A stretch of DNA of 64,000 nt from Geminocystis herdmanii PCC 6308 (GTDB lineage Bacteria; Cyanobacteriota; Cyanobacteriia; Cyanobacteriales; Cyanobacteriaceae), in NCBI RefSeq assembly GCF_000332235.1, contig NZ_CM001775.1, positions 1,704,230 to 1,768,229 of the forward strand, read 5' to 3'. Position numbers and translations under genes: made by a program. Below the pieces are notes generated by a model, which saw nothing but the letters and a program-made list of their open reading frames with translations, did no database searches and was not told the origin of the DNA. The number at the start of each line of letters is the position of its first letter. The stretch's first letter is position 1. This document shows positions 1 to 64,000 of this stretch, one piece after another.

Positions 1-295
1 ACGCAGGATTTTGCCAATAAGGAATAGATTGTAAAACTATACGGACTTCTTCATCTTTATATTTATCTAACCAAGCCCATAAAAAAGCCTTATGTCCACC
101 TTGAAAGCGTCTGCGTAAATTTTGGGTTTTACCGATATAAAGTAATCCTTCTTTCTGATGAATAATTGCATATATACCAGGGCGAGACGGAATAGCTTTA
201 AAGTCACGAGTTAAAGGTAGGCATTGTTCAAAAGGAGTTAAGGCAATTGTATCAAGAATTTGTCGAGCTTGAGCTTTTGTTTCATTATTTTCCAT
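1..295 (-). CDS. GIY-YIG nuclease-domain protein (3' end outside window)
   Basis: The reverse strand reads from ATG at 293-295 (MENNETKAQARQILD...) for 98 codons without a stop and runs off the left edge. Residues about 40-75 hold the GIY-YIG signature: GIYAI, then LLYIGKTQNLRRRF, then a conserved His. This domain is the catalytic core of structure-specific or homing-type endonucleases, and small cyanobacterial proteins of this kind are mostly uncharacterised. Only the N-terminal part is visible, so the full architecture and any fused domain are unknown. Confidence 0.75.
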   Translation of the reverse strand, partial: MENNETKAQARQILDTIALTPFEQCLPLTRDFKAIPSRPGIYAIIHQKEGLLYIGKTQNLRRRFQGGHKAFLWAWLDKYKDEEVRIVLQSIPYWQNPA

Positions 296-418
296 TTCTT
301 TTTTTAGCTGTGTTAATATCAACTCTATCAAAACAAAATATTATATTGTATCGTAACCCACCACCAACCCCATCTCCCCAGACTAAGTATTAGAAAACAT
401 TATTAAATCATTAATGAT

Positions 419-638
419 GATCGAACCTCCCACAACCTCGATCGAACTCCCCTAAACTCGATCGAACTCTCGAACTCCTCTAAACTCGATCGAACCCTCC
501 CCAAACTCGATCGAACTCCCAAACTCGATCGAACCCTATAACCTCGATCGAACTTCCCCTAAACTCGATCGAACTCCCCACAAACTCGATGCCAAAGGCA
601 CGCTGCGCGCCCGAACTTTCCCCAAAACTCGATCGATT
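419..638. repeat. Degenerate tandem array of AAACTCGATCGAACTCCCC-like units (about 10)
   Basis: Roughly ten units of 17-28 bp, each built on the palindrome CGATCG followed by AAC and a C-rich spacer (consensus AAACTCGATCGAAC plus CTCCCC-like filler). Units differ mainly in the C-rich spacer. Variable spacing and the absence of unique spacers argue against CRISPR. One unit is split by a 21-bp insertion at 591-611. Confidence 0.85.
591..611. mobile_element. 21-bp small dispersed-repeat-like insertion within a CGATCGAAC unit
   Basis: The unit reads CTCGAT, then 21 bp beginning GCCAAAGGCACGCTGCGC, then CGAAC. Removing the 21 bp restores a normal CTCGATCGAAC unit. The GCGCTGCGC-like core matches the style of very small mobile repeats described in cyanobacteria. 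Mobility is inferred from the clean interruption only. Confidence 0.5.
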
Positions 639-939
639 TAAACTTATTACCTATATACAATTAATTTTGTAATAATAGTTGCAATACAATGTCTATAATT
701 AGCGTTATAGATATTTTAATACATAAATCTTTACAAATGTGGGCATTACGATAATTAACCTGTTATATTGTTGCATATAGCAATTATCTGAATTCATAGG
801 GTCAGTATATCGGTGGGAATGCGTAAGCTCAACCGTCTAAATTCCAGTTATACAAGGAAACTTGATTTTTTGTCCGCACCGCAGAATTATGAAAAAGCTA
901 TATAGATAAGTCCTTTATTTAATCTTTTTTCCTCAATCT

Positions 940-3900
940 ATGAACACTCAATCCCATCGCTCCGAAAATCCACTTTACTCAGATGTCATTGGACTTGTCA
1001 AGGAAGATTTATGGAACGTTGAACTATTCAGGAATGTTGACACCAGTTTAAATCTTGTATTAGACAATAATATTGAAGGTTCGATCGTTCCGTCCCCTAG
1101 TTTGTCACCAGAGTCAGACTTAACAGTTGACATTAAATTATCGTCAGACAAAATAGAGAAAACAAAATTTAAAAACCTTCAAGAATTGGAAGATCAAGAT
1201 ATATACTTTACAACTATTAAAACTAATCAATCAGAGAATGAAACTGTAAGTATTACTGATCCCGAAATTAATGAAGACAATGACGATATTCCTGTTTCTC
1301 CACCTGAAAAATCGCCCTTAATATCCTTAAATAAAGGTTTAGAATTTTTTAACTCTGAAGTCAATTTTCATCCCCTCATCTGTCAATGTGCTTCTTGTTT
1401 TCTTCCCCCCGTTGATCCTCAACGAATTAAGGATGTATATCAATCAACAACTATATCCCCTACCTTAGATTTATCTCAAACTTTTACCCTTAATAGTTTA
1501 CCCACTGCTAATTATACCATTTACTTAGACTTCACGGGGCATACAACTTCTGGCACATATTGGAATACATATTTTGCGGGAGGAGCAAATATTACTACTC
1601 CTGCTTTTGACATTGACGGTAATCCGAATAGCTTTAGCAATGCTGAACTAGAAAGAATTCAGTATATTTGGCAAAGAGTGGCAGAAGATTTTATTCCCTT
1701 TAATGTCAATGTTACAACCCAAGAACCCAATATTAATGATTTAATTAAAAGTGGTAGTGGTGATACTCGCTGGGGAGTTCGAGTCGCCATTGGCGGTAGC
1801 AGTTACGATTGGTATGGAAATGGAGCAGGAGGCGTTGCCTATATTGATTCGTTTAACTGGAGTACTGATACCCCTACCTTTGTTTTCACTTCACAATTAG
1901 CTAATGGAGATGAAAAATTTACAGCAGAGGCAATAACTCACGAAGTAGGACATACTTTAGGACTCTATCATGATGGACGTATCACTCCATCAGAAGAATA
2001 CTACTACGGCCATGGCAGTGGAGAGACAGGTTGGGCTTCGATTATGGGAGCTGGATATTATCAAAACTTAACTCAATGGAGCAAAGGTGAATATTTATCA
2101 GCCAATAATACAGAAGATGATTTGTCCATTATTACCACCCAAAATGGTTTTGGCTATCGCACCGATGATGCGGGAAATACCATTGCTACAGCCACTCCAT
2201 TGATTCTTTCCGGTACTTCTATTACGGGGAGTGGTATTATTGAACGCAACACAGACGTTGACTATTATAGTTTTACCACTGGTACAGGACCAATTACCTT
2301 GACGGTGAATCCTTTTACACGAGGACCGAATTTAGATATTTTGGCACAACTGTACAATTCTTCCGGGACATTGATTACATCATCAAATCCCGCAGATTTA
2401 TTATCCGCAAGTATTAACACAACTTTAGCAAGTGGTACTTATTATTTAGCGATTCAGGGTACGGGAAAAGGTGATCCTCTTGGTACGGGTTACACCAATT
2501 ATGGTAGTTTAGGACAGTATTCTATTGTCATTAATCCTTCTATTACCAACAATAATGATAACTTCGTCGATCGAATCGATTTAGGTAGTGTACCCAATAC
2601 CACAGTAACAGGAAGTAACGTTGGTGCAACGGGAGAAGTAGGCGAACCTGCTCAGTCAGGTGACATTAACTCTGTATGGTGGAGTTGGACTGCCCCGAAC
2701 ACAGGAATAGTGACGATTGATACTAATGGCAGTGGCTTCGATACCTATCTATCAGCGTTTACTGGTTCTACCGTCAATAATTTAACCGTTATTCAACAAG
2801 ATGATGACGGTGGTGATGGAACAAATAGTTTAGTCAGTTTTGTAGCCCAACAAGGAGTAGAGTACCAAATTGCGGTAGATGGTTGGAGTTCTAATACGGG
2901 GAATATCACTTTAAACTTGGACTGGCAATCGAATGTCGGTGGAATTGAGGGTTCAATCTGGGACGATGTCAACGGCAATGGCACTTGGGATAGTGGAGAA
3001 AATCCCTTACCTAATTGGCAAGTTTATCTCGATCAAAATCGCAACGGTCAATTTGATCAGGGTGAAATAACAACTGTTACTGATGCCAACGGTAACTATC
3101 TCTTTGAAGATTTAGCTCCCGGAAGTTATGTGGTAGCGGAAGTAATCCCCAGTGGTTGGCAACAAACCTATCCCGATCAATTCAATCCTAATTCGATCGT
3201 CTCCAGTTCTTCTGTACCTTTTGTCAATTCCAACCCCTCGATCGACACTTCCCCTATTACAAAACCTCCATCTCCAAATCTAAATGCTGATTATCAATCA
3301 GGAGAATTGATTATCAAGTTGAAAGACGGAATTTCCACCGCAGAAATTAACACTCTTCAAGGCAGTTTAGGAGCGAAAGTAGTTAAGTCTGTCGCTAACT
3401 TAGGCATTCAATTATGGTCGATCAAAAACATGAGTGTAGCAGAAGCGATTGCTCTGTATGGTGATTCCAACCTCGTAGAATATATCGAACCTAACTATAC
3501 TATTTCCATTAATGACATCAGCACTCAAGCTACCCCTAATGACCCTAGTTATAGTCAATTATGGGGATTGCATAACACGGGACAAACGGGCGGTACTGTA
3601 GATGCTGATATTGATGCACCTGAAGCATGGGACATTACTACTGGCAGTTCCAATGTTATTGTTGGTGTAATTGACACGGGTATCGACTACACCCATCCCG
3701 ATTTAATCAATAATATGTGGACTAATCCGGGGGAAATTCCTAATGATGGTATTGATAACGATGGAAATGGTTATATTGATGATGTCTATGGTTATGACTT
3801 TGCCTATAATGATAGCGATCCTATGGATGTTCCCAGGGGAGATAACCCTGGTCATGGTACTCATGTAGCTGGGACGATCGGCGGTCGAGGTAATAATGGT

Positions 3901-5634
3901 GTTGGTGTCGCTGGAGTGAACTGGAATGTCCAACTCATGGCACTTAAATTCCTTGATGACTATGGAAATGGGAGTACTTTTAATGCCATTCTGGCAATCA
4001 ATTATGCCACCATGATGGGAGTAAACCTCACGAATAACAGTTGGGGAGGCGGTGGTTATTCCCAAGGGTTATATGACGCTATCAGTGCGGCAGGTAATGC
4101 AGGACAACTTTTCGTAGCATCAGCGGGTAATGACGGTAACAATAATGATGCCTTTGCTTCTTATCCAGCTACTTATAATTTAGACAACATTATTTCCGTA
4201 GCCGCTACTGATCACAATGATCAATTAGCATCGTTTTCTAACTACGGAGCTACCACTGTTGACTTAGCCGCTCCCGGTGTTAACATCTACAGCACATTTC
4301 CAAATAATACTTATGGCAGTATCAGTGGAACTTCCATGGCAAGTCCCCATGTAGCCGGTGTCGCTGCCTTACTTTTGGCAAACAATCCAGACTTAACCGA
4401 TGAGGAAGTTAAAGCGGCAATTCTTTCAGGAGTTGATCTTAAAGCCAATTTAGCAGGAACAAATTTAACGGGTGGACGCTTAAATGCCTACAATGCTCTA
4501 ATTTACTCCACTCCCGTACCCGGTACTCATGCTGTACAAGTAACGGCAGGGCAAACGGTACAAGGAATTAACTTTGGCAATCAACAGATTCCTTTAGTTG
4601 ATATCAACATCGGAGGCAATCAAACCGTTGTAGAGGGAATGACTAATCCCCAAAACGTTACGATTACCGTTATCTTATCTCAAGCTAGTAGTCAAACTGT
4701 CACCGTTCAATATGCTACCGCCAATGGTAGTGCGATCGCAGGTTCAGATTACACTAACACAACGGGAACACTGACTTTCACCCCCGGAGAAACCAGTAAA
4801 GTAATTAACGTTCCGATTCTTAATGATAATATCAATGAACCTGATGAAACCTTTACTGTGACACTCTCTAATCCGACTAATGGCGTGATTGTTTCTGCTA
4901 CGAGTACCGTTACCATTACTGATACTCTTAGCTCCAATACCACGACAACTCTTCCAGCAGGTGTAGAAAACCTTACTCTTACTGGTACTGGTAATATCAA
5001 CGGTACGGGCAATGCAGGAAATAACCGCATGACAGGTAATAGTGGCAATAATCGCCTTAATGGTGGTGATGGTAATGATACCCTTATTGGTGGTGCAGGT
5101 AACGATACCTTATCCGGTGGCACCGGTGCTGATAGTATGGTAGGAGGGCCGGGGGATGATCTTTACGGTGTGGACAATCCAAGCGATGTCATTATCGAGT
5201 TAGCCAACCAAGGAATTGACACCGTCAATAGTTCCATTACCTACACACTGGGAGCAAACTTAGAAAACCTCACTTTAACAGGCACTGCTAATATTAGTGG
5301 TACGGGTAACACCTTGAATAATGTCATCAGGGGTAATAGTGGTAACAATCGCCTTAATGGTGGTGATGGTAATGATACCCTTATTGGTGGTGCAGGTAAC
5401 GATACCTTATCCGGTGGCACCGGTGCTGATAGTATGGTAGGAGGGCCGGGGGATGATCTTTACGGTGTGGACAATCCAAGCGATGTCATTATCGAGTTAG
5501 CCAACCAAGGAATTGACACCGTCAATAGTTCCATTACCTACACACTGGGAGCAAACTTAGAAAACCTCACTTTAACAGGCACTGCTAATATTAGTGGTAC
5601 GGGTAATACCTTTAAACAATGTCATCAGGGGTAA
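940..5634 (+). CDS. Large RTX exoprotein with metzincin and subtilisin domains; 3' end frameshifted
   Basis: 1564 residues in this frame. There is a zinc-protease motif [12 protein letters not shown] at residues 334-345 followed by a Met-turn-like SIMGAGYY near 367. Two pre-peptidase C-terminal-like beta domains follow (about 430-665), then an SdrD-B-like domain (about 668-735), a fervidolysin-type prodomain (about 790-860) and a subtilisin S8 domain with Asp912 (DTGID), His972 (GHGTH) and Ser1132 (SGTSMASP). A Calx-beta domain (about 1220-1320) and nonapeptide GGxGxD RTX repeats come last. There is no N-terminal signal peptide. RTX proteins leave by type I secretion using a C-terminal signal, which here lies beyond the frameshift near 5611. 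Intact, the protein would be about 1801 residues. Role (nutrient scavenging, surface processing) is unknown. Confidence 0.85.
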
Positions 5635-5926
5635 TAGTGGTAACAATCGCCTTAATGGTGGTGATGGTAATGATACCCTTATTGGTGGTGCAGGTAACGA
5701 TACCTTATCCGGTGGTACCGGTGCTGATAGTATGGTAGGGGGGACCGGGGATGATCTTTACGGTGTGGACAATCCAAGCGATGTCATTATCGAGTTAGCC
5801 AACCAAGGAATTGACACCGTCAATAGTTCCATTACCTACACACTGGGAGCAAACTTAGAAAACCTCACTTTAACAGGCACTGCTAATATTAGTGGTACGG
5901 GTAATACCTTGAATAATGTCATCAGG
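5035..5926 (+). repeat. Three tandem copies of a 297-bp RTX-encoding unit
   Basis: Copies start at 5035, 5332 and 5630. The period is 297 bp (99 codons), except that the second copy is 298 bp because of one extra base at its end. The copies are almost identical at DNA level, which points to recent duplication or gene conversion. Each unit encodes a block of calcium-binding GGDGNDTL-type turns plus a beta stretch around [20 protein letters not shown]. Confidence 0.95.
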
Positions 5927-6346
5927 GGTAATAGTGGTAATAATATTCTGACAGGAGGAGCAGGTAACGATACCCTAACGGGGGGGGGAGGCAATGATAC
6001 CCTTATCGGTGGTACTGGTAATGATACCCTGACTGGAGGCTCTGGTAATGACTTTTTCCGCTTTAATTCTCCCAGTGAAGGGAACGATCGAATTACCGAC
6101 TTTAATGTCACAGATGACACCCTCCAAGTTTTAGGTAGTGGCTTTGGTTTAACAGTTGGGACCTTATTATCAACTCAGTTTACCATTGGCTCATCTGCTA
6201 CTACTTCCGCTCATCGTTTCTTCTACAATAACAGTAATGGTGGTTTATTCTTCGATGCAGATGGTAGTGGTCCGACTTCTGCAGTACCAATTGCCACTTT
6301 AAATTCTGGTTTAGCCATGACTAATGCTGATATTGTCGTAATCTAA
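5594..6346 (+). pseudogene. Frameshifted C-terminal part of the RTX protease (repeats and secretion signal)
   Basis: This frame continues the RTX protein after a net +1 base change. Where the neighbouring copies read ACCTTGAATAATG, the junction reads ACCTTTAAACAATG (5608-5621). Real coding in this frame starts about 5612. It holds one full 99-residue RTX unit, more GGxGxD repeats and a C-terminal domain of about 100 residues (FFRFNSPSEGNDRITDFN onwards) typical of type I secretion substrates. There is no separate ribosome-binding site, so it is best read as the severed tail of the 940 gene. A sequencing or assembly error in the repeats is possible. Confidence 0.8.
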
Positions 6347-6361
6347 CGAGGATAAATCACT

Positions 6362-6398
6362 AATCTCTGATATTTCGATGTTCAAAATATCAGAGATT
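6362..6398 (+). terminator. Stem-loop after the RTX gene
   Basis: Perfect 13-bp inverted repeat AATCTCTGATATT / AATATCAGAGATT with an 11-nt loop, 15 bp after the stop at 6346. It has no strong T-run, so it may be a weak terminator or a 3'-end stabilising hairpin. Confidence 0.6.
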
Positions 6399-6705
6399 GA
6401 AGGGTAGGGTTTAATAAAATCCTACTTGGGGTTCAAAGCGTCTTTAAGTCCATCGTCAATATAATTTATTTAAAACAGTATTGATTTAGGCATTAAATTG
6501 GGTAGTCGATCGATCGTTTTATTAATGACTTATGTACCGAGATGGGAAGATGATATATCATTAATTGAACTATTAGCCATTTCCAAAAAACATTTTTATA
6601 GTTATAAAAAATAAAAAAGTCATACTGAGGATAATATAATAAGTGAAGTCTCTCAAAAATTTTTCGATAAACTCAGAATGAAAATTAATATTAATTATGA
6701 TTTTA
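6399..6705. other. Intergenic gap with no recognised gene
   Basis: AT-rich sequence. One short reading frame (about 6524-6613, TYVPRWEDDISLIELL...) ends in TAA. It resembles no family I can name and may be a gene remnant. Nothing else stands out. Confidence 0.4.
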
Positions 6706-7521
6706 TCACTCTTGAATTTTGAAAAATAAATCTTGTTTTTTTCCTAGACTATAATTGTTCTTTTTTATTAACTTTTCCAAGTGTTTAACTCTCTTTTCTG
6801 GATGAGGATGAGTAGCTAAAAAGTCAGTAATTTTCTGCTGTTTATTTTCCTCACTTAAACGATCGAAAAAATCTGTAGCCCCTGCTACATGACCATAATA
6901 TTTATTTAATAAATTCAAACCAAATTCATCGGCTTTACTTTCCTGACTTTGAGAATATTGAGCATGAGCTAAAATATTAGCAATATCTGCTCCTGATTGT
7001 AAAATTTCTACACCACCAAAAAGAGAATTAATGACTATTCTTAATAGTAAAATATTACCTAAACTTCTCAGATGATCTCGATTAGCAAAATGCCCTATTT
7101 CGTGACTTAAAATCATCACTAATTCATTTTGTGATTTTACTTCTTTTAATAACCCTTCATAAATAATAATAGTATCTCCCGGAATTGCCAAAGCATTAAC
7201 AGTATCTTCAGGAATATATAAAACCTGATAATCTCTTTTAGAAACATTCTCATCAGGTAATAAATTTTCTAAATTATCAACTATTTTGTTAAGTTGAATT
7301 TGTGTAGAAGATGAGTTACTTTTTTGCTTAAACTCTTCCGTAATTAACGCTCCAATTTTCTGCTCTACTCTAACGGGAATGACATTAACTATCTGATTAA
7401 TTAATACAAATAAACCTAAGATAATAGAGATTATTAACCCGATAAATAAAGCTATTATTATTAATAACTGTCGATTATTTACTTCAGGATTTTTATTACT
7501 TATAGGTGAAGAATAATGCAT
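6706..7521 (-). CDS. M48 family zinc metallopeptidase, membrane-anchored
   Basis: 271 residues. An N-terminal transmembrane segment (about 18-42) precedes a peptidase domain with the zinc motif HEIGH at 140-144 and a downstream ESKADEFGLNLL segment that supplies the third ligand. M48 proteases of the HtpX/Oma1/BepA type act in membrane or envelope protein quality control, and the predicted catalytic domain is soluble. The ATG sits 8 nt from a MITE inserted upstream (7529-7706), so the original leader and promoter region has been displaced. The gene is followed on the minus strand only by intergenic sequence. Confidence 0.88.
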   Translation of the reverse strand: MHYSSPISNKNPEVNNRQLLIIIALFIGLIISIILGLFVLINQIVNVIPVRVEQKIGALITEEFKQKSNSSSTQIQLNKIVDNLENLLPDENVSKRDYQVLYIPEDTVNALAIPGDTIIIYEGLLKEVKSQNELVMILSHEIGHFANRDHLRSLGNILLLRIVINSLFGGVEILQSGADIANILAHAQYSQSQESKADEFGLNLLNKYYGHVAGATDFFDRLSEENKQQKITDFLATHPHPEKRVKHLEKLIKKNNYSLGKKQDLFFKIQE

Positions 7522-7528
7522 AATATTT

Positions 7529-7706
7529 GGCTCTTCTACAGTAGTTATGATAAATTAATAGAAAATAAGTGCTATAACTTTTATTAAATAATATTTATAG
7601 CAAAATAAAAATAAAAAATTTATAATTTATTATTAAAAATTTACTTTTCCCTCTTCCCTTTTCCCTATCTTCATCAACAATTTATCATACTCAAAGTAGA
7701 AGAACC
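7529..7706. mobile_element. 178-bp MITE, GGCTCTTCTAC family, copy A
   Basis: The ends are imperfect inverted repeats of about 29 bp: GGCTCTTCTACAGTAGTTAT at the left, and GGTTCTTCTACTTTGAGTAT when the right end is reverse-complemented, both followed by GATAAATT. It is flanked by a perfect 8-bp direct repeat TAATATTT (7521-7528 and 7707-7714), the expected footprint of transposition. It has no coding capacity. It lies directly upstream of the M48 gene start and could carry or block its promoter. Confidence 0.85.
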
Positions 7707-7734
7707 TAATATTTATGATAAAAATTATAGTTAA

Positions 7735-8439
7735 TTAATCACCTTTAACAGGGCGAAAAGGATTAAGAAAATTAAGTAAAGAATACAAATTACGAGATTG
7801 TAACCATAGCTTTCCGTTACCACTAAAACGACAAACTAAACCCTCACCCCCCAAAATTCCTGTTTTCAAACTACGAAAAGATAACCCCCCCATCATCTCT
7901 ACATTATAATTAAGGGTATCTTCAAAAGCGACAATATAACCAGTATCGACAATATAGTTTCCTTTAACCTCTATTTCGATGATAGCACCATAGGAACTAA
8001 ACCAAAAATCACCGATTCCTGTTGCTTTTAATAAGAATAAAGATTCTCCACTAAAAAACCCTTTAAAACCTTGAAATTTAGTGTCAATTTCGATCGAAGG
8101 ACTACAGGCAACAAAACCCGAAGATTGCACCATTAAACCACAATTTCCGTTTAAATAATAATAGCTTATATCCCCCGGTTCACCGGGAGATATATACAAT
8201 TCTCCCTTAGTTTTTTTAGCCGTAAATTCACTTAAAAATAAAGATTCACCTCCAAACATTCTTGAAACACTTTTGCCCAAACCACCCCGCATTTTTGACT
8301 TCATTTCGATAGAGGTATCCATGGCAGCCATGCCCCCTGCTTCAACAATTACTGTTTGATTTGCTTGAAGCTCTAAAATCAAAAAACCATAAGCTGGATT
8401 ATGTTCAATTCGATACTTTATTTCCGATTTATTAAGCAT
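7735..8439 (-). CDS. AIM24 / TIGR00266-like protein, paralog 1
   Basis: 234 residues of all-beta AIM24-like fold. The N-terminus (IEHNPAYGFLILELQANQTVIVEAGGMAAMD) and the repeated GESLFL segments at about 63-68 and 130-135 are family hallmarks, as is the late GGLSF-GGEGLVCRFSGNGKLWLQSR block. The function of bacterial members is not established; the yeast name-giver is a mitochondrial inner-membrane protein. It is the last of three same-strand paralogs, separated from the middle one by 99 bp that hold a heptamer repeat. Confidence 0.85.
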   Translation of the reverse strand: MLNKSEIKYRIEHNPAYGFLILELQANQTVIVEAGGMAAMDTSIEMKSKMRGGLGKSVSRMFGGESLFLSEFTAKKTKGELYISPGEPGDISYYYLNGNCGLMVQSSGFVACSPSIEIDTKFQGFKGFFSGESLFLLKATGIGDFWFSSYGAIIEIEVKGNYIVDTGYIVAFEDTLNYNVEMMGGLSFRSLKTGILGGEGLVCRFSGNGKLWLQSRNLYSLLNFLNPFRPVKGD

Positions 8440-8491
8440 ATAATAATCCTATTTGAAAATAATAAATAATAAGATAACTAGGTTTTAGGTT

Positions 8492-8535
8492 GTTAATTCT
8501 TAATTCTTAATTCTTAATTCTTAATTCTTAATTCT
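8492..8535. repeat. Heptamer tandem repeat (TTAATTC)n
   Basis: About six consecutive TTAATTC heptamers between two AIM24-like genes. This belongs to the short tandemly repeated class seen in many intergenic spaces of this window. Confidence 0.9.
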
Positions 8536-8538
8536 CCA

Positions 8539-9216
8539 TTATCGTGGTGGTAATTGTGAGCCAATTAAACTGCCAAAACTACCCGGATTATGGGTTTGAC
8601 AAAATACTTTTCCTTTACCAAAAAAACGACAAACTAACCCTTCTCCGCCTAGAAATGAACCAAGAAAACTACTTCCAGCTTTACCTATTTTAAAATCTAA
8701 AGTTTTCTCAAAAGCAACAATATGCCCTGTGTCAACAATGTATTCACCATCAACATCTATTTCATAAATACCTCCGAAAGAGCTAAGAATTACAGCACCA
8801 AATCCTGTGATACTTAACCAAAAAACTGATTCCCCTGAAAAGAGAGATTTTAAGCCTTGAAATCCTAAGTCTATATCAACTCCAGAAGCACAAGCTAAGT
8901 AAGAACCTGATTGAACTACTAACTTATTACCAGTCATTTCATAAACAATAATATCACCGATAAAACGAGGTGCTAAAAAAATTTCGCCGTTAGGTTGATA
9001 GCAACGAAAAACGCTTAAAAATAATGATTCTCCTGCCATCATTCTTTTTAAACCGCCTAATATTCCCCCTCCTTTTCCTTGTCTTAAAGTAGTGCTAACG
9101 TTGATAAAATCGCTCATAGCAACCATTGTACCCGCTTCAGCGATTAATTCTTCTTGGGCATTCATGGTTATTTTGGCGATCGAGCTATCGGGTTGTTGTA
9201 AAATTTGTATATCCAT
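8539..9216 (-). CDS. AIM24 / TIGR00266-like protein, paralog 2
   Basis: 225 residues with the same fold and motifs as its neighbours: EELIAEAGTMVAMSD near the N-terminus, GESLFLSVF, GESVFWLSITGFGAVILSSFG, and a final FLGGEGLVCRFFGKGKVFCQT. It starts 3 bp after the stop of paralog 3 (9220-9882), so the two are almost certainly co-transcribed and translationally linked. No membrane segment or catalytic motif is visible. The exact role is unknown. Confidence 0.85.
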   Translation of the reverse strand: MDIQILQQPDSSIAKITMNAQEELIAEAGTMVAMSDFINVSTTLRQGKGGGILGGLKRMMAGESLFLSVFRCYQPNGEIFLAPRFIGDIIVYEMTGNKLVVQSGSYLACASGVDIDLGFQGLKSLFSGESVFWLSITGFGAVILSSFGGIYEIDVDGEYIVDTGHIVAFEKTLDFKIGKAGSSFLGSFLGGEGLVCRFFGKGKVFCQTHNPGSFGSLIGSQLPPR

Positions 9217-9219
9217 AAA

Positions 9220-9882
9220 TTATCTTACTTTAGGACGTAAAAAACCGACTAAACCACTGACACTGCGAGATTGAATCAAAACAGTGCCTCTACCTTTCAA
9301 TCTAGTAACAAAACCTTCCCCAGAGGTAACAGAAGACAATAACCCTCCAGATAAACCGACATTTAGTTTGATATTAGAGTCATAACCAAGAAGATGACTA
9401 CTATCAACGATAAACTCCCCGTTAATTTCTTTATGGGTAATACCGCCATAGCCTCCAAATAAGACTCTACCTTTACCGCTAAATTGCAGTTTAAATAAGC
9501 CCTCCCCTGCAAACCAACTGGCAAAACCAGCCCATTTAACCCCCATTTTAACGCCTCCTGCATGGGCAATATATGCTCCAGCTTCTAAACAAATGCTTTT
9601 ACCTTCTAATTTTAAGGCTTCCACATCCCCAATTACGGATTGAGTTAATACAAGATTTAAGGGGCGATTGGTTTTATTATGAAAGACATTAACAAATAAG
9701 GATTCCCCCCCAAAAAATTTGCGCATCAAAGCAGGAATTAAACCCCCAGAAAATTCCGTTGTCATGGTTATACCTGCATCCATGCTAACCATAGCACCAG
9801 CTTCGGCGGTAATTCTTTCTTTTGGTTCTAAGGTTACAAAAATAGCAGCAAAAGCGGGGCGATAGCGAATATCATATTTCAT
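9220..9882 (-). CDS. AIM24 / TIGR00266-like protein, paralog 3 (first in operon)
   Basis: 220 residues. MKYDIRYRPAFAAIFVTLEPKERITAEAGAMVSMD is followed by FFGGESLFVNVF, GEGLFKLQFSGKGRVLFGGYG and SGEGFVTRLKGRGTVLIQSR. First gene of the three-member tandem array, so the promoter should lie in the AT-rich space upstream of 9882. The three proteins are clearly diverged paralogs rather than recent copies, which suggests separate roles or a hetero-oligomer (inference). Confidence 0.85.
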   Translation of the reverse strand: MKYDIRYRPAFAAIFVTLEPKERITAEAGAMVSMDAGITMTTEFSGGLIPALMRKFFGGESLFVNVFHNKTNRPLNLVLTQSVIGDVEALKLEGKSICLEAGAYIAHAGGVKMGVKWAGFASWFAGEGLFKLQFSGKGRVLFGGYGGITHKEINGEFIVDSSHLLGYDSNIKLNVGLSGGLLSSVTSGEGFVTRLKGRGTVLIQSRSVSGLVGFLRPKVR

Positions 9883-10071
9883 AATTTAAACCATAGCTTA
9901 AATAATAGTTTCATCTTAATCGTTATTTTAGTTAAGAAAACAGTGTAAGAAAAATGTTTTAATAGTAGTATTTTTTTATCGATCGATTATTATTTTTATA
10001 TTAATCTTATTTGTTAAAATATCAATCATTAATTAAGTCTAAATCACTAATTTTCTATTCTCAATTTTCCC

Positions 10072-10398
10072 TTATTTATTAAGGGTATTATTTTGATTAA
10101 AAAGACTCCTAATTTTTTCTATCCATTCCCAAATATCCTCATAGGAAACTTTGAGTAAAGAAAGTATCCCCACTAAGATTAAAATTGAGCCAAACAAGAA
10201 GTTATTATCATATAAATATAAGCCCACAATAACGATAAAATAGGGGGATAAAATACCGCTAATTTTCTCCACTAATTTGACCATTGATTGTTGCTCGATC
10301 GGCAATTCAGGAGTTAAATATTCAGGGTTATTATTCATCACTAAATCTTCAATTTGGGGTGTATTTGCTTGTTTTTCGGGATTATTTTTACTAAACAT
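10072..10398 (-). CDS. Small hypothetical membrane protein
   Basis: 108 residues from the ATG at 10396-10398 (MFSKNNPEKQANTPQ). A longer frame exists to 10458 but its extra 20 residues are translated heptamer repeat and are not credible. The N-terminal half is polar. Two hydrophobic segments (PYFIVIVGLYLY and FLFGSILILVGILSLL) and a short amphipathic C-terminus follow. No family recognised. It lies 113 bp after the flavoprotein gene on the same strand. Confidence 0.6.
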   Translation of the reverse strand: MFSKNNPEKQANTPQIEDLVMNNNPEYLTPELPIEQQSMVKLVEKISGILSPYFIVIVGLYLYDNNFLFGSILILVGILSLLKVSYEDIWEWIEKIRSLFNQNNTLNK

Positions 10399-10401
10399 AA
10401 T

Positions 10402-10456
10402 ATGAATTAAGAATGTAGAATTGAGAATTGAGAATTGAGAATTAAGAATTAAAAAC
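10402..10456. repeat. Heptamer tandem repeat (GAATTGA/GAATTAA)n
   Basis: Several consecutive 7-bp units of the AATTGAG/AATTAAG type immediately upstream of the 10398 start codon, so they occupy the 5' leader of that gene. Confidence 0.85.
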
Positions 10457-10511
10457 AAATAATTTTATTAATTAACTTCTTACTTTTTACTTTTTACTCA
10501 TTACTCATTAA

Positions 10512-12014
10512 TTAGGGTAGCCAAAAATCAGGTAAAAAACCTTTACTTAAAGTACGAATATTTTTGTTAATTATACGACCTATTTCGATATGAGGTTCAT
10601 CTTTTTCCACTGGAATAATATTAGCTTGTTTTCCCATATTAAAATATTTTATCGTTTCATTGGCAGATTCTAAACCAGTGACTAGGGCTTTTTCCTGTGA
10701 CCATGAACCGTGATCTGTTATGATCCAGTCACCAGCCATGAATAAATTAGGGATACTGGTATTCACTTTCAACAGGTGTTGATAACTTCCGGGCGCAAAG
10801 TGGGTAACTCCTTGAGGTACTCTTACTATAGAATAGTCGATAATCTCCGCACTGGCAAAGTCACCAATACAAGTGGTTAAGTCTTGATGTACTTTTTGAA
10901 GGATTCTCTCGTCACTCATGGATAGCAGTTGATTGGCATGGTAAAAATCAACCTCGATAACGCTTCCTTCTTCGTCTTTATATTTGTCATGTAAGGTATT
11001 GAGATCAAAAAATGTCCATCCAGTGGTAGCATCAAAACCAAAACAGGCATTGGAAGACAAGGGGATATTAATCCGTCTATCAAACCATAGTCTAACGGCT
11101 AACACATCGATCGATCTCAAATTCTGTAAATTACGAAATTCCTGATATTTGCTCAAATTGGGGCTATTACTGACAATTTTCTTAATCCCTGAGATGCTAA
11201 CCCCTGAAATCACCGCTTCCGCTTCAAAAACCTCCTCACCACACACAACGGCGGTGGCTTTTCCTTCGGTATCGATAACAATATCCGTGACTCGTTTATT
11301 TGTTAAAACCTTTCCTCCCAACTCCTCTATTTTCTCAATCCAAGGTTGAAAAATCATTTCTCCCACTGTGCCACGACACCACATAACATCAAAATTCGGT
11401 TGATGGGCAAGGATAAAATAATATAGCATTCCCAAAGCCGCCGCCGCACTGCATTGTTCACCGGGGGCGAACAAACCTACTAACAACATCGGTTCAAAGG
11501 AGTCTTTATAGAGTCTTTCCGATACTCCGTATTGTTTAAATAACTCCCTAGCGGTTACTTTGTCGTATCTTTCCCATGCTTCCTCAGAATTGTCAAAATC
11601 GATTAAAGCATACATTAAGGGTAACGCAGAAGCTCGATCGAGCCAAGGAAGACGGTAAAAATCAGGATAGAGAAAAGTGCCTAAAGGTGTCGGTAAAAGA
11701 GGCTTTTCTTGAAAAATAGGGGAAGAAGTTTCTAAACCGTAGGGAGAATATTGATTGGAGCGAGTGTAGGGGGTAAAAGGATGTAATTTTAACTCCCTCA
11801 CTAAACGAAAAATATTTTCATAGGGATACCAAAAACCATGTATTCCTGCTTCCACACTTCTGCCTTGAGGGGTTTTCCAACCAGCCACCAATCCTCCCCC
11901 ATAGCCAGACGCTTCCAGTAAAGTCACATCATAACCCTGTTTGACGAGGTGATAAGTCGCCCCTAAACCTGCCCAACCTGCACCAATGACAACGATTTTC
12001 TTTTTATCGGACAT
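10512..12014 (-). CDS. FAD-dependent oxidoreductase, phytoene/zeta-carotene desaturase-like
   Basis: 500 residues. The N-terminal dinucleotide-binding motif is KKIVVIGAGWAGLGATYHL with the acidic residue in VTLLEAS. GGLVAGWKTPQGRSVEAGIHGFWYPYENIFRL and the C-terminal NLFMAGDWI segment, followed by an ALVTG helix, are typical of the carotenoid-desaturase/amine-oxidase flavoprotein superfamily. The closest resemblance I recall is to zeta-carotene desaturase and beta-ring desaturase (CrtU-like) proteins, but substrate cannot be fixed from sequence alone. No other carotenoid gene is adjacent. It is transcribed divergently from petC. Confidence 0.75.
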   Translation of the reverse strand: MSDKKKIVVIGAGWAGLGATYHLVKQGYDVTLLEASGYGGGLVAGWKTPQGRSVEAGIHGFWYPYENIFRLVRELKLHPFTPYTRSNQYSPYGLETSSPIFQEKPLLPTPLGTFLYPDFYRLPWLDRASALPLMYALIDFDNSEEAWERYDKVTARELFKQYGVSERLYKDSFEPMLLVGLFAPGEQCSAAAALGMLYYFILAHQPNFDVMWCRGTVGEMIFQPWIEKIEELGGKVLTNKRVTDIVIDTEGKATAVVCGEEVFEAEAVISGVSISGIKKIVSNSPNLSKYQEFRNLQNLRSIDVLAVRLWFDRRINIPLSSNACFGFDATTGWTFFDLNTLHDKYKDEEGSVIEVDFYHANQLLSMSDERILQKVHQDLTTCIGDFASAEIIDYSIVRVPQGVTHFAPGSYQHLLKVNTSIPNLFMAGDWIITDHGSWSQEKALVTGLESANETIKYFNMGKQANIIPVEKDEPHIEIGRIINKNIRTLSKGFLPDFWLP

Positions 12015-12442
12015 TATAATTGCTAAAAATATTAAGAATTATTACATTTTATCAGTAAATTAGAGTCTGCTTAAAAAGTATTTATAGCTCTTCGACTTTG
12101 AATAGGATAAATTATGTATAAAAAAAGGTTGCAGAAAGGGTGATAGGTGTTAGGTTAAATTAAAACTATAAATTTAATTTATAACAATTGCATTTTTAAA
12201 ATTCTCAAAACTATATATATTAAAGTTTTAAGAGATTATTTTCTAGTAATTTATTATAACTACTGTAGAAGAGCCATAAAATTCAGAGGAAAATTAACAA
12301 AAAATAATTGATTGATTCTGCAAACGGTTCATTTTTTGTAATAATTAGAGAATGACTTTAACAAACCTTAATTTAGCATAAAGGTTTTTCGTTGATTCTC
12401 ACACTATAACCAAAGTAATCAATCACATAATCTAATTTAGTT
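12015..12442. other. Divergent intergenic region between the flavoprotein gene and petC
   Basis: Contains a MITE (12086-12275) and, between it and petC, about 165 bp of AT-rich sequence that must hold the petCA promoter and leader. TAATAAT near 12340 could be a -10 element, but no matching -35 was convincing. Confidence 0.5.
12086..12275. mobile_element. 190-bp MITE, GGCTCTTCTAC family, copy C
   Basis: Reverse-complement orientation relative to copy A. The right end reads ...TACTGTAGAAGAGCC and the left end AGCTCTTCGACTTTGAATAG, matching the two ends of copy A; the first 40 or so bases inside the GGCTCTTCTAC end also match copy A. No perfect target duplication was found, so it looks older. 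It lies upstream of petC. Confidence 0.75.
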
Positions 12443-12982
12443 ATGACTCAATTTGCAGGAAATGCTGATGTACCCGATATGGGGCGCCGTCAGTTTATGA
12501 ATTTACTGACTTTTGGCACTATTACAGGCGTAGCCGCAGGAGCTTTATATCCTGTGGTAAGCTATTTCATTCCTAAATCTTCTGGTGGTGGTGCTGGTGG
12601 TGTTACTGCTAAAGACAAACTAGGTAGTGATATTGTTGCTAGTGCTTTTTTAGCTAATCATCAACCCGGCGATCGCACTTTAGCCCAAGGTTTAAAAGGT
12701 GATCCTACCTATCTAGTTGTCACAGAAGATAAAGCGATCGAGTCCTATGGTATTAACGCCGTATGTACTCACTTAGGTTGTGTTGTGCCTTGGAATGCTT
12801 CGGAAGATAAATTTATTTGTCCTTGTCACGGTTCACAATATAACAACGAAGGTAAAGTAGTACGAGGACCCGCTCCTCTTTCTCTTGCCTTAGTTCATGC
12901 TGATGTAACCGATGATAAAGTAGTTTTAACCGATTGGGAAGAAACCGACTTCCGAGACGGTTCAAATCCTTGGTGGGCATAA
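12443..12982 (+). CDS. petC: Cytochrome b6f complex Rieske iron-sulfur subunit
   Basis: 179 residues, the normal length. The twin-arginine-like [13 protein letters not shown] start and one transmembrane helix (about 18-43) are followed by the glycine-rich hinge GGGAGG. The cluster-binding boxes are CTHLGC (Cys108, His110, Cys113) and CPCHGS (Cys126, Cys128, His129): 108/110/126/129 bind the 2Fe-2S cluster and 113/128 form the disulfide. It transfers electrons from plastoquinol to cytochrome f at the lumenal side of thylakoids. It forms a two-gene operon with petA, 83 bp downstream. Confidence 0.98.
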
Positions 12983-13065
12983 CAATTGACCTTTAACAAT
13001 TAACTACATAACAGTTTTTTTTGTAACTGATTTAGATAAAATTCAATAACTGTAAAAAAATATCA

Positions 13066-14046
13066 ATGAGAGATCATTCTTTTTTGGCTAGTATGGTAAA
13101 AAACATAAACAAAATTGTCTTAGTTTCGATCGTAAGTGTTTGTTTATTCCTAGCTAGTGACTTATTATTACCTCAAAGTGCCAACGCTTATCCTTTTTGG
13201 GCGCAAGAAACCGCTCCCGTAACCCCCAGAGAAGCAACTGGTCGTATTGTATGCGCTAACTGTCACCTTGCCGCTAAACCTGCGGAAGTAGAAATTCCTG
13301 CGGCAGTATTACCTAACACCGTTTTTGAAGCCGTGGTGAAAATTCCTTATGATCATTCTCAACAACAAGTATTAGGAGATGGTAGCAAAGGCGGTTTAAA
13401 CGTAGGTGCAGTATTAATGTTACCTGAAGGTTTCCAACTTGCCCCCGACGATCGTATTTCTGAAGAAATGAAAGAAAAAGTCAACGGTGCTTACTTCCAA
13501 ACCTATAACAAAGAACACGATAATTGGGTACTTGTAGGTCCTTTACCCGGTGATACTTACGAAGAAATCGTATTTCCTGTATTATCCCCTGATCCTGCTA
13601 CCAATCCTAATATTCACTTTGGTAAATATTCCGTTCACTTAGGGGCAAACCGAGGCAGAGGACAACTTTATCCTACAGGTCAACCTAGTAATAATAATGT
13701 ATTCAAAGCTCCCGTAGCAGGTACAATCACCGCCATTAATGAAGTAGAAGGCGGTAGCTATACCGTTACCATTACTAGCGAAGACGGCAACTCCTCTAGT
13801 GTAGAGATTCCTGCGGGTCCTAGCATAATTGTCACTGAAGGTCAACAAGTAGCCACTGCTGAAGCCTTAACCAATGATCCCAACGTAGGCGGTTTTGGAC
13901 AAAAAGACACCGAAGTTGTTTTACAAAGTCCTGCTCGTATTCTTTGGTTATTAGTGTTTATCGCTGGAATCATGTTATCTCAGATTCTCTTAGTACTCAA
14001 GAAAAAACAAATCGAGAAAGTACAAGAAGCTGGAATGTATTTCTAA
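13066..14046 (+). CDS. petA: Apocytochrome f
   Basis: 326 residues. Signal peptide with hydrophobic core [19 protein letters not shown] and cleavage after ANA gives a mature protein starting at Tyr42, whose alpha-amino group is the axial haem ligand. The haem attachment motif is CANCH at 63-67. The large lumenal beta domain follows, and a single C-terminal membrane helix ([18 protein letters not shown]) anchors the protein. A second possible start is ATG 13093 (MVKNIN), which would still leave a full signal peptide. It accepts electrons from PetC and passes them to plastocyanin or cytochrome c6. Confidence 0.98.
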
Positions 14047-14065
14047 TTTAAGGTCAAAAATTCGT

Positions 14066-14095
14066 AGGGGTTGAATATTATTCAACCCTTTTTTT
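14066..14095 (+). terminator. Rho-independent terminator of petCA
   Basis: Stem AGGGGTTGAAT / ATTCAACCCTT with a short loop followed by TTTTTTT, 20 bp after the petA stop. Confidence 0.9.
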
Positions 14096-14183
14096 GCTCA
14101 ATTTTTCTCAAATCTAAGATTCGATCGATCTCTATTAATTTGCTTTATGATTGAGTAAGATATGTAAGTAAGGATTTAAAGCA

Positions 14184-14429
14184 ATGGCGAACACAACATT
14201 AACAAGTAAAGGACAAATCACTATTCCTAAAGAAATTAGAGATTATCTAAAGTTAGATACTGGTAGTAAAGTTGATTTTATTGTGGATGAAAATGGAGCA
14301 GTCAAACTGATTCCTCTTAATATTCCAGTGCAAAAATTATCAGGTATTTTACATAAAAAGGGCATGATTTCTGTTACTTTAGGCGACATGGAAGAAGCTA
14401 TCGTTGAGGGTGCTTGTGATTGGACTTGA
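14184..14429 (+). CDS. AbrB/MazE-type antitoxin (VapB-like)
   Basis: 81 residues. The SpoVT-AbrB DNA-binding fold (TTLTSKGQITIPKEIRDYLKL) occupies residues 4-50, followed by a short C-terminal tail that should wrap the toxin. It overlaps the PIN toxin gene by 14 bp. Antitoxins of this class repress their own operon together with the toxin. Confidence 0.88.
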   Translation: MANTTLTSKGQITIPKEIRDYLKLDTGSKVDFIVDENGAVKLIPLNIPVQKLSGILHKKGMISVTLGDMEEAIVEGACDWT

Positions 14430-14805
14430 TACAAATATTTTAGTTCGTTATCTCACACAAGATGATGACAAACAATGGAAACAAGCTGTTGAGATCATAG
14501 AGAGTGGAGAAATATGTTTTATTTATAATGTAGTTTTGTGTGAAGTAATTTGGGTTTTGCGGAGTAAATCCTATCAATTTACGAGGGAAAATATTAGTAA
14601 TGTTTTAGAAATAATGTTGCAATGTCCGACTTTTGCATGGGAAAATCGTTCTGTAATTTATCAATCTTTACAGCGTTTTAAACAGGGAAAAGCTGATTTT
14701 TATGATTATTTAATTGGAGCAATTGCTCAACAATTTGATTGCACAATCACAGCCACATTTGATCAGAAATTAAAATCGGAAAAAGGTTTTAATTGTTTTG
14801 AATGA
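14416..14805 (+). CDS. VapC-like PIN-domain ribonuclease toxin
   Basis: 129 residues from GTG 14416, reading VIGLDTNILVRYLTQDD. This start is chosen because GAGG at 14405-14408 lies 7 nt upstream and the IGLDTN start is standard for the family. TTG 14404 and GTG 14410 are less likely. The PIN acidic residues are Asp in LDTN, Glu in CEVIW, Asp in ADFYDYLIG and Asp in ATFDQKL. VapC toxins cleave specific RNAs and are held inactive by the cognate antitoxin encoded just upstream. Confidence 0.88.
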   Translation: MIGLDTNILVRYLTQDDDKQWKQAVEIIESGEICFIYNVVLCEVIWVLRSKSYQFTRENISNVLEIMLQCPTFAWENRSVIYQSLQRFKQGKADFYDYLIGAIAQQFDCTITATFDQKLKSEKGFNCFE

Positions 14806-14886
14806 TAGTTAACAATATTTTTTTCCCAAAGTGTAATTCATTACAGGGCTAATATCGATCTTTCTAGGAACTAAAATCATCATCAA

Positions 14887-15729
14887 TTACTTATTTTTGA
14901 CTTCTTTTTCTATAGGAATAATAGGACAATTATCAAAAGAAGAAATTAAACGTATTTTTGCTTTAGCTCGATCGAACTTATCATCAAATAAAGTAAATTG
15001 ATCCGCACAAGCATTAGTAAAATTAGTCATTGTTAAATCAGTATTCGTCAAATTAACACCCCTCAAATCAGCATTAGTTAAAGAAGCATTATTTAATTTA
15101 GCATGAGCAAAATTAGCTTTATGTAAATTAGCTTGATTAAAATTAGCTTTAGTTAAATCAGTATCGGAAAAATTAGCCCCAGATAAATCTAAATTATTTA
15201 ATTTTGCTTCCGTTAAATTAGCATTTTTTAACAGGGGAGGAGAACTAACTTTATCATTAAAGGTTAATAAATTTGTGTCCTGTAAAAACATAATAATATA
15301 ACGCTTTCTTTCCCCATCAATTTCATCTAAAACTGTCTGAGTTATTGCCCTTAATAAATAGGGATTTTGTTGTAATTTCCACAGAGGATTATCCAAAGTT
15401 AATTGGGTTGTTTGAGTTAAATAATCCGTTAAAATTGTCTGACGATAACGCTCTAATTCTAAGGTATAATTAGCATTACTATCCTGTATTTGTAGCGGTC
15501 GATACAGAAACTGCTCACTGAATATGTTAGAGATAGTTAAAAATCCGATCACAAGGGTTGTCGTCGCACTAATTAAAGCACCCACGATCGGACCGATAGC
15601 GACTTCAGGAATATGCACAGAAGAAGTAATTGCCTCGGCGATCGTATTAATGAAAGAAGATAAAGTATTTTGAAAACGTTTAACCAGTTTCAATAAGAAA
15701 GACGGTTCGGGTTGCTTTTCCTCTGACAT
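14887..15729 (-). CDS. Membrane-associated pentapeptide-repeat protein
   Basis: 280 residues from the ATG at 15727-15729 (MSEEKQPEPSFLL). The frame extends to 15795, but that extension runs through repetitive GCTACGCTACGC DNA and is doubtful. One hydrophobic segment (about 44-68, GPIVGALISATTTLVIGFL) is followed by a cytosolic-looking linker and A(N/D)LxX pentapeptide repeats from about 165 to 245 (LTEAKLNNLDLSGANFSDTDL...). Pentapeptide repeats form a right-handed quadrilateral beta-helix. No function can be assigned. Confidence 0.75.
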   Translation of the reverse strand: MSEEKQPEPSFLLKLVKRFQNTLSSFINTIAEAITSSVHIPEVAIGPIVGALISATTTLVIGFLTISNIFSEQFLYRPLQIQDSNANYTLELERYRQTILTDYLTQTTQLTLDNPLWKLQQNPYLLRAITQTVLDEIDGERKRYIIMFLQDTNLLTFNDKVSSPPLLKNANLTEAKLNNLDLSGANFSDTDLTKANFNQANLHKANFAHAKLNNASLTNADLRGVNLTNTDLTMTNFTNACADQFTLFDDKFDRAKAKIRLISSFDNCPIIPIEKEVKNK

Positions 15730-15828
15730 TATTAGTGAGCTTACATGAGTTGTGAAAATCAATATATCATAAAGTTTCCTCGCTACGCTACGCACCTGTT
15801 AATAACAGTATCCACAATTATCAATTTT

Positions 15829-15877
15829 CCATTCTCAATTCTCAATTCTCAATTCTCAATTCCCCATTATCCATTAA
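15829..15877. repeat. Heptamer tandem repeat (ATTCTCA)n
   Basis: Four to five consecutive ATTCTCA/ATTCCCC-type heptamers in the 5' leader region between the pentapeptide gene and btpA. Confidence 0.85.
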
Positions 15878-15993
15878 AATAAGAGTTTGCTGATTAGATA
15901 ATTTTTGATAAAATTTGCGCCATAAACTTAACTAATCTAATATTTTGACTGTAAATTCTCTCAAAACAGAGAATATATATATACTAACTTTTT

Positions 15994-16821
15994 ATGATAA
16001 CTGAAAAAATTTTTGGGAAAAAAAATCCCGTGATTGGTGTTGTTCATTTATTACCCTTACCAACTTCAGCTCGATGGGGTGGAAACCTAAAAGCAGTGAT
16101 GGAAAGAGCCGAACAGGAAGCCACTGCTTTGGCGGCGGGAGGGGTTGATGGGATTATTATTGAAAATTTTTTTGATGCTCCTTTTACTAAGGATAACGTT
16201 GATCCTGCCACTATTAGCGCCATGACTTTAATTGTCGATCGAATCATGAATTTAGTTATGTTACCCATAGGGCTCAATGTTCTCAGAAACGATGCCAAAG
16301 CAGGATTAGCCATTGCCAGTTGTGTCGGGGCAAGTTTTATTAGGGTAAACGTCTATACAGGAGTAATGGCAACAGATCAAGGATTTATTGAAGGAAAAGC
16401 CCACGAAATCCAGAAATATCGCCGAGAATTAGGGGAAGATATAGCCATTTTTGCCGATGTTTTAGTGAAACACGCTAGTCCGTTAGGGAAAATAGATTTA
16501 ACTACTGCCGTGAAAGATACTATAGAAAGAGGTTTAGCCGATGCGGTAATTTTATCAGGTTGGGCTACTGGTTTACCCCCTTATAAAGAAGACTTAGAAT
16601 TAGCCCAAACTGTCACTAACGGTACACCTGTTTTAATTGGAAGTGGTGCAACCCCTGAGAATATAGCCGATTTGATGACTTTTGCTGACGGGGTGATTGT
16701 ATCTAGTTCCCTCAAACGTCATGGTAAAATAGATGAGACGATCGATCCCACCAGAGTATCCCAATTTATGGAAGCAATGCAAACTCCTTTAATTATCAAC
16801 AATAACCCTAAAAATATCTAA
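15994..16821 (+). CDS. btpA: BtpA family protein (photosystem I biogenesis)
   Basis: 275 residues of TIM-barrel-like BtpA family. IGVVHLLPLPTSARWGG at the start, GGVDGIIIENFFDAPF, and LIGSGATPENI near the C-terminus are characteristic. In Synechocystis, BtpA is a thylakoid-associated extrinsic protein needed for stable accumulation of photosystem I reaction-centre proteins. The ATG at 15994 is the only sensible start. It probably forms a unit with glmU, about 100 bp downstream, although a palindromic repeat lies between them. Confidence 0.92.
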   Translation: MITEKIFGKKNPVIGVVHLLPLPTSARWGGNLKAVMERAEQEATALAAGGVDGIIIENFFDAPFTKDNVDPATISAMTLIVDRIMNLVMLPIGLNVLRNDAKAGLAIASCVGASFIRVNVYTGVMATDQGFIEGKAHEIQKYRRELGEDIAIFADVLVKHASPLGKIDLTTAVKDTIERGLADAVILSGWATGLPPYKEDLELAQTVTNGTPVLIGSGATPENIADLMTFADGVIVSSSLKRHGKIDETIDPTRVSQFMEAMQTPLIINNNPKNI

Positions 16822-16838
16822 ATTTATTCAAAAAAATA

Positions 16839-16864
16839 GTTCCTAGTGAGGGTTTTAACCCTTA
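16839..16864. repeat. Short palindromic repeat (GTTTGTAGT family) after btpA
   Basis: GTTCCTAGTGAGGGTTTTAACCCTTA: the TAGTGAGGG / AACCCTT palindrome recurs at 20389, 49873, 50876, 56621 and 61044. It could act as a terminator or processing hairpin. Confidence 0.6.
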
Positions 16865-16924
16865 TTTCATAAATTGAGCCTAACTCCTGATATACTCAAA
16901 CATGAACGAAAATCAAATCATCCC

Positions 16925-18271
16925 ATGTTAGCAGTTGCAATTCTTGCCGCCGGAAAAGGTACTCGAATGAAATCAAAACTTCCGAAAGTTTTACACCCCC
17001 TAGGAAGTAAAAGTCTTGTAGAAAGGGCGATCGAATCTTGTAAGATAGTTAAGCCCCATCGAACTCTTGTCATTATTGGTTATGAAGGGGATAAAATCGA
17101 AAATGCCCTTAATCATCTGGAAAATGTAGAATTTGTGCAACAAACCGAACAATTAGGCACAGGTCACGCTATTATGCAATTATTACCCCATTTAAAAGAT
17201 TTTACAGGAGATTTGCTCGTTTTAAATGGAGATGTTCCCCTTTTGCGTCCCGAAACCGTTGAAGAATTAGTTAACACTCATCAAAAAAACAAAAACGCTA
17301 CCACATTATTAACCGCTAATTTAAAAAATCCTCAGGGTTACGGGAGAGTTTTTTGCGATGGTAATAACTTGGTGACTCAAATTGTCGAAGATAGAGACTG
17401 CAATAGCGCCCAAAAACAAAATCATCGCATCAATGCAGGAGTTTACTGTTTTAATTGGCAGTGTTTAAAGGAAGCCTTACCTCAATTAACCACGAATAAT
17501 GATCAACAAGAATATTACTTAACGGAAGTGGTGGATTTTCTTAATCCAGTCATGGCTTTAGATGTTCATGATCATTCAGAGATTAGCGGAATCAACGATC
17601 GATGTCAATTAGCCGTCGCCTATGATGTTTTACAAGCAAGGGTAAAAGAAGGGTGGATGAAAGCAGGAGTCACCATGATTGATCCTGATAGTATTACGAT
17701 CGATGAAACAGTGCAACTAGGAATAGATGTTACGATCGAGCCTCAAACCCATATCAGAGGCAATACAATTATTGGTGCAAACTGTAAAATTGGACCCGGA
17801 TGTCTCATCGAAAATAGTATCATTGAAGATAATACCACCGTTTTATATTCTGTCATCAGTGATAGCAAAATTTCCGCTAATACTAGAATAGGTCCCTATG
17901 CGCATTTACGGGGCGGAGTAGAATTAGGAGAAAATTGTCGAGTCGGTAACTTTGTTGAAATTAAGAAAAGCTCGATCGGCAATAAAACCAATATCGCCCA
18001 TTTATCCTACATTGGCGATGCAACTTTAGGCAATCAAGTCAATATCGGTGCAGGTACAATTACCGCTAACTATGATGGAGTCAAAAAACATCCTACCATC
18101 ATCGGCGATCGAACAAAAACAGGCTCAAATAGTGTATTTGTTGCCCCCGTCACCATCGGAGAAGATGTCACTGTGGGGGCTGGTTCTGTAATTACCCATG
18201 ATGTCCCTAATGATTCACTAGCCATCGCACGAGGGAAACAAAAAAATATTGAAGGTTGGAAAAAGCCTTAA
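16925..18271 (+). CDS. glmU: Bifunctional GlmU: GlcNAc-1-P uridyltransferase / GlcN-1-P acetyltransferase
   Basis: 448 residues from ATG 16925. The frame reaches back to TTG 16874, but GlmU proteins begin right at the [11 protein letters not shown] motif, so the internal ATG is preferred. The N-terminal pyrophosphorylase domain (about 1-230) has [19 protein letters not shown] and LNGDVPLL. The C-terminal left-handed beta-helix acetyltransferase (about 250-448) has hexapeptide repeats and the [12 protein letters not shown] motif. It makes UDP-GlcNAc for peptidoglycan and surface polysaccharides. Length and motifs are complete. Confidence 0.97.
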
Positions 18272-18526
18272 TTATTGGGAAATTAGGGGATTATCAAATT
18301 ACTTTCTCCCTATTTCCCCTGCCAAATAGTATCAAAAATTTTCTATATCGATAAAGACTATGAGGCAAACCCTATTTATTCTTAATTACCTCAAATAACC
18401 ATATTTCCTTACATCACATTATCGATAATTTATAAAGCTCATAACTTTTATCGGAATAAAAAATTCTTTTTGACATTTTGTTAAAATTATTATAGATGTC
18501 TTTATCCCCATAAAAAATTTTCAATT

Positions 18527-19348
18527 ATGGCTGAATCAAATAATCCGACAAATCCTAACGATGCCATCGAACTTTATATTCAAAGAGTAACAGAATTAAG
18601 CCAATTAGGACAAAAAATTCCTACAAATCAAGACTTATTAAAAATTGCTTCAGAATTAGGTATTTCCGATGAAGAAATCCAATCAGCACAAAGACAATCT
18701 CAAGCCCATTTTATTCGCGCTCAAGGGTACTCAAATCTACGTCATTGGGATGATGCGATCGTAGAATTACAAGAGGCATTAGCTTTTAATCCTTTTAATT
18801 TACCGATGTTGCATTTACTGATAACGTGTTATTTAGGAAGATGGAAAGATAAACATAATTCTCAAGATGAAGAACAAATTAGAATCAGAGTAAAACAGTG
18901 TTTAGAAATTCAACCAGATGATCAAGAATCCTTAAATTTATTAGCTCAATTAGATAAACTAATTATTACTTATAAATATCAATTATGGGGATTAGGAGCA
19001 TTAGGTTTATTAACCGTTGGTTCATTAACAGGATTTCTAATTTTAAATAATCTTTCTTTGAATTTATTCTCTAAAAATGATCAAAAAATAGATAGTATTA
19101 AAAATGAATTAGTTAATGAAATAGGAAATTTAAAAGATGAACAAATATTGTTATATAATCAGTTATTACAGGAGATAAAAGCTCAAGAAACTTTAGATAC
19201 CAATAGACAATTAGAAGTAGAAATATTAAAAAAAGATTTGAAACAATTAAATGAACAATATCAAGAATTACTAAAAAAAGTTGACAATCCAAATAGCAAC
19301 ACTCCCTCAAATCCTTTGACGGATGATGACACAACCTCAAACGAATAA
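18527..19348 (+). CDS. TPR-like protein with one membrane helix and a coiled coil
   Basis: 273 residues. A tetratricopeptide-like pair of helices (about 60-100: HFIRAQGYSNLRHWDDAIVEL... and a second unit to about 140) precedes one transmembrane helix (about 153-175) and a long acidic/basic coiled coil to about 255. The tail ends in Asn/Ser/Thr/Asp-rich sequence. It is likely a membrane-anchored scaffold of unknown partner. The stop is 21 bp before tsaB, so the two are probably co-transcribed. Confidence 0.7.
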   Translation: MAESNNPTNPNDAIELYIQRVTELSQLGQKIPTNQDLLKIASELGISDEEIQSAQRQSQAHFIRAQGYSNLRHWDDAIVELQEALAFNPFNLPMLHLLITCYLGRWKDKHNSQDEEQIRIRVKQCLEIQPDDQESLNLLAQLDKLIITYKYQLWGLGALGLLTVGSLTGFLILNNLSLNLFSKNDQKIDSIKNELVNEIGNLKDEQILLYNQLLQEIKAQETLDTNRQLEVEILKKDLKQLNEQYQELLKKVDNPNSNTPSNPLTDDDTTSNE

Positions 19349-19369
19349 AAACCAAGTTACCATATCAGA

Positions 19370-19999
19370 ATGAATCAAGGATTAGCTTTACATACCACCA
19401 CAGGAGAATTAGGAATTGCTATTATTAATCCAGAAGGATTATATCGTTTTCAATCATGGGATTTAGGGCGAGATTTAGCTAATAATTTACAAGAAAAATT
19501 AGGGGAATTTTTACCTCCAATGCAATGGCAAGATTTAGATTTTATTGCCGTAGCAAAAGGACCGGGTAGTTTCACCAGTACTCGAATAGGTATTGTCACA
19601 GGCAAAACTATTGCTCAACAATTAGATATACCTATTTTTGGCATTTCTACCTTAGAATCTTTAGCTTGGTATCACGGAAAAAAAATCTTAAATAGTGGAT
19701 TTTTCGCTGTAGAAATGAAGGCAAATACTGAAGAAATTTTCGGGGGAATTTATCAATTTATTAATGAAAAAATGTGTCTATTAAATATTTCGATCGATCA
19801 AACTTATAAAACAGAAGAATGGCAAATAATTATTAAAGATTATCAAGATAAATATGGTAATAATTTTCATCATATTATTACCCCTGATAAATTAGCTTTT
19901 ACGACAAAAAGTTTATTAGAAATTGCTACTATTAAAATGACTAATAATCATGATTATAGTTTAAATAATTGGCAAAATTTAACTCCTTTTTATAACTAA
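19370..19999 (+). CDS. tsaB: tRNA t6A biosynthesis protein TsaB
   Basis: 209 residues, near the usual length. The N-terminal MNQGLALHTTTGELGIAII replaces the typical LALDTST start, and the central KGPGSFTSTRIGIVTGKTIAQQL motif is diagnostic. TsaB is the regulatory partner of TsaD in forming N6-threonylcarbamoyladenosine on tRNAs reading ANN codons. It has a pseudo-kinase/ASKHA fold without catalytic metal ligands. Confidence 0.9.
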   Translation: MNQGLALHTTTGELGIAIINPEGLYRFQSWDLGRDLANNLQEKLGEFLPPMQWQDLDFIAVAKGPGSFTSTRIGIVTGKTIAQQLDIPIFGISTLESLAWYHGKKILNSGFFAVEMKANTEEIFGGIYQFINEKMCLLNISIDQTYKTEEWQIIIKDYQDKYGNNFHHIITPDKLAFTTKSLLEIATIKMTNNHDYSLNNWQNLTPFYN

Positions 20000-20059
20000 T
20001 GATGACAGATTATCTCATGATTTTAGTGATTAAGGAGAGAGGAATTAGGAGAACAGATT

Positions 20060-20353
20060 TTAATTTTTTGGCTTAACAATAAATTGAAAAACAATATAAA
20101 AAATACCAGCTAAAATTGTTAAACTAAACGCTAATTGTACGATCGATAAAACCGTTCTTAAAAGAGAAAAAGCAATCATTAAACCCAACACTCCCACAAT
20201 AACTTTTCCTGCTGTGGGTAAGGTAAAAAACCAATTTTTAACAGAAGCAACTATACTGCCAAAAGTTTTAGTTTTAATGGGGGTAGAATTTAAAATTTCT
20301 GCCTCTAATTCCTCTAATTTTTTACGATTATTGTTATATTCTGAATTTGACAT
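20060..20353 (-). CDS. Small hypothetical membrane protein
   Basis: 97 residues from ATG 20353 (MSNSEYNNNRKKLEELEAEI). A TTG start three codons upstream (20362) is less likely. A predicted N-terminal helix is followed by two hydrophobic stretches (about 50-90: VIVGVLGLMIAFSLLRTVL and IVQLAFSLTILAGIFYIVFQF). It belongs to no family I can name. It converges with tsaB. Confidence 0.65.
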   Translation of the reverse strand: MSNSEYNNNRKKLEELEAEILNSTPIKTKTFGSIVASVKNWFFTLPTAGKVIVGVLGLMIAFSLLRTVLSIVQLAFSLTILAGIFYIVFQFIVKPKN

Positions 20354-20388
20354 GAGTTTCAATAATTGCTAAAGTTGTTTATGAATAT

Positions 20389-20413
20389 AAGGGCTAAAGC
20401 CCTCACTACGAAC
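20389..20413. repeat. Short palindromic repeat (GTTTGTAGT family)
   Basis: AAGGGCTAAAGCCCTCACTACGAAC on the plus strand. The AGGGCTAAAGCCCT palindrome lies between two minus-strand genes and could terminate the ABC permease transcript. Confidence 0.6.
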
Positions 20414-20440
20414 CTATATAAATATTTTATTATATTTTTA

Positions 20441-21235
20441 TTATTTACGGCTAAATCTTAAAGTTTCGATCGACTGAGAAGTTAAAAATAAGCCTAAAAT
20501 AATATAGGTAAAAAAGACGATTAAAGTGCTAGTTTCAAAAATACCCTTGACAAAATTTTCATAGTTTTTTAACAGAGAAAAGTTAGCAATTATTTCCCCT
20601 AATTGTCCTCCAACTAAATTACCCATACCATCTAAAATAGAGATAAAAATTACTAGGGTAAAAGTCATAATAGCTGAAAAAATTGTGCTATCGGTCAAAG
20701 AAGAAATAAACATTCCTAAAGATAAAATAGAAGCCGCCATTAAAATTAAGCCTAGATGTGCTAATAGTACAACTTGAGGATTAACAGGAGGAGTTGCTCC
20801 TTGAAATGCGATCGCCTCATAGAGTAAAATAGGCATAATCATCGTAATAAAAAAGGCTAAAACTCCCAGTAATTTACCCACAGCTACCACCCAATTAAAT
20901 ATAGGAGAAGTCGCTAAAAGTTCGATCGTGCCTCGTTTTCTTTCTTCTGCATATAACCCCATAGATAACACGGGTAAAATGAAAATAGTTAATGAGCCAA
21001 TCACCCCAAAAAATATTTGCATGAACTCATAAACCACATCAATAGGTACTTGAGAACCCATTTGTTCTTGAGCATTTACTGATTGAATAATACCCTGTTC
21101 ACTCAAGAGAATAAACACAAAAAATAGCCCCGAAATAAACCAGAAAATTCCTGCAATACTAAAAGCTAAAGGAGAAGCAAAATAACCTTGTAATTCTTTT
21201 TGTAAAATAGCTATGATATTATTGATTATTTTCAT
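20441..21235 (-). CDS. ABC-2 type transporter permease (GldF/NosY-like)
   Basis: 264 residues with six predicted membrane helices. The segment after helix 2 reads YAEERKRGTIELLATSPI, the signature of ABC-2 permeases of the gliding-motility/copper-export subgroup. Such permeases need a partner ATPase; none is adjacent, so it must be encoded upstream of another locus. Substrate unknown. Confidence 0.85.
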   Translation of the reverse strand: MKIINNIIAILQKELQGYFASPLAFSIAGIFWFISGLFFVFILLSEQGIIQSVNAQEQMGSQVPIDVVYEFMQIFFGVIGSLTIFILPVLSMGLYAEERKRGTIELLATSPIFNWVVAVGKLLGVLAFFITMIMPILLYEAIAFQGATPPVNPQVVLLAHLGLILMAASILSLGMFISSLTDSTIFSAIMTFTLVIFISILDGMGNLVGGQLGEIIANFSLLKNYENFVKGIFETSTLIVFFTYIILGLFLTSQSIETLRFSRK

Positions 21236-21316
21236 GATTTATAATTATTTATCATTCGAGAAAAATCTGTTAAGGTGATTTCTGACAATAATTATACCCG
21301 ATCGATCCCCCCTAAC

Positions 21317-21336
21317 TCCCCTTAAAAAAAGGGGGA
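21317..21336 (-). terminator. Hairpin downstream of der
   Basis: TCCCCTT, then A-rich loop, then AAGGGGGA. The hairpin lies 120 bp after the der stop on the minus strand, between der and the permease gene. It may instead be a remnant of the C-rich dispersed repeats common in this genome. Confidence 0.4.
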
Positions 21337-21458
21337 ATCATTGAGAATATTGGTATATTCTTTCTTGGAAACCTCCTAAGTACTTTAGATTTGTGAGATA
21401 TTGAGGAGGTTTTAATTCATCATTTTCAATTATCCATTCTCAATTATCCATTTTCTAT

Positions 21459-22817
21459 TTATACTTTTGTAGCACGAGTTCCTCCCATGTTTTCTCCTTC
21501 ACGCACACGTTTACCACGCCAAAGGAGTTTTAAGGGTGTGCCTTTAAAGCCTAGCTGTTGACGGAATTGTTTTTCCATATAACGACGATAATTATTATCT
21601 AACCGTTTGGGATCGTTGACAAATAAAGCAATAGTAGGAGGTTTGGAGGTAACTTGTGTACCGTAATAGATGCGCCCTTGTTTTCCTTGACGTGTGGTAG
21701 GAGGAGAATGCCATTTTACGGCTTCTTCTATCACTTCATTAATTACCGCAGTACTTACTCGTTTTTTATGTCCTTCGGCGGCGTTATCCACTAAGTCTAA
21801 GATATTTTCTACTCTTTTACCTGTCATAGCTGAGACGAAAACCCTTTCTGCCCATTCCATGAAAAATAGTCGATCGTCCAGCATTTTCTGGTATTCGTAG
21901 ATAGTATGGGAATCTTTTTCTACGGCATCCCATTTATTGGCAATGATAACGGCGGCGCGTCCTTCTTCGATGATTCTACCTGCTAATTTCAAATCTTGTT
22001 CGGTTACGCCGTCAATAATATCGATGACAAATAAGACGACATCAGCCCGTTTAATAGCTTTAAAGGCTCGATTGATGCCGAAAAATTCTGCTCCATAATC
22101 GACATTTTTTTTGCGTCTAATACCTGCGGTGTCGATAAGACGATAGGCTTTACCATTTCTTTCGATTACCATATCAATAGCATCTCTGGTTGTACCAGAA
22201 ACAGGACTGACGATCGATCTATTTTCCCCTGTTAAAGCGTTTAAAAGGCTTGATTTACCTACATTTGGTCGTCCAATGATAGCGACTTTGATTTCTTCGG
22301 TGTCTTCTATCTCATCCATCGTGGGGAGATATTGAATTAAATCGTTTAATAGTTCTGCTGTACCATTACCATGAATGGCGGAAAGGGGATAAGGCTCACC
22401 TAAGCCTAAATTCCAAAACTCGGCGGCTTGGCTTAATCCTTGTTTTTCTGATTCGCATTTATTGACGGCTAATACTGTAGGCACATTTTGAGTGCGCAAC
22501 CATGCGGCAATTTCTTCATCTCCTGCGGTTAATCCCATTTGTCCATCTACGACAAGTATGGCGGCTATGGCTTCAGCGAGGGCGGCTTGAGCTTGTTCTC
22601 GAATAAAGGGTAAAAATTCGGTATCATCATCAAAGACTAAACCACCAGTATCGACTATCTGAAATTCTCTATCTTGCCAAAATGCTGGACGATAAGTTCG
22701 ATCGCGCGTTATACCCGGTTCATCATATACGATCGCATCTTGTTCACCAGATAAACGATTAACCAGAGCGGATTTACCAACATTCGGACGGCCTATTATG
22801 GCAACGATAGGGAGCAT
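21459..22817 (-). CDS. der: Ribosome-assembly GTPase Der (EngA)
   Basis: 452 residues. There are two consecutive TrmE-Era-type G domains: GRPNVGKS with the VDTGG and NKCE motifs in the first (about 8-165), and a second [12 protein letters not shown] and NKWD in the second (about 180-345). A C-terminal KH-like domain ends the protein. Der is essential for 50S subunit maturation. Start ATG at 22815-22817. Confidence 0.97.
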
Positions 22818-22846
22818 GATTTTTAAAAATTAAACATAACCTTACC

Positions 22847-22967
22847 ATTATAGCAAATTTTTCATCATTACCTCAAAATAATAAGCTAAATAAGGTCAGT
22901 AGCTCGATCGAACCCTCCCCCATAATCCTAAAATCTCGATCACTAAAAGTGGCGCTGCGCGATCGAA
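22847..22967. repeat. 121-bp dispersed repeat, copy 1
   Basis: Nearly identical to 24011-24131 over its full length, with only a few substitutions. It contains CTCGATCGAACC and a second CGATCG site split by an insertion with a GGCGCTGCG core (22941-22959). It overlaps the end of hicA's downstream region and the der upstream region. Its left part also matches about 30 bp at 37411-37440. Confidence 0.9.
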
Positions 22968-22969
22968 CT

Positions 22970-23149
22970 TTAATTGTCAGTCAAATCTTTAATTATTTTT
23001 TTGGCTAATCTTTCATTAATTTCTCTATGTCTTGGAATGGGCTGAGAAATTCCCGTATTAGGATTTTGAAAAATATCATGTTTTCCTCCATGACGAATCA
23101 AAATACACCCATGTTTTTCGATAATGCTGATTAAATCTTTTCGTTTCAT
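22970..23149 (-). CDS. hicA: HicA-type mRNA interferase toxin
   Basis: 59 residues (MKRKDLISIIEKHGCILIRH...). The dsRBD-like HicA fold carries the catalytic His in GGKHDIFQNP and the P-x-PRHREI motif. The ATG overlaps the hicB stop codon as TAATG, so translation is coupled. HicA cleaves mRNA without needing ribosomes and is neutralised by HicB. Here the gene order is hicB first, then hicA. Confidence 0.88.
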   Translation of the reverse strand: MKRKDLISIIEKHGCILIRHGGKHDIFQNPNTGISQPIPRHREINERLAKKIIKDLTDN

Positions 23150-23337
23150 TAAATTTCTAATAATGCCACTTTTTTAATACCCGGAATAAAGTTTTCAGAA
23201 AAATCCTTATACAAATCCTTAAGATGTTCTTCCAAATCTTCTAATGTTTCTCCTTGTGTCCAATGTTCTGGATATTCAGTTAGATAACCTAAATATTTAC
23301 CATCATTTTCTTGCCAAAATGTATATTCTATTTTCAT
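23149..23337 (-). CDS. hicB: HicB-like antitoxin
   Basis: 62 residues from ATG 23337 (MKIEYTFWQENDGKYLGYLTEYPEHW). A GTG four codons upstream is an alternative. The partial RNase-H-like HicB fold is seen (YLTEYPEHWTQGETLEDLEEHLKDLY). It lacks the C-terminal DNA-binding helix-turn-helix of longer HicB proteins, so autoregulation may be different. First gene of the hicBA pair. Confidence 0.85.
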   Translation of the reverse strand: MKIEYTFWQENDGKYLGYLTEYPEHWTQGETLEDLEEHLKDLYKDFSENFIPGIKKVALLEI

Positions 23338-23410
23338 AGACTTTACCACAATTAATTTTTATGAATCATTATCATACAATTATATCAATCAGGAATGATT
23401 GATGAGAAAT

Positions 23411-23983
23411 TTAAGCTAAGTTTCCCCTAAGTCTTAATTTTTTTTTGCTAATACGTCGCCAAAAGGCTTTGATTACTTTGAATTGATCTATGGAATGTAG
23501 AATAATGAAAGCTAAAAAAGTATAAGCTAACCAAAAATGAATACTTCTACTCAAATCAACTAAATCTTTATTTTCGGGGAACAAATCGGGGACAGTAATT
23601 CCAAAAAACCTCACATTATTACTTTTAAAAGAATTAGAGAAAAAAAAGCCACTTATGGGAATAACTAACATAAAAATATAAAGGGAAGTATGCAAAAGGA
23701 ATTTTTGTATCCATTGAGGAGTATATTTAGGTAATTTTTTTGTGTATTTTTTCCACCAAACTTGTAATAAAGTTAATATTCTCCAAGTTAGTAATGCCAT
23801 TGTTAAAATACCTATGGATTTATGGAAATCATAAAGAAGGTTACGCCCAAAAACTTCTCTGGGCAAACGAGACATAAAAAAACCACCAAGAAACAAAATG
23901 ATGTAACAATAAAACATCCACCAATGAATTGACATTAAATTTTGATAGGCAGAATTTTTTCTGGACTTAGTAGTAGTGGGCAT
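23411..23983 (-). CDS. Cytochrome b561-like di-haem membrane protein
   Basis: 190 residues with four predicted membrane helices. Histidines are appropriately placed in helices 1 (SIHWWMFYCY), 2 (DFHKSIGIL), 3 (LHTSLYIFML) and 4 (SIHFWLAYTFLAFIILHSIDQF), as in the bacterial cytochrome b561 family. These proteins bind two b haems and move electrons from quinol or to superoxide-related acceptors. Partner unknown. Confidence 0.85.
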   Translation of the reverse strand: MPTTTKSRKNSAYQNLMSIHWWMFYCYIILFLGGFFMSRLPREVFGRNLLYDFHKSIGILTMALLTWRILTLLQVWWKKYTKKLPKYTPQWIQKFLLHTSLYIFMLVIPISGFFFSNSFKSNNVRFFGITVPDLFPENKDLVDLSRSIHFWLAYTFLAFIILHSIDQFKVIKAFWRRISKKKLRLRGNLA

Positions 23984-24010
23984 AATCTGAGCAATAAAAC
24001 AATACTATTA

Positions 24011-24131
24011 ATTATGGCAAATTTTTCATTATTACCTCAAAATAATAAGCTAAATAAAGTCAGTAGTTCGATCGAACCCTCCCCCATAATCCTAAAATCT
24101 CGATCACTAAAAGTGGCGCTGCTCGATCGAA
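24011..24131. repeat. 121-bp dispersed repeat, copy 2
   Basis: Second copy of the 22847-22967 repeat, direct orientation, 1.16 kb away. The two copies bracket hicBA and the cytochrome b561 gene, so recombination between them would delete those three genes. Confidence 0.9.
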
Positions 24132-24143
24132 TGTATTGTATTC

Positions 24144-24203
24144 TGTCATTCCGAGCTTGTCGAGGAATCTCAACCCCTTGATTTTTGGTAAAAATGCCCA
24201 AGT
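24144..24203. repeat. Dispersed repeat TGTCATTCCGAG...CTTGATTTTTGG..., copy 1
   Basis: The same element occurs uninterrupted at 28843-28905 and, on the other strand, at 33344-33406. Here its right end is split by the 124-bp MITE. Confidence 0.8.
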
Positions 24204-24327
24204 CAATACTGTTCGGATAAGCCCCCCAGCCCCCAAATTTGGGGGAGTAGATTGGGTGAAAGTCCCCCAGAATTGGGGGATTTAGGGGGCAGACTCAAGA
24301 ACTTGAAAGACTAACCGAACAGTATTG
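24204..24327. mobile_element. 124-bp MITE with CAATACTGTTCGG ends and 10-bp target duplication
   Basis: Perfect 13-bp terminal inverted repeats (24204-24216 and 24315-24327). Inside, two G/C-rich palindromes (GCCCCCCAGCCCCC / GGGGG...) give an extended inverted repeat. It is flanked by perfect direct repeats ATGCCCAAGT (24194-24203 and 24328-24337). The related repeat at 28843 shows the site without insertion (ATGCCTAAGT). It is non-coding and needs a transposase from elsewhere. Confidence 0.85.
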
Positions 24328-24401
24328 ATGCCCAAGTACTATTTCTCTTAAATTGTGTTACTCTTGATATAGAAAAAATATTTTCACAACCACCTAAAAC
24401 C

Positions 24402-24467
24402 ATGTCAGAAATAAACAAACAGGCTGGAAAATACGATGCCGTTATCAGCACATAACCTCAAACCCCT
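24402..24467 (+). pseudogene. Leader of the first pentapeptide gene, cut by a stop codon
   Basis: ATG at 24402 reads MSEINKQAGKYDAVIST and then TAA at 24453-24455, in frame with the 24468 gene. The paralog at 31345 reads MSENKQPSKYDAVIGTQSQ over the same stretch, with CAA at the homologous position. So a C-to-T change has made a stop at codon 18. Confidence 0.8.
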
Positions 24468-25793
24468 ATGTATGGTGCAGTCATGGGAGGAATTGATGGA
24501 CTTAAAAACCGATTTGAGTCGGTGGAAGATGTCTCTCAAAAAGCAAGGATATTAGAAGAAGCCCTACAGTATGAAGAAGAAGGTAAAAAATTTATTATTG
24601 ATGTTTTAAAAAGAGAAAATAAAGAAAATCTTATTGAAGAAATATTATTAAAAAATCACACTTATTCAGAATTTATCATCAACATAATTTTTGAACAACA
24701 ACCTGCTACTATTTTAAAACTTGGTGGGATAAAAATTTGGAATAATTTTCGACGAGAAAAGAATCTTAAATTTATCCCTAATTTAAGGGATACTAATTTA
24801 AGTCATGCTAATTTAAGAAGTGCTAGTTTAAGTAATGCTAATTTAAGTAACGCTGATTTAAGTAATGCCCATTTAAGTAATGCCCATTTAAGAGATGCTC
24901 ATTTAACTCGTGCTAATTTCAGTAATGCTGATTTAAGAGATGCTCATTTAACTCGTGCTAATTTAAGTGGTGCTAATTTAAGTGGTGCTAATTTAAGTAA
25001 GGCTATTTTAGAAAATGCTGATTTAAGAGGTGCTGATTTAAGAGGTGCTAATTTAAGTGGTGCTCGTTTAAACGGTGCTAATTTAGATGAAAAAACAAAA
25101 ATAGATGAAAAATGGCAACAAGTCTGGGATATTCTTAATAATCCACAACAAAAAAGAGATCTAAGTAATGCTGATTTAAGAGGTGCTTGGTTATGGAATG
25201 CTAATTTAAGTGATGCTGATTTAAGTGGTGCTAATTTAAGCGGTGCTAATTTATGGGATGCAAATTTAAGTGGTGCTAATTTAAGCGGTGCTAATTTAAG
25301 TGGTGCTAGTTTATGGGGTGCTAATTTATGGAATGCTGATTTAGATCAAAATACGAAAATAGATAAAAAATGGCAACAAGTTTGGAATATTCTCAATAAT
25401 CCAGAACAAAAAAGACATCTAAGTAATATTAATTTATGTGGTGCTTGGTTAACTGGTGCTTGGTTAATTGGTGCTGATTTAAGTGGTACTTGGTTAACTG
25501 ATGCTAATTTAAGTGGTGCTAATTTAAGTGGTGTTGATTTAAGTGGTGCTGATTTAAAAGATGCTAATTTAAGTGGTGCTAATTTAAGTAATGCTAATTT
25601 AAGTGGTGCTTATTTAAGTCATGCTGGATTAATTGATGCTAATTTATGTGGTGCTAATTTAGAATCTGCAAATCTAAATTATGCTAAATTTCATGGTGCT
25701 TTAATTGATGCTAAAACAATTATCAATAACAAATATAAAAAACGAGTTCTTAAAGTTTGTATTTTTAAAGAGACAGAACAATCATCAAACTAG
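24468..25793 (+). CDS. Pentapeptide-repeat protein with cyanobacterial GAVxGG leader domain (paralog 1)
   Basis: 441 residues from ATG 24468 (MYGAVMGGIDGLKNRF), which may be a re-initiation start after the upstream nonsense codon. Residues 1-85 form a small helical domain (GIDGLKNRFESVEDVSQKARILEEALQYEEEG). Three blocks of A(N/D)LSx repeats follow, separated by two copies of a spacer of about 26 residues with KTKIDEKWQQVWDILNN. The C-terminal tail (NYAKFHGALIDAKTI...) is basic. The protein is about 80-90 percent like the 31345 product at both ends but differs in the repeat region. Role unknown; position directly before the AAA ATPase suggests a shared function. Confidence 0.8.
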   Translation: MYGAVMGGIDGLKNRFESVEDVSQKARILEEALQYEEEGKKFIIDVLKRENKENLIEEILLKNHTYSEFIINIIFEQQPATILKLGGIKIWNNFRREKNLKFIPNLRDTNLSHANLRSASLSNANLSNADLSNAHLSNAHLRDAHLTRANFSNADLRDAHLTRANLSGANLSGANLSKAILENADLRGADLRGANLSGARLNGANLDEKTKIDEKWQQVWDILNNPQQKRDLSNADLRGAWLWNANLSDADLSGANLSGANLWDANLSGANLSGANLSGASLWGANLWNADLDQNTKIDKKWQQVWNILNNPEQKRHLSNINLCGAWLTGAWLIGADLSGTWLTDANLSGANLSGVDLSGADLKDANLSGANLSNANLSGAYLSHAGLIDANLCGANLESANLNYAKFHGALIDAKTIINNKYKKRVLKVCIFKETEQSSN

Positions 25794-25832
25794 CAATATA
25801 ATGGAATTTAAGAGATCAAATTAACATAAATT

Positions 25833-27458
25833 ATGACTATGGTTGGTCAAAAAAAACAACCCGACAAACACGATGCCGTCATTACCAATAATCCCCATCA
25901 AAAATTAATCGAATCCCTTGACTTGAAATTAAGGGCAAGGTATCCCTTACTTTACATCGTGGCGGTGGAAGAAGAACCCGTCGAACAAATTTTAGTGCAA
26001 GTAGCGAATCAATCTCATCCTTCCAGAGAATTATTAATGTGGGATATTGTTAACGGTTGGGATGATGGCGGTAAAGATAAAAACTCCCTCATGGGTGCAT
26101 TAATGCGCATCAGTCAAACCGATACTAATAAGCCTTGTATATTCGTAATCAGAGATATTAACTTTGTCCTCAAAAACCCTGAAACCGAACGTAACGCTCC
26201 CATCATTCGAGCTTTCAAAAACCTTGTCAAAGAATTAAAATATCGCCGTCAAACTATTATTATTACCGGACATACTGCCGTTGTACCCACTGATTTATCG
26301 GAAGAAATGACGGTGATTGATTTCCCCTTACCCGATACTAGGGAAATAGATTACTTAATTAAAGATTTGGTAGTACCAGAAAAACTCAACTTAACGGAAT
26401 TAGGCAAAGAGCAACTTTTAAAAGCCTTTTTAGGATTAAGTCGTACCCGTATTCGCTTAGTTTTAGCCTCCGCCTTAGCAAGTAAGCAACAGGTAAACGA
26501 GAGCGATATTGCCTTAGTTTTAGAAGAAAAGAAACAAATTATAAGACAAACAGGAATCTTAGAATTTTATTCCTCCCATGAATCATTAAAAAATGTGGGG
26601 GGATTGGATAAACTCAAACAGTGGCTACAAATCAAGAAAAATACCTTTACAGAAAAAGCCCGTCAATACGGTATTCCTAACCCTAAAGGATTATTATTAG
26701 TAGGCATTCAAGGTACAGGTAAATCATTATCCGCTAAAACGATCGCCAATGAATGGCGTTTACCCCTGTTAAGGCTGGATGTCGGACAATTATTTGGAGG
26801 CATTGTGGGAGAGAGTGAAAGTAAAACCCGACAAATGATTCAACTAGCAGAAGCTATGTCGCCTTGTGTTTTGTGGATGGATGAAATTGATAAAGCCTTT
26901 GGCAATATTTCAGGGGGAAGCGATGGAGACTCAGGCACATCTCGCCGTGTGTTTGGTAGTTTGATTACTTGGATGCAGGAAAAAACTAGCCCTGTGTTTA
27001 TCGTTGCCACCGCTAATAATGTGGAAATTTTACCTGCGGAATTATTAAGAAAAGGGCGTTTTGATGAAATTTTCTTCTTGAATTTACCTAACCATCGAGA
27101 AAGACAAGAGATTTTCAAGGTGCATTTACAAAAATTACGCCCCCATCGTCTCAGGGAATTTGAGTTATCGATGTTAGCGGATGCTAGTGAAAACTTTAGT
27201 GGTGCGGAAATTGAACAAAGCATCATTGATGGTATGAGTTTTGCATTTGCGGATGTCAGTCAGGGTAATAGTCGAGATTTTACCACTGATGATATATTAA
27301 GAGCCTGTGGTGATACAGTACCCTTAGCTAAGGTAGCGATGAGACAAATTGAGGAGTTAAAATTGTGGGCAGTTAAAACAGGAGCTAAAACCGCTTCCCA
27401 AGATTTAGAATTAGAGAGGGGGAGCAGGTCAAACTTGCAGAACAAAAAAACTACTTGA
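25833..27458 (+). CDS. ycf46: Ycf46-like AAA+ ATPase with IS-truncated C-terminus
   Basis: 541 residues. The N-terminal KKQPDKHDAVI leader resembles that of the pentapeptide proteins. A family-typical LKLRARYPLLYIVAVEEEPVEQ segment (about 32-53) opens an N-terminal degenerate ATPase-like domain. The active AAA module has Walker A GIQGTGKS at 291-298, Walker B VLWMDEID near 346-353 and GRFDEIF with the arginine finger near 408. Ycf46 homologues are conserved in cyanobacteria and red-algal plastids, and have been linked to CO2 response. The last 24 native codons are cut off by an ISKra4 element; 12 IS-derived residues (GSRSNLQNKKTT) replace them. Confidence 0.85.
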   Translation: MTMVGQKKQPDKHDAVITNNPHQKLIESLDLKLRARYPLLYIVAVEEEPVEQILVQVANQSHPSRELLMWDIVNGWDDGGKDKNSLMGALMRISQTDTNKPCIFVIRDINFVLKNPETERNAPIIRAFKNLVKELKYRRQTIIITGHTAVVPTDLSEEMTVIDFPLPDTREIDYLIKDLVVPEKLNLTELGKEQLLKAFLGLSRTRIRLVLASALASKQQVNESDIALVLEEKKQIIRQTGILEFYSSHESLKNVGGLDKLKQWLQIKKNTFTEKARQYGIPNPKGLLLVGIQGTGKSLSAKTIANEWRLPLLRLDVGQLFGGIVGESESKTRQMIQLAEAMSPCVLWMDEIDKAFGNISGGSDGDSGTSRRVFGSLITWMQEKTSPVFIVATANNVEILPAELLRKGRFDEIFFLNLPNHRERQEIFKVHLQKLRPHRLREFELSMLADASENFSGAEIEQSIIDGMSFAFADVSQGNSRDFTTDDILRACGDTVPLAKVAMRQIEELKLWAVKTGAKTASQDLELERGSRSNLQNKKTT

Positions 27459-27506
27459 CTAAGAAATATAGGTAGGTTACATTAAATTAATCATAATCCT
27501 TTTTTT

Positions 27507-28679
27507 TTGACAATGACACCAGAACAACAAGCAGAAATAAATTTATATCTTCAAGGTATTGCTCGTATTCTTTATCAAGAATGTGATCCCTCTCAACTAG
27601 ATAATTTAGCAGTTATCGAAGAAACTGTTAGACAACAAACTCTTGAATATATTACCCCACAAATAGGATTTTTTTTATCCAAAAAATCACCGAAACTCAA
27701 TCAGGACGACTCAGATACATCAGAAGTATTCTAGGTAAATTACCCATAACAGAAAAACAAGCTATCAGATTAAATTTAAACACAAATCAACGAATTAGTC
27801 CTTATTTAGAAAAATGTTGTGTCAGAGCTAGTGCCAATGTTTCTTATGAAAATGCGGCTCGGGATGTGGAATATTATACGGGGATGAAAATATCTGGGAG
27901 AACCCAACAACGAATTATACATCGTTATCAATTTCCAGAAATAGCTACGGAAGAACAAATCGAAGAAATTAGTCTCGATGGTGGCAAGGTAAGATTAAGA
28001 ACAGAAGAAAAAGGAGAAAGTTGTGTTTGGCGCGACTATAAAGCGATTTGTGTTAATCAACAAGAAAGAAAAGCGTGGTTTGCACAAAATGAAGAATTAA
28101 TCCATTGGGTGAATCAACAAAAACTATCAGAACCGTTAACCTGTTTGGGGGATGGACATTCTGGAATTTGGAACATCATTAAACAATTAAATCCAGATGG
28201 TGAAAAAAGGGAAATATACTCATCAAGGTTATAATCTGATGTTGCAAAATGTACAGTTGCCTTTTGCCTACTTGCCTTTTGCCTACCTTCACCAAACTCA
28301 AGTTATACCCTCGCCAAGTATACTTGATTGGTATCATTTGATGGAAAATTTAAACAAAGTTGGGGGGAGTAAAAAAAGATTAAAAGAAGCGGAAAATTTA
28401 CTTTGGAGAGGAAAAGTAGATGAAACAATCACACTAATATCTGGGATGAAGAAAAAACAGGCAGAAAATTTCTGTAATTATCTCAAGACTCACCGACATC
28501 GTATCATCAATTACGGCTATTATCAGGAAGAACAAATTTGTTCCATTGGTTCTGGGGCAGTGGAGTCAACGGTAAAACAAATAGATCGGCGACTCAAAAT
28601 TTCTGGTGCACAATGGAATAAAGAAAATGTCTCTCAAGTACTCAAACATAGATGTGCATATCTCAATAATTGTCTTTAA
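27507..28679 (+). pseudogene. ISKra4-family transposase, broken into three frames
   Basis: First piece: 27507 to about 27680 (MTPEQQAEINLYLQGIARIL). The reading moves to another frame at the T8/A6 runs 27669-27686 and continues as KITETQSGRLRYIRSILGKL, through KCCVRASANVSYENAARDVE and SLDGGKVRLRTEEKG to GDGHSGIWNIIKQL, reaching 28213. It then meets a 106-bp insertion and resumes as ILDWYHLMENLNKVGGSKKRL in a third frame to 28679. The Asp-rich SLDGG and GDGHSGIW blocks belong to the DDE catalytic core. The first shift is at A6 and could be programmed, but the second break is a true disruption. The element is probably not autonomous now. Confidence 0.85.
28214..28319. other. 106-bp insertion within the transposase gene
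   Basis: GAA ATA is separated from CTT GAT TGG TAT. The sequence from 28214 to 28319, bounded by ATA at each end, has no transposase similarity and contains a 17-bp direct duplication (TTGCCTTTTGCCTACTT... twice, 28258-28291). Removing it rejoins REI and LDWYHL as expected from the family. It could be a small mobile repeat with a 3-bp duplication. Confidence 0.55.
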
Positions 28680-28729
28680 GCACTCAATAGTACTTTTGTT
28701 TCGCAGAACTGACCTGCTCCCTAGAGAGG

Positions 28730-28804
28730 GAGTTAGAAACTTATCGCCAACAAAAAGGGATTCGCACAAATCAATATCTCGATGTTGATCCTCCCCAGAG
28801 TTAA
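28730..28804 (+). pseudogene. Orphaned last 24 codons of the AAA+ ATPase gene
   Basis: Reads ELETYRQQKGIRTNQYLDVD and four further residues before TAA (28802-28804). It follows the right-hand target duplication without a gap and restores a protein of 553 residues when the IS is removed. It has no start codon or ribosome-binding site of its own. Confidence 0.9.
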
Positions 28805-28842
28805 AATGTTAAAATCGAATTACTATCGAGTTTTTCTTAAAC

Positions 28843-28905
28843 TGTCATTCCGAGCCTGTCGAGGAATCTGAAAACCCTTGATTTTTGGTACAAATGCCTA
28901 AGTCA
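28843..28905. repeat. Dispersed repeat TGTCATTCCGAG..., copy 2 (uninterrupted)
   Basis: Same orientation as copy 1 at 24144. It reads through CTTGATTTTTGGTACAAATG and CCTAAGTCA without the MITE, so it shows the empty target site. Confidence 0.8.
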
Positions 28906-28916
28906 AATCAGTTTTA

Positions 28917-29405
28917 TTATTCTCCTGCTTGTTCAATGGCACAATCTATAAGACTTTGACTTAAATAAATATGAGATTTTTTCATGTTATCGATACAGTT
29001 ACGGATAGAAATATTATATCCTTTCTGTTTAGCTTTCAGAAGTATGCCGATCGAACCCGTAAGAGAAAGTCCATTAAGTCTTGCTATTCTTCTGCCTATG
29101 GCTTCATCAATGCAAACTGTCGTAATTTTTTTATCTAAGGCGAGTTGAATTACGGAAGCCTCGCCCAAATCTAAGGAATTTAATAAAAAGGGTGAAATCT
29201 GGAGAGGTGACGATTGTTTTTGTAAGTAAGTATCATTATCAAATGCAGAAATAGCAAAACCAATTTTACCCCCTGCTAATATTTCTTGACAGACTTCATA
29301 GGGTACTAAGACTTGTTGATAAAGATAACTCAAAATTTCTAAATCTCCCAATGCAGAAACTAGAGCTATTATGGGAGAAGTATTGATAACAATAGTGTTA
29401 GGCAT
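28917..29405 (-). CDS. DUF3368 PIN-like toxin
   Basis: 162 residues. The N-terminal VINTSPIIALVSALGDLEIL contains the first acidic-site motif in the NTSP form usual for DUF3368. LDLGEASVIQLALDKKITTVCIDEAIGRRIARLNGL is diagnostic, with a conserved Glu and Asp. DUF3368 proteins are PIN-domain relatives paired with UPF0175 antitoxins. Its start overlaps the UPF0175 stop by 8 bp. The pair lies on the opposite strand to the surrounding cluster. Confidence 0.85.
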   Translation of the reverse strand: MPNTIVINTSPIIALVSALGDLEILSYLYQQVLVPYEVCQEILAGGKIGFAISAFDNDTYLQKQSSPLQISPFLLNSLDLGEASVIQLALDKKITTVCIDEAIGRRIARLNGLSLTGSIGILLKAKQKGYNISIRNCIDNMKKSHIYLSQSLIDCAIEQAGE

Positions 29406-29649
29406 TGGCTAAATCTGATAATAATTCGTCTGAAGTTAAGTCAATCATTGGTACACCATAATCAGCTAGTTTGAGTAGAAATGTTACTCTATCAACTCCC
29501 AATAATATTCCCGCCATTCCTGATGAGATTCGTTTCATTTCAAATAGTTTTACTACCATTGCCCATTTTGCTTCTTGTTCAAATTCTTGAGGTGTTTGAT
29601 TTAAAGCGTCGGGAAAAGTTGCGGGATATTCGATCGTTATTTGTGCCAT
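29398..29649 (-). CDS. UPF0175 family antitoxin
   Basis: 83 residues. ITIEYPATFPDALNQTPQEFEQEAKWAMVVKLFEMKRISSGMAG is the UPF0175 core, which forms a helix-turn-helix-like DNA-binding region, with LLGVDRVTFLLKLADYGVPMIDLT completing the domain. It is the first gene of a two-gene operon with the DUF3368 toxin and probably represses that operon. Confidence 0.85.
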   Translation of the reverse strand: MAQITIEYPATFPDALNQTPQEFEQEAKWAMVVKLFEMKRISSGMAGILLGVDRVTFLLKLADYGVPMIDLTSDELLSDLANA

Positions 29650-29782
29650 CTGTCTTTAAATTTGATGTTTTTCACTCTATTTTACTCCTCATACTACCTA
29701 TTTAAAATAATCTCAACCAAAAATGAAAGCAGAATTTACAACAAAAATTGTAATGAAATAGTTAAACACATTTTTTTAAAAT

Positions 29783-30730
29783 ATGAAAATTTTTGGCTAC
29801 TTTAAATTGAAAAAAGAATTAAATCTTACTTCTGATTGCCTCAATAAAAAGTATGACTTTCAAATCAGTCAATATAAGGGAAATATATTAACACCCATTT
29901 TAATTGAAAACTTTAAAACTAACAAAAACTATTTACATACAAAATTACTACCTCCAAAAAACGAATTTGATATTTATGATAAAACGTTAGATTGGGGAAC
30001 TCCATCTATCTGGCCAATAGGAGATAGTGGTGTTTCAACTCTAAAAATTGAACTTAATATTGATGATGACTTTTCCAACGACAAAAAGTTAAAGTTGCAA
30101 CAAGAAATAAACAATTGGATAAATCGATTTCAAGAGAATTTATTCGCTTACGACTATAATATAGACTCACCTAATTTAACAGTCAATACATCGATAGCTT
30201 CAAATTTTAAGTTCTTTACATTTAATAATAATAAATGTTTTAATGAATACTTTGAAAATACTAATGTGTTAATTAACCTGCATCCATCAAATGCTTTGAC
30301 AGAAAGTGAATTTAGAGATGTGATAAATGTAACTTCTTTAAATAAAAAATTAATACTTGAGTATCAATTGTTAAAAAATGCAAATACTGAATTAATAAAT
30401 AACAATTATAGAAAATCAGTATTAGATAGTGCGACAGCCCTAGAAGTTTCTATAACAAATGCAATTAGAAGAGATTTAGAAGTTAATGAGGAAATATTAC
30501 CTCATATTCTAAAGAAATATAATGGATTAAGACAAAAGCGAGAGCTTTTAAAATTAACGAATAATACTCTTCCATCACCATCACCATCATTAGATTACGA
30601 AAACGGAATTGAAAATTTAAGAAATAATGCTATTCATTCGGGAAAAATACCTACAGAGATAGAAGCGAGTAATGCTTATAGAATAGCAAAAGAAGCAATA
30701 AATAGTTTAACAATTAACAAGTATGAATAA
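29783..30730 (+). CDS. Uncharacterised protein with HEPN-like C-terminal domain
   Basis: 315 residues, strongly AT-rich codons. No family recognised for residues 1-185. The C-terminal third is all-helical with the layout of a HEPN domain: a helix with RKSVLDSATALEVSITNAIRR, and later LRNNAIHSG with Arg280 and His285, which fits the Rx4H RNase motif of active HEPN proteins. HEPN RNases act in toxin-antitoxin, abortive-infection and CRISPR systems. No antitoxin-like partner is adjacent on the same strand. The function is inferred only from this motif and could be wrong. Confidence 0.5.
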   Translation: MKIFGYFKLKKELNLTSDCLNKKYDFQISQYKGNILTPILIENFKTNKNYLHTKLLPPKNEFDIYDKTLDWGTPSIWPIGDSGVSTLKIELNIDDDFSNDKKLKLQQEINNWINRFQENLFAYDYNIDSPNLTVNTSIASNFKFFTFNNNKCFNEYFENTNVLINLHPSNALTESEFRDVINVTSLNKKLILEYQLLKNANTELINNNYRKSVLDSATALEVSITNAIRRDLEVNEEILPHILKKYNGLRQKRELLKLTNNTLPSPSPSLDYENGIENLRNNAIHSGKIPTEIEASNAYRIAKEAINSLTINKYE

Positions 30731-30891
30731 AAATATATTGCAGTACAGACAATTAGCTTCTCATACGATTTATTGAAAATAACTTATCAATCAAGGCTAA
30801 AAACTAATTTGTTTGTACTTATTTTTTGAACACTGCCCCTCATGACACGAACCCTATGTTTCCACCTAGTAAATAAATTATTTATCGAATT

Positions 30892-31266
30892 ATGTCACAT
30901 TTTACTACTATCAAAGTTCAAATTAAAAACGGCGAGATTTTACATAAAACCTTACAAGAGTTGGGTTATACCGTTGAAACGAATACCAACGTCAGAGGCT
31001 ATCAAGGCATAAAAACCAAAGCAGAATACGTTATTCGCCAAAACAACGGCTATGATTTAGGCTTCCGCCGTCAAGGAGATAATTATGAGTTAGTAGCGGA
31101 CTTTTGGGGTGCTAAAATTGATCAAACTAAGTTTATTAATGACATTTCTCAGAAATATGCCCATTATACTTTAATGGAGGAGGTAGAAAAACAAGGTTTC
31201 AATATCGAGGAGGAGGAAACTTTAGAAGACGGCACTTTAAGGGTTGTTGTCGGTAGGTGGGTTTAA
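30892..31266 (+). CDS. ycf35: DUF1257 (Ycf35) protein
   Basis: 124 residues. MSHFTTIKVQIKNGEILHKTLQELGY, a GYQGIKTKAEYVIRQNNGYDLGFRR segment and NDISQKYAHYTLMEEVEKQGF are diagnostic of DUF1257. The family is conserved in cyanobacteria and in some algal plastids as Ycf35; the biochemical role is unknown. It lies 78 bp before the second pentapeptide gene and in the same direction as the AAA+ and Hsp70 genes. Confidence 0.9.
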   Translation: MSHFTTIKVQIKNGEILHKTLQELGYTVETNTNVRGYQGIKTKAEYVIRQNNGYDLGFRRQGDNYELVADFWGAKIDQTKFINDISQKYAHYTLMEEVEKQGFNIEEEETLEDGTLRVVVGRWV

Positions 31267-31344
31267 CAGGATTTTATAAAATATTTTCGTTGAAAATCAA
31301 ATTCTCATATAATTCTAATTAAAGAGAAGTAAAACACAAACCCC

Positions 31345-32850
31345 ATGTCAGAAAATAAACAACCCAGCAAATACGATGCGGTTATCGGCACACAATCTCA
31401 ATCCCCTATGTATGGTGCAGTCATGGGGGGAATTGATGGACTTAAAAACCGATTTAAGTCAGTGGAAGATGCCTCTCAAAAAGCAAGGATATTAGAAGAA
31501 GCCCTACAGTATGAAGAAGAAGGAAAACAATTTATTATTGATGTTTTTAAAAGTGAAAATAAAGAAAATCTTATTGAAGAAATATTATTAAAAAATCATA
31601 CTTATTCAGAGCTTATTATCAACATAATTTTTGAACAACAACCTGCCACTATTTTAAAAGTTGGTGGGATAAAAATTTGGAATCACTTTCGAGCCAACAA
31701 TATTAATTTTATCCCTAATTTAAGCAGTGCTGATTTAAGAGGTGCTGATTTAAGAGGTGCTAATTTAAGAGATGCTGATTTAAGACATACTAATTTAAGT
31801 GATGCTGATTTAAGGGGTGCTGATTTAAGAAATGCTAATTTAAGCATTATTCATTTAAGGGGTATTAATTTTAGCCGTGCTAAATTACACAATAAGGATT
31901 TAAGTGATATTGATCTATCTTTGGCTAGAGTAAGAAGTGCTGATCTAAGCAGTGCTAATTTAATAGGTGTTGATTTAAGGGGTGCTGATTTAAGCTGTGT
32001 TAATTTAAGAGATGCGGATTTAAGCTATGCTAATTTAAGAGATGCGGATTTAAGTGGTGTTGATTTATTTTTCGCCCGATTAAGAAAGACTGATTTAAGT
32101 AATGTTGATTTGAGAGGGGCGGATTTAAGCTGTTCTATGTTAACAGATGCAGATTTAAGCTATGCTAATTTAAGAAATACTGATTTAAGAGGTGCTTGTT
32201 TCAGTGGTGTTAATTTAAGTGGTGTTGATTTAAGTGGTGTTGATTTAAGTGGTCTTAATTTAAGTGATGTTAATTTAGATAAAAATACGAAAATAGATAA
32301 AAAATGGCAACTGGTTTGGAATATTCTCAATAATCCTCAACAGACAAAAGATTTAAAAGGGGCAGATTTAAGTGATGCAGATTTAGGTGATGCAGATTTA
32401 AGAAATGCAGATTTAAGAAATGCAGATTTAAGAAATGCTGATTTAGGTAATGCTGATTTAAGGGGTGCTGATTTAAGAGGTGTTAATTTAAGTGATGTTA
32501 AGTTATGTGTAGATACACGGATAGATGAAAAATGGCAACTGGTTTGGGATATTGTCAATAATCCTCAACAGACAAGAGATTTAAAAGGAGCAGATTTAAG
32601 TGGTGCTAATTTAAGTAATCTTAATTTAAACGGTGCTGATTTAACTGAGGTTGATTTAAGGGATGCTAATTTAAGTAATGCCGATTTAAGTTCTGCTAAT
32701 TTATGTGGTGCTAATTTAGAATCAACAAATCTAAATTATGCTAAATTTCATGGTGCTTTAATTGATGCTAAAACAATTATCAATAACAAATATAAAAAAC
32801 GAATTCTTAAAGTTTGTATTTTTAAAGATACAGAGCAATCATCAAACTAG
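31345..32850 (+). CDS. Pentapeptide-repeat protein with GAVxGG leader domain (paralog 2)
   Basis: 501 residues. Leader MSENKQPSKYDAVIGTQSQ and MYGAVMGGIDGLKNRF (residues 1-38) is followed by a helical domain to about 110. Blocks of A(D/N)LRx/A(D/N)LSx pentapeptides follow, with two spacers of about 26 residues (KIDKKWQLVWNILNN and RIDEKWQLVWDIVNN), and the same basic C-terminal tail as paralog 1. The leader domain is shared by many cyanobacterial proteins with different C-terminal modules, as I recall it. The intact gene shows what the 24402 gene once encoded. Confidence 0.85.
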   Translation: MSENKQPSKYDAVIGTQSQSPMYGAVMGGIDGLKNRFKSVEDASQKARILEEALQYEEEGKQFIIDVFKSENKENLIEEILLKNHTYSELIINIIFEQQPATILKVGGIKIWNHFRANNINFIPNLSSADLRGADLRGANLRDADLRHTNLSDADLRGADLRNANLSIIHLRGINFSRAKLHNKDLSDIDLSLARVRSADLSSANLIGVDLRGADLSCVNLRDADLSYANLRDADLSGVDLFFARLRKTDLSNVDLRGADLSCSMLTDADLSYANLRNTDLRGACFSGVNLSGVDLSGVDLSGLNLSDVNLDKNTKIDKKWQLVWNILNNPQQTKDLKGADLSDADLGDADLRNADLRNADLRNADLGNADLRGADLRGVNLSDVKLCVDTRIDEKWQLVWDIVNNPQQTRDLKGADLSGANLSNLNLNGADLTEVDLRDANLSNADLSSANLCGANLESTNLNYAKFHGALIDAKTIINNKYKKRILKVCIFKDTEQSSN

Positions 32851-32889
32851 CAATATAATGGAATTTAAGAGATAAAATTAAGATCAATT

Positions 32890-33096
32890 ATGACCATATC
32901 AACAGATCAAACATACGAAACTTATCCCAAGCCTACCCTAGAAGAATTAGAAAATGCTGAATTAATTATAGCTGAAGCCTTGCAAGTACTTGAATTAGAG
33001 CCGAAAAAAACAGCTCAACAAATTTGGAGAGAATTTGAAGAAGTAAGGGAGAAAATTATCAGGCAATATAACAATATTAGATGCGATCGAACATAA
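32890..33096 (+). CDS. Small acidic hypothetical protein
   Basis: 68 residues (MTISTDQTYETYPKPTLEELENAEL...), helical and acidic, with LEPKKTAQQIWREFEEVREKIIRQY. No family recognised. The 40 bp before its ATG is a near copy of the 40 bp between the first pentapeptide gene and the AAA+ gene, so its translation start came with the duplication of the pentapeptide gene. Confidence 0.5.
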   Translation: MTISTDQTYETYPKPTLEELENAELIIAEALQVLELEPKKTAQQIWREFEEVREKIIRQYNNIRCDRT

Positions 33097-33112
33097 CCTT
33101 TATACTGAACTA

Positions 33113-33325
33113 CTAAGAAAAAATTGGTTCGTCAAAATCGTCACTAATAGCAATAATATCTTTATCACTGCCAAATAATGGAGGACGTTTTTTAACTTGT
33201 TTTATTGAGCTTAATTTAACAATAGGTTGATGATTCTTCGTAATAATAATATCTTTCCCTTTAGCGACTATTTCCAGTAATTGGTTAATGTGCAATACGG
33301 CTTGATCTATTTCAATAGTTTCCAT
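33113..33325 (-). CDS. Phd/YefM-type antitoxin without adjacent toxin
   Basis: 70 residues. METIEIDQAVLHINQLLEIVAKGKDIIITKNHQPIVKLSS is the Phd/YefM fold that dimerises and binds operator DNA, followed by a short toxin-binding tail. No Doc, YoeB or PIN gene follows on the minus strand before the plus-strand 68-residue gene. It may be solitary, or a remnant of a lost pair. Confidence 0.8.
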   Translation of the reverse strand: METIEIDQAVLHINQLLEIVAKGKDIIITKNHQPIVKLSSIKQVKKRPPLFGSDKDIIAISDDFDEPIFS

Positions 33326-33343
33326 TTTTTTCTATTATATTAT

Positions 33344-33406
33344 AGGACTTACATATTTGTACTAAAAATCAAGATTTAGGAGATTGCTGATATGCCTCGC
33401 AATGAC
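33344..33406 (-). repeat. Dispersed repeat TGTCATT...CTTGATTTTT..., copy 3 (reverse)
   Basis: On the reverse strand it reads TGTCATTGCGAGG, a middle that differs, AATCTC, then CTTGATTTTTAGTACAAAT and AAGTCC. It is clearly related to 24144 and 28843 but more diverged. Confidence 0.7.
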
Positions 33407-33511
33407 AGAATATCAACAGTATTGTTTTAGATATATTCATCATAGCTAACTTTTTCTAACACGACAAGGAGGTATAATTAAGAGTGTCTAAAAGTAAAAA
33501 CAAAATGATTT

Positions 33512-33730
33512 ATGGCAGAATATCAACGGATAGAGTATCAAATCGGCAAAGATGGTAAAATCACAGAAAGGGTAATTGATGCCAGTGGTAATAGTTGTTT
33601 GCAACCCACCCAAGCATTAGAGGAGGCATTAGGAGAAATCGAATCAAGGGAATTACTCCCCGAATATTACGAAGGAGAAGAAATCTTAACTACCGATAAT
33701 ATTCAACGATCGAACTCTGTTAATAATTAG
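33512..33730 (+). CDS. DUF2997 protein
   Basis: 72 residues. YQRIEYQIGKDGKITERVIDASGNSCLQPTQALEEALGEIESRELLPEYY matches the DUF2997 family. Family members are small, acidic and of unknown function, often encoded near DUF1257 and a ferredoxin; no ferredoxin is seen here. The nearest good Shine-Dalgarno (AAGGAGGT, 33466-33473) is too far upstream for this ATG, so initiation may be weak or coupled. Confidence 0.85.
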   Translation: MAEYQRIEYQIGKDGKITERVIDASGNSCLQPTQALEEALGEIESRELLPEYYEGEEILTTDNIQRSNSVNN

Positions 33731-33803
33731 TTTTTATCTGCTAATATTAAAGTATTAATTGTCAAAAATTTTCATAGTCTTCTAAGGGTAAATATAACAA
33801 ATA

Positions 33804-34394
33804 ATGGATTTTTCTGATATTTTAACAGGCATTGTTTTTTGGTTAATAATTAGTATATTTTTCTTAATAACTTTTGGTTCGTCATCTGGGAAAAATGAGA
33901 ATAAATTTAACCTTGCAAAAAAATCTCCATCTCATACTTTAAAAGAGAATAATTTTAATGATTTAAACAATAATGATAACAGAGAAGAAATAATTAGTTT
34001 GCAAAAACAATGTCAACGATTACGAGAAGAATTAGAAGCTCAATCGAACCTGTTAAAAAGTGATTTTCGGAGTGAGGTTTTTGAACAATTACAGACTTTA
34101 TTAACTAACTATCCTACTGCCCGTGAAATGGCAAAAATCAAACCAGATTTACCCGCAAAAAATTTAATCTCTTTATTTACATCCCTAGAAAACTTGTTGG
34201 AAAATTGGGGTTATGAAACCATCGGTAAACCTTGGGAGGAAGTTAATTATAATCCTCAAATTCATCAAGCCGATAGTGATGATATTGAAGTGGGAGAATC
34301 GGTTTATATTCGTTTTGTAGGTTATCGTGACGGCGATAATATTCTTTATCCTGCCAAAGTAAGTCTCAATCTTCCCCCCAATTTACAAGGTTAA
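33804..34394 (+). CDS. GrpE-like nucleotide exchange factor with N-terminal membrane anchor
   Basis: 196 residues. One transmembrane helix (about 7-27, ILTGIVFWLIISIFFLITFG), then a polar linker and a coiled coil (LQKQCQRLREELEAQSNLL), then a GrpE-like head with PWEEVNYNPQIHQ. GrpE proteins release ADP from Hsp70. The separate cluster position and the membrane anchor distinguish it from the housekeeping GrpE. It is probably dedicated to the Hsp70-like protein encoded downstream (inference). Confidence 0.75.
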   Translation: MDFSDILTGIVFWLIISIFFLITFGSSSGKNENKFNLAKKSPSHTLKENNFNDLNNNDNREEIISLQKQCQRLREELEAQSNLLKSDFRSEVFEQLQTLLTNYPTAREMAKIKPDLPAKNLISLFTSLENLLENWGYETIGKPWEEVNYNPQIHQADSDDIEVGESVYIRFVGYRDGDNILYPAKVSLNLPPNLQG

Positions 34395-34475
34395 TTTACT
34401 TTTATTTAATGATGAATAAATTAGCGAATTAGCGACAAATTACTATTAAAATAATTTAGGTAGAGGTTATAGAAA

Positions 34476-34742
34476 ATGGAAGCAACAAAACTCAAAGGAA
34501 TTGTTAATCAGAAAGGACAATTAATTATAGAAGAAAGTATTAATCTTAGTCCGGGAGAAGTGGAAATTGTTATCTTAAAAATAGATAATTTAAACAACAC
34601 AAAAATTAGCATTAAATCTCCACCTATTAAACATCGTAGTCAAACTTTTAAAGACTTATTAGAAAATCAATCTCCCACAGATGAGAATTTTAATGTTGAT
34701 GGTAAAAAATGGGATTATTTAAAAGATAAACATAATTTATGA
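34476..34742 (+). CDS. Antitoxin-like protein upstream of a PIN toxin
   Basis: 88 residues (MEATKLKGIVNQKGQLIIEES...). The N-terminal 35 residues resemble the beta-rich AbrB-like or DUF2281 type of small antitoxins; the C-terminal half is disordered and charged, with IKHRSQTFKDLLENQ. It ends in ATGA overlapping the next start, which is the usual arrangement for toxin-antitoxin pairs. Confidence 0.65.
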   Translation: MEATKLKGIVNQKGQLIIEESINLSPGEVEIVILKIDNLNNTKISIKSPPIKHRSQTFKDLLENQSPTDENFNVDGKKWDYLKDKHNL

Positions 34743-35152
34743 AAGTTCTGATTGATACCAATATTGTTTTAGATTTAGCCTTAATTAGATTGCCTTTTTA
34801 TGAAGAAGCAGACGAAATCTTTTATTTAATTGAACAAGGAAAAATAGAAGGTTTTATTAGTGCTACTACCTTAACTGATATTTATTATATCCTTCGTAAA
34901 CAAAAAGGAAAAGAGTGGACATTTCAATTTTTAAAACGATTAACTAATCTTTGTAAAATTAATCCTATCAACGAAATTATTATTATTGAAGCACTAAATA
35001 ATAGCTATAAAGATTTTGAAGATGATATTCAATATTATTCTGCTATTATTAATAATCTGGATGTAATTGTTACTCGAAATATTAAAGATTTTCCTAACAA
35101 TAATTTACCTATTTTAACACCCTCTCAATTAATTATTATTAATAATTCTTAA
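34739..35152 (+). CDS. PIN-domain toxin
   Basis: 137 residues. MKVLIDTNIVLDLALIRLPFYEEADEI begins the PIN fold; conserved acidic positions lie in LIDTN, DFEDDIQYYSAIINNLDVIVTRNIKDF. The family is VapC-like. Its ATG overlaps the stop of the antitoxin-like gene by 4 bp (ATGA). The pair sits in the same orientation between the GrpE-like and Hsp70-like genes, which splits that chaperone pair. Confidence 0.85.
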   Translation: MKVLIDTNIVLDLALIRLPFYEEADEIFYLIEQGKIEGFISATTLTDIYYILRKQKGKEWTFQFLKRLTNLCKINPINEIIIIEALNNSYKDFEDDIQYYSAIINNLDVIVTRNIKDFPNNNLPILTPSQLIIINNS

Positions 35153-35172
35153 TTCCTCATTCCTCATCATTT

Positions 35173-36567
35173 ATGACTACTATAGCGATCGATTTTGGCA
35201 CAAGTAACACTGTCGTTAGTATTATCGAACCCGATACCAAAGAAGCAAAATCCCTCCGTTTTGAGAAGATGTCTAAGGTATTTCGGATGAAACTTAATAA
35301 CGACTCAGTGTCAGAAATCCCTGTCATACCTAGCTTAGTCTTTATCAAAGAAGGACATGAGTTTATATTAGGAGAACAAGTACGCACTCGTCGGTTAGGA
35401 TGTAGTAAGCCTGAACGGTTTTTTAAAGCCTTTAAAAGAGATTTAGCCGCCGAATTTCGCTCTCCTGCGAGGATAATAGAGGGGAAAGAATACCCCAGTG
35501 AAGCAGTAGCAAAAATATTTTTACAAGAAATTTGGCAACAACTAAAATTACAGCATTTAAACCCCTCTCAAGCAATATTTACCGTGCCAGTGGGAGGTTT
35601 TGAAAGTTACTCGAATTGGTGTCGTGAGGTAGCTACAGCATTAGGTATTGAAAAAGTGCAGTTAGTGGATGAATCCACCGCCGCCGCCTTTGGTTATGCT
35701 GTGAAAAAGCCTAATACTTTAGTTTTAGTTGTGGACTTTGGAGGAGGTACATTAGATCTTAGTTTAGTGCGTACGATCGCATCTTCTTCTCAATTCAAGG
35801 AATTAAAAGGGGAGGTAATTGCTAAAACTCAAGCCTATGTGGGCGGTGAAGATATTGATATTTGGTTGATAGAAGATTATTTGAAAAAACAAGGCATTGC
35901 TAAAAAGGATTTAAGTAACGTAGCTTGGCAAAATTTATTAGAAATAGCTGAACGTATTAAGATTAAACTATCTCAGACTAAGGAAGCAAAGGAAAGTTGG
36001 TTAGATGAAGATACCTTTATTGCCTATGATATAGTGTTCGATCGACAACAACTAACAGAAATCTTAGAAACTCAACAATTATTACCTCAATTACGAAATT
36101 GTCTCGATGAAGTTATTGAGATGTCAATAGGTAAGGGCATCAATAAAAAACAGATTGAAAAAGTAGTTTTAGTCGGCGGTAGTTGTTTAATTGCCCCCGT
36201 AAGAGAATTAATTACTTCTTATTTTGGCAGGGAAAAAGTGTTGATAAATAAGCCTTTTGAAGCTGTTTGTCATGGTGCTTTAACCCTTAATTCATTAGAA
36301 ACCATTGATGATCATTTATATCATAGCTACGCCCTTCGCACATGGAATCCTTTAACCCAAGAATATGTCTATAATCCTTTATTTCGATCGGGCTTACAAT
36401 ATCCTTGTGAGTTAGAATACCCCTTAATTTTACAATGTGCTAATAACGGACAAGATGCCATTTATTTGGATATTGGGCAAGTCGTAGAAATGGGCAAAGC
36501 TGAACTTAGTTACGATAATACAGGAAAAAATGACCAGTGGTATAGTAAAATCTCAAAATACCTATAA
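35173..36567 (+). CDS. Hsp70-family ATPase (frameshifted near the C-terminus)
   Basis: 464 residues in this frame. The actin-like ATPase signatures are TIAIDFGTSNTVVSI (phosphate 1), VVDFGGGTLDLSLV (phosphate 2) and VVLVGGSCLIAPVRELI (adenosine). The substrate-binding region is short compared with DnaK, as in other cyanobacterial accessory Hsp70-like proteins. A run of six A (36525-36530) shifts the frame, so this product ends in NDQWYSKISKYL; the native tail is encoded by 36530-36772. With the shift corrected the protein has 532 residues. Confidence 0.88.
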   Translation: MTTIAIDFGTSNTVVSIIEPDTKEAKSLRFEKMSKVFRMKLNNDSVSEIPVIPSLVFIKEGHEFILGEQVRTRRLGCSKPERFFKAFKRDLAAEFRSPARIIEGKEYPSEAVAKIFLQEIWQQLKLQHLNPSQAIFTVPVGGFESYSNWCREVATALGIEKVQLVDESTAAAFGYAVKKPNTLVLVVDFGGGTLDLSLVRTIASSSQFKELKGEVIAKTQAYVGGEDIDIWLIEDYLKKQGIAKKDLSNVAWQNLLEIAERIKIKLSQTKEAKESWLDEDTFIAYDIVFDRQQLTEILETQQLLPQLRNCLDEVIEMSIGKGINKKQIEKVVLVGGSCLIAPVRELITSYFGREKVLINKPFEAVCHGALTLNSLETIDDHLYHSYALRTWNPLTQEYVYNPLFRSGLQYPCELEYPLILQCANNGQDAIYLDIGQVVEMGKAELSYDNTGKNDQWYSKISKYL

Positions 36568-36772
36568 ATCTCTCACCTATGAATTAGATTGGCAAGGAAA
36601 CATTATTAAGTCTGCCTGTATTGCTCAATTAAATCCCCTTGGCACTGTGGGAAAAGATCGTCTAAAAATACATCTCGAAATAGATGATAACCGAATGTTG
36701 TTAGTTACTGTTACAGATATTCTGACTCAACAAGTATTAGTCTATAAGAGATCGATCGTACATCTATATTAA
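36530..36772 (+). pseudogene. Frameshifted C-terminus of the Hsp70-like gene
   Basis: This frame reads MTSGIVKSQNTYKSLTYELD and goes on to LLVTVTDILTQQVLVYKRSIV, the expected end of this Hsp70 subfamily (a KSL-E-D, GRDRL-like and ATVTDLLT-like block). Removing one A from GGAAAAAATGACC joins the two frames. A +1 shift by transcriptional slippage at A6, a real inactivating mutation or a sequencing error are all possible. Confidence 0.8.
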
Positions 36773-36807
36773 CTAAGGGCTAAACAAATATTTATTTTTT
36801 GTAATTA

Positions 36808-37284
36808 TCAAATAGCCTCACGATTTAAAGGTATCATCGCCCAAGTGACATAAGTGCCGATGGGACTCCATAAAAGATATGGTATGAGTAGATATAGTGC
36901 TGATTTATTGGCAAAAAACACTAATCCTGCCAAGATTAAACCTAGAAAAAAGCCTCCTCCGCCAATGAATACCCCAACCAATAAACTGCGAAAAGCACAC
37001 ATTACCCTCGTATAACCTAAAATCGCTATTTCCAAAGCAAGATATAGAGTCATTAAAACGATTTTTTTGTCCATGTTTATATCCGTATCCCAAATGATAC
37101 TGGCAGATAAAATTAGACAGACAAAAATGAAAATCCAGATAAAGGGTATAGCAAATTCAAAGGTTAACCATGAAGGGCGTTTTAACCGCAAAAACCACCG
37201 AAAATCATCGGTTGGAATACGATTAACCAAGAAACTCACTAAAAATGCGATCGAACCAATTACTAACCAAGAAGGAATCATCAT
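36808..37284 (-). CDS. TspO/MBR-like membrane protein
   Basis: 158 residues with five hydrophobic helices. The segment LRLKRPSWLTFEFAIPFIWIFIF matches the family signature around P-W-F-x-P-W, and the last helix has Trp-rich YLLWSPIGTYVTWAM. TspO proteins bind tetrapyrroles and are tied to stress and light responses in bacteria. Converges on the Hsp70-like gene. Fairly diverged from textbook TspO. Confidence 0.65.
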   Translation of the reverse strand: MMIPSWLVIGSIAFLVSFLVNRIPTDDFRWFLRLKRPSWLTFEFAIPFIWIFIFVCLILSASIIWDTDINMDKKIVLMTLYLALEIAILGYTRVMCAFRSLLVGVFIGGGGFFLGLILAGLVFFANKSALYLLIPYLLWSPIGTYVTWAMIPLNREAI

Positions 37285-37285
37285 T

Positions 37286-37404
37286 AAGAATGAAGAATGA
37301 AGAATGAAGAATGAAGAATGAAGAATGAAGAATGAAGAATGAAGAATGAAGAATGAAGAATGAAGAATGAAGAATGAAGAATGAAGAATGAAGAATGAAG
37401 AATG
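37286..37404. repeat. 17 perfect tandem copies of the heptamer AAGAATG
   Basis: 119 bp with no variant unit. It begins 2 bp upstream of the TspO-like start codon, so it makes up that gene's 5' leader. Perfect identity suggests recent slippage expansion, so copy number is likely to vary between strains. Confidence 0.97.
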
Positions 37405-37594
37405 ATTTTCAAAAATTAAACATAACCTTACGACTATAGCATTTTTTCTGAGAAGGCTTTGCGAACTTTGAGGAAAAACCTAGGAATACTTTTATTTCTT
37501 TGCGTCTTTGCGTCTTTGCGTGAGAAAAAAATCAGTAAGTTAATGTTTTAGAAGTTAAATTACTTATACTGTTAATTTTACAGACTGAATCAAC

Positions 37595-39220
37595 ATGACA
37601 TCGAATCAAACCTCAGAAAAACTTAATTTAACGACAAAATTAGCCTTTGGTGCAGGGGATATAGGACCGGCTTTTACTGCTAATATATTAGTATTCTTCT
37701 TGATGCCTTTTTTTACTAATGTAGCAGGTATAAGCCCTGCCATTGCGGGAAGTATTTTATTTGTAGGCAAGATTGCGGATGCTATCAATGATCCTATTAT
37801 CGGGGTTTTTAGCGATCGAACTCAAACAAAATGGGGGAGGCGTATTCCTTGGATGATATTTGCGGCGATACCCTTTGGATTGACGTTTTTTTTACAGTGG
37901 ATAGTGCCTAAATTTAGTGAAGATATTTCTTTAAATAATAATCTTTTATTTCTCTATTATATGATGATAGGGATTGTGTTTAATGTCTTTTATACGGCGG
38001 TAAATTTGCCTTATCAAGCCTTAACTCCAGAGTTAACTCAAGACTATAATGAGCGCACAAATTTAAACAGTTTTCGGTTTAGTTTTTCCATCGGTGCAAG
38101 TATTGTTTCTCTGATTTTAGCAGGGGCAATTTTTCAAGTTTATCAAGGCAATAATCAAGAAAAATATTTAATTTTAGGAATAATTTCTACTATTTTTTCG
38201 ACTTTACCATTATTTTGGTGTCCTTTGATTATTAAAGAAAGAGGTTATGAACCTTTATTAAATAAAAATCAACGTAAAATAACTGCTTATATTTTTATTT
38301 CGATCGCCACAATATCAATTATTTATGGTTTAGTGAATCTTATTAATAATAGTTCAGGAGAAGATATATTTAACGCAATAATAGCGTTATTAATTGGTTT
38401 ATTTATGGGTATCATGGCATGGAGTTTAATAATTGCGAAAACTGAGCCTCATTTATTGCAACCCCATTTAGGAAAAAGTGAAGAAAATACCGAGAATAAT
38501 TTTACTTATATTCAACAGTTAAAAATCGTTTTTCAAAATCGTCCTTTTCTCTACGTCGTTGGTATTTATTTATGTTCATGGTTAGCCGTACAATTAACCG
38601 CATCTATTTTGATTTATTTTGTGGTAAATTGGATGGGATTACCTGATGCTGAGTTTCCCAGAGTTGCGATCGCAGTGCAAGGAACGGCATTAATCATGTT
38701 ATTTGTTTGGCAAAAAATTAGTAATATATTAGATAAAAAAATCGTTTATTTTCTTGGTTCAACTATTTGGATAATTGCTCAAATTGGCTTATTTTTAGTA
38801 CAACCGGGACAAACATTTTTATTATATGCTTTAGCAATGTTAGCAGGTTGTGGAGTCTCAGTAGCTTATTTAATTCCTTGGTCAATGATACCAGATGTTA
38901 TTGATTTAGATGAACTGAATACAGGAGAAAGACGAGAAGGAATTTTTTATGGTTTTATGGTACTTTTACAAAAATTTGGTTTAGCTTTTGGACTATTTTT
39001 AGTAGGTATTGCTTTAGAGGCATCAGGATTTATAAAACCCATAGAAGGGCAACCAATTCCCGTGCAACCAGAAAGTGCATTATGGGCAATTCGTCTAGTA
39101 GTTGCACCGTTACCCGCCGTTGTTTTATTTGCAGGAATAATCCTAGCTTATTTTTATCCTATTACGAGAGAATATCATAGTAACATTCGTTTACAATTAC
39201 AAGAAAGAAAAAACAATTAA
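37595..39220 (+). CDS. GPH-family (MelB-like) sugar/cation symporter
   Basis: 541 residues, 12 or more predicted helices in the major facilitator fold. LAFGAGDIGPAFTANILVFFLMPFFTNVAG and the loop ADAINDPIIGVFSDRTQTKWGRRIPWM, with the Asp residues and KWGRR, match glycoside-pentoside-hexuronide:cation symporters. A middle cytoplasmic loop and a second half with MIPDVIDLDELNTGERREGIFYG repeat the loop motif. Substrate unknown; an inserted segment of about 60 residues near 235-295 makes it longer than MelB. Confidence 0.88.
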   Translation: MTSNQTSEKLNLTTKLAFGAGDIGPAFTANILVFFLMPFFTNVAGISPAIAGSILFVGKIADAINDPIIGVFSDRTQTKWGRRIPWMIFAAIPFGLTFFLQWIVPKFSEDISLNNNLLFLYYMMIGIVFNVFYTAVNLPYQALTPELTQDYNERTNLNSFRFSFSIGASIVSLILAGAIFQVYQGNNQEKYLILGIISTIFSTLPLFWCPLIIKERGYEPLLNKNQRKITAYIFISIATISIIYGLVNLINNSSGEDIFNAIIALLIGLFMGIMAWSLIIAKTEPHLLQPHLGKSEENTENNFTYIQQLKIVFQNRPFLYVVGIYLCSWLAVQLTASILIYFVVNWMGLPDAEFPRVAIAVQGTALIMLFVWQKISNILDKKIVYFLGSTIWIIAQIGLFLVQPGQTFLLYALAMLAGCGVSVAYLIPWSMIPDVIDLDELNTGERREGIFYGFMVLLQKFGLAFGLFLVGIALEASGFIKPIEGQPIPVQPESALWAIRLVVAPLPAVVLFAGIILAYFYPITREYHSNIRLQLQERKNN

Positions 39221-39269
39221 CAATTAACAAATTTTCCCTAACCCCCTAATTGCCTAACACCCTATCACC

Positions 39270-39821
39270 CTATCCATGATCTCTGGGGTTGTCGTTATTG
39301 CCATCTATAATGATATTCTGAGGATTCAAAGAGGAAATATTGCCCCGATTATTGGCATAGGGTAAAGGTTTATTGACGATAAGCGCTTGTAAATTTTCTT
39401 GAAAAATGCTTAAAGGTTGTTCTCCAATGGTAGATGCGATCGCGCTTCCTTGATTGTTAAGAAAAATAAAATGAGGAATACCATCTACGCCATAGTTGAG
39501 AACTTCGGGCAACCATTTACTATTATCAACATTGAGCATGACGAAATTAACATCTTGTTGGTACTCTTGTTTTAAAGTAGCTAAATCTCCTGCCATTGCT
39601 TGACAACTGGTACACCAATTAGCATAAAATTCCACAAGGGAAGGTTTACCGTTATTCACGGCGACTTCTAAAGGAGTTGCTTGTTGTGCCTGAGATTCTA
39701 AGGATTCAGCATTAACCGTAGTGTGAGAGCTTAAAGCTAGTAAGACACCCAGAGTTACAGCAATTAAGGCAATGACAATATTGCGGATTCGATTAAGAGG
39801 ATTGATATTATTTTCTGACAT
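39270..39821 (-). CDS. Membrane-anchored thioredoxin-like protein (TxlA/HCF164 type)
   Basis: 183 residues. A single N-terminal helix (about 13-31) anchors a thioredoxin domain with active site WCTSC (Cys70, Cys73), in the form typical of TxlA/HCF164. HCF164 reduces apocytochromes in the thylakoid lumen and is required for cytochrome b6f assembly. The C-terminal segment after about 150 is Asn-rich. Converges with the GPH transporter. Confidence 0.85.
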   Translation of the reverse strand: MSENNINPLNRIRNIVIALIAVTLGVLLALSSHTTVNAESLESQAQQATPLEVAVNNGKPSLVEFYANWCTSCQAMAGDLATLKQEYQQDVNFVMLNVDNSKWLPEVLNYGVDGIPHFIFLNNQGSAIASTIGEQPLSIFQENLQALIVNKPLPYANNRGNISSLNPQNIIIDGNNDNPRDHG

Positions 39822-40089
39822 GATTTGATGAATAATAAACGCATAAAGTAACCATTATAACCATCTCAAAATCTGCTTTGGAATGAAGATTTAACAAAAT
39901 AGAAAAATTTGTTTCAGATTGCTTCGTTACCTCGATAGGGATAATCTCTATAAATTAAACTGGGTAATTAATTCTCAATTTTCAATTTTCAATTCTCCAT
40001 TCTCCATTCCCCTTAATTGTGATGAATGATACTAAAAAAAAACTAAATTAATAGTGATAATGTACCAGAAAATTAATTTAGAGTGAAAA

Positions 40090-41256
40090 ATGTTACCCCT
40101 GATAGAAGGATTTTTAAATGGTATTAGTATCGGGTCGGTGTTGTTAATTGCTGCGCTAGGATTAGCTATTGTCTTTGGTTTAATGGGTGTGATTAACTTA
40201 GCGCATGGTGAATTGATGATGTTGGGTGCTTATACAACTTTTGTGGTGCAAAATATTTTTAAGGCTTTCGGTGATCCTTGGTTTAATTTTTATATTATTG
40301 TCGCTATTCCCGTGGCTTTTGTGGTGGCGGCGATCGCAGGGATAATTTTAGAACGGGGTGTAATTCGTTTTCTTTACGGGCGACCACTAGAAACCCTGTT
40401 GGCAACTTGGGGGGTTAGTCTCATTCTACGGCAATTAGTACGCAGTGTAAACTGGTCAATGACTATCGGAATTATAGTATTTTCCCTCCTATTTTTTGGC
40501 GGAATGTGGTTTTTATCCCGTCAGGGAAATTGGGAACAAATTCGCCCTAAATTTATTGCCATTACTTTACCTTTAGCTAGTGCGATCGCAATTATTACGG
40601 GAATTTTAATAAATAACTCCAAAAATCAAGCCTTAACAAAAGCGTGGTTTAGTGCGAGAAATGTAGATGTAACTGCTCCAGCGTGGTTAAGAGGTGGCAT
40701 CCCGTTGGGTGCATTTCAATTTCCTATGGCAAGGGTTTTTATTATCATCCTCACAATACTATGTATCGCAGGAGTCTATTGGTTTTTAAACGGCTCAGAT
40801 TGGGGTTTAAAAATACGAGCTGTCACCCAAAATCGTACCATGAGTTCTTGTTTAGGGATTCCCACGGCAACCGTTGATGCACTTACCTTTGCCCTTGGTT
40901 CGGGGTTAGCAGGTATTGCTGGAGTAGCTATTAGCTTACTAGGTTCAGTCGGTCCTAACACTGGTCAAAACTACATTGTAGATGCTTTTATGGTGGTAGT
41001 GGTAGGAGGTGTGGGTAATCTACTGGGTACTATTATTGCGGCACTTTCGATCGGCATCGTATCTTATATCGTAGGTTCTGGTAGTCTGTCTTTAATGTTG
41101 ATGTCGGGGGATTCTGGGGGTACGTTGTTAGAAATTATCAACTTTTTTGCCAATACCAGTATGGCGAAAGTTTTGGTTTTTGTCTTAATTATTACCTTTT
41201 TACAAATTAAACCTTCGGGCATATTCCCTCAGAAGGGGCGTATGGCTGAATTGTAA
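40090..41256 (+). CDS. urtB: Urea/branched-chain amino-acid ABC transporter permease (UrtB-like)
   Basis: 388 residues, about nine helices. GLAIVFGLMGVINLAHGELMMLGAYTTFV is the LivH/UrtB signature. RNVDVTAPAWLRGGIPLGAF and the NRTMSSCLGIPT loop, with GGVGNLLGT late, are characteristic of UrtB. It pairs with UrtC in the urea transporter UrtABCDE. No urtA, C, D or E is nearby, so either the operon is split in this genome or this copy is a duplicate. Confidence 0.88.
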   Translation: MLPLIEGFLNGISIGSVLLIAALGLAIVFGLMGVINLAHGELMMLGAYTTFVVQNIFKAFGDPWFNFYIIVAIPVAFVVAAIAGIILERGVIRFLYGRPLETLLATWGVSLILRQLVRSVNWSMTIGIIVFSLLFFGGMWFLSRQGNWEQIRPKFIAITLPLASAIAIITGILINNSKNQALTKAWFSARNVDVTAPAWLRGGIPLGAFQFPMARVFIIILTILCIAGVYWFLNGSDWGLKIRAVTQNRTMSSCLGIPTATVDALTFALGSGLAGIAGVAISLLGSVGPNTGQNYIVDAFMVVVVGGVGNLLGTIIAALSIGIVSYIVGSGSLSLMLMSGDSGGTLLEIINFFANTSMAKVLVFVLIITFLQIKPSGIFPQKGRMAEL

Positions 41257-41269
41257 GAGTTAAGGTGTT

Positions 41270-41325
41270 AGGGAATTAGGGAATTAGGGAATTAGGGAAT
41301 TAGGGAGTTGGGGAGTTGGGGAGTT
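41270..41325. repeat. Octamer tandem repeats (GGAATTAG)n and (GGGGAGTT)n
   Basis: Four to five GGAATTAG units followed by three GGGGAGTT units between the convergent ends of urtB and the glycosyltransferase gene. Confidence 0.85.
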
Positions 41326-41341
41326 GTTAATTGTTAATTTT

Positions 41342-44296
41342 TCACCATAATAAAAAGTGTTGTTGATAGCGGTTATCGTTGAAAAGATGATACTGGAGAT
41401 TAAGTTTATTATTTGTGTCTAATTTCTCTAATATTTGTTCATGGGAATAACTGATTTTTTTGGCTATTTGTTTTGTTTGCCAGAGATGATAATAAATTAA
41501 AGAATCAGAGGTTAAATATTCTAGTTGATGATATTGATTCTGCATTTTAATTATACCTTCACCTAATGGTAAATAGTTCGATCGATCTTGATTTTCTTGT
41601 AACCATAAAATGAGAGCATAAGCTAAGGTAAAATCGGTACTATTTTCCTTTAAAAAACTTTTTCGATAACTAAGACAATGTAATAATAATTGTTCTAATT
41701 CTTGAGTATTTTTATGGGCAAAACTATATTTTATTCCCCCTAAACTGCGATATAAATACCATGCTTTTATATCTTCAATTTCCGCTAATGGACTTTGGGT
41801 AGTTCGATCGTCAGGATAATTCCAAAAAATCCCTAAAACTCGATCGACCAAATCACAATTAATATAAGGTAAGACTCTATTTTTAAATTCTGTATCCCCT
41901 GCGCCTCGAAATTTCTCATCATAAAAACCAAAACGACTATGCAAATTACGACGATATAAACCCCCCACATAGGTTAAATAGCAAGTATCAAGATAAACTA
42001 AATTCTGACTAAATCCACGGCGGTTATACGTCATCAAGTCTTTAATCCAATTTCCCTTCTCATCCACTTCCGTTACTAAACTATGCCCCACAACCCAATC
42101 TAAATCAGGATTTCGATCGAGCTTATGTGCTAAAATTTCTAAAGCATCCATAGTCATCATCTCATCTACCCCAAGAAAAGTGATGTACGGAGATTGAGAG
42201 AGTAAAATACCACGATTCCAAGCGCTTTGAATAGTTTCCCTTGCTTCACTTCTGACGTAAACTATCGGTATATTCAGATGAGGTAAAAGTTGTTGAAAAA
42301 CTTGATATTCCTGTTGTGGTGAGCCACTATCAATTAAAATAACTTCAGCGTCTTGTTTTTGGAAGATCGTGTGTTGAGCTAAAATTGACAAAAAACACTC
42401 CAGTTTACTTTCTGCATTGTACAACGAAACGATCACCGAAACTCGATAATTTTTTTGCTCACGATAATCCTTAATAAATTCGTAGGATTTTTCCTGATAG
42501 TTAAGTAAATTTTGGTAATTATTTAATAGATATTCATAAACTAATTGTGGAGAATTTTGAGAGGGAGAATAAAGTAGATTTAATAACGATGCTTCTTCTT
42601 GAAAATTATGATTAACTAAAATTTGACTAACATTTTCTAACTGATTAAATCTATCTTCATTAAGAAGACGAATAATTCTGAGGTGATAAGTAGCAGATAA
42701 TAGCTGATTTCCCCTAATATTTTCTAATCTTGCTATCTCTTGCCAAATTTTCAGACGATTTATATAATATCCTGTTTTAAATTTATTAATATTTTCAGTA
42801 TCAGTTTTAAGAGGATGACTTAAATTTTTTAATTGTTGAATTTTATCATCAATTTCCTTAGCTGAATTTTCCGTTAAACTCTCGATTATTTTCCACTTAG
42901 AGGCAAAAAAGAGACTTTTAATTAATTGATTAGTAACAATATTTTTTCTATTATTTACTTGCTTTTTTATTTGACTTATTTGCTTTTTTCCTAGATTAAC
43001 TATAGGATTAACTATTTTTTTAGTAATTTGAATAAATTGTGGTTTACCCCAATATTGTTTTTTATGAGCATAATTAATTAATTCTTGATACCATTGATTT
43101 GTTTTTTCTCTTATTTCTTGATCATAATTACTACATTGATTATAAATATCTTTAATTGTTAATTCTCTTGGTATCAATTCTGGAGAAATAAGAGATATTT
43201 TTGCTTCTAAATTCAAACGATATTCTTGATAATTGCTGAGAAGTTCGATAATTTCAGGTAAGGATGAATAAAAATTATTTATATCTAATTTGATAAAAGG
43301 TATCTGAGGAAAATTATCTTCTAAAAAACGGCATACTCCAGCTTTTTCACTGATAATAGTTGGGCAACCTGCAAATAATGATTCTAAAGCAACTAAATTT
43401 AAGGTATCAAATCGAGAGGGTAAAATTGTTACGGCATTGAGATTAAATTTTTCTTGTAATGCGTAGCGATTAACAGGAGGTAATATATTTATTTGACTAA
43501 AACGTAAGGCTAACATTTCTTGTAAATAAAATTCTCCTGTTTTGCCATCTAAGGTTTCGGGATTACCGCCAATTATATTGACTTCACTATAGAGATTTTT
43601 TGATAAAAAACTAACTAAATTAACAAAAATATCGACTCCTTTCCCTTTTTCTTTTCTACCAATAAAGTTTAAACTAGGTTTTGAATCTGATGGAATATAA
43701 TTAATATTGGGAGTTAAATTAAGAAAGGAGAAAGGATGTAAATAATAATTAGGGAAATTGCTTTTTTTTTGCCACCATTCTAAATAATTTTTACTGATAC
43801 CATAACGAATATTTGCAGTTTGATATTGTAAATTTTCTGCAAATTCTAAATTATTAATATAAGTTCGATCGAGCATCCAATCATGGTGTAAACTTTGGGA
43901 GACAATACCATGTAAAGAGATAACAATTTTCTCAAATTTTACTTGATAAAAAGTTAAAGCAGATTCTAAAAAAAGTCCGTATTGTTCATAATCAGGATAG
44001 TCGATAATGTCAAAATCTAAACCTTTTAAAGAATAACTAATATTACTTGCAATTAAAAAAGGACGAGATAATTTTTCTAAAGGTAAATTAGTCGATAATC
44101 CGTTTAAATCTGACTTTAAATATTGTTGCTGATAAGGTATAACTTTAGAATTATTGGGTCGATCGACTTTAAAATTTTCTTCTATAATTAAATAGTAAAA
44201 TTCTATCTCTGGATTCGTTTCAATAAGACGGCAATAAAAAGTTTGCCCTCCTCCAATTTTATGAAATAAATCAAATTCAGCAATTAAAACTTTCAT
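41342..44296 (-). CDS. Bidomain glycosyltransferase (GT4 + GT2)
   Basis: 984 residues. Residues 1-380 form a GT4/GT-B glycosyltransferase with LNFIGRKEKGKGVDIFVNL and the nucleotide-sugar box LPSRFDTLNLVALESLFAGCPTIIS. A helical linker of about 240 residues follows. Residues 630-800 are a GT2/GT-A domain (YRVSVIVSLYNAESKLECFLSIL, ILIDSGSPQQE, LGVDEMM in place of the DXD). The C-terminus is helical. Such fusions build surface polysaccharide or O-antigen-like glycans. It stands alone, with no other glycan gene around. Confidence 0.85.
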   Translation of the reverse strand: MKVLIAEFDLFHKIGGGQTFYCRLIETNPEIEFYYLIIEENFKVDRPNNSKVIPYQQQYLKSDLNGLSTNLPLEKLSRPFLIASNISYSLKGLDFDIIDYPDYEQYGLFLESALTFYQVKFEKIVISLHGIVSQSLHHDWMLDRTYINNLEFAENLQYQTANIRYGISKNYLEWWQKKSNFPNYYLHPFSFLNLTPNINYIPSDSKPSLNFIGRKEKGKGVDIFVNLVSFLSKNLYSEVNIIGGNPETLDGKTGEFYLQEMLALRFSQINILPPVNRYALQEKFNLNAVTILPSRFDTLNLVALESLFAGCPTIISEKAGVCRFLEDNFPQIPFIKLDINNFYSSLPEIIELLSNYQEYRLNLEAKISLISPELIPRELTIKDIYNQCSNYDQEIREKTNQWYQELINYAHKKQYWGKPQFIQITKKIVNPIVNLGKKQISQIKKQVNNRKNIVTNQLIKSLFFASKWKIIESLTENSAKEIDDKIQQLKNLSHPLKTDTENINKFKTGYYINRLKIWQEIARLENIRGNQLLSATYHLRIIRLLNEDRFNQLENVSQILVNHNFQEEASLLNLLYSPSQNSPQLVYEYLLNNYQNLLNYQEKSYEFIKDYREQKNYRVSVIVSLYNAESKLECFLSILAQHTIFQKQDAEVILIDSGSPQQEYQVFQQLLPHLNIPIVYVRSEARETIQSAWNRGILLSQSPYITFLGVDEMMTMDALEILAHKLDRNPDLDWVVGHSLVTEVDEKGNWIKDLMTYNRRGFSQNLVYLDTCYLTYVGGLYRRNLHSRFGFYDEKFRGAGDTEFKNRVLPYINCDLVDRVLGIFWNYPDDRTTQSPLAEIEDIKAWYLYRSLGGIKYSFAHKNTQELEQLLLHCLSYRKSFLKENSTDFTLAYALILWLQENQDRSNYLPLGEGIIKMQNQYHQLEYLTSDSLIYYHLWQTKQIAKKISYSHEQILEKLDTNNKLNLQYHLFNDNRYQQHFLLW

Positions 44297-44449
44297 AGAA
44301 ATAATATAGTTTTTTTATTATTTTAACCTAAAAAAACACCACAGAAAAAAATCAGTCAATTTTTACCATAGACATTAAAGATATTTAATAGAATAAGGGT
44401 TAATTTAATTAAATAATTAATCATTATATTTACCCCTAAAATAATATTA

Positions 44450-44820
44450 GGCTCTTCTACCGCAGGGTTTTTTCTTTCTCAAAATTTGGTTTAATTAAAA
44501 ACTATAATTGGTAAGAAATCTAGCCATTTTTTCTGATTAGAAAATCAATTATTATTAGAAACCATGATATTTTTGATGGAAATTGAACTTACAAAATACA
44601 ATTTTATCCTGACTTTAAAAAAACCCTGCTTCTACAGTAGTGATGACAAATTAATAATAAATAACCAATAAAATCTTTGATATATAATAATTTTAGTATT
44701 TTAAAAATGCAATTATTATAAATTTATGGTTTGCATTTCACTTAATACCTTTTTTTAGACATAATTTATCATACTCAAAGTAAAAAAGCTATAATTTATC
44801 ACAATCAAAGTGAGATAACC
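44450..44820. mobile_element. GGCTCTTCTAC-family MITE, copy B, split by a nested element
   Basis: Flanked by perfect 8-bp duplications TAATATTA (44442-44449 and 44821-44828). The left end GGCTCTTCTAC stops after 11 bp, an unrelated 168-bp sequence follows, and the MITE resumes at TTCTACAGTAGTGATGACAA. The right end is doubled: ATAATTTATCATACTCAAAG and, 30 bp on, ATAATTTATCACAATCAAAG. Confidence 0.85.
44461..44629. mobile_element. Nested non-autonomous element inside MITE copy B
   Basis: Inverted ends GCAGGGTTTTTT (44462-44473) and AAAAAACCCTGC (44618-44629), 12 bp each. CTTCTAC occurs on both sides of the insertion (44454-44460 and 44629-44635), consistent with a target duplication of about 7 bp. 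Non-coding interior. Confidence 0.7.
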
Positions 44821-44977
44821 TAATATTATGAGCAAGAATATTAATGCCTATTCTTTCGTTTGATCAGAAAACTTTTTCAGCAACCTTTAATTATAACTAA
44901 CTGGATGATTAAATGAGGAGAAAATCATTGGTTATTCATAATAATAGTATTAAAAAAATAAGTGATTAAAAAATCAA

Positions 44978-45172
44978 CTATAAACTACTATGAGCCAAAT
45001 AAGATAAACAATTGTTGACTAAAAAATAGACTACCATCATCGCCGCCGCACACAAAGCAACTAATGCACCTGCTAACATTAAGGAAAATTCACGATGATC
45101 AAAGGCTTGTTGCATTAAATGCAATGACCAAGCTACAAGAGCAACATCAAAAATCAGAATCGGAATTAACAT
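44978..45172 (-). CDS. Small hypothetical membrane protein
   Basis: 64 residues with two predicted helices (ILIFDVALVAWSLHLM and LAGALVALCAAAMMVVYFLV) joined by a short loop with DHREF. It resembles small conserved cyanobacterial membrane proteins of unknown function. Just 76 bp downstream of the NlpC/P60 gene on the same strand. Confidence 0.65.
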   Translation of the reverse strand: MLIPILIFDVALVAWSLHLMQQAFDHREFSLMLAGALVALCAAAMMVVYFLVNNCLSYLAHSSL

Positions 45173-45248
45173 TTCTTAACAAATTAAGGTTTCATCTATT
45201 TTAATACATATTTTCGCTAAATATGAATTTTTATGACAAAACTTAGAT

Positions 45249-45941
45249 TTAAGTAAGATTCTGAGTGATTCTGCCACAACTCCAAAATTGTGCATAATAA
45301 TTACGGCTAACTTGATCATCGAGAGGAAACTCTGGTTTAATAAAATTAATAGCAATACCATTATTACCAATTTCCTTACCCGAACTATGAATGTATTGAT
45401 TATCACCTAAATATAAAGCAACATGGGTAACTCGTTGTTTGCCAAAAAAGATTAAATCTCCTGCTTTTAATTCGGTAATAGGGATTTTAGTAGCAAAGTT
45501 TTCTTGTTGATAAGAGTCTCTAGGAATCCAAACCCCGACACTAGCAAAAGCAGATTGTATTAAACCCGAACAATCGTAATTCGGAGCTACTGTACCTCCC
45601 CAAAGATAGTAATTAGGAGTATTCATTGCCTGATAGGTAAATTCAATAATTTGCGGTATTAAATCAGCAATTTTTGCTTCTGATATTGCATGAGAAATAT
45701 AAGGATTTTCCGCTGGTTTTAAGTAAGTTAAATCTTCCACTGAAAGCCATGCTATGTAATTATCTTCACATAAACAAATCTCGATCGAGCCTTCAATAAT
45801 CGAGGAAGAAATCACTTTTAACTGTCTTCCTTGTGCCATTTGGGTTGCTAATTCTTCACTGTTTGGTTTAGCATATAAATTAATATTTTTTGTGGCTAAA
45901 TATTCTCCAGATTTAGAAGGTGGTAAAAACTCTAAATTCAT
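45249..45941 (-). CDS. NlpC/P60 peptidase with SH3-like domain
   Basis: 230 residues. An N-terminal SH3-like segment (about 10-75; ATKNINLYAKPNSEELATQMAQG) precedes a C40 peptidase domain. The catalytic Cys is Cys124 in YDCSGLIQSAF, the His is His173 in VTHVALYLGD, and the third polar residue is in NQYIHSSG. These enzymes cut within peptidoglycan stem peptides (gamma-D-glutamyl-diamino acid bond). There is no clear signal peptide, so export is uncertain; similar cyanobacterial enzymes act in wall recycling or septal remodelling. Confidence 0.88.
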   Translation of the reverse strand: MNLEFLPPSKSGEYLATKNINLYAKPNSEELATQMAQGRQLKVISSSIIEGSIEICLCEDNYIAWLSVEDLTYLKPAENPYISHAISEAKIADLIPQIIEFTYQAMNTPNYYLWGGTVAPNYDCSGLIQSAFASVGVWIPRDSYQQENFATKIPITELKAGDLIFFGKQRVTHVALYLGDNQYIHSSGKEIGNNGIAINFIKPEFPLDDQVSRNYYAQFWSCGRITQNLT

Positions 45942-46000
45942 ATTTATTAAGGTTATTTATGAGGTAATAATGCTTAGGAATTAATGATTGACTTTTAGTC

Positions 46001-46537
46001 TTAACTCAGCAAATTATTTTTGATACTTTTTACCCAACGAAAATCAGCATTTTTAATAACAGTATTCTCAAAGTTATTTAAAACTAAATTTGCTTTAATT
46101 AAATGGGTATTAATCAGTTGAGCATTCGTAAAATTACTTTTTAATATTAACGCTTCTCCTAATTCTGTTTCGTAGAAAATAGCGTTACTTAAATCAGATT
46201 CTACGATCGTGCTATGATTAAGATTAGCTTCACTCAAGTTCGATCGACTTAAAAAAGTATTAAGTAATATTGCATTTCTTAAATTAGCTAACCGTAAATT
46301 AGCACCAATCAAATTAGTTTTCGTTAAGTCAGCATTGCTTAAATCAGCAAATCGTAAATTAGCACCGATAAAATTCGCCTCCGTCAAGTTACAATTACTT
46401 AGATTAATCCCTTCCAGATTATAACTACTAAAACTCATCCCCGAAAGATCGATCGAAACATCCTGATTATAGAATCGCCATTGATTCCATTTGTCCACAT
46501 TTTTGATTAAATTTCCCCAGTATTCCTGATTATCCAT
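46001..46537 (-). CDS. Pentapeptide-repeat protein
   Basis: 178 residues from ATG 46537 (MDNQEYWGNLIKNVDKWNQW), chosen because GAGGAGGAG lies 8 nt upstream. The frame also runs to 46585, which would overlap ccmP. Almost the entire protein after residue 30 consists of A(N/D)Lxx repeats with a Phe/Leu core (LTEANFIGANLRFADL...). Without the leader or spacers seen in the 24 kb and 31 kb proteins, it is a separate lineage. Probably co-transcribed with ccmP, 31 bp upstream. Confidence 0.8.
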   Translation of the reverse strand: MDNQEYWGNLIKNVDKWNQWRFYNQDVSIDLSGMSFSSYNLEGINLSNCNLTEANFIGANLRFADLSNADLTKTNLIGANLRLANLRNAILLNTFLSRSNLSEANLNHSTIVESDLSNAIFYETELGEALILKSNFTNAQLINTHLIKANLVLNNFENTVIKNADFRWVKSIKNNLLS

Positions 46538-46568
46538 CGATTTCTCCTCCTCAAAAATTATTAAATTA

Positions 46569-47207
46569 TTACTCTTTAATTTCATCCCCTAAAATCCTTC
46601 CCCCCACATTAGCGATAGCCTCCAAAGCCGCCGCCGCACCAGCTTTAATATCCCTTTCCGCGCCTCCTAAATATACCCTACCAAAACTCCCCACCGCTTG
46701 AACTGATAGAATATTAATTAAAGCCGATTTTTCCGCCTCATTGGCAGCCAATGCCGCATAAGCCGCAGGTTTTACTTCTAAAACGTATAACGTCTCCCCC
46801 GCTAACAACATTTGCCCACGACGATTACGGTTAATAATTTGTGCTTGATAAGGATCAATATTACGAATAATTTGACTAGAGACTACTTCAGGTTTTAAAC
46901 AATCTTTTTCACTCACCCCCAAAGCATCTAAAATAGCTTTTCCTGCGGTTTTCGTTTCCCCTTGATTACTAGAATGAATCTCTAACAAACCATAAAGCCT
47001 TTCTACAAATTGAACTCCGGGACGTACGACAGCAGATTTCAAGGCTATATCGGTAATGCGATTAATTTCGATACCCGGAGAAATCTCAATCCAGAGAGAA
47101 GCATCCCCCGGCAATGGTAAAAAACCTAATGCAACCGTACCAATATAGGAAGCGTGTTGAGGTTGTAATCTATCTAAATAAACGTAACTTCGGAGTTCAA
47201 CACTCAT
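46569..47207 (-). CDS. ccmP: Carboxysome shell protein CcmP (tandem BMC domains)
   Basis: 212 residues. [50 protein letters not shown] matches CcmP of beta-cyanobacteria closely as I recall it. The two halves are BMC domains (about 1-100 and 105-210); the second has [38 protein letters not shown]. CcmP trimers stack and form a gated pore thought to pass larger metabolites such as RuBP. As in other beta-cyanobacteria it is not inside a ccm operon. Confidence 0.93.
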
Positions 47208-47283
47208 GTTTGAATATTTTTAGAGGTAAAATGATAAAATCAAAGGCAAATTATACCATTTAACCGTACCTGAGTTTGATGCA

Positions 47284-47400
47284 AGACTTCACCTCAAGGT
47301 AAAGAATCAGAAACAGCATTATATAATCGAGAATCGACAATTCATAATTCCACACTAAAACGATTAGCTAAAGTTAAATAATGAGCATCATAAGGATAGA
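47284..47400 (-). pseudogene. Remnant of a VapC-like PIN toxin gene
   Basis: The reverse strand reads PYDAHYLTLANRFSVEL, stop, IVDSRLYNAVSDSLP, stop. This is the C-terminal part of a typical VapC (YDAxYLALAExLxxELWTADxRLYNAV), with TGG changed to TGA and no start region. It lies next to the YgiT-type gene. Confidence 0.6.
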
Positions 47401-47417
47401 AATTTCTATAATTTATT

Positions 47418-47648
47418 TTAGGATGCAAATTTTGCTACAAGTATATTTTTAGCAACAGAGATTGATGTTTTCTGTTGTTTAATAGCCTCAATTTTTTTCA
47501 TGGTTTCAGCCGTAAAATAACTTTCTCCACAATCTGGACAACTTATTAAAGGTATATTTTCAATAACAAAAAGTTCTTCATCATTACCATAACTGCGAGA
47601 AATATAACGAATTTTAGCTTTTTTTGAATCACAAAGATCACATTTCAT
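47418..47648 (-). CDS. YgiT-type zinc-finger antitoxin-like protein
   Basis: 76 residues. Two CxxC pairs, in MKCDLCDSKK and ISCPDCGESYF, make the YgiT/MqsA N-terminal zinc finger. The short C-terminus (EAIKQQKTSISVAKNIL) lacks the DNA-binding helix-turn-helix of MqsA. Fifteen bp after the DUF4258 gene, forming a presumptive toxin-antitoxin pair. Confidence 0.82.
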   Translation of the reverse strand: MKCDLCDSKKAKIRYISRSYGNDEELFVIENIPLISCPDCGESYFTAETMKKIEAIKQQKTSISVAKNILVAKFAS

Positions 47649-47662
47649 AATAATAATATTTT

Positions 47663-47944
47663 TTATAGTGCATATACTGTAATGATAACAATTTTATCTG
47701 TCAAACTAAATTTGACAATAGTTTCGATCATTTCATTGTCAAGGCTATAACCACGAATACGATACTTATACTCTCCTGTTATTTTATCAGGTTGACGCTC
47801 GACAATTTTCCCTGTTTTAATCCCATTTTCTACATCATAAATACTTAAATAATCATTGCTTATTTCTTCTTCAGCATGAATAGTAACAACATAATCTAAA
47901 GTTTGAATTTTTGATTTAATTTTCTTTAAAATTTCTTCGTACAT
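47663..47944 (-). CDS. DUF4258 toxin-like protein
   Basis: 93 residues from ATG 47944 (MYEEILKKIKSKIQ). The frame continues to 47998, but that extension is unsupported. VVTIHAEEEISNDYLSIYDVENGIKTGKIVERQ is the DUF4258 core, followed by GEYKYRIRGYSLDNEMIETIVKF. DUF4258 proteins resemble RelE/MqsR-fold RNases and are commonly paired with YgiT zinc-finger proteins. First gene of the pair, so it is translated before the antitoxin. Confidence 0.82.
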   Translation of the reverse strand: MYEEILKKIKSKIQTLDYVVTIHAEEEISNDYLSIYDVENGIKTGKIVERQPDKITGEYKYRIRGYSLDNEMIETIVKFSLTDKIVIITVYAL

Positions 47945-48010
47945 GATTAATTTTTTCCCAATATAAAAGGGTAAGAAAACCCGATATATAATGTTCAATA
48001 AAAGAAAAAT

Positions 48011-48038
48011 TGTTCTCTTACTTTGAGTATAATAAATT
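48011..48038. repeat. Solitary end of a GGCTCTTCTAC-family MITE
   Basis: GTTCTCTTACTTTGAGTATA followed by ATAAATTA matches the right ends (reverse complement) of copies A and B. No opposite end was found nearby. Probably a truncated copy. Confidence 0.55.
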
Positions 48039-48180
48039 ATTTCTGATCAAATTATTCCTGTACTAAGTACCTCCCCGTTTAACTTTTTGGGCAAACTCTA
48101 AGTAAAAATGCCCTATCTAAGCTAAATTAGTAAAATAATCGACATTTTTAACGTTATATTAATTGAGCTTAAACTGCATT

Positions 48181-49653
48181 ATGGAAATTAAAATTAGCAA
48201 TATTTCTAAATTGAATTGGAGTGGTGACGCTTTAGCCATCGGATTTTTTGCCGACAAAGTAGAATTGACGGGGGATTTAAAATTATTAGATCAAAAATTA
48301 GATGGTACTATTAGTGAATTAATTGCTGAAACTGAGTTTAAAGGCAAATCTGGTACTACTTCGATCGAGCGTATAGGTGGCAAAAATGCTCTGCGCAAAA
48401 TTATTTTAGTCGGTTTAGGTAAAGAAGAAGACCTCACCCTCGACTCTTTTCGTCAAGCAGGAGGAAGCATCGCTAGGGTAGCAAAACAAGCTAAGTTAAA
48501 AACCTTGTCGATCGCCCTTAACCATGATGGTTATGATAATGAGATACTTGCCCAAGTCATCAGCGAAGGAGTAATTTTAGCTTTACATCAAGACAACCGT
48601 TTCAAATCCGACACAGAAAATCAAAAAATCACCCTTGAAACGATAGAATTATTAGACTTACCTGCCTCTCCTCAAGCCATCGAAAAAGCGGAAAAAATTG
48701 CATCAGGAGTCATTTTAGCCAGAGAATTAGTCAACGCTCCTGCTAATGCCCTCAATCCTGTTACTATGGCAGAAATGGCTGAAAATTTAGCCTCAGAATA
48801 CGGTTTAGAATTAACCATTTTAGAACAAGAAGACTGCGAAAAATTGGGCATGGGTGCATTTTTAGGGGTAGCCAAAGCCTCCGATTTACCCCCGAAATTT
48901 ATCCATCTCGTCTATAAACCTCAAAACACTCCTAAACGCAAATTGGCAATAGTTGGTAAGGGTTTAACCTTCGATTCTGGTGGTTTAAACCTCAAGGTTA
49001 GTGGTAGCGGAATTGAAACCATGAAAATGGACATGGGAGGGGCGGCGGCGACTTTTGGCGCGGCGAAGGCGATCGCACAGTTGAAACCAGATGTAGAAAT
49101 TCACTTTATCAGTGCCGTCACCGAAAACATGATTAGCGGTAAAGCAATGCACCCCGGAGACATTTTAATCGCCTCCAATGACAAAACGATCGAAGTCAAC
49201 AACACCGATGCAGAAGGACGTTTAACCCTCGCTGATGCCCTTGTTTACACAGATAAATTAGGAGTTGATGCCATGGTGGATTTAGCAACCTTAACGGGGG
49301 CTTGTATCGTGGCTTTAGGTAACGACATCGCAGGATTATGGACATCTGACGATGATTTAGCGACTCAGTTAAAAGCCTCCGCCCAAACCGCAGGAGAAAA
49401 ATTCTGGCAAATGCCCTTAGAAACCAAGTATTTTGAACAAATGAAGTCTTCGATCGCAGACATGAAAAATACAGGAAGTCGTGCAGGAGGCTCAATTACC
49501 GCCGCCCTATTCTTACAACAATTTGTCAAAGATACCCCCTGGGCGCATTTAGACATAGCTGGACCTGTTTGGGCGGAAAAACCTACCGCTATTGATAACG
49601 AAGGAGGCACTGGTTTCGCTGTGCGCACTCTTGTCAACTGGGCGTTAAGTTAA
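48181..49653 (+). CDS. pepA: Leucyl aminopeptidase (M17)
   Basis: 490 residues from ATG 48181 ([15 protein letters not shown]); an upstream TTG at 48163 is less likely. The M17 C-terminal catalytic domain has [13 protein letters not shown] with the metal-binding Asp and Lys, the [17 protein letters not shown] signature, and [13 protein letters not shown] near the end. It forms a hexameric, di-metal cytosolic exopeptidase releasing N-terminal residues. In cyanobacteria it may also handle Cys-Gly or other dipeptide turnover. Confidence 0.95.
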
Positions 49654-49682
49654 AAAAAATTTATTCCTTTATACAAATGTAG

Positions 49683-49699
49683 GGTGGGCATTGCCCACC
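49683..49699 (+). terminator. Hairpin GGTGGGCA/TGCCCACC after pepA
   Basis: Perfect 8-bp stem, 29 bp after the pepA stop, without a T-run. An inverted copy follows atpA at 62727-62743, so it is a dispersed repeat that could serve as terminator. Confidence 0.55.
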
Positions 49700-49898
49700 A
49701 ACCACCACTGAATGAATGGGTGACGCTCCATACACTCACATTCGTAGAGTGTAGGCTTCAAGCGGAAATTATCCTTCTTGAACTTCCATCGTGGTACTCC
49801 TTCTTTCCCACTACGGCATTTTATAGTGAGGAACACGCCCAGCCCCACTATAAGAGTCATTATACCACGTCACTGGCGAGAAGCCATCACTACAAACA
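49700..49898. other. Structured, comparatively GC-rich non-coding segment
   Basis: About 200 bp between pepA and the convergent methyltransferase gene with no credible ORF. It contains an 8-bp hairpin TTATAGTG / CACTATAA (49821-49853) and ends in a GTTTGTAGTGATGGCTTCTCGCC-like palindrome, reading on the reverse strand at 49873-49895. It may be an end of a lost insertion sequence or a 3' UTR structure. Confidence 0.4.
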
Positions 49899-50843
49899 TT
49901 ATTTTGAGTCATTTTTAATGGCTTTAAACATCCCAAATCGACAAAGCCCACTACCAAACGCCAAGCGCATTAACAAAATAGTGGGAATTTCTCGCACGGA
50001 TTTAATCAAACCTGATACTCCAAACTTAACTAATCCTGCGGGTTTGGCGATGCCTTGCCAGATGGAATCTAACCACGAAGGAAGGGTTTGTGGTGTCCAA
50101 TCATCGGTAATTACTTCCCCTTTGGTTAATCCTGTTTCGGCTAAAAGTTCCGCAAAGCCTTCTATACTGGAAAAGGCAGGATGTGACCATTGGTCTAATA
50201 ATTGTTTCATAACGGGTTTTTCCCAAAAATTTAAGGGTATAGTTCGATCGTCCCTTTGATTCCAGTCAGCGACAACTAGAATACCATTAGGTTTAAGCAC
50301 TCGCATTAATTCCTTAGCAAATAAGGCTTTATCTTCCATATGTGGACCCGCCTCAACAGTCCATACCACATCAAAACTATTGTCAGAAAAAGACAAAGAT
50401 AAGGCGTTATCTACTTGAAATTTTGCATTTATATCAGGAGGAGTTAATTCCGTTGCCCTTTGCACTTGTTGAGGGCTAATGGTAATACCTGTAACAGAAA
50501 AACCATAGTCTTTTGCTAAGATGCGACTACTGCCCCCAATACCACAACCCACATCTAAAACCGTTGTACCCGAAGGCAACTTATCTAAGCCTCCCCATTT
50601 CACCATTTCATGGACAAAATCCGCCTTAGCTTGTAAAAAGTCTTTTTTGCGAGGTGGTAAACCATAATACCCTAAGTGAATATGCTCCCCCCAATAAAAT
50701 TCTAAGATACCGTCTTGAGTCCATTCATCATAGGAAGTGGCTACAGAATCTGTAGTTTGATAACGGCGAGGAGTTAATAAATAGATGATAATTCCTGTGA
50801 CGGTTAGCAAAAAAAAACCCTCTAGGGGTAATAAAATATTCAT
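49899..50843 (-). CDS. MPBQ/MSBQ methyltransferase (tocopherol/plastoquinone pathway)
   Basis: 314 residues. One N-terminal membrane helix (about 3-24) is followed by a class I SAM methyltransferase domain: TVLDVGCGIGGSSRILAKDYGF is motif I, VDNALSLSFSDNSFDVVWTVEAGPHM and LKPNGILVVADWNQR complete the fold. It closely matches the Synechocystis sll0418 type as I recall it (ESVATSYDEWTQDGILEFYWGEH-like start and the PTILLMRLAFGSGLCRFGMFK end). It methylates 2-methyl-6-phytyl/solanesyl-benzoquinol at the thylakoid or inner envelope. Confidence 0.92.
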   Translation of the reverse strand: MNILLPLEGFFLLTVTGIIIYLLTPRRYQTTDSVATSYDEWTQDGILEFYWGEHIHLGYYGLPPRKKDFLQAKADFVHEMVKWGGLDKLPSGTTVLDVGCGIGGSSRILAKDYGFSVTGITISPQQVQRATELTPPDINAKFQVDNALSLSFSDNSFDVVWTVEAGPHMEDKALFAKELMRVLKPNGILVVADWNQRDDRTIPLNFWEKPVMKQLLDQWSHPAFSSIEGFAELLAETGLTKGEVITDDWTPQTLPSWLDSIWQGIAKPAGLVKFGVSGLIKSVREIPTILLMRLAFGSGLCRFGMFKAIKNDSK

Positions 50844-50875
50844 TTTTGTATCAATTTAATAAATTTATCGAGAAA

Positions 50876-50945
50876 TGGCTAAAGCCACCACTACAAACTT
50901 AACTTTATATTTGTTTTTGTTTGTAGTAAGGGTTTTAACCCTTTT
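50876..50945. repeat. Pair of opposed GTTTGTAGT-family palindromes
   Basis: ATGGCTAAAGCCACCACTAC in one direction and GTTTGTAGTAAGGGTTTTAA plus CCCTT in the other, separated by about 25 bp. It lies between ndhM and the methyltransferase gene, both minus strand. Confidence 0.75.
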
Positions 50946-51306
50946 AACTTAACTGATATTTACCTTCGGATTCTGGTGCATCAACCCTAGGTAAACCCAT
51001 ACTATAATTAAGCACTCTAGCGTTAAGGTTATAGCTAATTTCTCCTTTATTTAAGAGGTTACGAATTAATACTTCTAAATCTGAACCGATACGGCGTAAG
51101 TTATAATCGGTTAAGTCTTCTCCGCTATAACTCTCGACTAAATCATCAAATTTACGATAAACTTTTTGTAATGCAACTTCTTCCCAATTAAACTCATTAT
51201 CAGGATCAACATCAAGGGTTAATACTTGGTTGGAGGGAATCAATTCGTTATTTTTGATTTCTGCGGTATAAATTCTAATATGACGAGTGGTACATTTGAT
51301 AAACAT
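50944..51306 (-). CDS. ndhM: NAD(P)H-quinone oxidoreductase subunit M
   Basis: 120 residues, normal length. MFIKCTTRHIRIYTAEIKNNELIPSNQVLTLDVDPDNEFNWEE and YRKFDDLVESYSGEDLTDYNLRRIGSDLE, ending NYSMGLPRV, are diagnostic for NdhM, an oxygenic-photosynthesis-specific peripheral subunit of NDH-1. NDH-1 serves respiration, cyclic electron flow and CO2 uptake. The stop is 100 bp upstream of the methyltransferase start; both run on the minus strand. Confidence 0.96.
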   Translation of the reverse strand: MFIKCTTRHIRIYTAEIKNNELIPSNQVLTLDVDPDNEFNWEEVALQKVYRKFDDLVESYSGEDLTDYNLRRIGSDLEVLIRNLLNKGEISYNLNARVLNYSMGLPRVDAPESEGKYQLS

Positions 51307-51374
51307 AGTTCGATCGAGCCGTATTATTAGTTCAATTATGACAATATCATTTTAGCTGTTAATTAGTCTCTTTT

Positions 51375-52223
51375 TTAAAAGATTGCTGGAAGATTAATAA
51401 GTAATAAAGTTGTTATCAACAATACCATTAAACCTGCAACACTTCCGAGGGGTTGATCTTTTTTGCCGATTAACCAACTTTTTACCTCTGGATTGTAGGT
51501 ATATAAATTAAAGGTATCCACGGAAGCCAAAATAAATACCCATCCCCCATGAAGTCCGATAGATAGTGCGATCGTATAATTGTTGAGGATACGAGCGTAA
51601 AAAAGCACTAAACCCATGAGAAATAATCCGGGTAACTGAGGTAATGTATTTTTTTGTTCCCAAATTAAGTGTAACAATGCAAAGATAGCACTAGAAATGA
51701 TGGCAGTCCATAACCAAGAAAAATCGACTTCGAGAAAATGAACAAAAATGCCCCGAAATACTAATTCTTCGATCGAACTAATAAAAAGACTGATAAATAA
51801 AAGTAAGGGCAAATTAGCCCAGAGATTAGGAGTATTATCATCAGGAAGCTGAAACTTTAACCATCCTGCTAACAACTGAACTCCATCCACTAAAAGAATA
51901 GATAAAATACCCAAACCATAGCCTAATAGGATAGACTTAAAAAAGCTACCTTGAAAAATCAATCCTATTTTTGCGATGGGAATGTCCTCTACCTTTAATA
52001 ATGCCCAAGTCAGAATCGGCAATAAAGAGTAGAGGGAGATAATAAAAGTTAGTTTTTGTGTGTTGGAAATTGGTGCGGCTATTTGCCATTTAACTAACCT
52101 TGCGAGGGGAATTGCGATGGGAAACCAGATAACCGCCCATATTATCAAGAATAAAATAATTTTTATCATTGAATGGGAATTATTAAAAAAAGCAATTACT
52201 GAGTCACCTGCAATATTTACCAT
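51375..52223 (-). CDS. CPBP-family intramembrane glutamic endopeptidase
   Basis: 282 residues, eight predicted helices. The CPBP (Abi/Rce1-like) motif is EELVFRG in helix 4-5, with the later His motifs FALLHLIWEQ and GLHGGWVFILA. Members in bacteria are often immunity or protein-processing proteases. The first 18 residues may be leader; ATG 52169 (MIKIILFLIIW) is a second possible start. Substrate unknown. Confidence 0.85.
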   Translation of the reverse strand: MVNIAGDSVIAFFNNSHSMIKIILFLIIWAVIWFPIAIPLARLVKWQIAAPISNTQKLTFIISLYSLLPILTWALLKVEDIPIAKIGLIFQGSFFKSILLGYGLGILSILLVDGVQLLAGWLKFQLPDDNTPNLWANLPLLLFISLFISSIEELVFRGIFVHFLEVDFSWLWTAIISSAIFALLHLIWEQKNTLPQLPGLFLMGLVLFYARILNNYTIALSIGLHGGWVFILASVDTFNLYTYNPEVKSWLIGKKDQPLGSVAGLMVLLITTLLLINLPAIF

Positions 52224-52323
52224 TATTATTTACAAGGTTAATTGTGGGAGAAATACAAATTTTCTCGTCCTTTCTAAGAGTTAATTTTCAATCATTACTA
52301 TTCATTAATCTGAATATTAACGA

Positions 52324-52719
52324 TTATTCTTCGTCCTCAAAATCTACTCCATCTTCCCCTACTTGTTTTAGATGAATGTGCTTGTAACCTAATTTGATTT
52401 CAAATTCATCCCCTGATTCTAATCCCATTTTTTGAGTATAACTAGAACCGATGACAATTTGACCATTACGGTGAACACTAACACGAAAAGTAGCTTCTCT
52501 ACCTCTTCCATCTTTTGTTCTTTCTGGATCGAGAGGAACACCTTTTGCGGCTAAAACGGCATCATAAAATTCCGTTAAATTCACTCTTTCTTTACCATTT
52601 TTTCCTAGGGTATAATAACCACAGGCTTTTGCTCTTTGACGACGAGGAATAGCGGATAACTCTTTTACTTTTTGTAATAAGGATTTTCCCACTAAAGGAG
52701 TTGGTGTTTCTGCACTCAT
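52324..52719 (-). CDS. cyAbrB-type transcriptional regulator
   Basis: 131 residues. AbrB-like DNA-binding domain at the C-terminal half (RVSVHRNGQIVIGSSYTQKMGLESGDEFEIKLGYKHIHLKQV) and a cyanobacteria-specific N-terminal half (PLVGKSLLQKVKELSAIPRRQRAKACGYY). cyAbrB proteins regulate carbon-nitrogen balance genes and are abundant nucleoid-associated regulators. There are two paralogs in most strains; I cannot tell which this is. Divergent from sdhB. Confidence 0.9.
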   Translation of the reverse strand: MSAETPTPLVGKSLLQKVKELSAIPRRQRAKACGYYTLGKNGKERVNLTEFYDAVLAAKGVPLDPERTKDGRGREATFRVSVHRNGQIVIGSSYTQKMGLESGDEFEIKLGYKHIHLKQVGEDGVDFEDEE

Positions 52720-53042
52720 ATTTTATTTTTTACCTTTATTGTTATTTTATTTCTTACGATAATTTATCATAACAAAAAATGATCATTAAATCATCTTTTT
52801 TACAAAAAAAAATTGATCAATATTATTAATATACCTTAGTAAGTTAAGTTTTTATCTAAACTGAACAGAAAAAAAATACTTGATCATTGTTATTTTTTAG
52901 GGATGATAGTTAAATAAGAGTATCAAAATAAAATAAGATGATAATTTATTTGGTTTTACAAAACTTAAGGAAATTTTCCTTGTCAGTTATAAATTAACCG
53001 ATGACAATAGAGATAATTTAATCAATAATTTACAAAGTTCCT
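52720..53042. other. Divergent promoter region between cyAbrB and sdhB
   Basis: Very AT-rich (runs of A and T near 52800-52815). No repeat or ORF seen. Must hold promoters for both genes, but no reliable -35/-10 could be assigned. Confidence 0.5.
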
Positions 53043-54023
53043 ATGAAAGTTTCCTTTAAAATTCTCCGTCAAAATGCTAATTTATCTCCTCAATTTCAGT
53101 CCTACACTTTAGATGTTAATCCCACTAGCACCATTTTAGACTGTTTAAATCAGATTAAATGGGAAGTTGATGGTAGTTTGACCTATCGTAAAAATTGTCG
53201 CAATACTATCTGTGGAAGTTGTGCCATGAAAATCAATGGTCGATCGAGTTTAGCCTGTAAAGAAAATGTAGCTGGTGAATTAAAAAAAATTAATGCCTCT
53301 GGGGGGGAATCTATCCCAGAAATTGTCATTTCTCCTCTGAATAATTTACCTGTAATTAAAGATTTAGTGGTGGATATGACTAATTTTTGGCAAGATTTAG
53401 AATCGATCGAACCTTATATTAGTACTAATGCGAGACAAGTTCCCGAAAAAGAATTTTTACAAACCCCTCAAGAAAGAGAATTATTAGAACAAACGGGTAA
53501 TTGTATTATGTGTGGTGCTTGTTATTCTGAATGTAACGCCAAAGAAGTTAATCCAGAATTTGCAGGACCTCATGCCTTAGCAAAAAGTTATCGTTGGTTA
53601 ACGGATTCGAGGGATAGCAATTCCGAACACAGACTAGAACAATATAATAGTGTCGATCGAGGAGTATGGGGGTGTACTCGTTGTTTGATGTGCAATGAAG
53701 TTTGTCCCATGGATGTTGCTCCTTTAGATCAAATTAGTAAAATTAAAGGAGAAATTCTTGCCCAAAAAGATATTAACGATAGTCGAGCGGTGCGTCATCG
53801 TAAAGTATTAATCGATTTAGTTAAAGATGGCGGTTGGATTGATGAACGTAAATTTGGTTTAATGGTCATGGGGAATTATTTTCGAGATATAAAAGGCTTA
53901 TTAAGTATCATGCCTTTAGGCTTACGGCTGTTATCTTCAGGTAAATTTCCTGTTTCTTTCGAGCCGTCAGAAGGTACTACAGAAGTTCGATCGATCATTT
54001 CCGCCGTTCAAATTAGTAAATAA
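53043..54023 (+). CDS. sdhB: Succinate dehydrogenase/fumarate reductase iron-sulfur subunit
   Basis: 326 residues. The N-terminal ferredoxin domain has CRNTICGSCAMKINGRSSLAC for the 2Fe-2S cluster. The C-terminal domain has CIMCGACYSEC for a 4Fe-4S cluster and CTRCLMCNEVCP for the 3Fe-4S or third cluster. It passes electrons from SdhA flavin to quinone at the thylakoid or plasma membrane. It is longer than the E. coli subunit by about 85 residues at the C-terminus, as in other cyanobacteria. SdhA is encoded elsewhere. Confidence 0.93.
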   Translation: MKVSFKILRQNANLSPQFQSYTLDVNPTSTILDCLNQIKWEVDGSLTYRKNCRNTICGSCAMKINGRSSLACKENVAGELKKINASGGESIPEIVISPLNNLPVIKDLVVDMTNFWQDLESIEPYISTNARQVPEKEFLQTPQERELLEQTGNCIMCGACYSECNAKEVNPEFAGPHALAKSYRWLTDSRDSNSEHRLEQYNSVDRGVWGCTRCLMCNEVCPMDVAPLDQISKIKGEILAQKDINDSRAVRHRKVLIDLVKDGGWIDERKFGLMVMGNYFRDIKGLLSIMPLGLRLLSSGKFPVSFEPSEGTTEVRSIISAVQISK

Positions 54024-54054
54024 TAGATGATCAATAACAGAACTTAGGTAAAAA

Positions 54055-54441
54055 ATGTTATCCACCATAGAAAGAATCAAATTATCAAAGAAAGGAAAAG
54101 ATCAATTAGTGAAACTCAAACGAATCACTAAAGTTGACAACTGGAATGTATTATGTCGTTGGGCATTTTGTCGATCGTTAGCAGAAATTCATAAACCAGC
54201 ACCCTATCCCATTCCCGCCGATAGTAATTTAGAAATGAGTTGGCAAACCTTCGGCGGTGATTTAGCTGATATTTTGTTTCTAGCTTTAAAACATAGATGC
54301 GTTCAAGACGGTTTTGATACAAGTCCAGAAACTCTCAATAATCAATTTAGGCTACATCTTCATCGAGGTATCGGTTATCTGGTGGGTAATCCCAATCTAT
54401 CAAAACTAGAAGACTTATTAGAATTAGAAATTCGTGATTGA
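54055..54441 (+). CDS. dndE: DndE-family protein (DNA phosphorothioation) without dndBCD
   Basis: 128 residues. IERIKLSKKGKDQLVKLKRITKVDNWNVLCRWAFCRSLAE and SNLEMSWQTFGGDLADILFLALKHRC match the DndE family, the small DNA-nick-binding subunit of the DndBCDE phosphorothioation machinery. No dndA, B, C or D is found near it. It starts 31 bp after sdhB, so it is transcribed with it. It may belong to a remote dnd locus or have another role. Confidence 0.85.
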   Translation: MLSTIERIKLSKKGKDQLVKLKRITKVDNWNVLCRWAFCRSLAEIHKPAPYPIPADSNLEMSWQTFGGDLADILFLALKHRCVQDGFDTSPETLNNQFRLHLHRGIGYLVGNPNLSKLEDLLELEIRD

Positions 54442-54836
54442 GTATGACGATGACTGAATTAATTTTATGTTAAGCAACTTATAAAATTAATTCGGGTATT
54501 CCTCTCCATCAGGAAAAATAGTCAATTATTGTGCATTATGATATATTAAATTGTTTTTTAAAGGTTTTATAGATGATTTTACTTAGAAAAAATTTAAACA
54601 AATATCTCATTCTCGAAATTTCTATATAGATCCTAGAGAAACAGTTAGAGCAGATTATAATCCAGACTTTTTAAAAATTGTAGGAGAAAATGAAAAACAA
54701 TGGTTTGACACGGGGAAAAATTTAGATACTGGAATTTATAATTTAAAAATTTATCGAAAAAAAGAGAAACTATAATATAATTTCCCTAAAATATATTATG
54801 TTGTTAGGAATTAGGGACAAGAAATGAGGGAAAAAT
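54442..54836. other. Intergenic gap with a decayed ORF
   Basis: A short open stretch from about 54590 to 54775 encodes KQISHSRNFYIDPRETVRAD and continues to YNLKIYRKKEKL with no start in frame. An ATG at 54573 with the preceding bases is one base out of frame (A6 run at 54587-54592). It reads like the C-terminal remnant of a protein I cannot identify. Confidence 0.4.
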
Positions 54837-56021
54837 TTACTCCTGAGAATTGTTCGAGTCTGGATGATTAGTTAAAGAAGAAGAATTATAAGTACTTTCT
54901 AACCACGATTTTATCCAAGGGGTAGGGATAGGAGTATGCACCGGTTTTAAGCCATTTAAGACTTCAGGAAGGTTTAAAGATTCTAAGGGTTTCGCCTCTC
55001 TAAGTTTATGCCATACCGATCGAGACATGAGTAAATTTTGATCTACCCTTTCCGCCCCTAATTTCTCTAAATATTCCTCTCTTTCAGGTTGATAGTCAGA
55101 GGAAGAAACCAACAGAGATTGAGGGGGTAAACCTTGAATTACCGTTGCCATTTGACTAATAAGTTTAGGATAAAGCCATGTATAGGCAGGATGTACCGTT
55201 AAAACTGCTTCATGGGGTTTACTGCCGTCTTTACACAGATATAATTTAAAATAGCCAATGGCAGCTTTTCTTTGAGGTTCAAATACATAGGCACTAATTT
55301 CTGAGGTATGATTCAACCATCCTTGTATTTTTTGCAGAATGAAACGTCCCAATCCTAGTTTAAAGTCTTCTATATGTCGATCGAACACTTGTCGTAATAT
55401 GGGAGGCATAGAGACACAATCCAATTGATAGAGTAATTTTGCATCAGCATTACTAACAGACAACAAATTCGGTAAGTTAGGTTCTTGTTGTGCTAATTTT
55501 TGTAATATTTCCCATGGACAACGCCAATGGGTTATTTGTGCTAAAGGTTGAAAACCGTTCTCTCTATATAATCCCAACGTGTTTTTTTCATTGACATTAA
55601 CTTCTAGTACCCATGTTCTAGCTTCCCATATTTTCTCAAAACAATGTCTGAGAAGTTGTGAGCCGATGCTACGATTACCGATAAGTAAATGACTTATAGA
55701 GGTATTATAGTTAATTAAAACTTGTTCTACTCTCCATGTACTGCGAGTATGATTAAAAGGAGCGACTTGAATTACACCTTGTATTTGTTGATCTTTTTCC
55801 GCTACATAGATATAAAAATCATTGTTTAACGGTAATAACTTTGATAACTCTAACAATCCGTAAAAACTTTGATATTTTTGTATTTTCTCTAATAAGGTTG
55901 CTTGACGATTATTAAATTCGATCGACAAACGTTGTTGTAATAAGCTAGAAATAGCATTTAAGTCTCGATATTGTATAGCACGAATTTTTAAAGGCGATTT
56001 AGTTAAAGTAGAAGTATTCAT
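54837..56021 (-). CDS. GNAT-family N-acetyltransferase, two-domain
   Basis: 394 residues. The first half (about 8-180) is a GNAT fold with YVAEKDQQIQGVIQVAPF, GNRSIGSQLLRHCFEKIW and WVLEVNVNEKNTLGLYRENGFQPLAQ, the Q/RxxGxG/A-like acetyl-CoA segment being SIGSQLL. The second half resembles a degenerate GNAT-like domain (AYVFEPQRKAAIGYFKLYL, LEKLGAERVDQNLLMSRSVWHK). Substrate unknown. Confidence 0.82.
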   Translation of the reverse strand: MNTSTLTKSPLKIRAIQYRDLNAISSLLQQRLSIEFNNRQATLLEKIQKYQSFYGLLELSKLLPLNNDFYIYVAEKDQQIQGVIQVAPFNHTRSTWRVEQVLINYNTSISHLLIGNRSIGSQLLRHCFEKIWEARTWVLEVNVNEKNTLGLYRENGFQPLAQITHWRCPWEILQKLAQQEPNLPNLLSVSNADAKLLYQLDCVSMPPILRQVFDRHIEDFKLGLGRFILQKIQGWLNHTSEISAYVFEPQRKAAIGYFKLYLCKDGSKPHEAVLTVHPAYTWLYPKLISQMATVIQGLPPQSLLVSSSDYQPEREEYLEKLGAERVDQNLLMSRSVWHKLREAKPLESLNLPEVLNGLKPVHTPIPTPWIKSWLESTYNSSSLTNHPDSNNSQE

Positions 56022-56150
56022 AGTCTTTTAGAGTTTAAAATGAACAGGAGATTAAAAAAATATATGGAGTAAGACTCTATTTTAATCTTAGCGTAACAAA
56101 AAAAATTTGTAAGGATTTTAAAAGTCATATATTTTAATCTTAATATTTTT

Positions 56151-56495
56151 TTATCCTTTATATTCTCGCCAACGATAAATTAAATTATCTTTAAAGTCTA
56201 AAACAATAACATTATCATGACTATTTTCTTGATTATTAACTAAATTAAAATCAGACCAAGACCATTGAATAAAGGCTTTATTTCTTTCAATTATAATATA
56301 TTTAGTCTCAATTTTAACATATTTTAAACTGACAAAATATTTGTGGGTTACTTCCTCAATTTCTTGTTTAGAAAAACATAAATTTTGATTTAAGATAATT
56401 TCTCCATCCTCCGTAAATAAGGAAGAAAATCTCGAAGCATTTTTTTCCATACAGGCTTTAATCGCCCTATCAACTAATAAACGATAATCATTCAT
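56151..56495 (-). CDS. SnoaL/NTF2-like protein
   Basis: 114 residues. DYRLLVDRAIKACMEKNASRFSSLFTEDGEIILNQNL and QEIEEVTHKYFVSLKYVKIE are the alpha and beta elements of the SnoaL-like NTF2 cone. No catalytic residues stand out. Its upstream region holds a tandem repeat. Confidence 0.7.
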   Translation of the reverse strand: MNDYRLLVDRAIKACMEKNASRFSSLFTEDGEIILNQNLCFSKQEIEEVTHKYFVSLKYVKIETKYIIIERNKAFIQWSWSDFNLVNNQENSHDNVIVLDFKDNLIYRWREYKG

Positions 56496-56530
56496 AAGTA
56501 GGGATTGTTGAATAAGTCTTTTGATGAAGG

Positions 56531-56571
56531 TAGGAGATAGGAGTTAGGAGATAGGAGTTAGGAGATAGGAG
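56531..56571. repeat. Tandem TAGGAGATAGGAGT repeat
   Basis: About three units of TAGGAGATAGGAGT (a doubled heptamer TAGGAG-A/T) upstream of the SnoaL-like gene. Confidence 0.85.
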
Positions 56572-56620
56572 AAATACTGAAAAATAAAGGTTTTGATATT
56601 ATCTTTATAGCATTTTATTT

Positions 56621-56645
56621 GTTTGTAGTAAGAGTTTTAACCCTT
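56621..56645. repeat. GTTTGTAGT-family palindrome
   Basis: GTTTGTAGTAAGAGTTTTAA plus CCCTT, about 105 bp downstream of the 56751-57248 gene's stop (on the minus strand). Confidence 0.7.
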
Positions 56646-56750
56646 ATGCTGTTTAAAGTCGATCGAAGTCTCTATAATCGCACTTAGTAGATTTAAGTTA
56701 TAAGCCTTGTCAATTTAGTCTCCAAGGCCTTTTTCTGCGTAAATCCTGAG

Positions 56751-57248
56751 TTAGTATAAGAAAATTGCACCACTAGATTGTAGGTTAAAAGTCCGATTTC
56801 CTTGACTGATACTTTCTATTTGTTTCACTGTCAATTCCACAACATTATCGGGGGTAACTTCCACAAAATATTTAAGACTAATTCTCGAACTATTAGGGTT
56901 TTTGATGTCAGGATAGATAACTACATAAATAGGGGCTTCAACATTTTCGATCGATCTTGTAGCACCTTCTTCTAATCTAAGAGGCTCAATATCCGCATCC
57001 GTTAAAGCATAATCTAAAAGAATACCACTATCATTAATAATTTTTAATGTGATGGGTTTCGTCATATCCACCCTAGCGATAGGTTGCCAAAAACCGGGTT
57101 GAAAAGTTTCCGCAGGAGGATTTTCTGTAGTGGTTGTTTCTGGAGTAGTGTTCTCTGTAACAGGGGCAGAGCGTTGAGCTTCCGCCATGACAGGTAAAAG
57201 ATTACCACCAGCAAAAATAAGAGTAGAAATTAGTAAAGGTTTAAACAT
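56751..57248 (-). CDS. Secreted hypothetical protein
   Basis: 165 residues from ATG 57248 (MFKPLLISTLIFAGGNLLPVMAEAQ), which yields a complete signal peptide with cleavage after AEA; the frame extends 16 codons further upstream. After a Thr/Glu/Pro-rich stretch the domain reads FWQPIARVDMTKPITLKIINDSGILLDYALTDADIEPLRLEEG. Beta-rich, exported, function unknown. It diverges from atp1. Confidence 0.7.
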   Translation of the reverse strand: MFKPLLISTLIFAGGNLLPVMAEAQRSAPVTENTTPETTTTENPPAETFQPGFWQPIARVDMTKPITLKIINDSGILLDYALTDADIEPLRLEEGATRSIENVEAPIYVVIYPDIKNPNSSRISLKYFVEVTPDNVVELTVKQIESISQGNRTFNLQSSGAIFLY

Positions 57249-57414
57249 TTGATTTTGAAAAATTTGTTTTTCGTTATTGTAACGGACATTTTTCAATAAG
57301 ACGTAAATTTTTTCAAATAGATTCCCTTTTTAACAAATTAATAAAAATTAACATAATCGATCGAACTCATGGTAAAATTCATAACGGTAATTACCAAAGA
57401 ATCTAGCAGTCAAC

Positions 57415-57873
57415 GTGATTAATACCGAATCCAACCCCAAAACCACCATTGAAACATCAACAGAAGTTGAGAATAACGAACCCGTCAAAAAAGAAGACAC
57501 CATGAAAGAGTTTTATCAACTCCGCAATAATCTTCTGATTGGAACTGTATCTATCGGTGTAGCGGTTTTTATTCTCGTATGGTGCTTTTATAGCCTCAAT
57601 ACAAGCCTTAATTACTTATTAGGAGCTTGTTTTAGCTTGGTGTATGTCAATATGTTGGCGAGGGAAGTAGAAAGGGTAGGCACATTCAAAAAAAAGATTG
57701 GTGCAACACGTCTAGCTATTTTTGTCGGTTTAATTATCATTGCCACCCAAAGGGAACAATTACAAGTCATACCCGTATTTCTCGGTTTTATGACTTACAA
57801 AGCCGCTATTCTTTTTTATATTTTACCCAGTAGTTTATTGGGGAATCTAAATAAATCAGAAAAAAAAGGCTAA
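57415..57873 (+). CDS. atp1: ATP synthase protein I (Atp1)
   Basis: 152 residues from GTG 57415. Four predicted helices (about 38-60, 62-80, 95-112, 115-135) follow a polar N-terminal tail. ATG 57502 (MKEFYQLRNNLLIG) is a possible shorter start that keeps all helices. Atp1/AtpI-like proteins help assemble the c-ring and always precede the cyanobacterial atp operon. First gene of the operon 57.4-63.8 kb. Confidence 0.85.
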   Translation: MINTESNPKTTIETSTEVENNEPVKKEDTMKEFYQLRNNLLIGTVSIGVAVFILVWCFYSLNTSLNYLLGACFSLVYVNMLAREVERVGTFKKKIGATRLAIFVGLIIIATQREQLQVIPVFLGFMTYKAAILFYILPSSLLGNLNKSEKKG

Positions 57874-57923
57874 TTTTATGATAAATTGTCAAAGATTCCT
57901 AAAATCAGGAAAAATCTTGTTCA

Positions 57924-58682
57924 ATGGAACTTGCAAATACAATAAACTTACTCAACTCTCTTAACTTAGCCGCCATCGAAGTAGGAGAACACTTCTACTG
58001 GGAAATCGGAAAATACAAAGTACACGGACAAGTATTTCTCGTTTCTTGGTTCGTTATCGGTGTTCTCGTTGTAGCTTCGATCGCAGCTACCCGAAATGTC
58101 CAAAGAATCCCCACAGGATTCCAAAACTTTATGGAATATGTGTTGGACTTCTTGCGCGGTTTAGCCAAAGATCAAATTGGCGAAAAAGAATATCGCCCTT
58201 GGGTTCCTTTTATCGGCACATTATTCTTATTTATATTTGTGTCTAACTGGTCAGGTGCGTTAATTCCTTGGAAGTTGATCGAAATCCCCGAAGGAGAATT
58301 GTCCGCTCCTACCGTTGACATCAACACCACCGTAGCATTTGCGTTATTAACATCTTTAGCTTATTTTTATGCAGGGATTAGCAAAAAAGGCTTAGGCTAC
58401 TTTGCCGACTATGCTCAACCTTCCCCCATCATGGTGCCATTCCGTGCCATTGAAGACTTTACTCGCCCATTATCCCTAAGTTTCCGTTTATTCGGTAACA
58501 TCTTAGCGGACGAATTAGCAGTAGGGGTATTGGTTTTATTAGTGCCTTTAATTGTACCCTTACCCTTGATGATCTTAGGTTTATTCACCAGTGCCATCCA
58601 AGCGTTAATTTTCGCTACCCTAGCCGCCTCCTACATCGGAGAAGCTATGGAAAGTCACGGCGGTGAAGAACATCACGATTAA
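57924..58682 (+). CDS. atpB: ATP synthase F0 subunit a
   Basis: 252 residues, five to six helices. [61 protein letters not shown] contains the essential Arg facing the c-ring and the family signature. Also called atpI in plastid nomenclature. It forms the two half-channels for protons with the c-ring in thylakoid membranes. Confidence 0.97.
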
Positions 58683-58688
58683 GTAGGT

Positions 58689-58710
58689 TGGGTTGAAAAA
58701 TGAAACCCAA
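58689..58710 (+). promoter_or_regulatory. Hairpin after atpB
   Basis: TTGGGTT / AACCCAA with an 8-nt loop, immediately after the stop. It lies in the 252-bp gap before atpE and could be a processing or stability element that raises c-subunit mRNA; inferred only. Confidence 0.4.
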
Positions 58711-58916
58711 CAAAAGCTCGATCGAAATTTGATGTGAAAACCTAAGTCAGAAAAAATAATCAAACTGACTATCATAAAAACCCAAAATATAGTTAAATAC
58801 TTTTTGGGACTAAATTAATGACCATTGTGTGATTAACTATCATAAGAGAAAGATTGCTCAATTCCTTCTCTTATAAAAACCAAAAACTAAATTTTTTGTT
58901 GTACTAAATTAATTAA

Positions 58917-59180
<264 letters not shown>

Positions 59181-59374
59181 TTAACTAAGTTAAATCTAGG
59201 ATAACCCAAAGCAAAAAAATCAGGTATTAGGTTTTAGGAAATTTAAGGTTTTTATCTCAATACCTTAGTCCTAAAGCCTAAGCACTGAATAAAATGCACA
59301 ATTGCAGTAATATTTCTAAGCATAATTGCACATTAGAAAAACGGAACAAATAAATTCTGCCCCTAAGTCAAATT

Positions 59375-59854
59375 ATGATGACACAATGGATTTTATTGGC
59401 AGCTGAAACCGCAGAAGGTGGATTATTTGATCTTGATGCTACTTTGCCCTTAATGGCAATTCAGTTTTTACTGTTAGCAACAATACTAAATATTCTCTTT
59501 TATAAACCTTTAGGTAAAGCCATTGACGATCGAGCAGGTTATGTTCAAGGTCAATTAAACCAAGCCAAGAAACAAAAACAAGAGGCGATCGCCCTCGCTC
59601 AACAATACGAACAAGAACTAAAAGAAGTCCGTAAACAATCTCAAGGAATCATCGGTACTGCTCAATCTGAAGCTCAAAAAATTGTAACAGAACAAGTACA
59701 ACAGGCACAGCAAGAAGTAATTGCAGAACGTCAAAAAGCCTCAGAACAAATCGAAGCAGAAAGAGTACAGGCTTTAAGTTCCTTAGAACAAGAAGTCAGC
59801 GCCCTAAGCCGACAAATTTTAGAGAAAGTAATCGGACTTGAATTTGTCAGATAA
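59375..59854 (+). CDS. atpG: ATP synthase F0 subunit b'
   Basis: 159 residues. One N-terminal membrane helix (about 24-44, [21 protein letters not shown]) followed by a long basic/acidic coiled coil ([26 protein letters not shown]...). b' differs from b by the [11 protein letters not shown] start. Forms the b-b' heterodimer peripheral stalk found only in photosynthetic bacteria and plastids. Also called atpF2. The 194-bp gap before it holds a long imperfect hairpin around 59220-59280. Confidence 0.95.
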
Positions 59855-59867
59855 AGGTGTCCGTACA

Positions 59868-59910
59868 ACAGGCATCTTGCCTGTAAGATTATCTAGGCTA
59901 ATAAGCCTAG
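59868..59910 (+). promoter_or_regulatory. Two consecutive hairpins between b' and b genes
   Basis: ACAGGCATCTTGCCTGT (59868-59884) and CTAGGCTAATAAGCCTAG (59893-59910), perfect palindromic stems of 6-7 bp. Potential processing or attenuation sites in the operon. Confidence 0.5.
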
Positions 59911-59960
59911 GATCAATAAGACATCACAAATATAAGCCTAATTCCACTAAAGATTAATTT

Positions 59961-60485
59961 ATGGTGACTTTATTTTATCTAGCCACTCACGAACCGTCAG
60001 GCGGATTTGGTATAAGTACAGATATTCTCGGCTCTAACGTTATTAACCTCGTTCTCGTAATTGGGTTGTTAGTAGTCTATGGTGGGAAATTTGTGGGAAA
60101 CTTACTCACAGAAAGACGCAATAGAATCGCTGAAGAAATACAAGAAGCGGAAAATCGTGCTTCCGTTGCCGCTAAGGCTTTAGCAGAGGGGAAAGCCAAC
60201 TTAAACCAAGCTCAAGTTAAGGCAAAACAAATCAAATCTGATGCGGAGTCCACCGCCGAAAAACTCAGAGCAGAAATTTTGGCACAAGGACAAAAAGACA
60301 TTGAAAGAATGCGCACTACTGCGGTACAAGAGTTAGACTCTGAAAGAGCAAAAGTAGTCGCAGGTTTGAAAAAAAGAATTGCTGTATTAGCGCTTGAAAA
60401 AGCAGAACAGCAGTTAAGAGAAACTTTGACTGATGAAGTTCAAGGTAAGCTCATTAGTCGTGCGGTTGACCAACTAGGAGGTTAA
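59961..60485 (+). CDS. atpF: ATP synthase F0 subunit b
   Basis: 174 residues. Membrane helix about 24-45 (NVINLVLVIGLLVVYGGKFVG), then LTERRNRIAEEIQEAENRAS and a long coiled coil. b' partner encoded just upstream. The stop is 4 bp before the delta start, so the two are translationally coupled. Confidence 0.96.
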   Translation: MVTLFYLATHEPSGGFGISTDILGSNVINLVLVIGLLVVYGGKFVGNLLTERRNRIAEEIQEAENRASVAAKALAEGKANLNQAQVKAKQIKSDAESTAEKLRAEILAQGQKDIERMRTTAVQELDSERAKVVAGLKKRIAVLALEKAEQQLRETLTDEVQGKLISRAVDQLGG

Positions 60486-60489
60486 ATTT

Positions 60490-61044
60490 ATGCAAAGTGC
60501 TATTACCGCCGAAGTAGTAGAGCCTTATGCTGAAGCCCTAATGTCCCTAGCGCAACAAAAAAATGTAACTGATGCTATCGGTGAAGATGTCCGTAACTTA
60601 TTGACATTAATCCGTGAATCCGTAGAGTTAAAAACATTTTTTGCTAGTCCATTGGTGAAAGCTGAGGATAAAAAAGCCATTATCAAACAAATATCGGGGC
60701 AAATTAATCATGATTTGCTCAACTTTTTGCTGTTATTGGTGGACAAAAAACGTATAGGCTTCATTGAAGGTGTTTTAGCGAAATATCTGGAAATTTTACG
60801 CAAGTTAAATAACATAGTATTAGCTGAAGTTACCTCCGCCGTGAGACTCTATGAAGGCGAAGCAGAAAAATTAGTAGAGAAGATCAAAAATCTTACTGGT
60901 GCTACTGGCGTAGAAATTCAGACTAAAATTGATGCCGATATTATTGGTGGTGTAATCATCAAAGTCGGTTCTCAAGTATATGATGCTAGTCTGAAAGGGC
61001 AATTGCGTCGTATTAGTCTTAGTGTTCTAGGTGCTAATAATTAA
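60490..61044 (+). CDS. atpH: ATP synthase F1 subunit delta
   Basis: 184 residues (MQSAITAEVVEPYAEALMSLAQ). Helical N-terminal domain binds alpha; C-terminal TSAVRLYEGEAEKLVEKIKNLTGATGVEIQTKIDADIIGGVIIKVGSQVYDASLKGQL is the conserved signature joining the b-b' stalk. atpD in Synechocystis naming. Confidence 0.96.
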   Translation: MQSAITAEVVEPYAEALMSLAQQKNVTDAIGEDVRNLLTLIRESVELKTFFASPLVKAEDKKAIIKQISGQINHDLLNFLLLLVDKKRIGFIEGVLAKYLEILRKLNNIVLAEVTSAVRLYEGEAEKLVEKIKNLTGATGVEIQTKIDADIIGGVIIKVGSQVYDASLKGQLRRISLSVLGANN

Positions 61045-61102
61045 AGTTCGTAGTATCAACTTTAGTTGTTATTTTTAACCCTAAAGGGTTTACTACAAAC
61101 TT
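61044..61102. repeat. GTTTGTAGT-family palindromes between delta and alpha genes
   Basis: AGTTCGTAGTATCAACTTTAGTTG and TTTAACCCTAAAGGGTTTACTACAAACTT form nested inverted sequences right at the end of the delta gene, in the 152-bp gap before atpA. Confidence 0.7.
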
Positions 61103-61190
61103 GATATATAAAAATAAACTGTCAAAAGTTTAGTAAAAAAGATCAATTGTATTAACAAGCAAACTTTTAAATATAAGTCGCTAAACATAA

Positions 61191-62702
<1,512 letters not shown>

Positions 62703-62726
62703 TTTAATTGATTACTCGATGATTTT

Positions 62727-62743
62727 GGTGGGCAATGCCCACC
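62727..62743. terminator. Hairpin GGTGGGCA/TGCCCACC after atpA
   Basis: Perfect 8-bp stem, 24 bp after the atpA stop; same sequence (inverted) as the pepA hairpin. Lacks a T-run, so read-through to the gamma gene is expected. Confidence 0.5.
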
Positions 62744-62764
62744 CTACTTGGGTAATATTTTTTA

Positions 62765-62820
62765 TTGTCAATTGGTAATTTTCAATTTTCAATTCTCCAT
62801 TCTCAATTATCAATTAATAT
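62765..62820. repeat. Heptamer repeats in the leader of the gamma gene
   Basis: ATTTTCA/ATTCTCC-type heptamers (AATTTTCAATTTTCAATTCT...) directly before the ATG at 62822. The frame is open through them, giving a false N-terminal extension of 19 residues. Confidence 0.8.
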
Positions 62821-62821
62821 T

Positions 62822-63769
62822 ATGTCTAATTTAAAAGCGATACGCGATCGCATTGACTCAGTAAAAAATACAAAAAAAATTACTGAAGCTATGCGTCTAG
62901 TAGCGGCGGCGAAGGTGAGAAGAGCTCAAGAACAAGTGACAGCAACCCGCCCTTTTGCGGATACTTTAGCACAAGTTCTTTACGGCTTACAAAATCGTCT
63001 CCGTTTTGAAGATGTGGATTTACCCCTACTCAAACAACGAGAAGTTAAAACCGTTGCTTTATTCGTAGTTACGGGCGATCGAGGTTTATGTGGTGGTTAC
63101 AATACCAACGTAATTAAAAAAGCCGAACAACGAGCTGCTGAATTAAAAGCCCAAGGTATTAATTATACCTACGTCACGATCGGACGTAAAGCAGGACAAT
63201 ACTTCAAACGTAGAAACGAGCCCATTGCGGGGCAGTATTTTGGTTTAGAGCAAATTCCTACGGCGAATGAGTCGGGAGCGATGGCGGATGAATTACTATC
63301 CTTATTCTTTACAGGAACGGTCGATCGAGTAGAATTAATTTACACTCGTTTTGTGTCCTTAATTAGTTCTTCTCCTGTCATTCAAACTCTGTTGCCCTTA
63401 ACTCCTCAAGGTTTAGAAGTACAAGACGATGAAATTTTCCGTTTAACCGTCAAAGGTGGTAGTTTTCAGGTAGAAAGAGAAAGCGTTGCTAATACTGCTT
63501 CTAGTTTACCTAGAGACATGATTTTTGAACAAGACCCCGTTCAGATTCTTGACTCACTACTTCCGTTGTACATTAATAACCAATTATTGAGAGCATTACA
63601 GGAATCGGCGGCTAGTGAATTAGCTGCGCGGATGACGGCTATGAGTAACGCTAGTGAAAATGCTAAGGAATTGATGAAAACCCTTACTTTATCCTATAAC
63701 AAAGCTCGTCAAGCCTCTATTACTCAACAAATTCTCGAAGTTGTCTCTGGGGCAAATGCACTAGGTTAA
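62822..63769 (+). CDS. atpC: ATP synthase F1 subunit gamma
   Basis: 315 residues from ATG 62822 ([36 protein letters not shown]). The frame opens further upstream at 62765, but only through translated heptamer repeat. The cyanobacterial/plastid insert is present around [11 protein letters not shown] to TPQGLEVQ region; the plastid redox Cys pair is absent, as in other cyanobacteria. Also named atpG. C-terminal helix ends [31 protein letters not shown]. Confidence 0.97.
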
Positions 63770-63793
63770 TTTCAGAAAATGTTAGTAAAAAAT

Positions 63794-63825
63794 AAGCCTT
63801 TCTCTTATGTGGAGGAGGGCTTTTT
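63794..63825 (+). terminator. Terminator of the atp operon
   Basis: AAGCC...GGCTT stem with inner CTC/GAG pairs followed by TTTTT, 25 bp after the gamma stop. Confidence 0.85.
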
Positions 63826-63861
63826 AAATGTTTAATTCTTTTAAATATACTGATTATTAAT

Positions 63862-64000
63862 TCAATTTTCTTCTGTATTAATAATTTTTAAAAAGGCTTT
63901 TTCTGTATCCGTAAAAAGTTCTAATTTAGCTTGTTGTTGTGCTAATAATTCAGGGGTTGCATCAGAAATATCTCCTTTTCTTTGCTGAAGTCGATCGAAC
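63862..64000 (-). CDS. C-terminus of a P-loop kinase-like protein (5' part outside window)
   Basis: The reverse strand reads FDRLQQRKGDISDATPELLA to KAFLKIINTEEN and stops at 63862. The RxGDxSDA motif is typical of cyanobacterial AAA-type aminoglycoside-phosphotransferase fusion proteins. Only 45 residues are visible, so the assignment is tentative. Confidence 0.5.
   Translation of the reverse strand, partial: FDRLQQRKGDISDATPELLAQQQAKLELFTDTEKAFLKIINTEEN

Follow-up and report, generated by a model that had tools for sequence, protein, structure and literature searches.

In the 64-kb stretch of DNA analysed here, called the window below (positions 1704230-1768229 of a 4.26-Mb single-contig genome; G+C 0.35), one short mobile element lies inside another. 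It may be concluded, with a probability of about 0.9, that an ISL3-type MITE was present first, that an ISAs1-type guest then entered it by insertion, and that the site which it entered is hit recurrently. Host and guest are ordinary elements of known kinds; what is new is that an ISAs1-type guest family, otherwise favouring hairpins, repeatedly uses one base in the terminus of a MITE. The nest is flanked by a glycosyltransferase-like gene (41342-44296) and a small ORF (44978-45172), both on the minus strand, and no ORF of at least 60 aa was found within 44450-44820. A search for RNA families gave a single weak sub-threshold match (E 0.17), and the scans for promoters and terminators gave no signal above that of shuffled sequence. 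With the whole nested structure as a query, 55 matches were obtained in the window genome, the majority of them limited to one of its two parts, the outer or the inner.

The outer element, guest included, occupies 44450-44820 (plus strand), begins with GGCTCTTCTAC, ends with GAGATAACC and is broken by a segment whose 12-bp inverted ends are perfect; 196 bp remain when the guest and one copy of the 9-bp duplication are subtracted. Its target duplication TAATATTA, which the first-pass annotation of this DNA had called intact, is exact in all eight positions (44442-44449 and 44821-44828), and an exact 8-mer duplication would arise by chance at a fixed position with a probability of ~3e-5. Uninterrupted copies in the window genome have the form GGCTCTTCTACAGTAGTTATGATAAATTA ... 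TAATTTATCATACTCAAAGTAGAAGAGCC and are flanked by 8-bp duplications, for example ATTATATT at locus L002. Matches to the left end with at most one mismatch numbered 24 in the window genome, 17 in G003, 26 in G009 and 18 in G011, while the reversed pattern, used as a control, had none in these four genomes. The ends of the host match those of L110, an ISL3 transposase remnant in G004 that consists of GGCTCTTCTACAGTAGTTATGATAAAT ... TGTAGAAGAGCC within an 8-bp duplication, ATAATTAA, and has two ISL3 transposase fragments between its ends; it scores under the cut-off of the ISL3 model NF033550 because the gene is broken. Terminal repeats common with this remnant, an 8-bp duplication and a short, non-coding, multicopy body identify the outer element, as judged from sequence, as an ISL3-derived MITE of ~200 bp with about two dozen copies in the window genome, where the ISL3 family model recovered two transposase fragments only. 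A lone MITE-type right end (TTGTTCTCTTACTTTGAGTATAATAAATTA) without the remainder of the element was also found in the window at 48012-48044.

An ISL3-type MITE of 187 bp, with ends starting with GGCTCTTC, GGCTCTTCG ends and 8-bp repeats, is known from Microcystis aeruginosa (PMC11448079). Both MITEs are cyanobacterial, non-coding and of similar length, have 8-bp duplications and share their ends with an ISL3 element; they differ after GGCTCTTC, where TACAG follows in the window MITE and G in that of Microcystis, and no guest is described in the accessible part of that source (PMC11448079).

The guest, a non-coding segment of 166 bp (CAGGGTTTTTTCTTTCTC ... GACTTTAAAAAAACCCTG), occupies 44463-44628 (plus strand). 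All the features by which a nested element had been recognised at first pass are present in the sequence, and comparison with relatives refined the limits. The 12-bp inverted ends are perfect; the size, put at about 168 bp, was roughly correct and becomes 166 bp when the element is taken from CAGGG to CCCTG; the motif CTTCTAC, noticed on both sides, is the first 7 bp of a true duplication of 9 bp, CTTCTACCG at 44454-44462 and CTTCTACAG at 44629-44637, which agree in 8 of 9 positions (by chance, 8 of 9 or better has a probability of ~2e-4). The point of entry is 13 bp inside the MITE, and not 11 bp. These limits and the 9-bp duplication follow from the paired ends in G009, which fix the register, since 29 of the 34 listed pairs have exact 9-bp duplications immediately outside CAGGG...CCCTG. 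A TA duplication of the IS630-like kind was dropped, the 9-bp register being exact in those pairs. The guest may also be read as having a 5-bp duplication and longer ends, AGCAGGG...CCCTGCT, inside a CT...AG target; this suits most copies as well as the 9-bp reading does, and L290 and L306 of G009 resemble 5-bp duplications.

Short repeats are frequent in this AT-rich region, so it might be asked whether there is a nest at all, rather than a chance assembly of such repeats. In the whole 64 kb there are only three independent inverted pairs that are perfect over 12 bp and spaced 100-250 bp apart; the pair GCAGGGTTTTTT is one of them, and no other match to it was found in the window at up to one mismatch. 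Beyond the window, many other copies of the inner sequence were found, as the first-pass annotation had asked for. These dispersed homologous copies have paired ends and duplications, and the guest-end pattern exceeds its reversed control by 42 to 4 in the window genome and 230 to 4 in G009, which makes a chance origin extremely improbable.

The two ends of the guest family are unlike just inside the common motif, with CATTCTC at one and CAAAGTC at the other, and the guest therefore has an orientation. CAAAGTC-type ends stand shortly before ISAs1 transposase fragments at L094 (G002) and at L272 in the window genome (3715236-3715611). A more complete element is L238, from another family of the same order: its ends are CAGGGCTGTTTC, its duplication is 10 bp long and its transposase scores 310 bits for ISAs1 against a cut-off of 70. 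The ends of L238 are similar, though not identical, to those of the guest. Because of this position of the CAAAGTC-type ends and this similarity to L238, the guest is most likely a non-autonomous element derived from ISAs1, presumably mobilised by an ISAs1 transposase in trans. The search did not find an intact autonomous ISAs1 copy with exactly the ends of the guest. Target duplications of ISAs1 elements are about 8-10 bp long. With the ISAs1 elements L238 and L091, the guest has in common CAGGG...CCCTG ends, duplications of 9-10 bp and, behind the same end, transposase remnants; it differs in being 166 bp long and non-coding and in a duplication of 9 bp, as against 10 bp in both of them. Nezha was considered as a relative of the guest through a literature search only, and was set aside.

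Two other arrangements were met among guest-type sequences. A third kind of dispersed repeat, ~66 bp long and containing the 16-bp palindromes GTTCAATTTATTGAAC and GTGTAATTTATTACAC, occurs alone at some 20 or more intergenic places (among them L049, L050, L056, L057 and L058) and also within the longer guest-family copies L004, L006, L008 and L065. At L151 (G036:C185 1-600), in a genome of another family, guest-type elements are in tandem with CTATAGTAG between them.

The order of events in the window, MITE before guest, follows from the 9-bp duplication of MITE sequence that flanks the guest inside the intact outer duplication. Uninterrupted paralogues of the MITE run through GGCTCTTCTACAGTAG without a break. 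These, and the many other copies of the inner sequence, are the very things whose absence would have spoken against the first-pass reading. The same order had been proposed at first pass and stands, but the doubled right end of the MITE, offered as part of its evidence, carries no information on order. The doubling itself is real: two 30-bp copies with a 21-nt core repeat lie at 44761-44790 and 44791-44820 (plus strand), and the outer one, adjoining the target duplication, is further from the family end than the inner one (7 versus 3 differences in 30). No second doubled right end was present among the loci compared. Slippage, or recombination with the end of another subfamily, could have produced the doubling, which cannot be dated and is silent on the time of the guest's arrival.

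We infer all the transposition steps, both enzymes included, from the anatomy of the nest. The ISL3-type MITE would have inserted first, moved in trans by an ISL3 transposase and creating the 8-bp duplication. Later, an ISAs1-type transposase acting in trans would have put its 166-bp non-autonomous derivative into the left terminal repeat of the MITE after GGCTCTTCTACAG. The 9 bp CTTCTACAG would thereby have been duplicated, and one of the two copies would later have changed to CTTCTACCG. Split after 13 bp of this repeat, the MITE was probably disabled. Both elements are now most likely immobile relics in the window genome, as neither family was found to have more than transposase fragments there.

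An uninterrupted version of the window locus was sought, as the first-pass annotation had suggested, in 15 genomes of the same family by means of the genes flanking the nest on either side, and was not found among them. G003 has the same pair of a small gene and NlpC on one side, with synteny lost before the site, and gave no clean empty site. G008 has a coaE-glycosyltransferase junction without the composite seen in G011, but the flanks of that composite are absent too, so that it is no clean empty site either; a search of the genome contigs with the NlpC protein gave a single distant match only.

The strongest evidence comes from G011, a genome of a different genus in the same family. Four further MITEs there (L118, L142, L270 and L271) have a guest after the same base as in the window, GGCTCTTCTAYAG, one of them with A for the first G. 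The identical base in every case, together with outer duplications that are intact or nearly so in the window, L118, L270 and L271, would also be expected if the nest had formed once and the MITE with its guest had then moved as a unit, the window and G011 copies being of one origin. The guests, however, are in both orientations: that of L118 is placed as in the window, and those of L142, L270 and L271 are inverted. Moreover, the four guests are 96.6-99.2% identical to one another over their shared length, and their hosts only 71-89%, which is much more divergence than among the guests. The inner duplications point the same way: both copies are CTTCTACAG in L118 and L271, both are CTTCTATAG in L270, and L142 has one copy of each sequence, so that in three of the four nests the two copies reproduce the host's own variant. 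A single composite that moved is thus largely refuted for G011 and, for all the nests taken together, improbable; the window copy alone, with its one guest and its distance from G011, may be such a moved composite.

Gene conversion could have spread the guest among MITEs in place of separate transpositions, and the single orientation in L142, L270 and L271 would agree with this. In that case the adjoining MITE sequence should have travelled with the guest. It is, however, diverged right up to the guest to the same degree as the remainder of the MITE, the duplication variants are not the same and the L118 guest has the opposite orientation, so that conversion appears even less probable than a moving composite. 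Since neither process predicts the observed combination of orientation, divergence and duplications, the G011 nests argue for separate insertions, and we regard them, on comparative grounds, as repeated insertion into one preferred site rather than a single event copied.

How unusual such repetition is can be estimated for G011 from rough counts, namely 18 MITE left ends and ~50 guests, the latter from 107 end matches (control 5). With a site density taken from the window and all CT-N5-AG sites treated as equal, 0.075 hits in MITE ends would be expected, and the probability of four or more is roughly 1e-6; if only 15% of these sites are usable, this rough figure becomes ~2e-3. In G009 none of the 26 MITE ends is occupied despite ~115 guests, and the habit of using MITE ends therefore depends on lineage.

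The 3.4-Mb genome G009 has ~115 guest-family copies (e.g., L289-L322); most insertions there are in short terminator-like hairpins, and many copies lie in the same CTCCCACAG or CTCCCATAG hairpin. Among the matches listed, 50 of 66 insertion sites are CT-N5-AG, in a search whose pattern disfavoured G at the first position. When the flanks of 31 listed copies with duplications of at least 7/9 were rejoined, the best stem at the insertion site averaged 7.3 bp, while displaced positions within these flanks gave 3.1 bp and CT-N5-AG sites of the window 3.3 bp (rank test p ~4e-14, with some sites being repeated hairpin sequence and so not fully independent). Typical empty sites, CCCCTCTCCCACAGGAGAGGGG and CCCCCTTAAAAAGGGGG, are terminator-like hairpins, and L238 is also placed in a hairpin-type site, CCCCCCGTGCACGGGGGG. 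To our knowledge, and according to literature searches, hairpin targeting has not been described in the ISAs1 family.

The MITE site CTTCTACAG fits CT-N5-AG, and its stem is only 4 bp (CTAC-A-GTAG), in contrast to most targets of the guest; this length is reached or exceeded in 39% of the CT-N5-AG sites of the window. As a target, the MITE end thus matches well in sequence but poorly as a hairpin. With so short a stem, hairpin targeting as the sole cause of its use is unsupported. The site may have been hit repeatedly because CTTCTACAG fits the consensus and adjoins the short CTAC-A-GTAG inverted repeat. A wider proposal is more doubtful and is offered tentatively: this ISAs1-type lineage might be target-selective, favouring 9-bp CT-N5-AG targets that lie mainly in terminator-like hairpins. 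In certain genomes the terminal repeat of an ISL3-type MITE, a competitor, might serve it as a standing target, and the one family would then disable the other at a fixed base.

A narrow search of the open-access literature gave no report of ISAs1-type guests repeatedly using one base of a MITE terminus. In Tn21-family transposons, the terminal repeats are entered repeatedly by the elements IS4321 and IS5075 (Partridge and Hall 2003, cited in PMC11187229), and the likeness, a mobile element recurrently entering the terminal repeat of another transposon family, is one of analogy only. IS4321 and IS5075 belong to the IS1111/IS110 group, with RNA-guided choice of target, in contrast to the ISAs1-type guest with its loose 9-bp target. 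One specific target and orientation, characteristic of that group, do not describe the guest, which is found in both orientations and at many other targets.

The significance of these observations is, in our opinion, that a single nested insertion becomes a replicated one, the order of events resting on independent cases and not on one sequence, and that a measurable target rule is suggested for an ISAs1-type family. Elements that prefer small terminator-like hairpins as targets should mostly come to lie between genes, with little harm, and such intergenic placement could help to account for the build-up of ~115 copies in one genome.

Some further loci deserve mention. At L118 (G011:C1 from 385944) and in the window (44296-44828), the nested MITE is immediately upstream of orthologous glycosyltransferase genes, 64% identical over the first 316 residues; the two nests have opposite orientation, unlike outer duplications and unlike far-side genes, and the shared neighbourhood may be a coincidence, or a tolerant or useful site. 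In the window genome, a guest-type element at L004/L031 (G000:C1 2991549-2991948) follows GGTTTTTCTACAG, which has two changes relative to the MITE terminus, and has lost its right side; it is perhaps a second, decayed nest. At L026 (G000:C1 ~3846757-3847064), a MITE flanked by an exact duplication of 8 bp, TAGATTTT, starts ~20 bp past decayed guest-type sequence, a possible reverse nesting with the MITE perhaps inside guest-type sequence; if so, the MITE and guest families were active over overlapping times.
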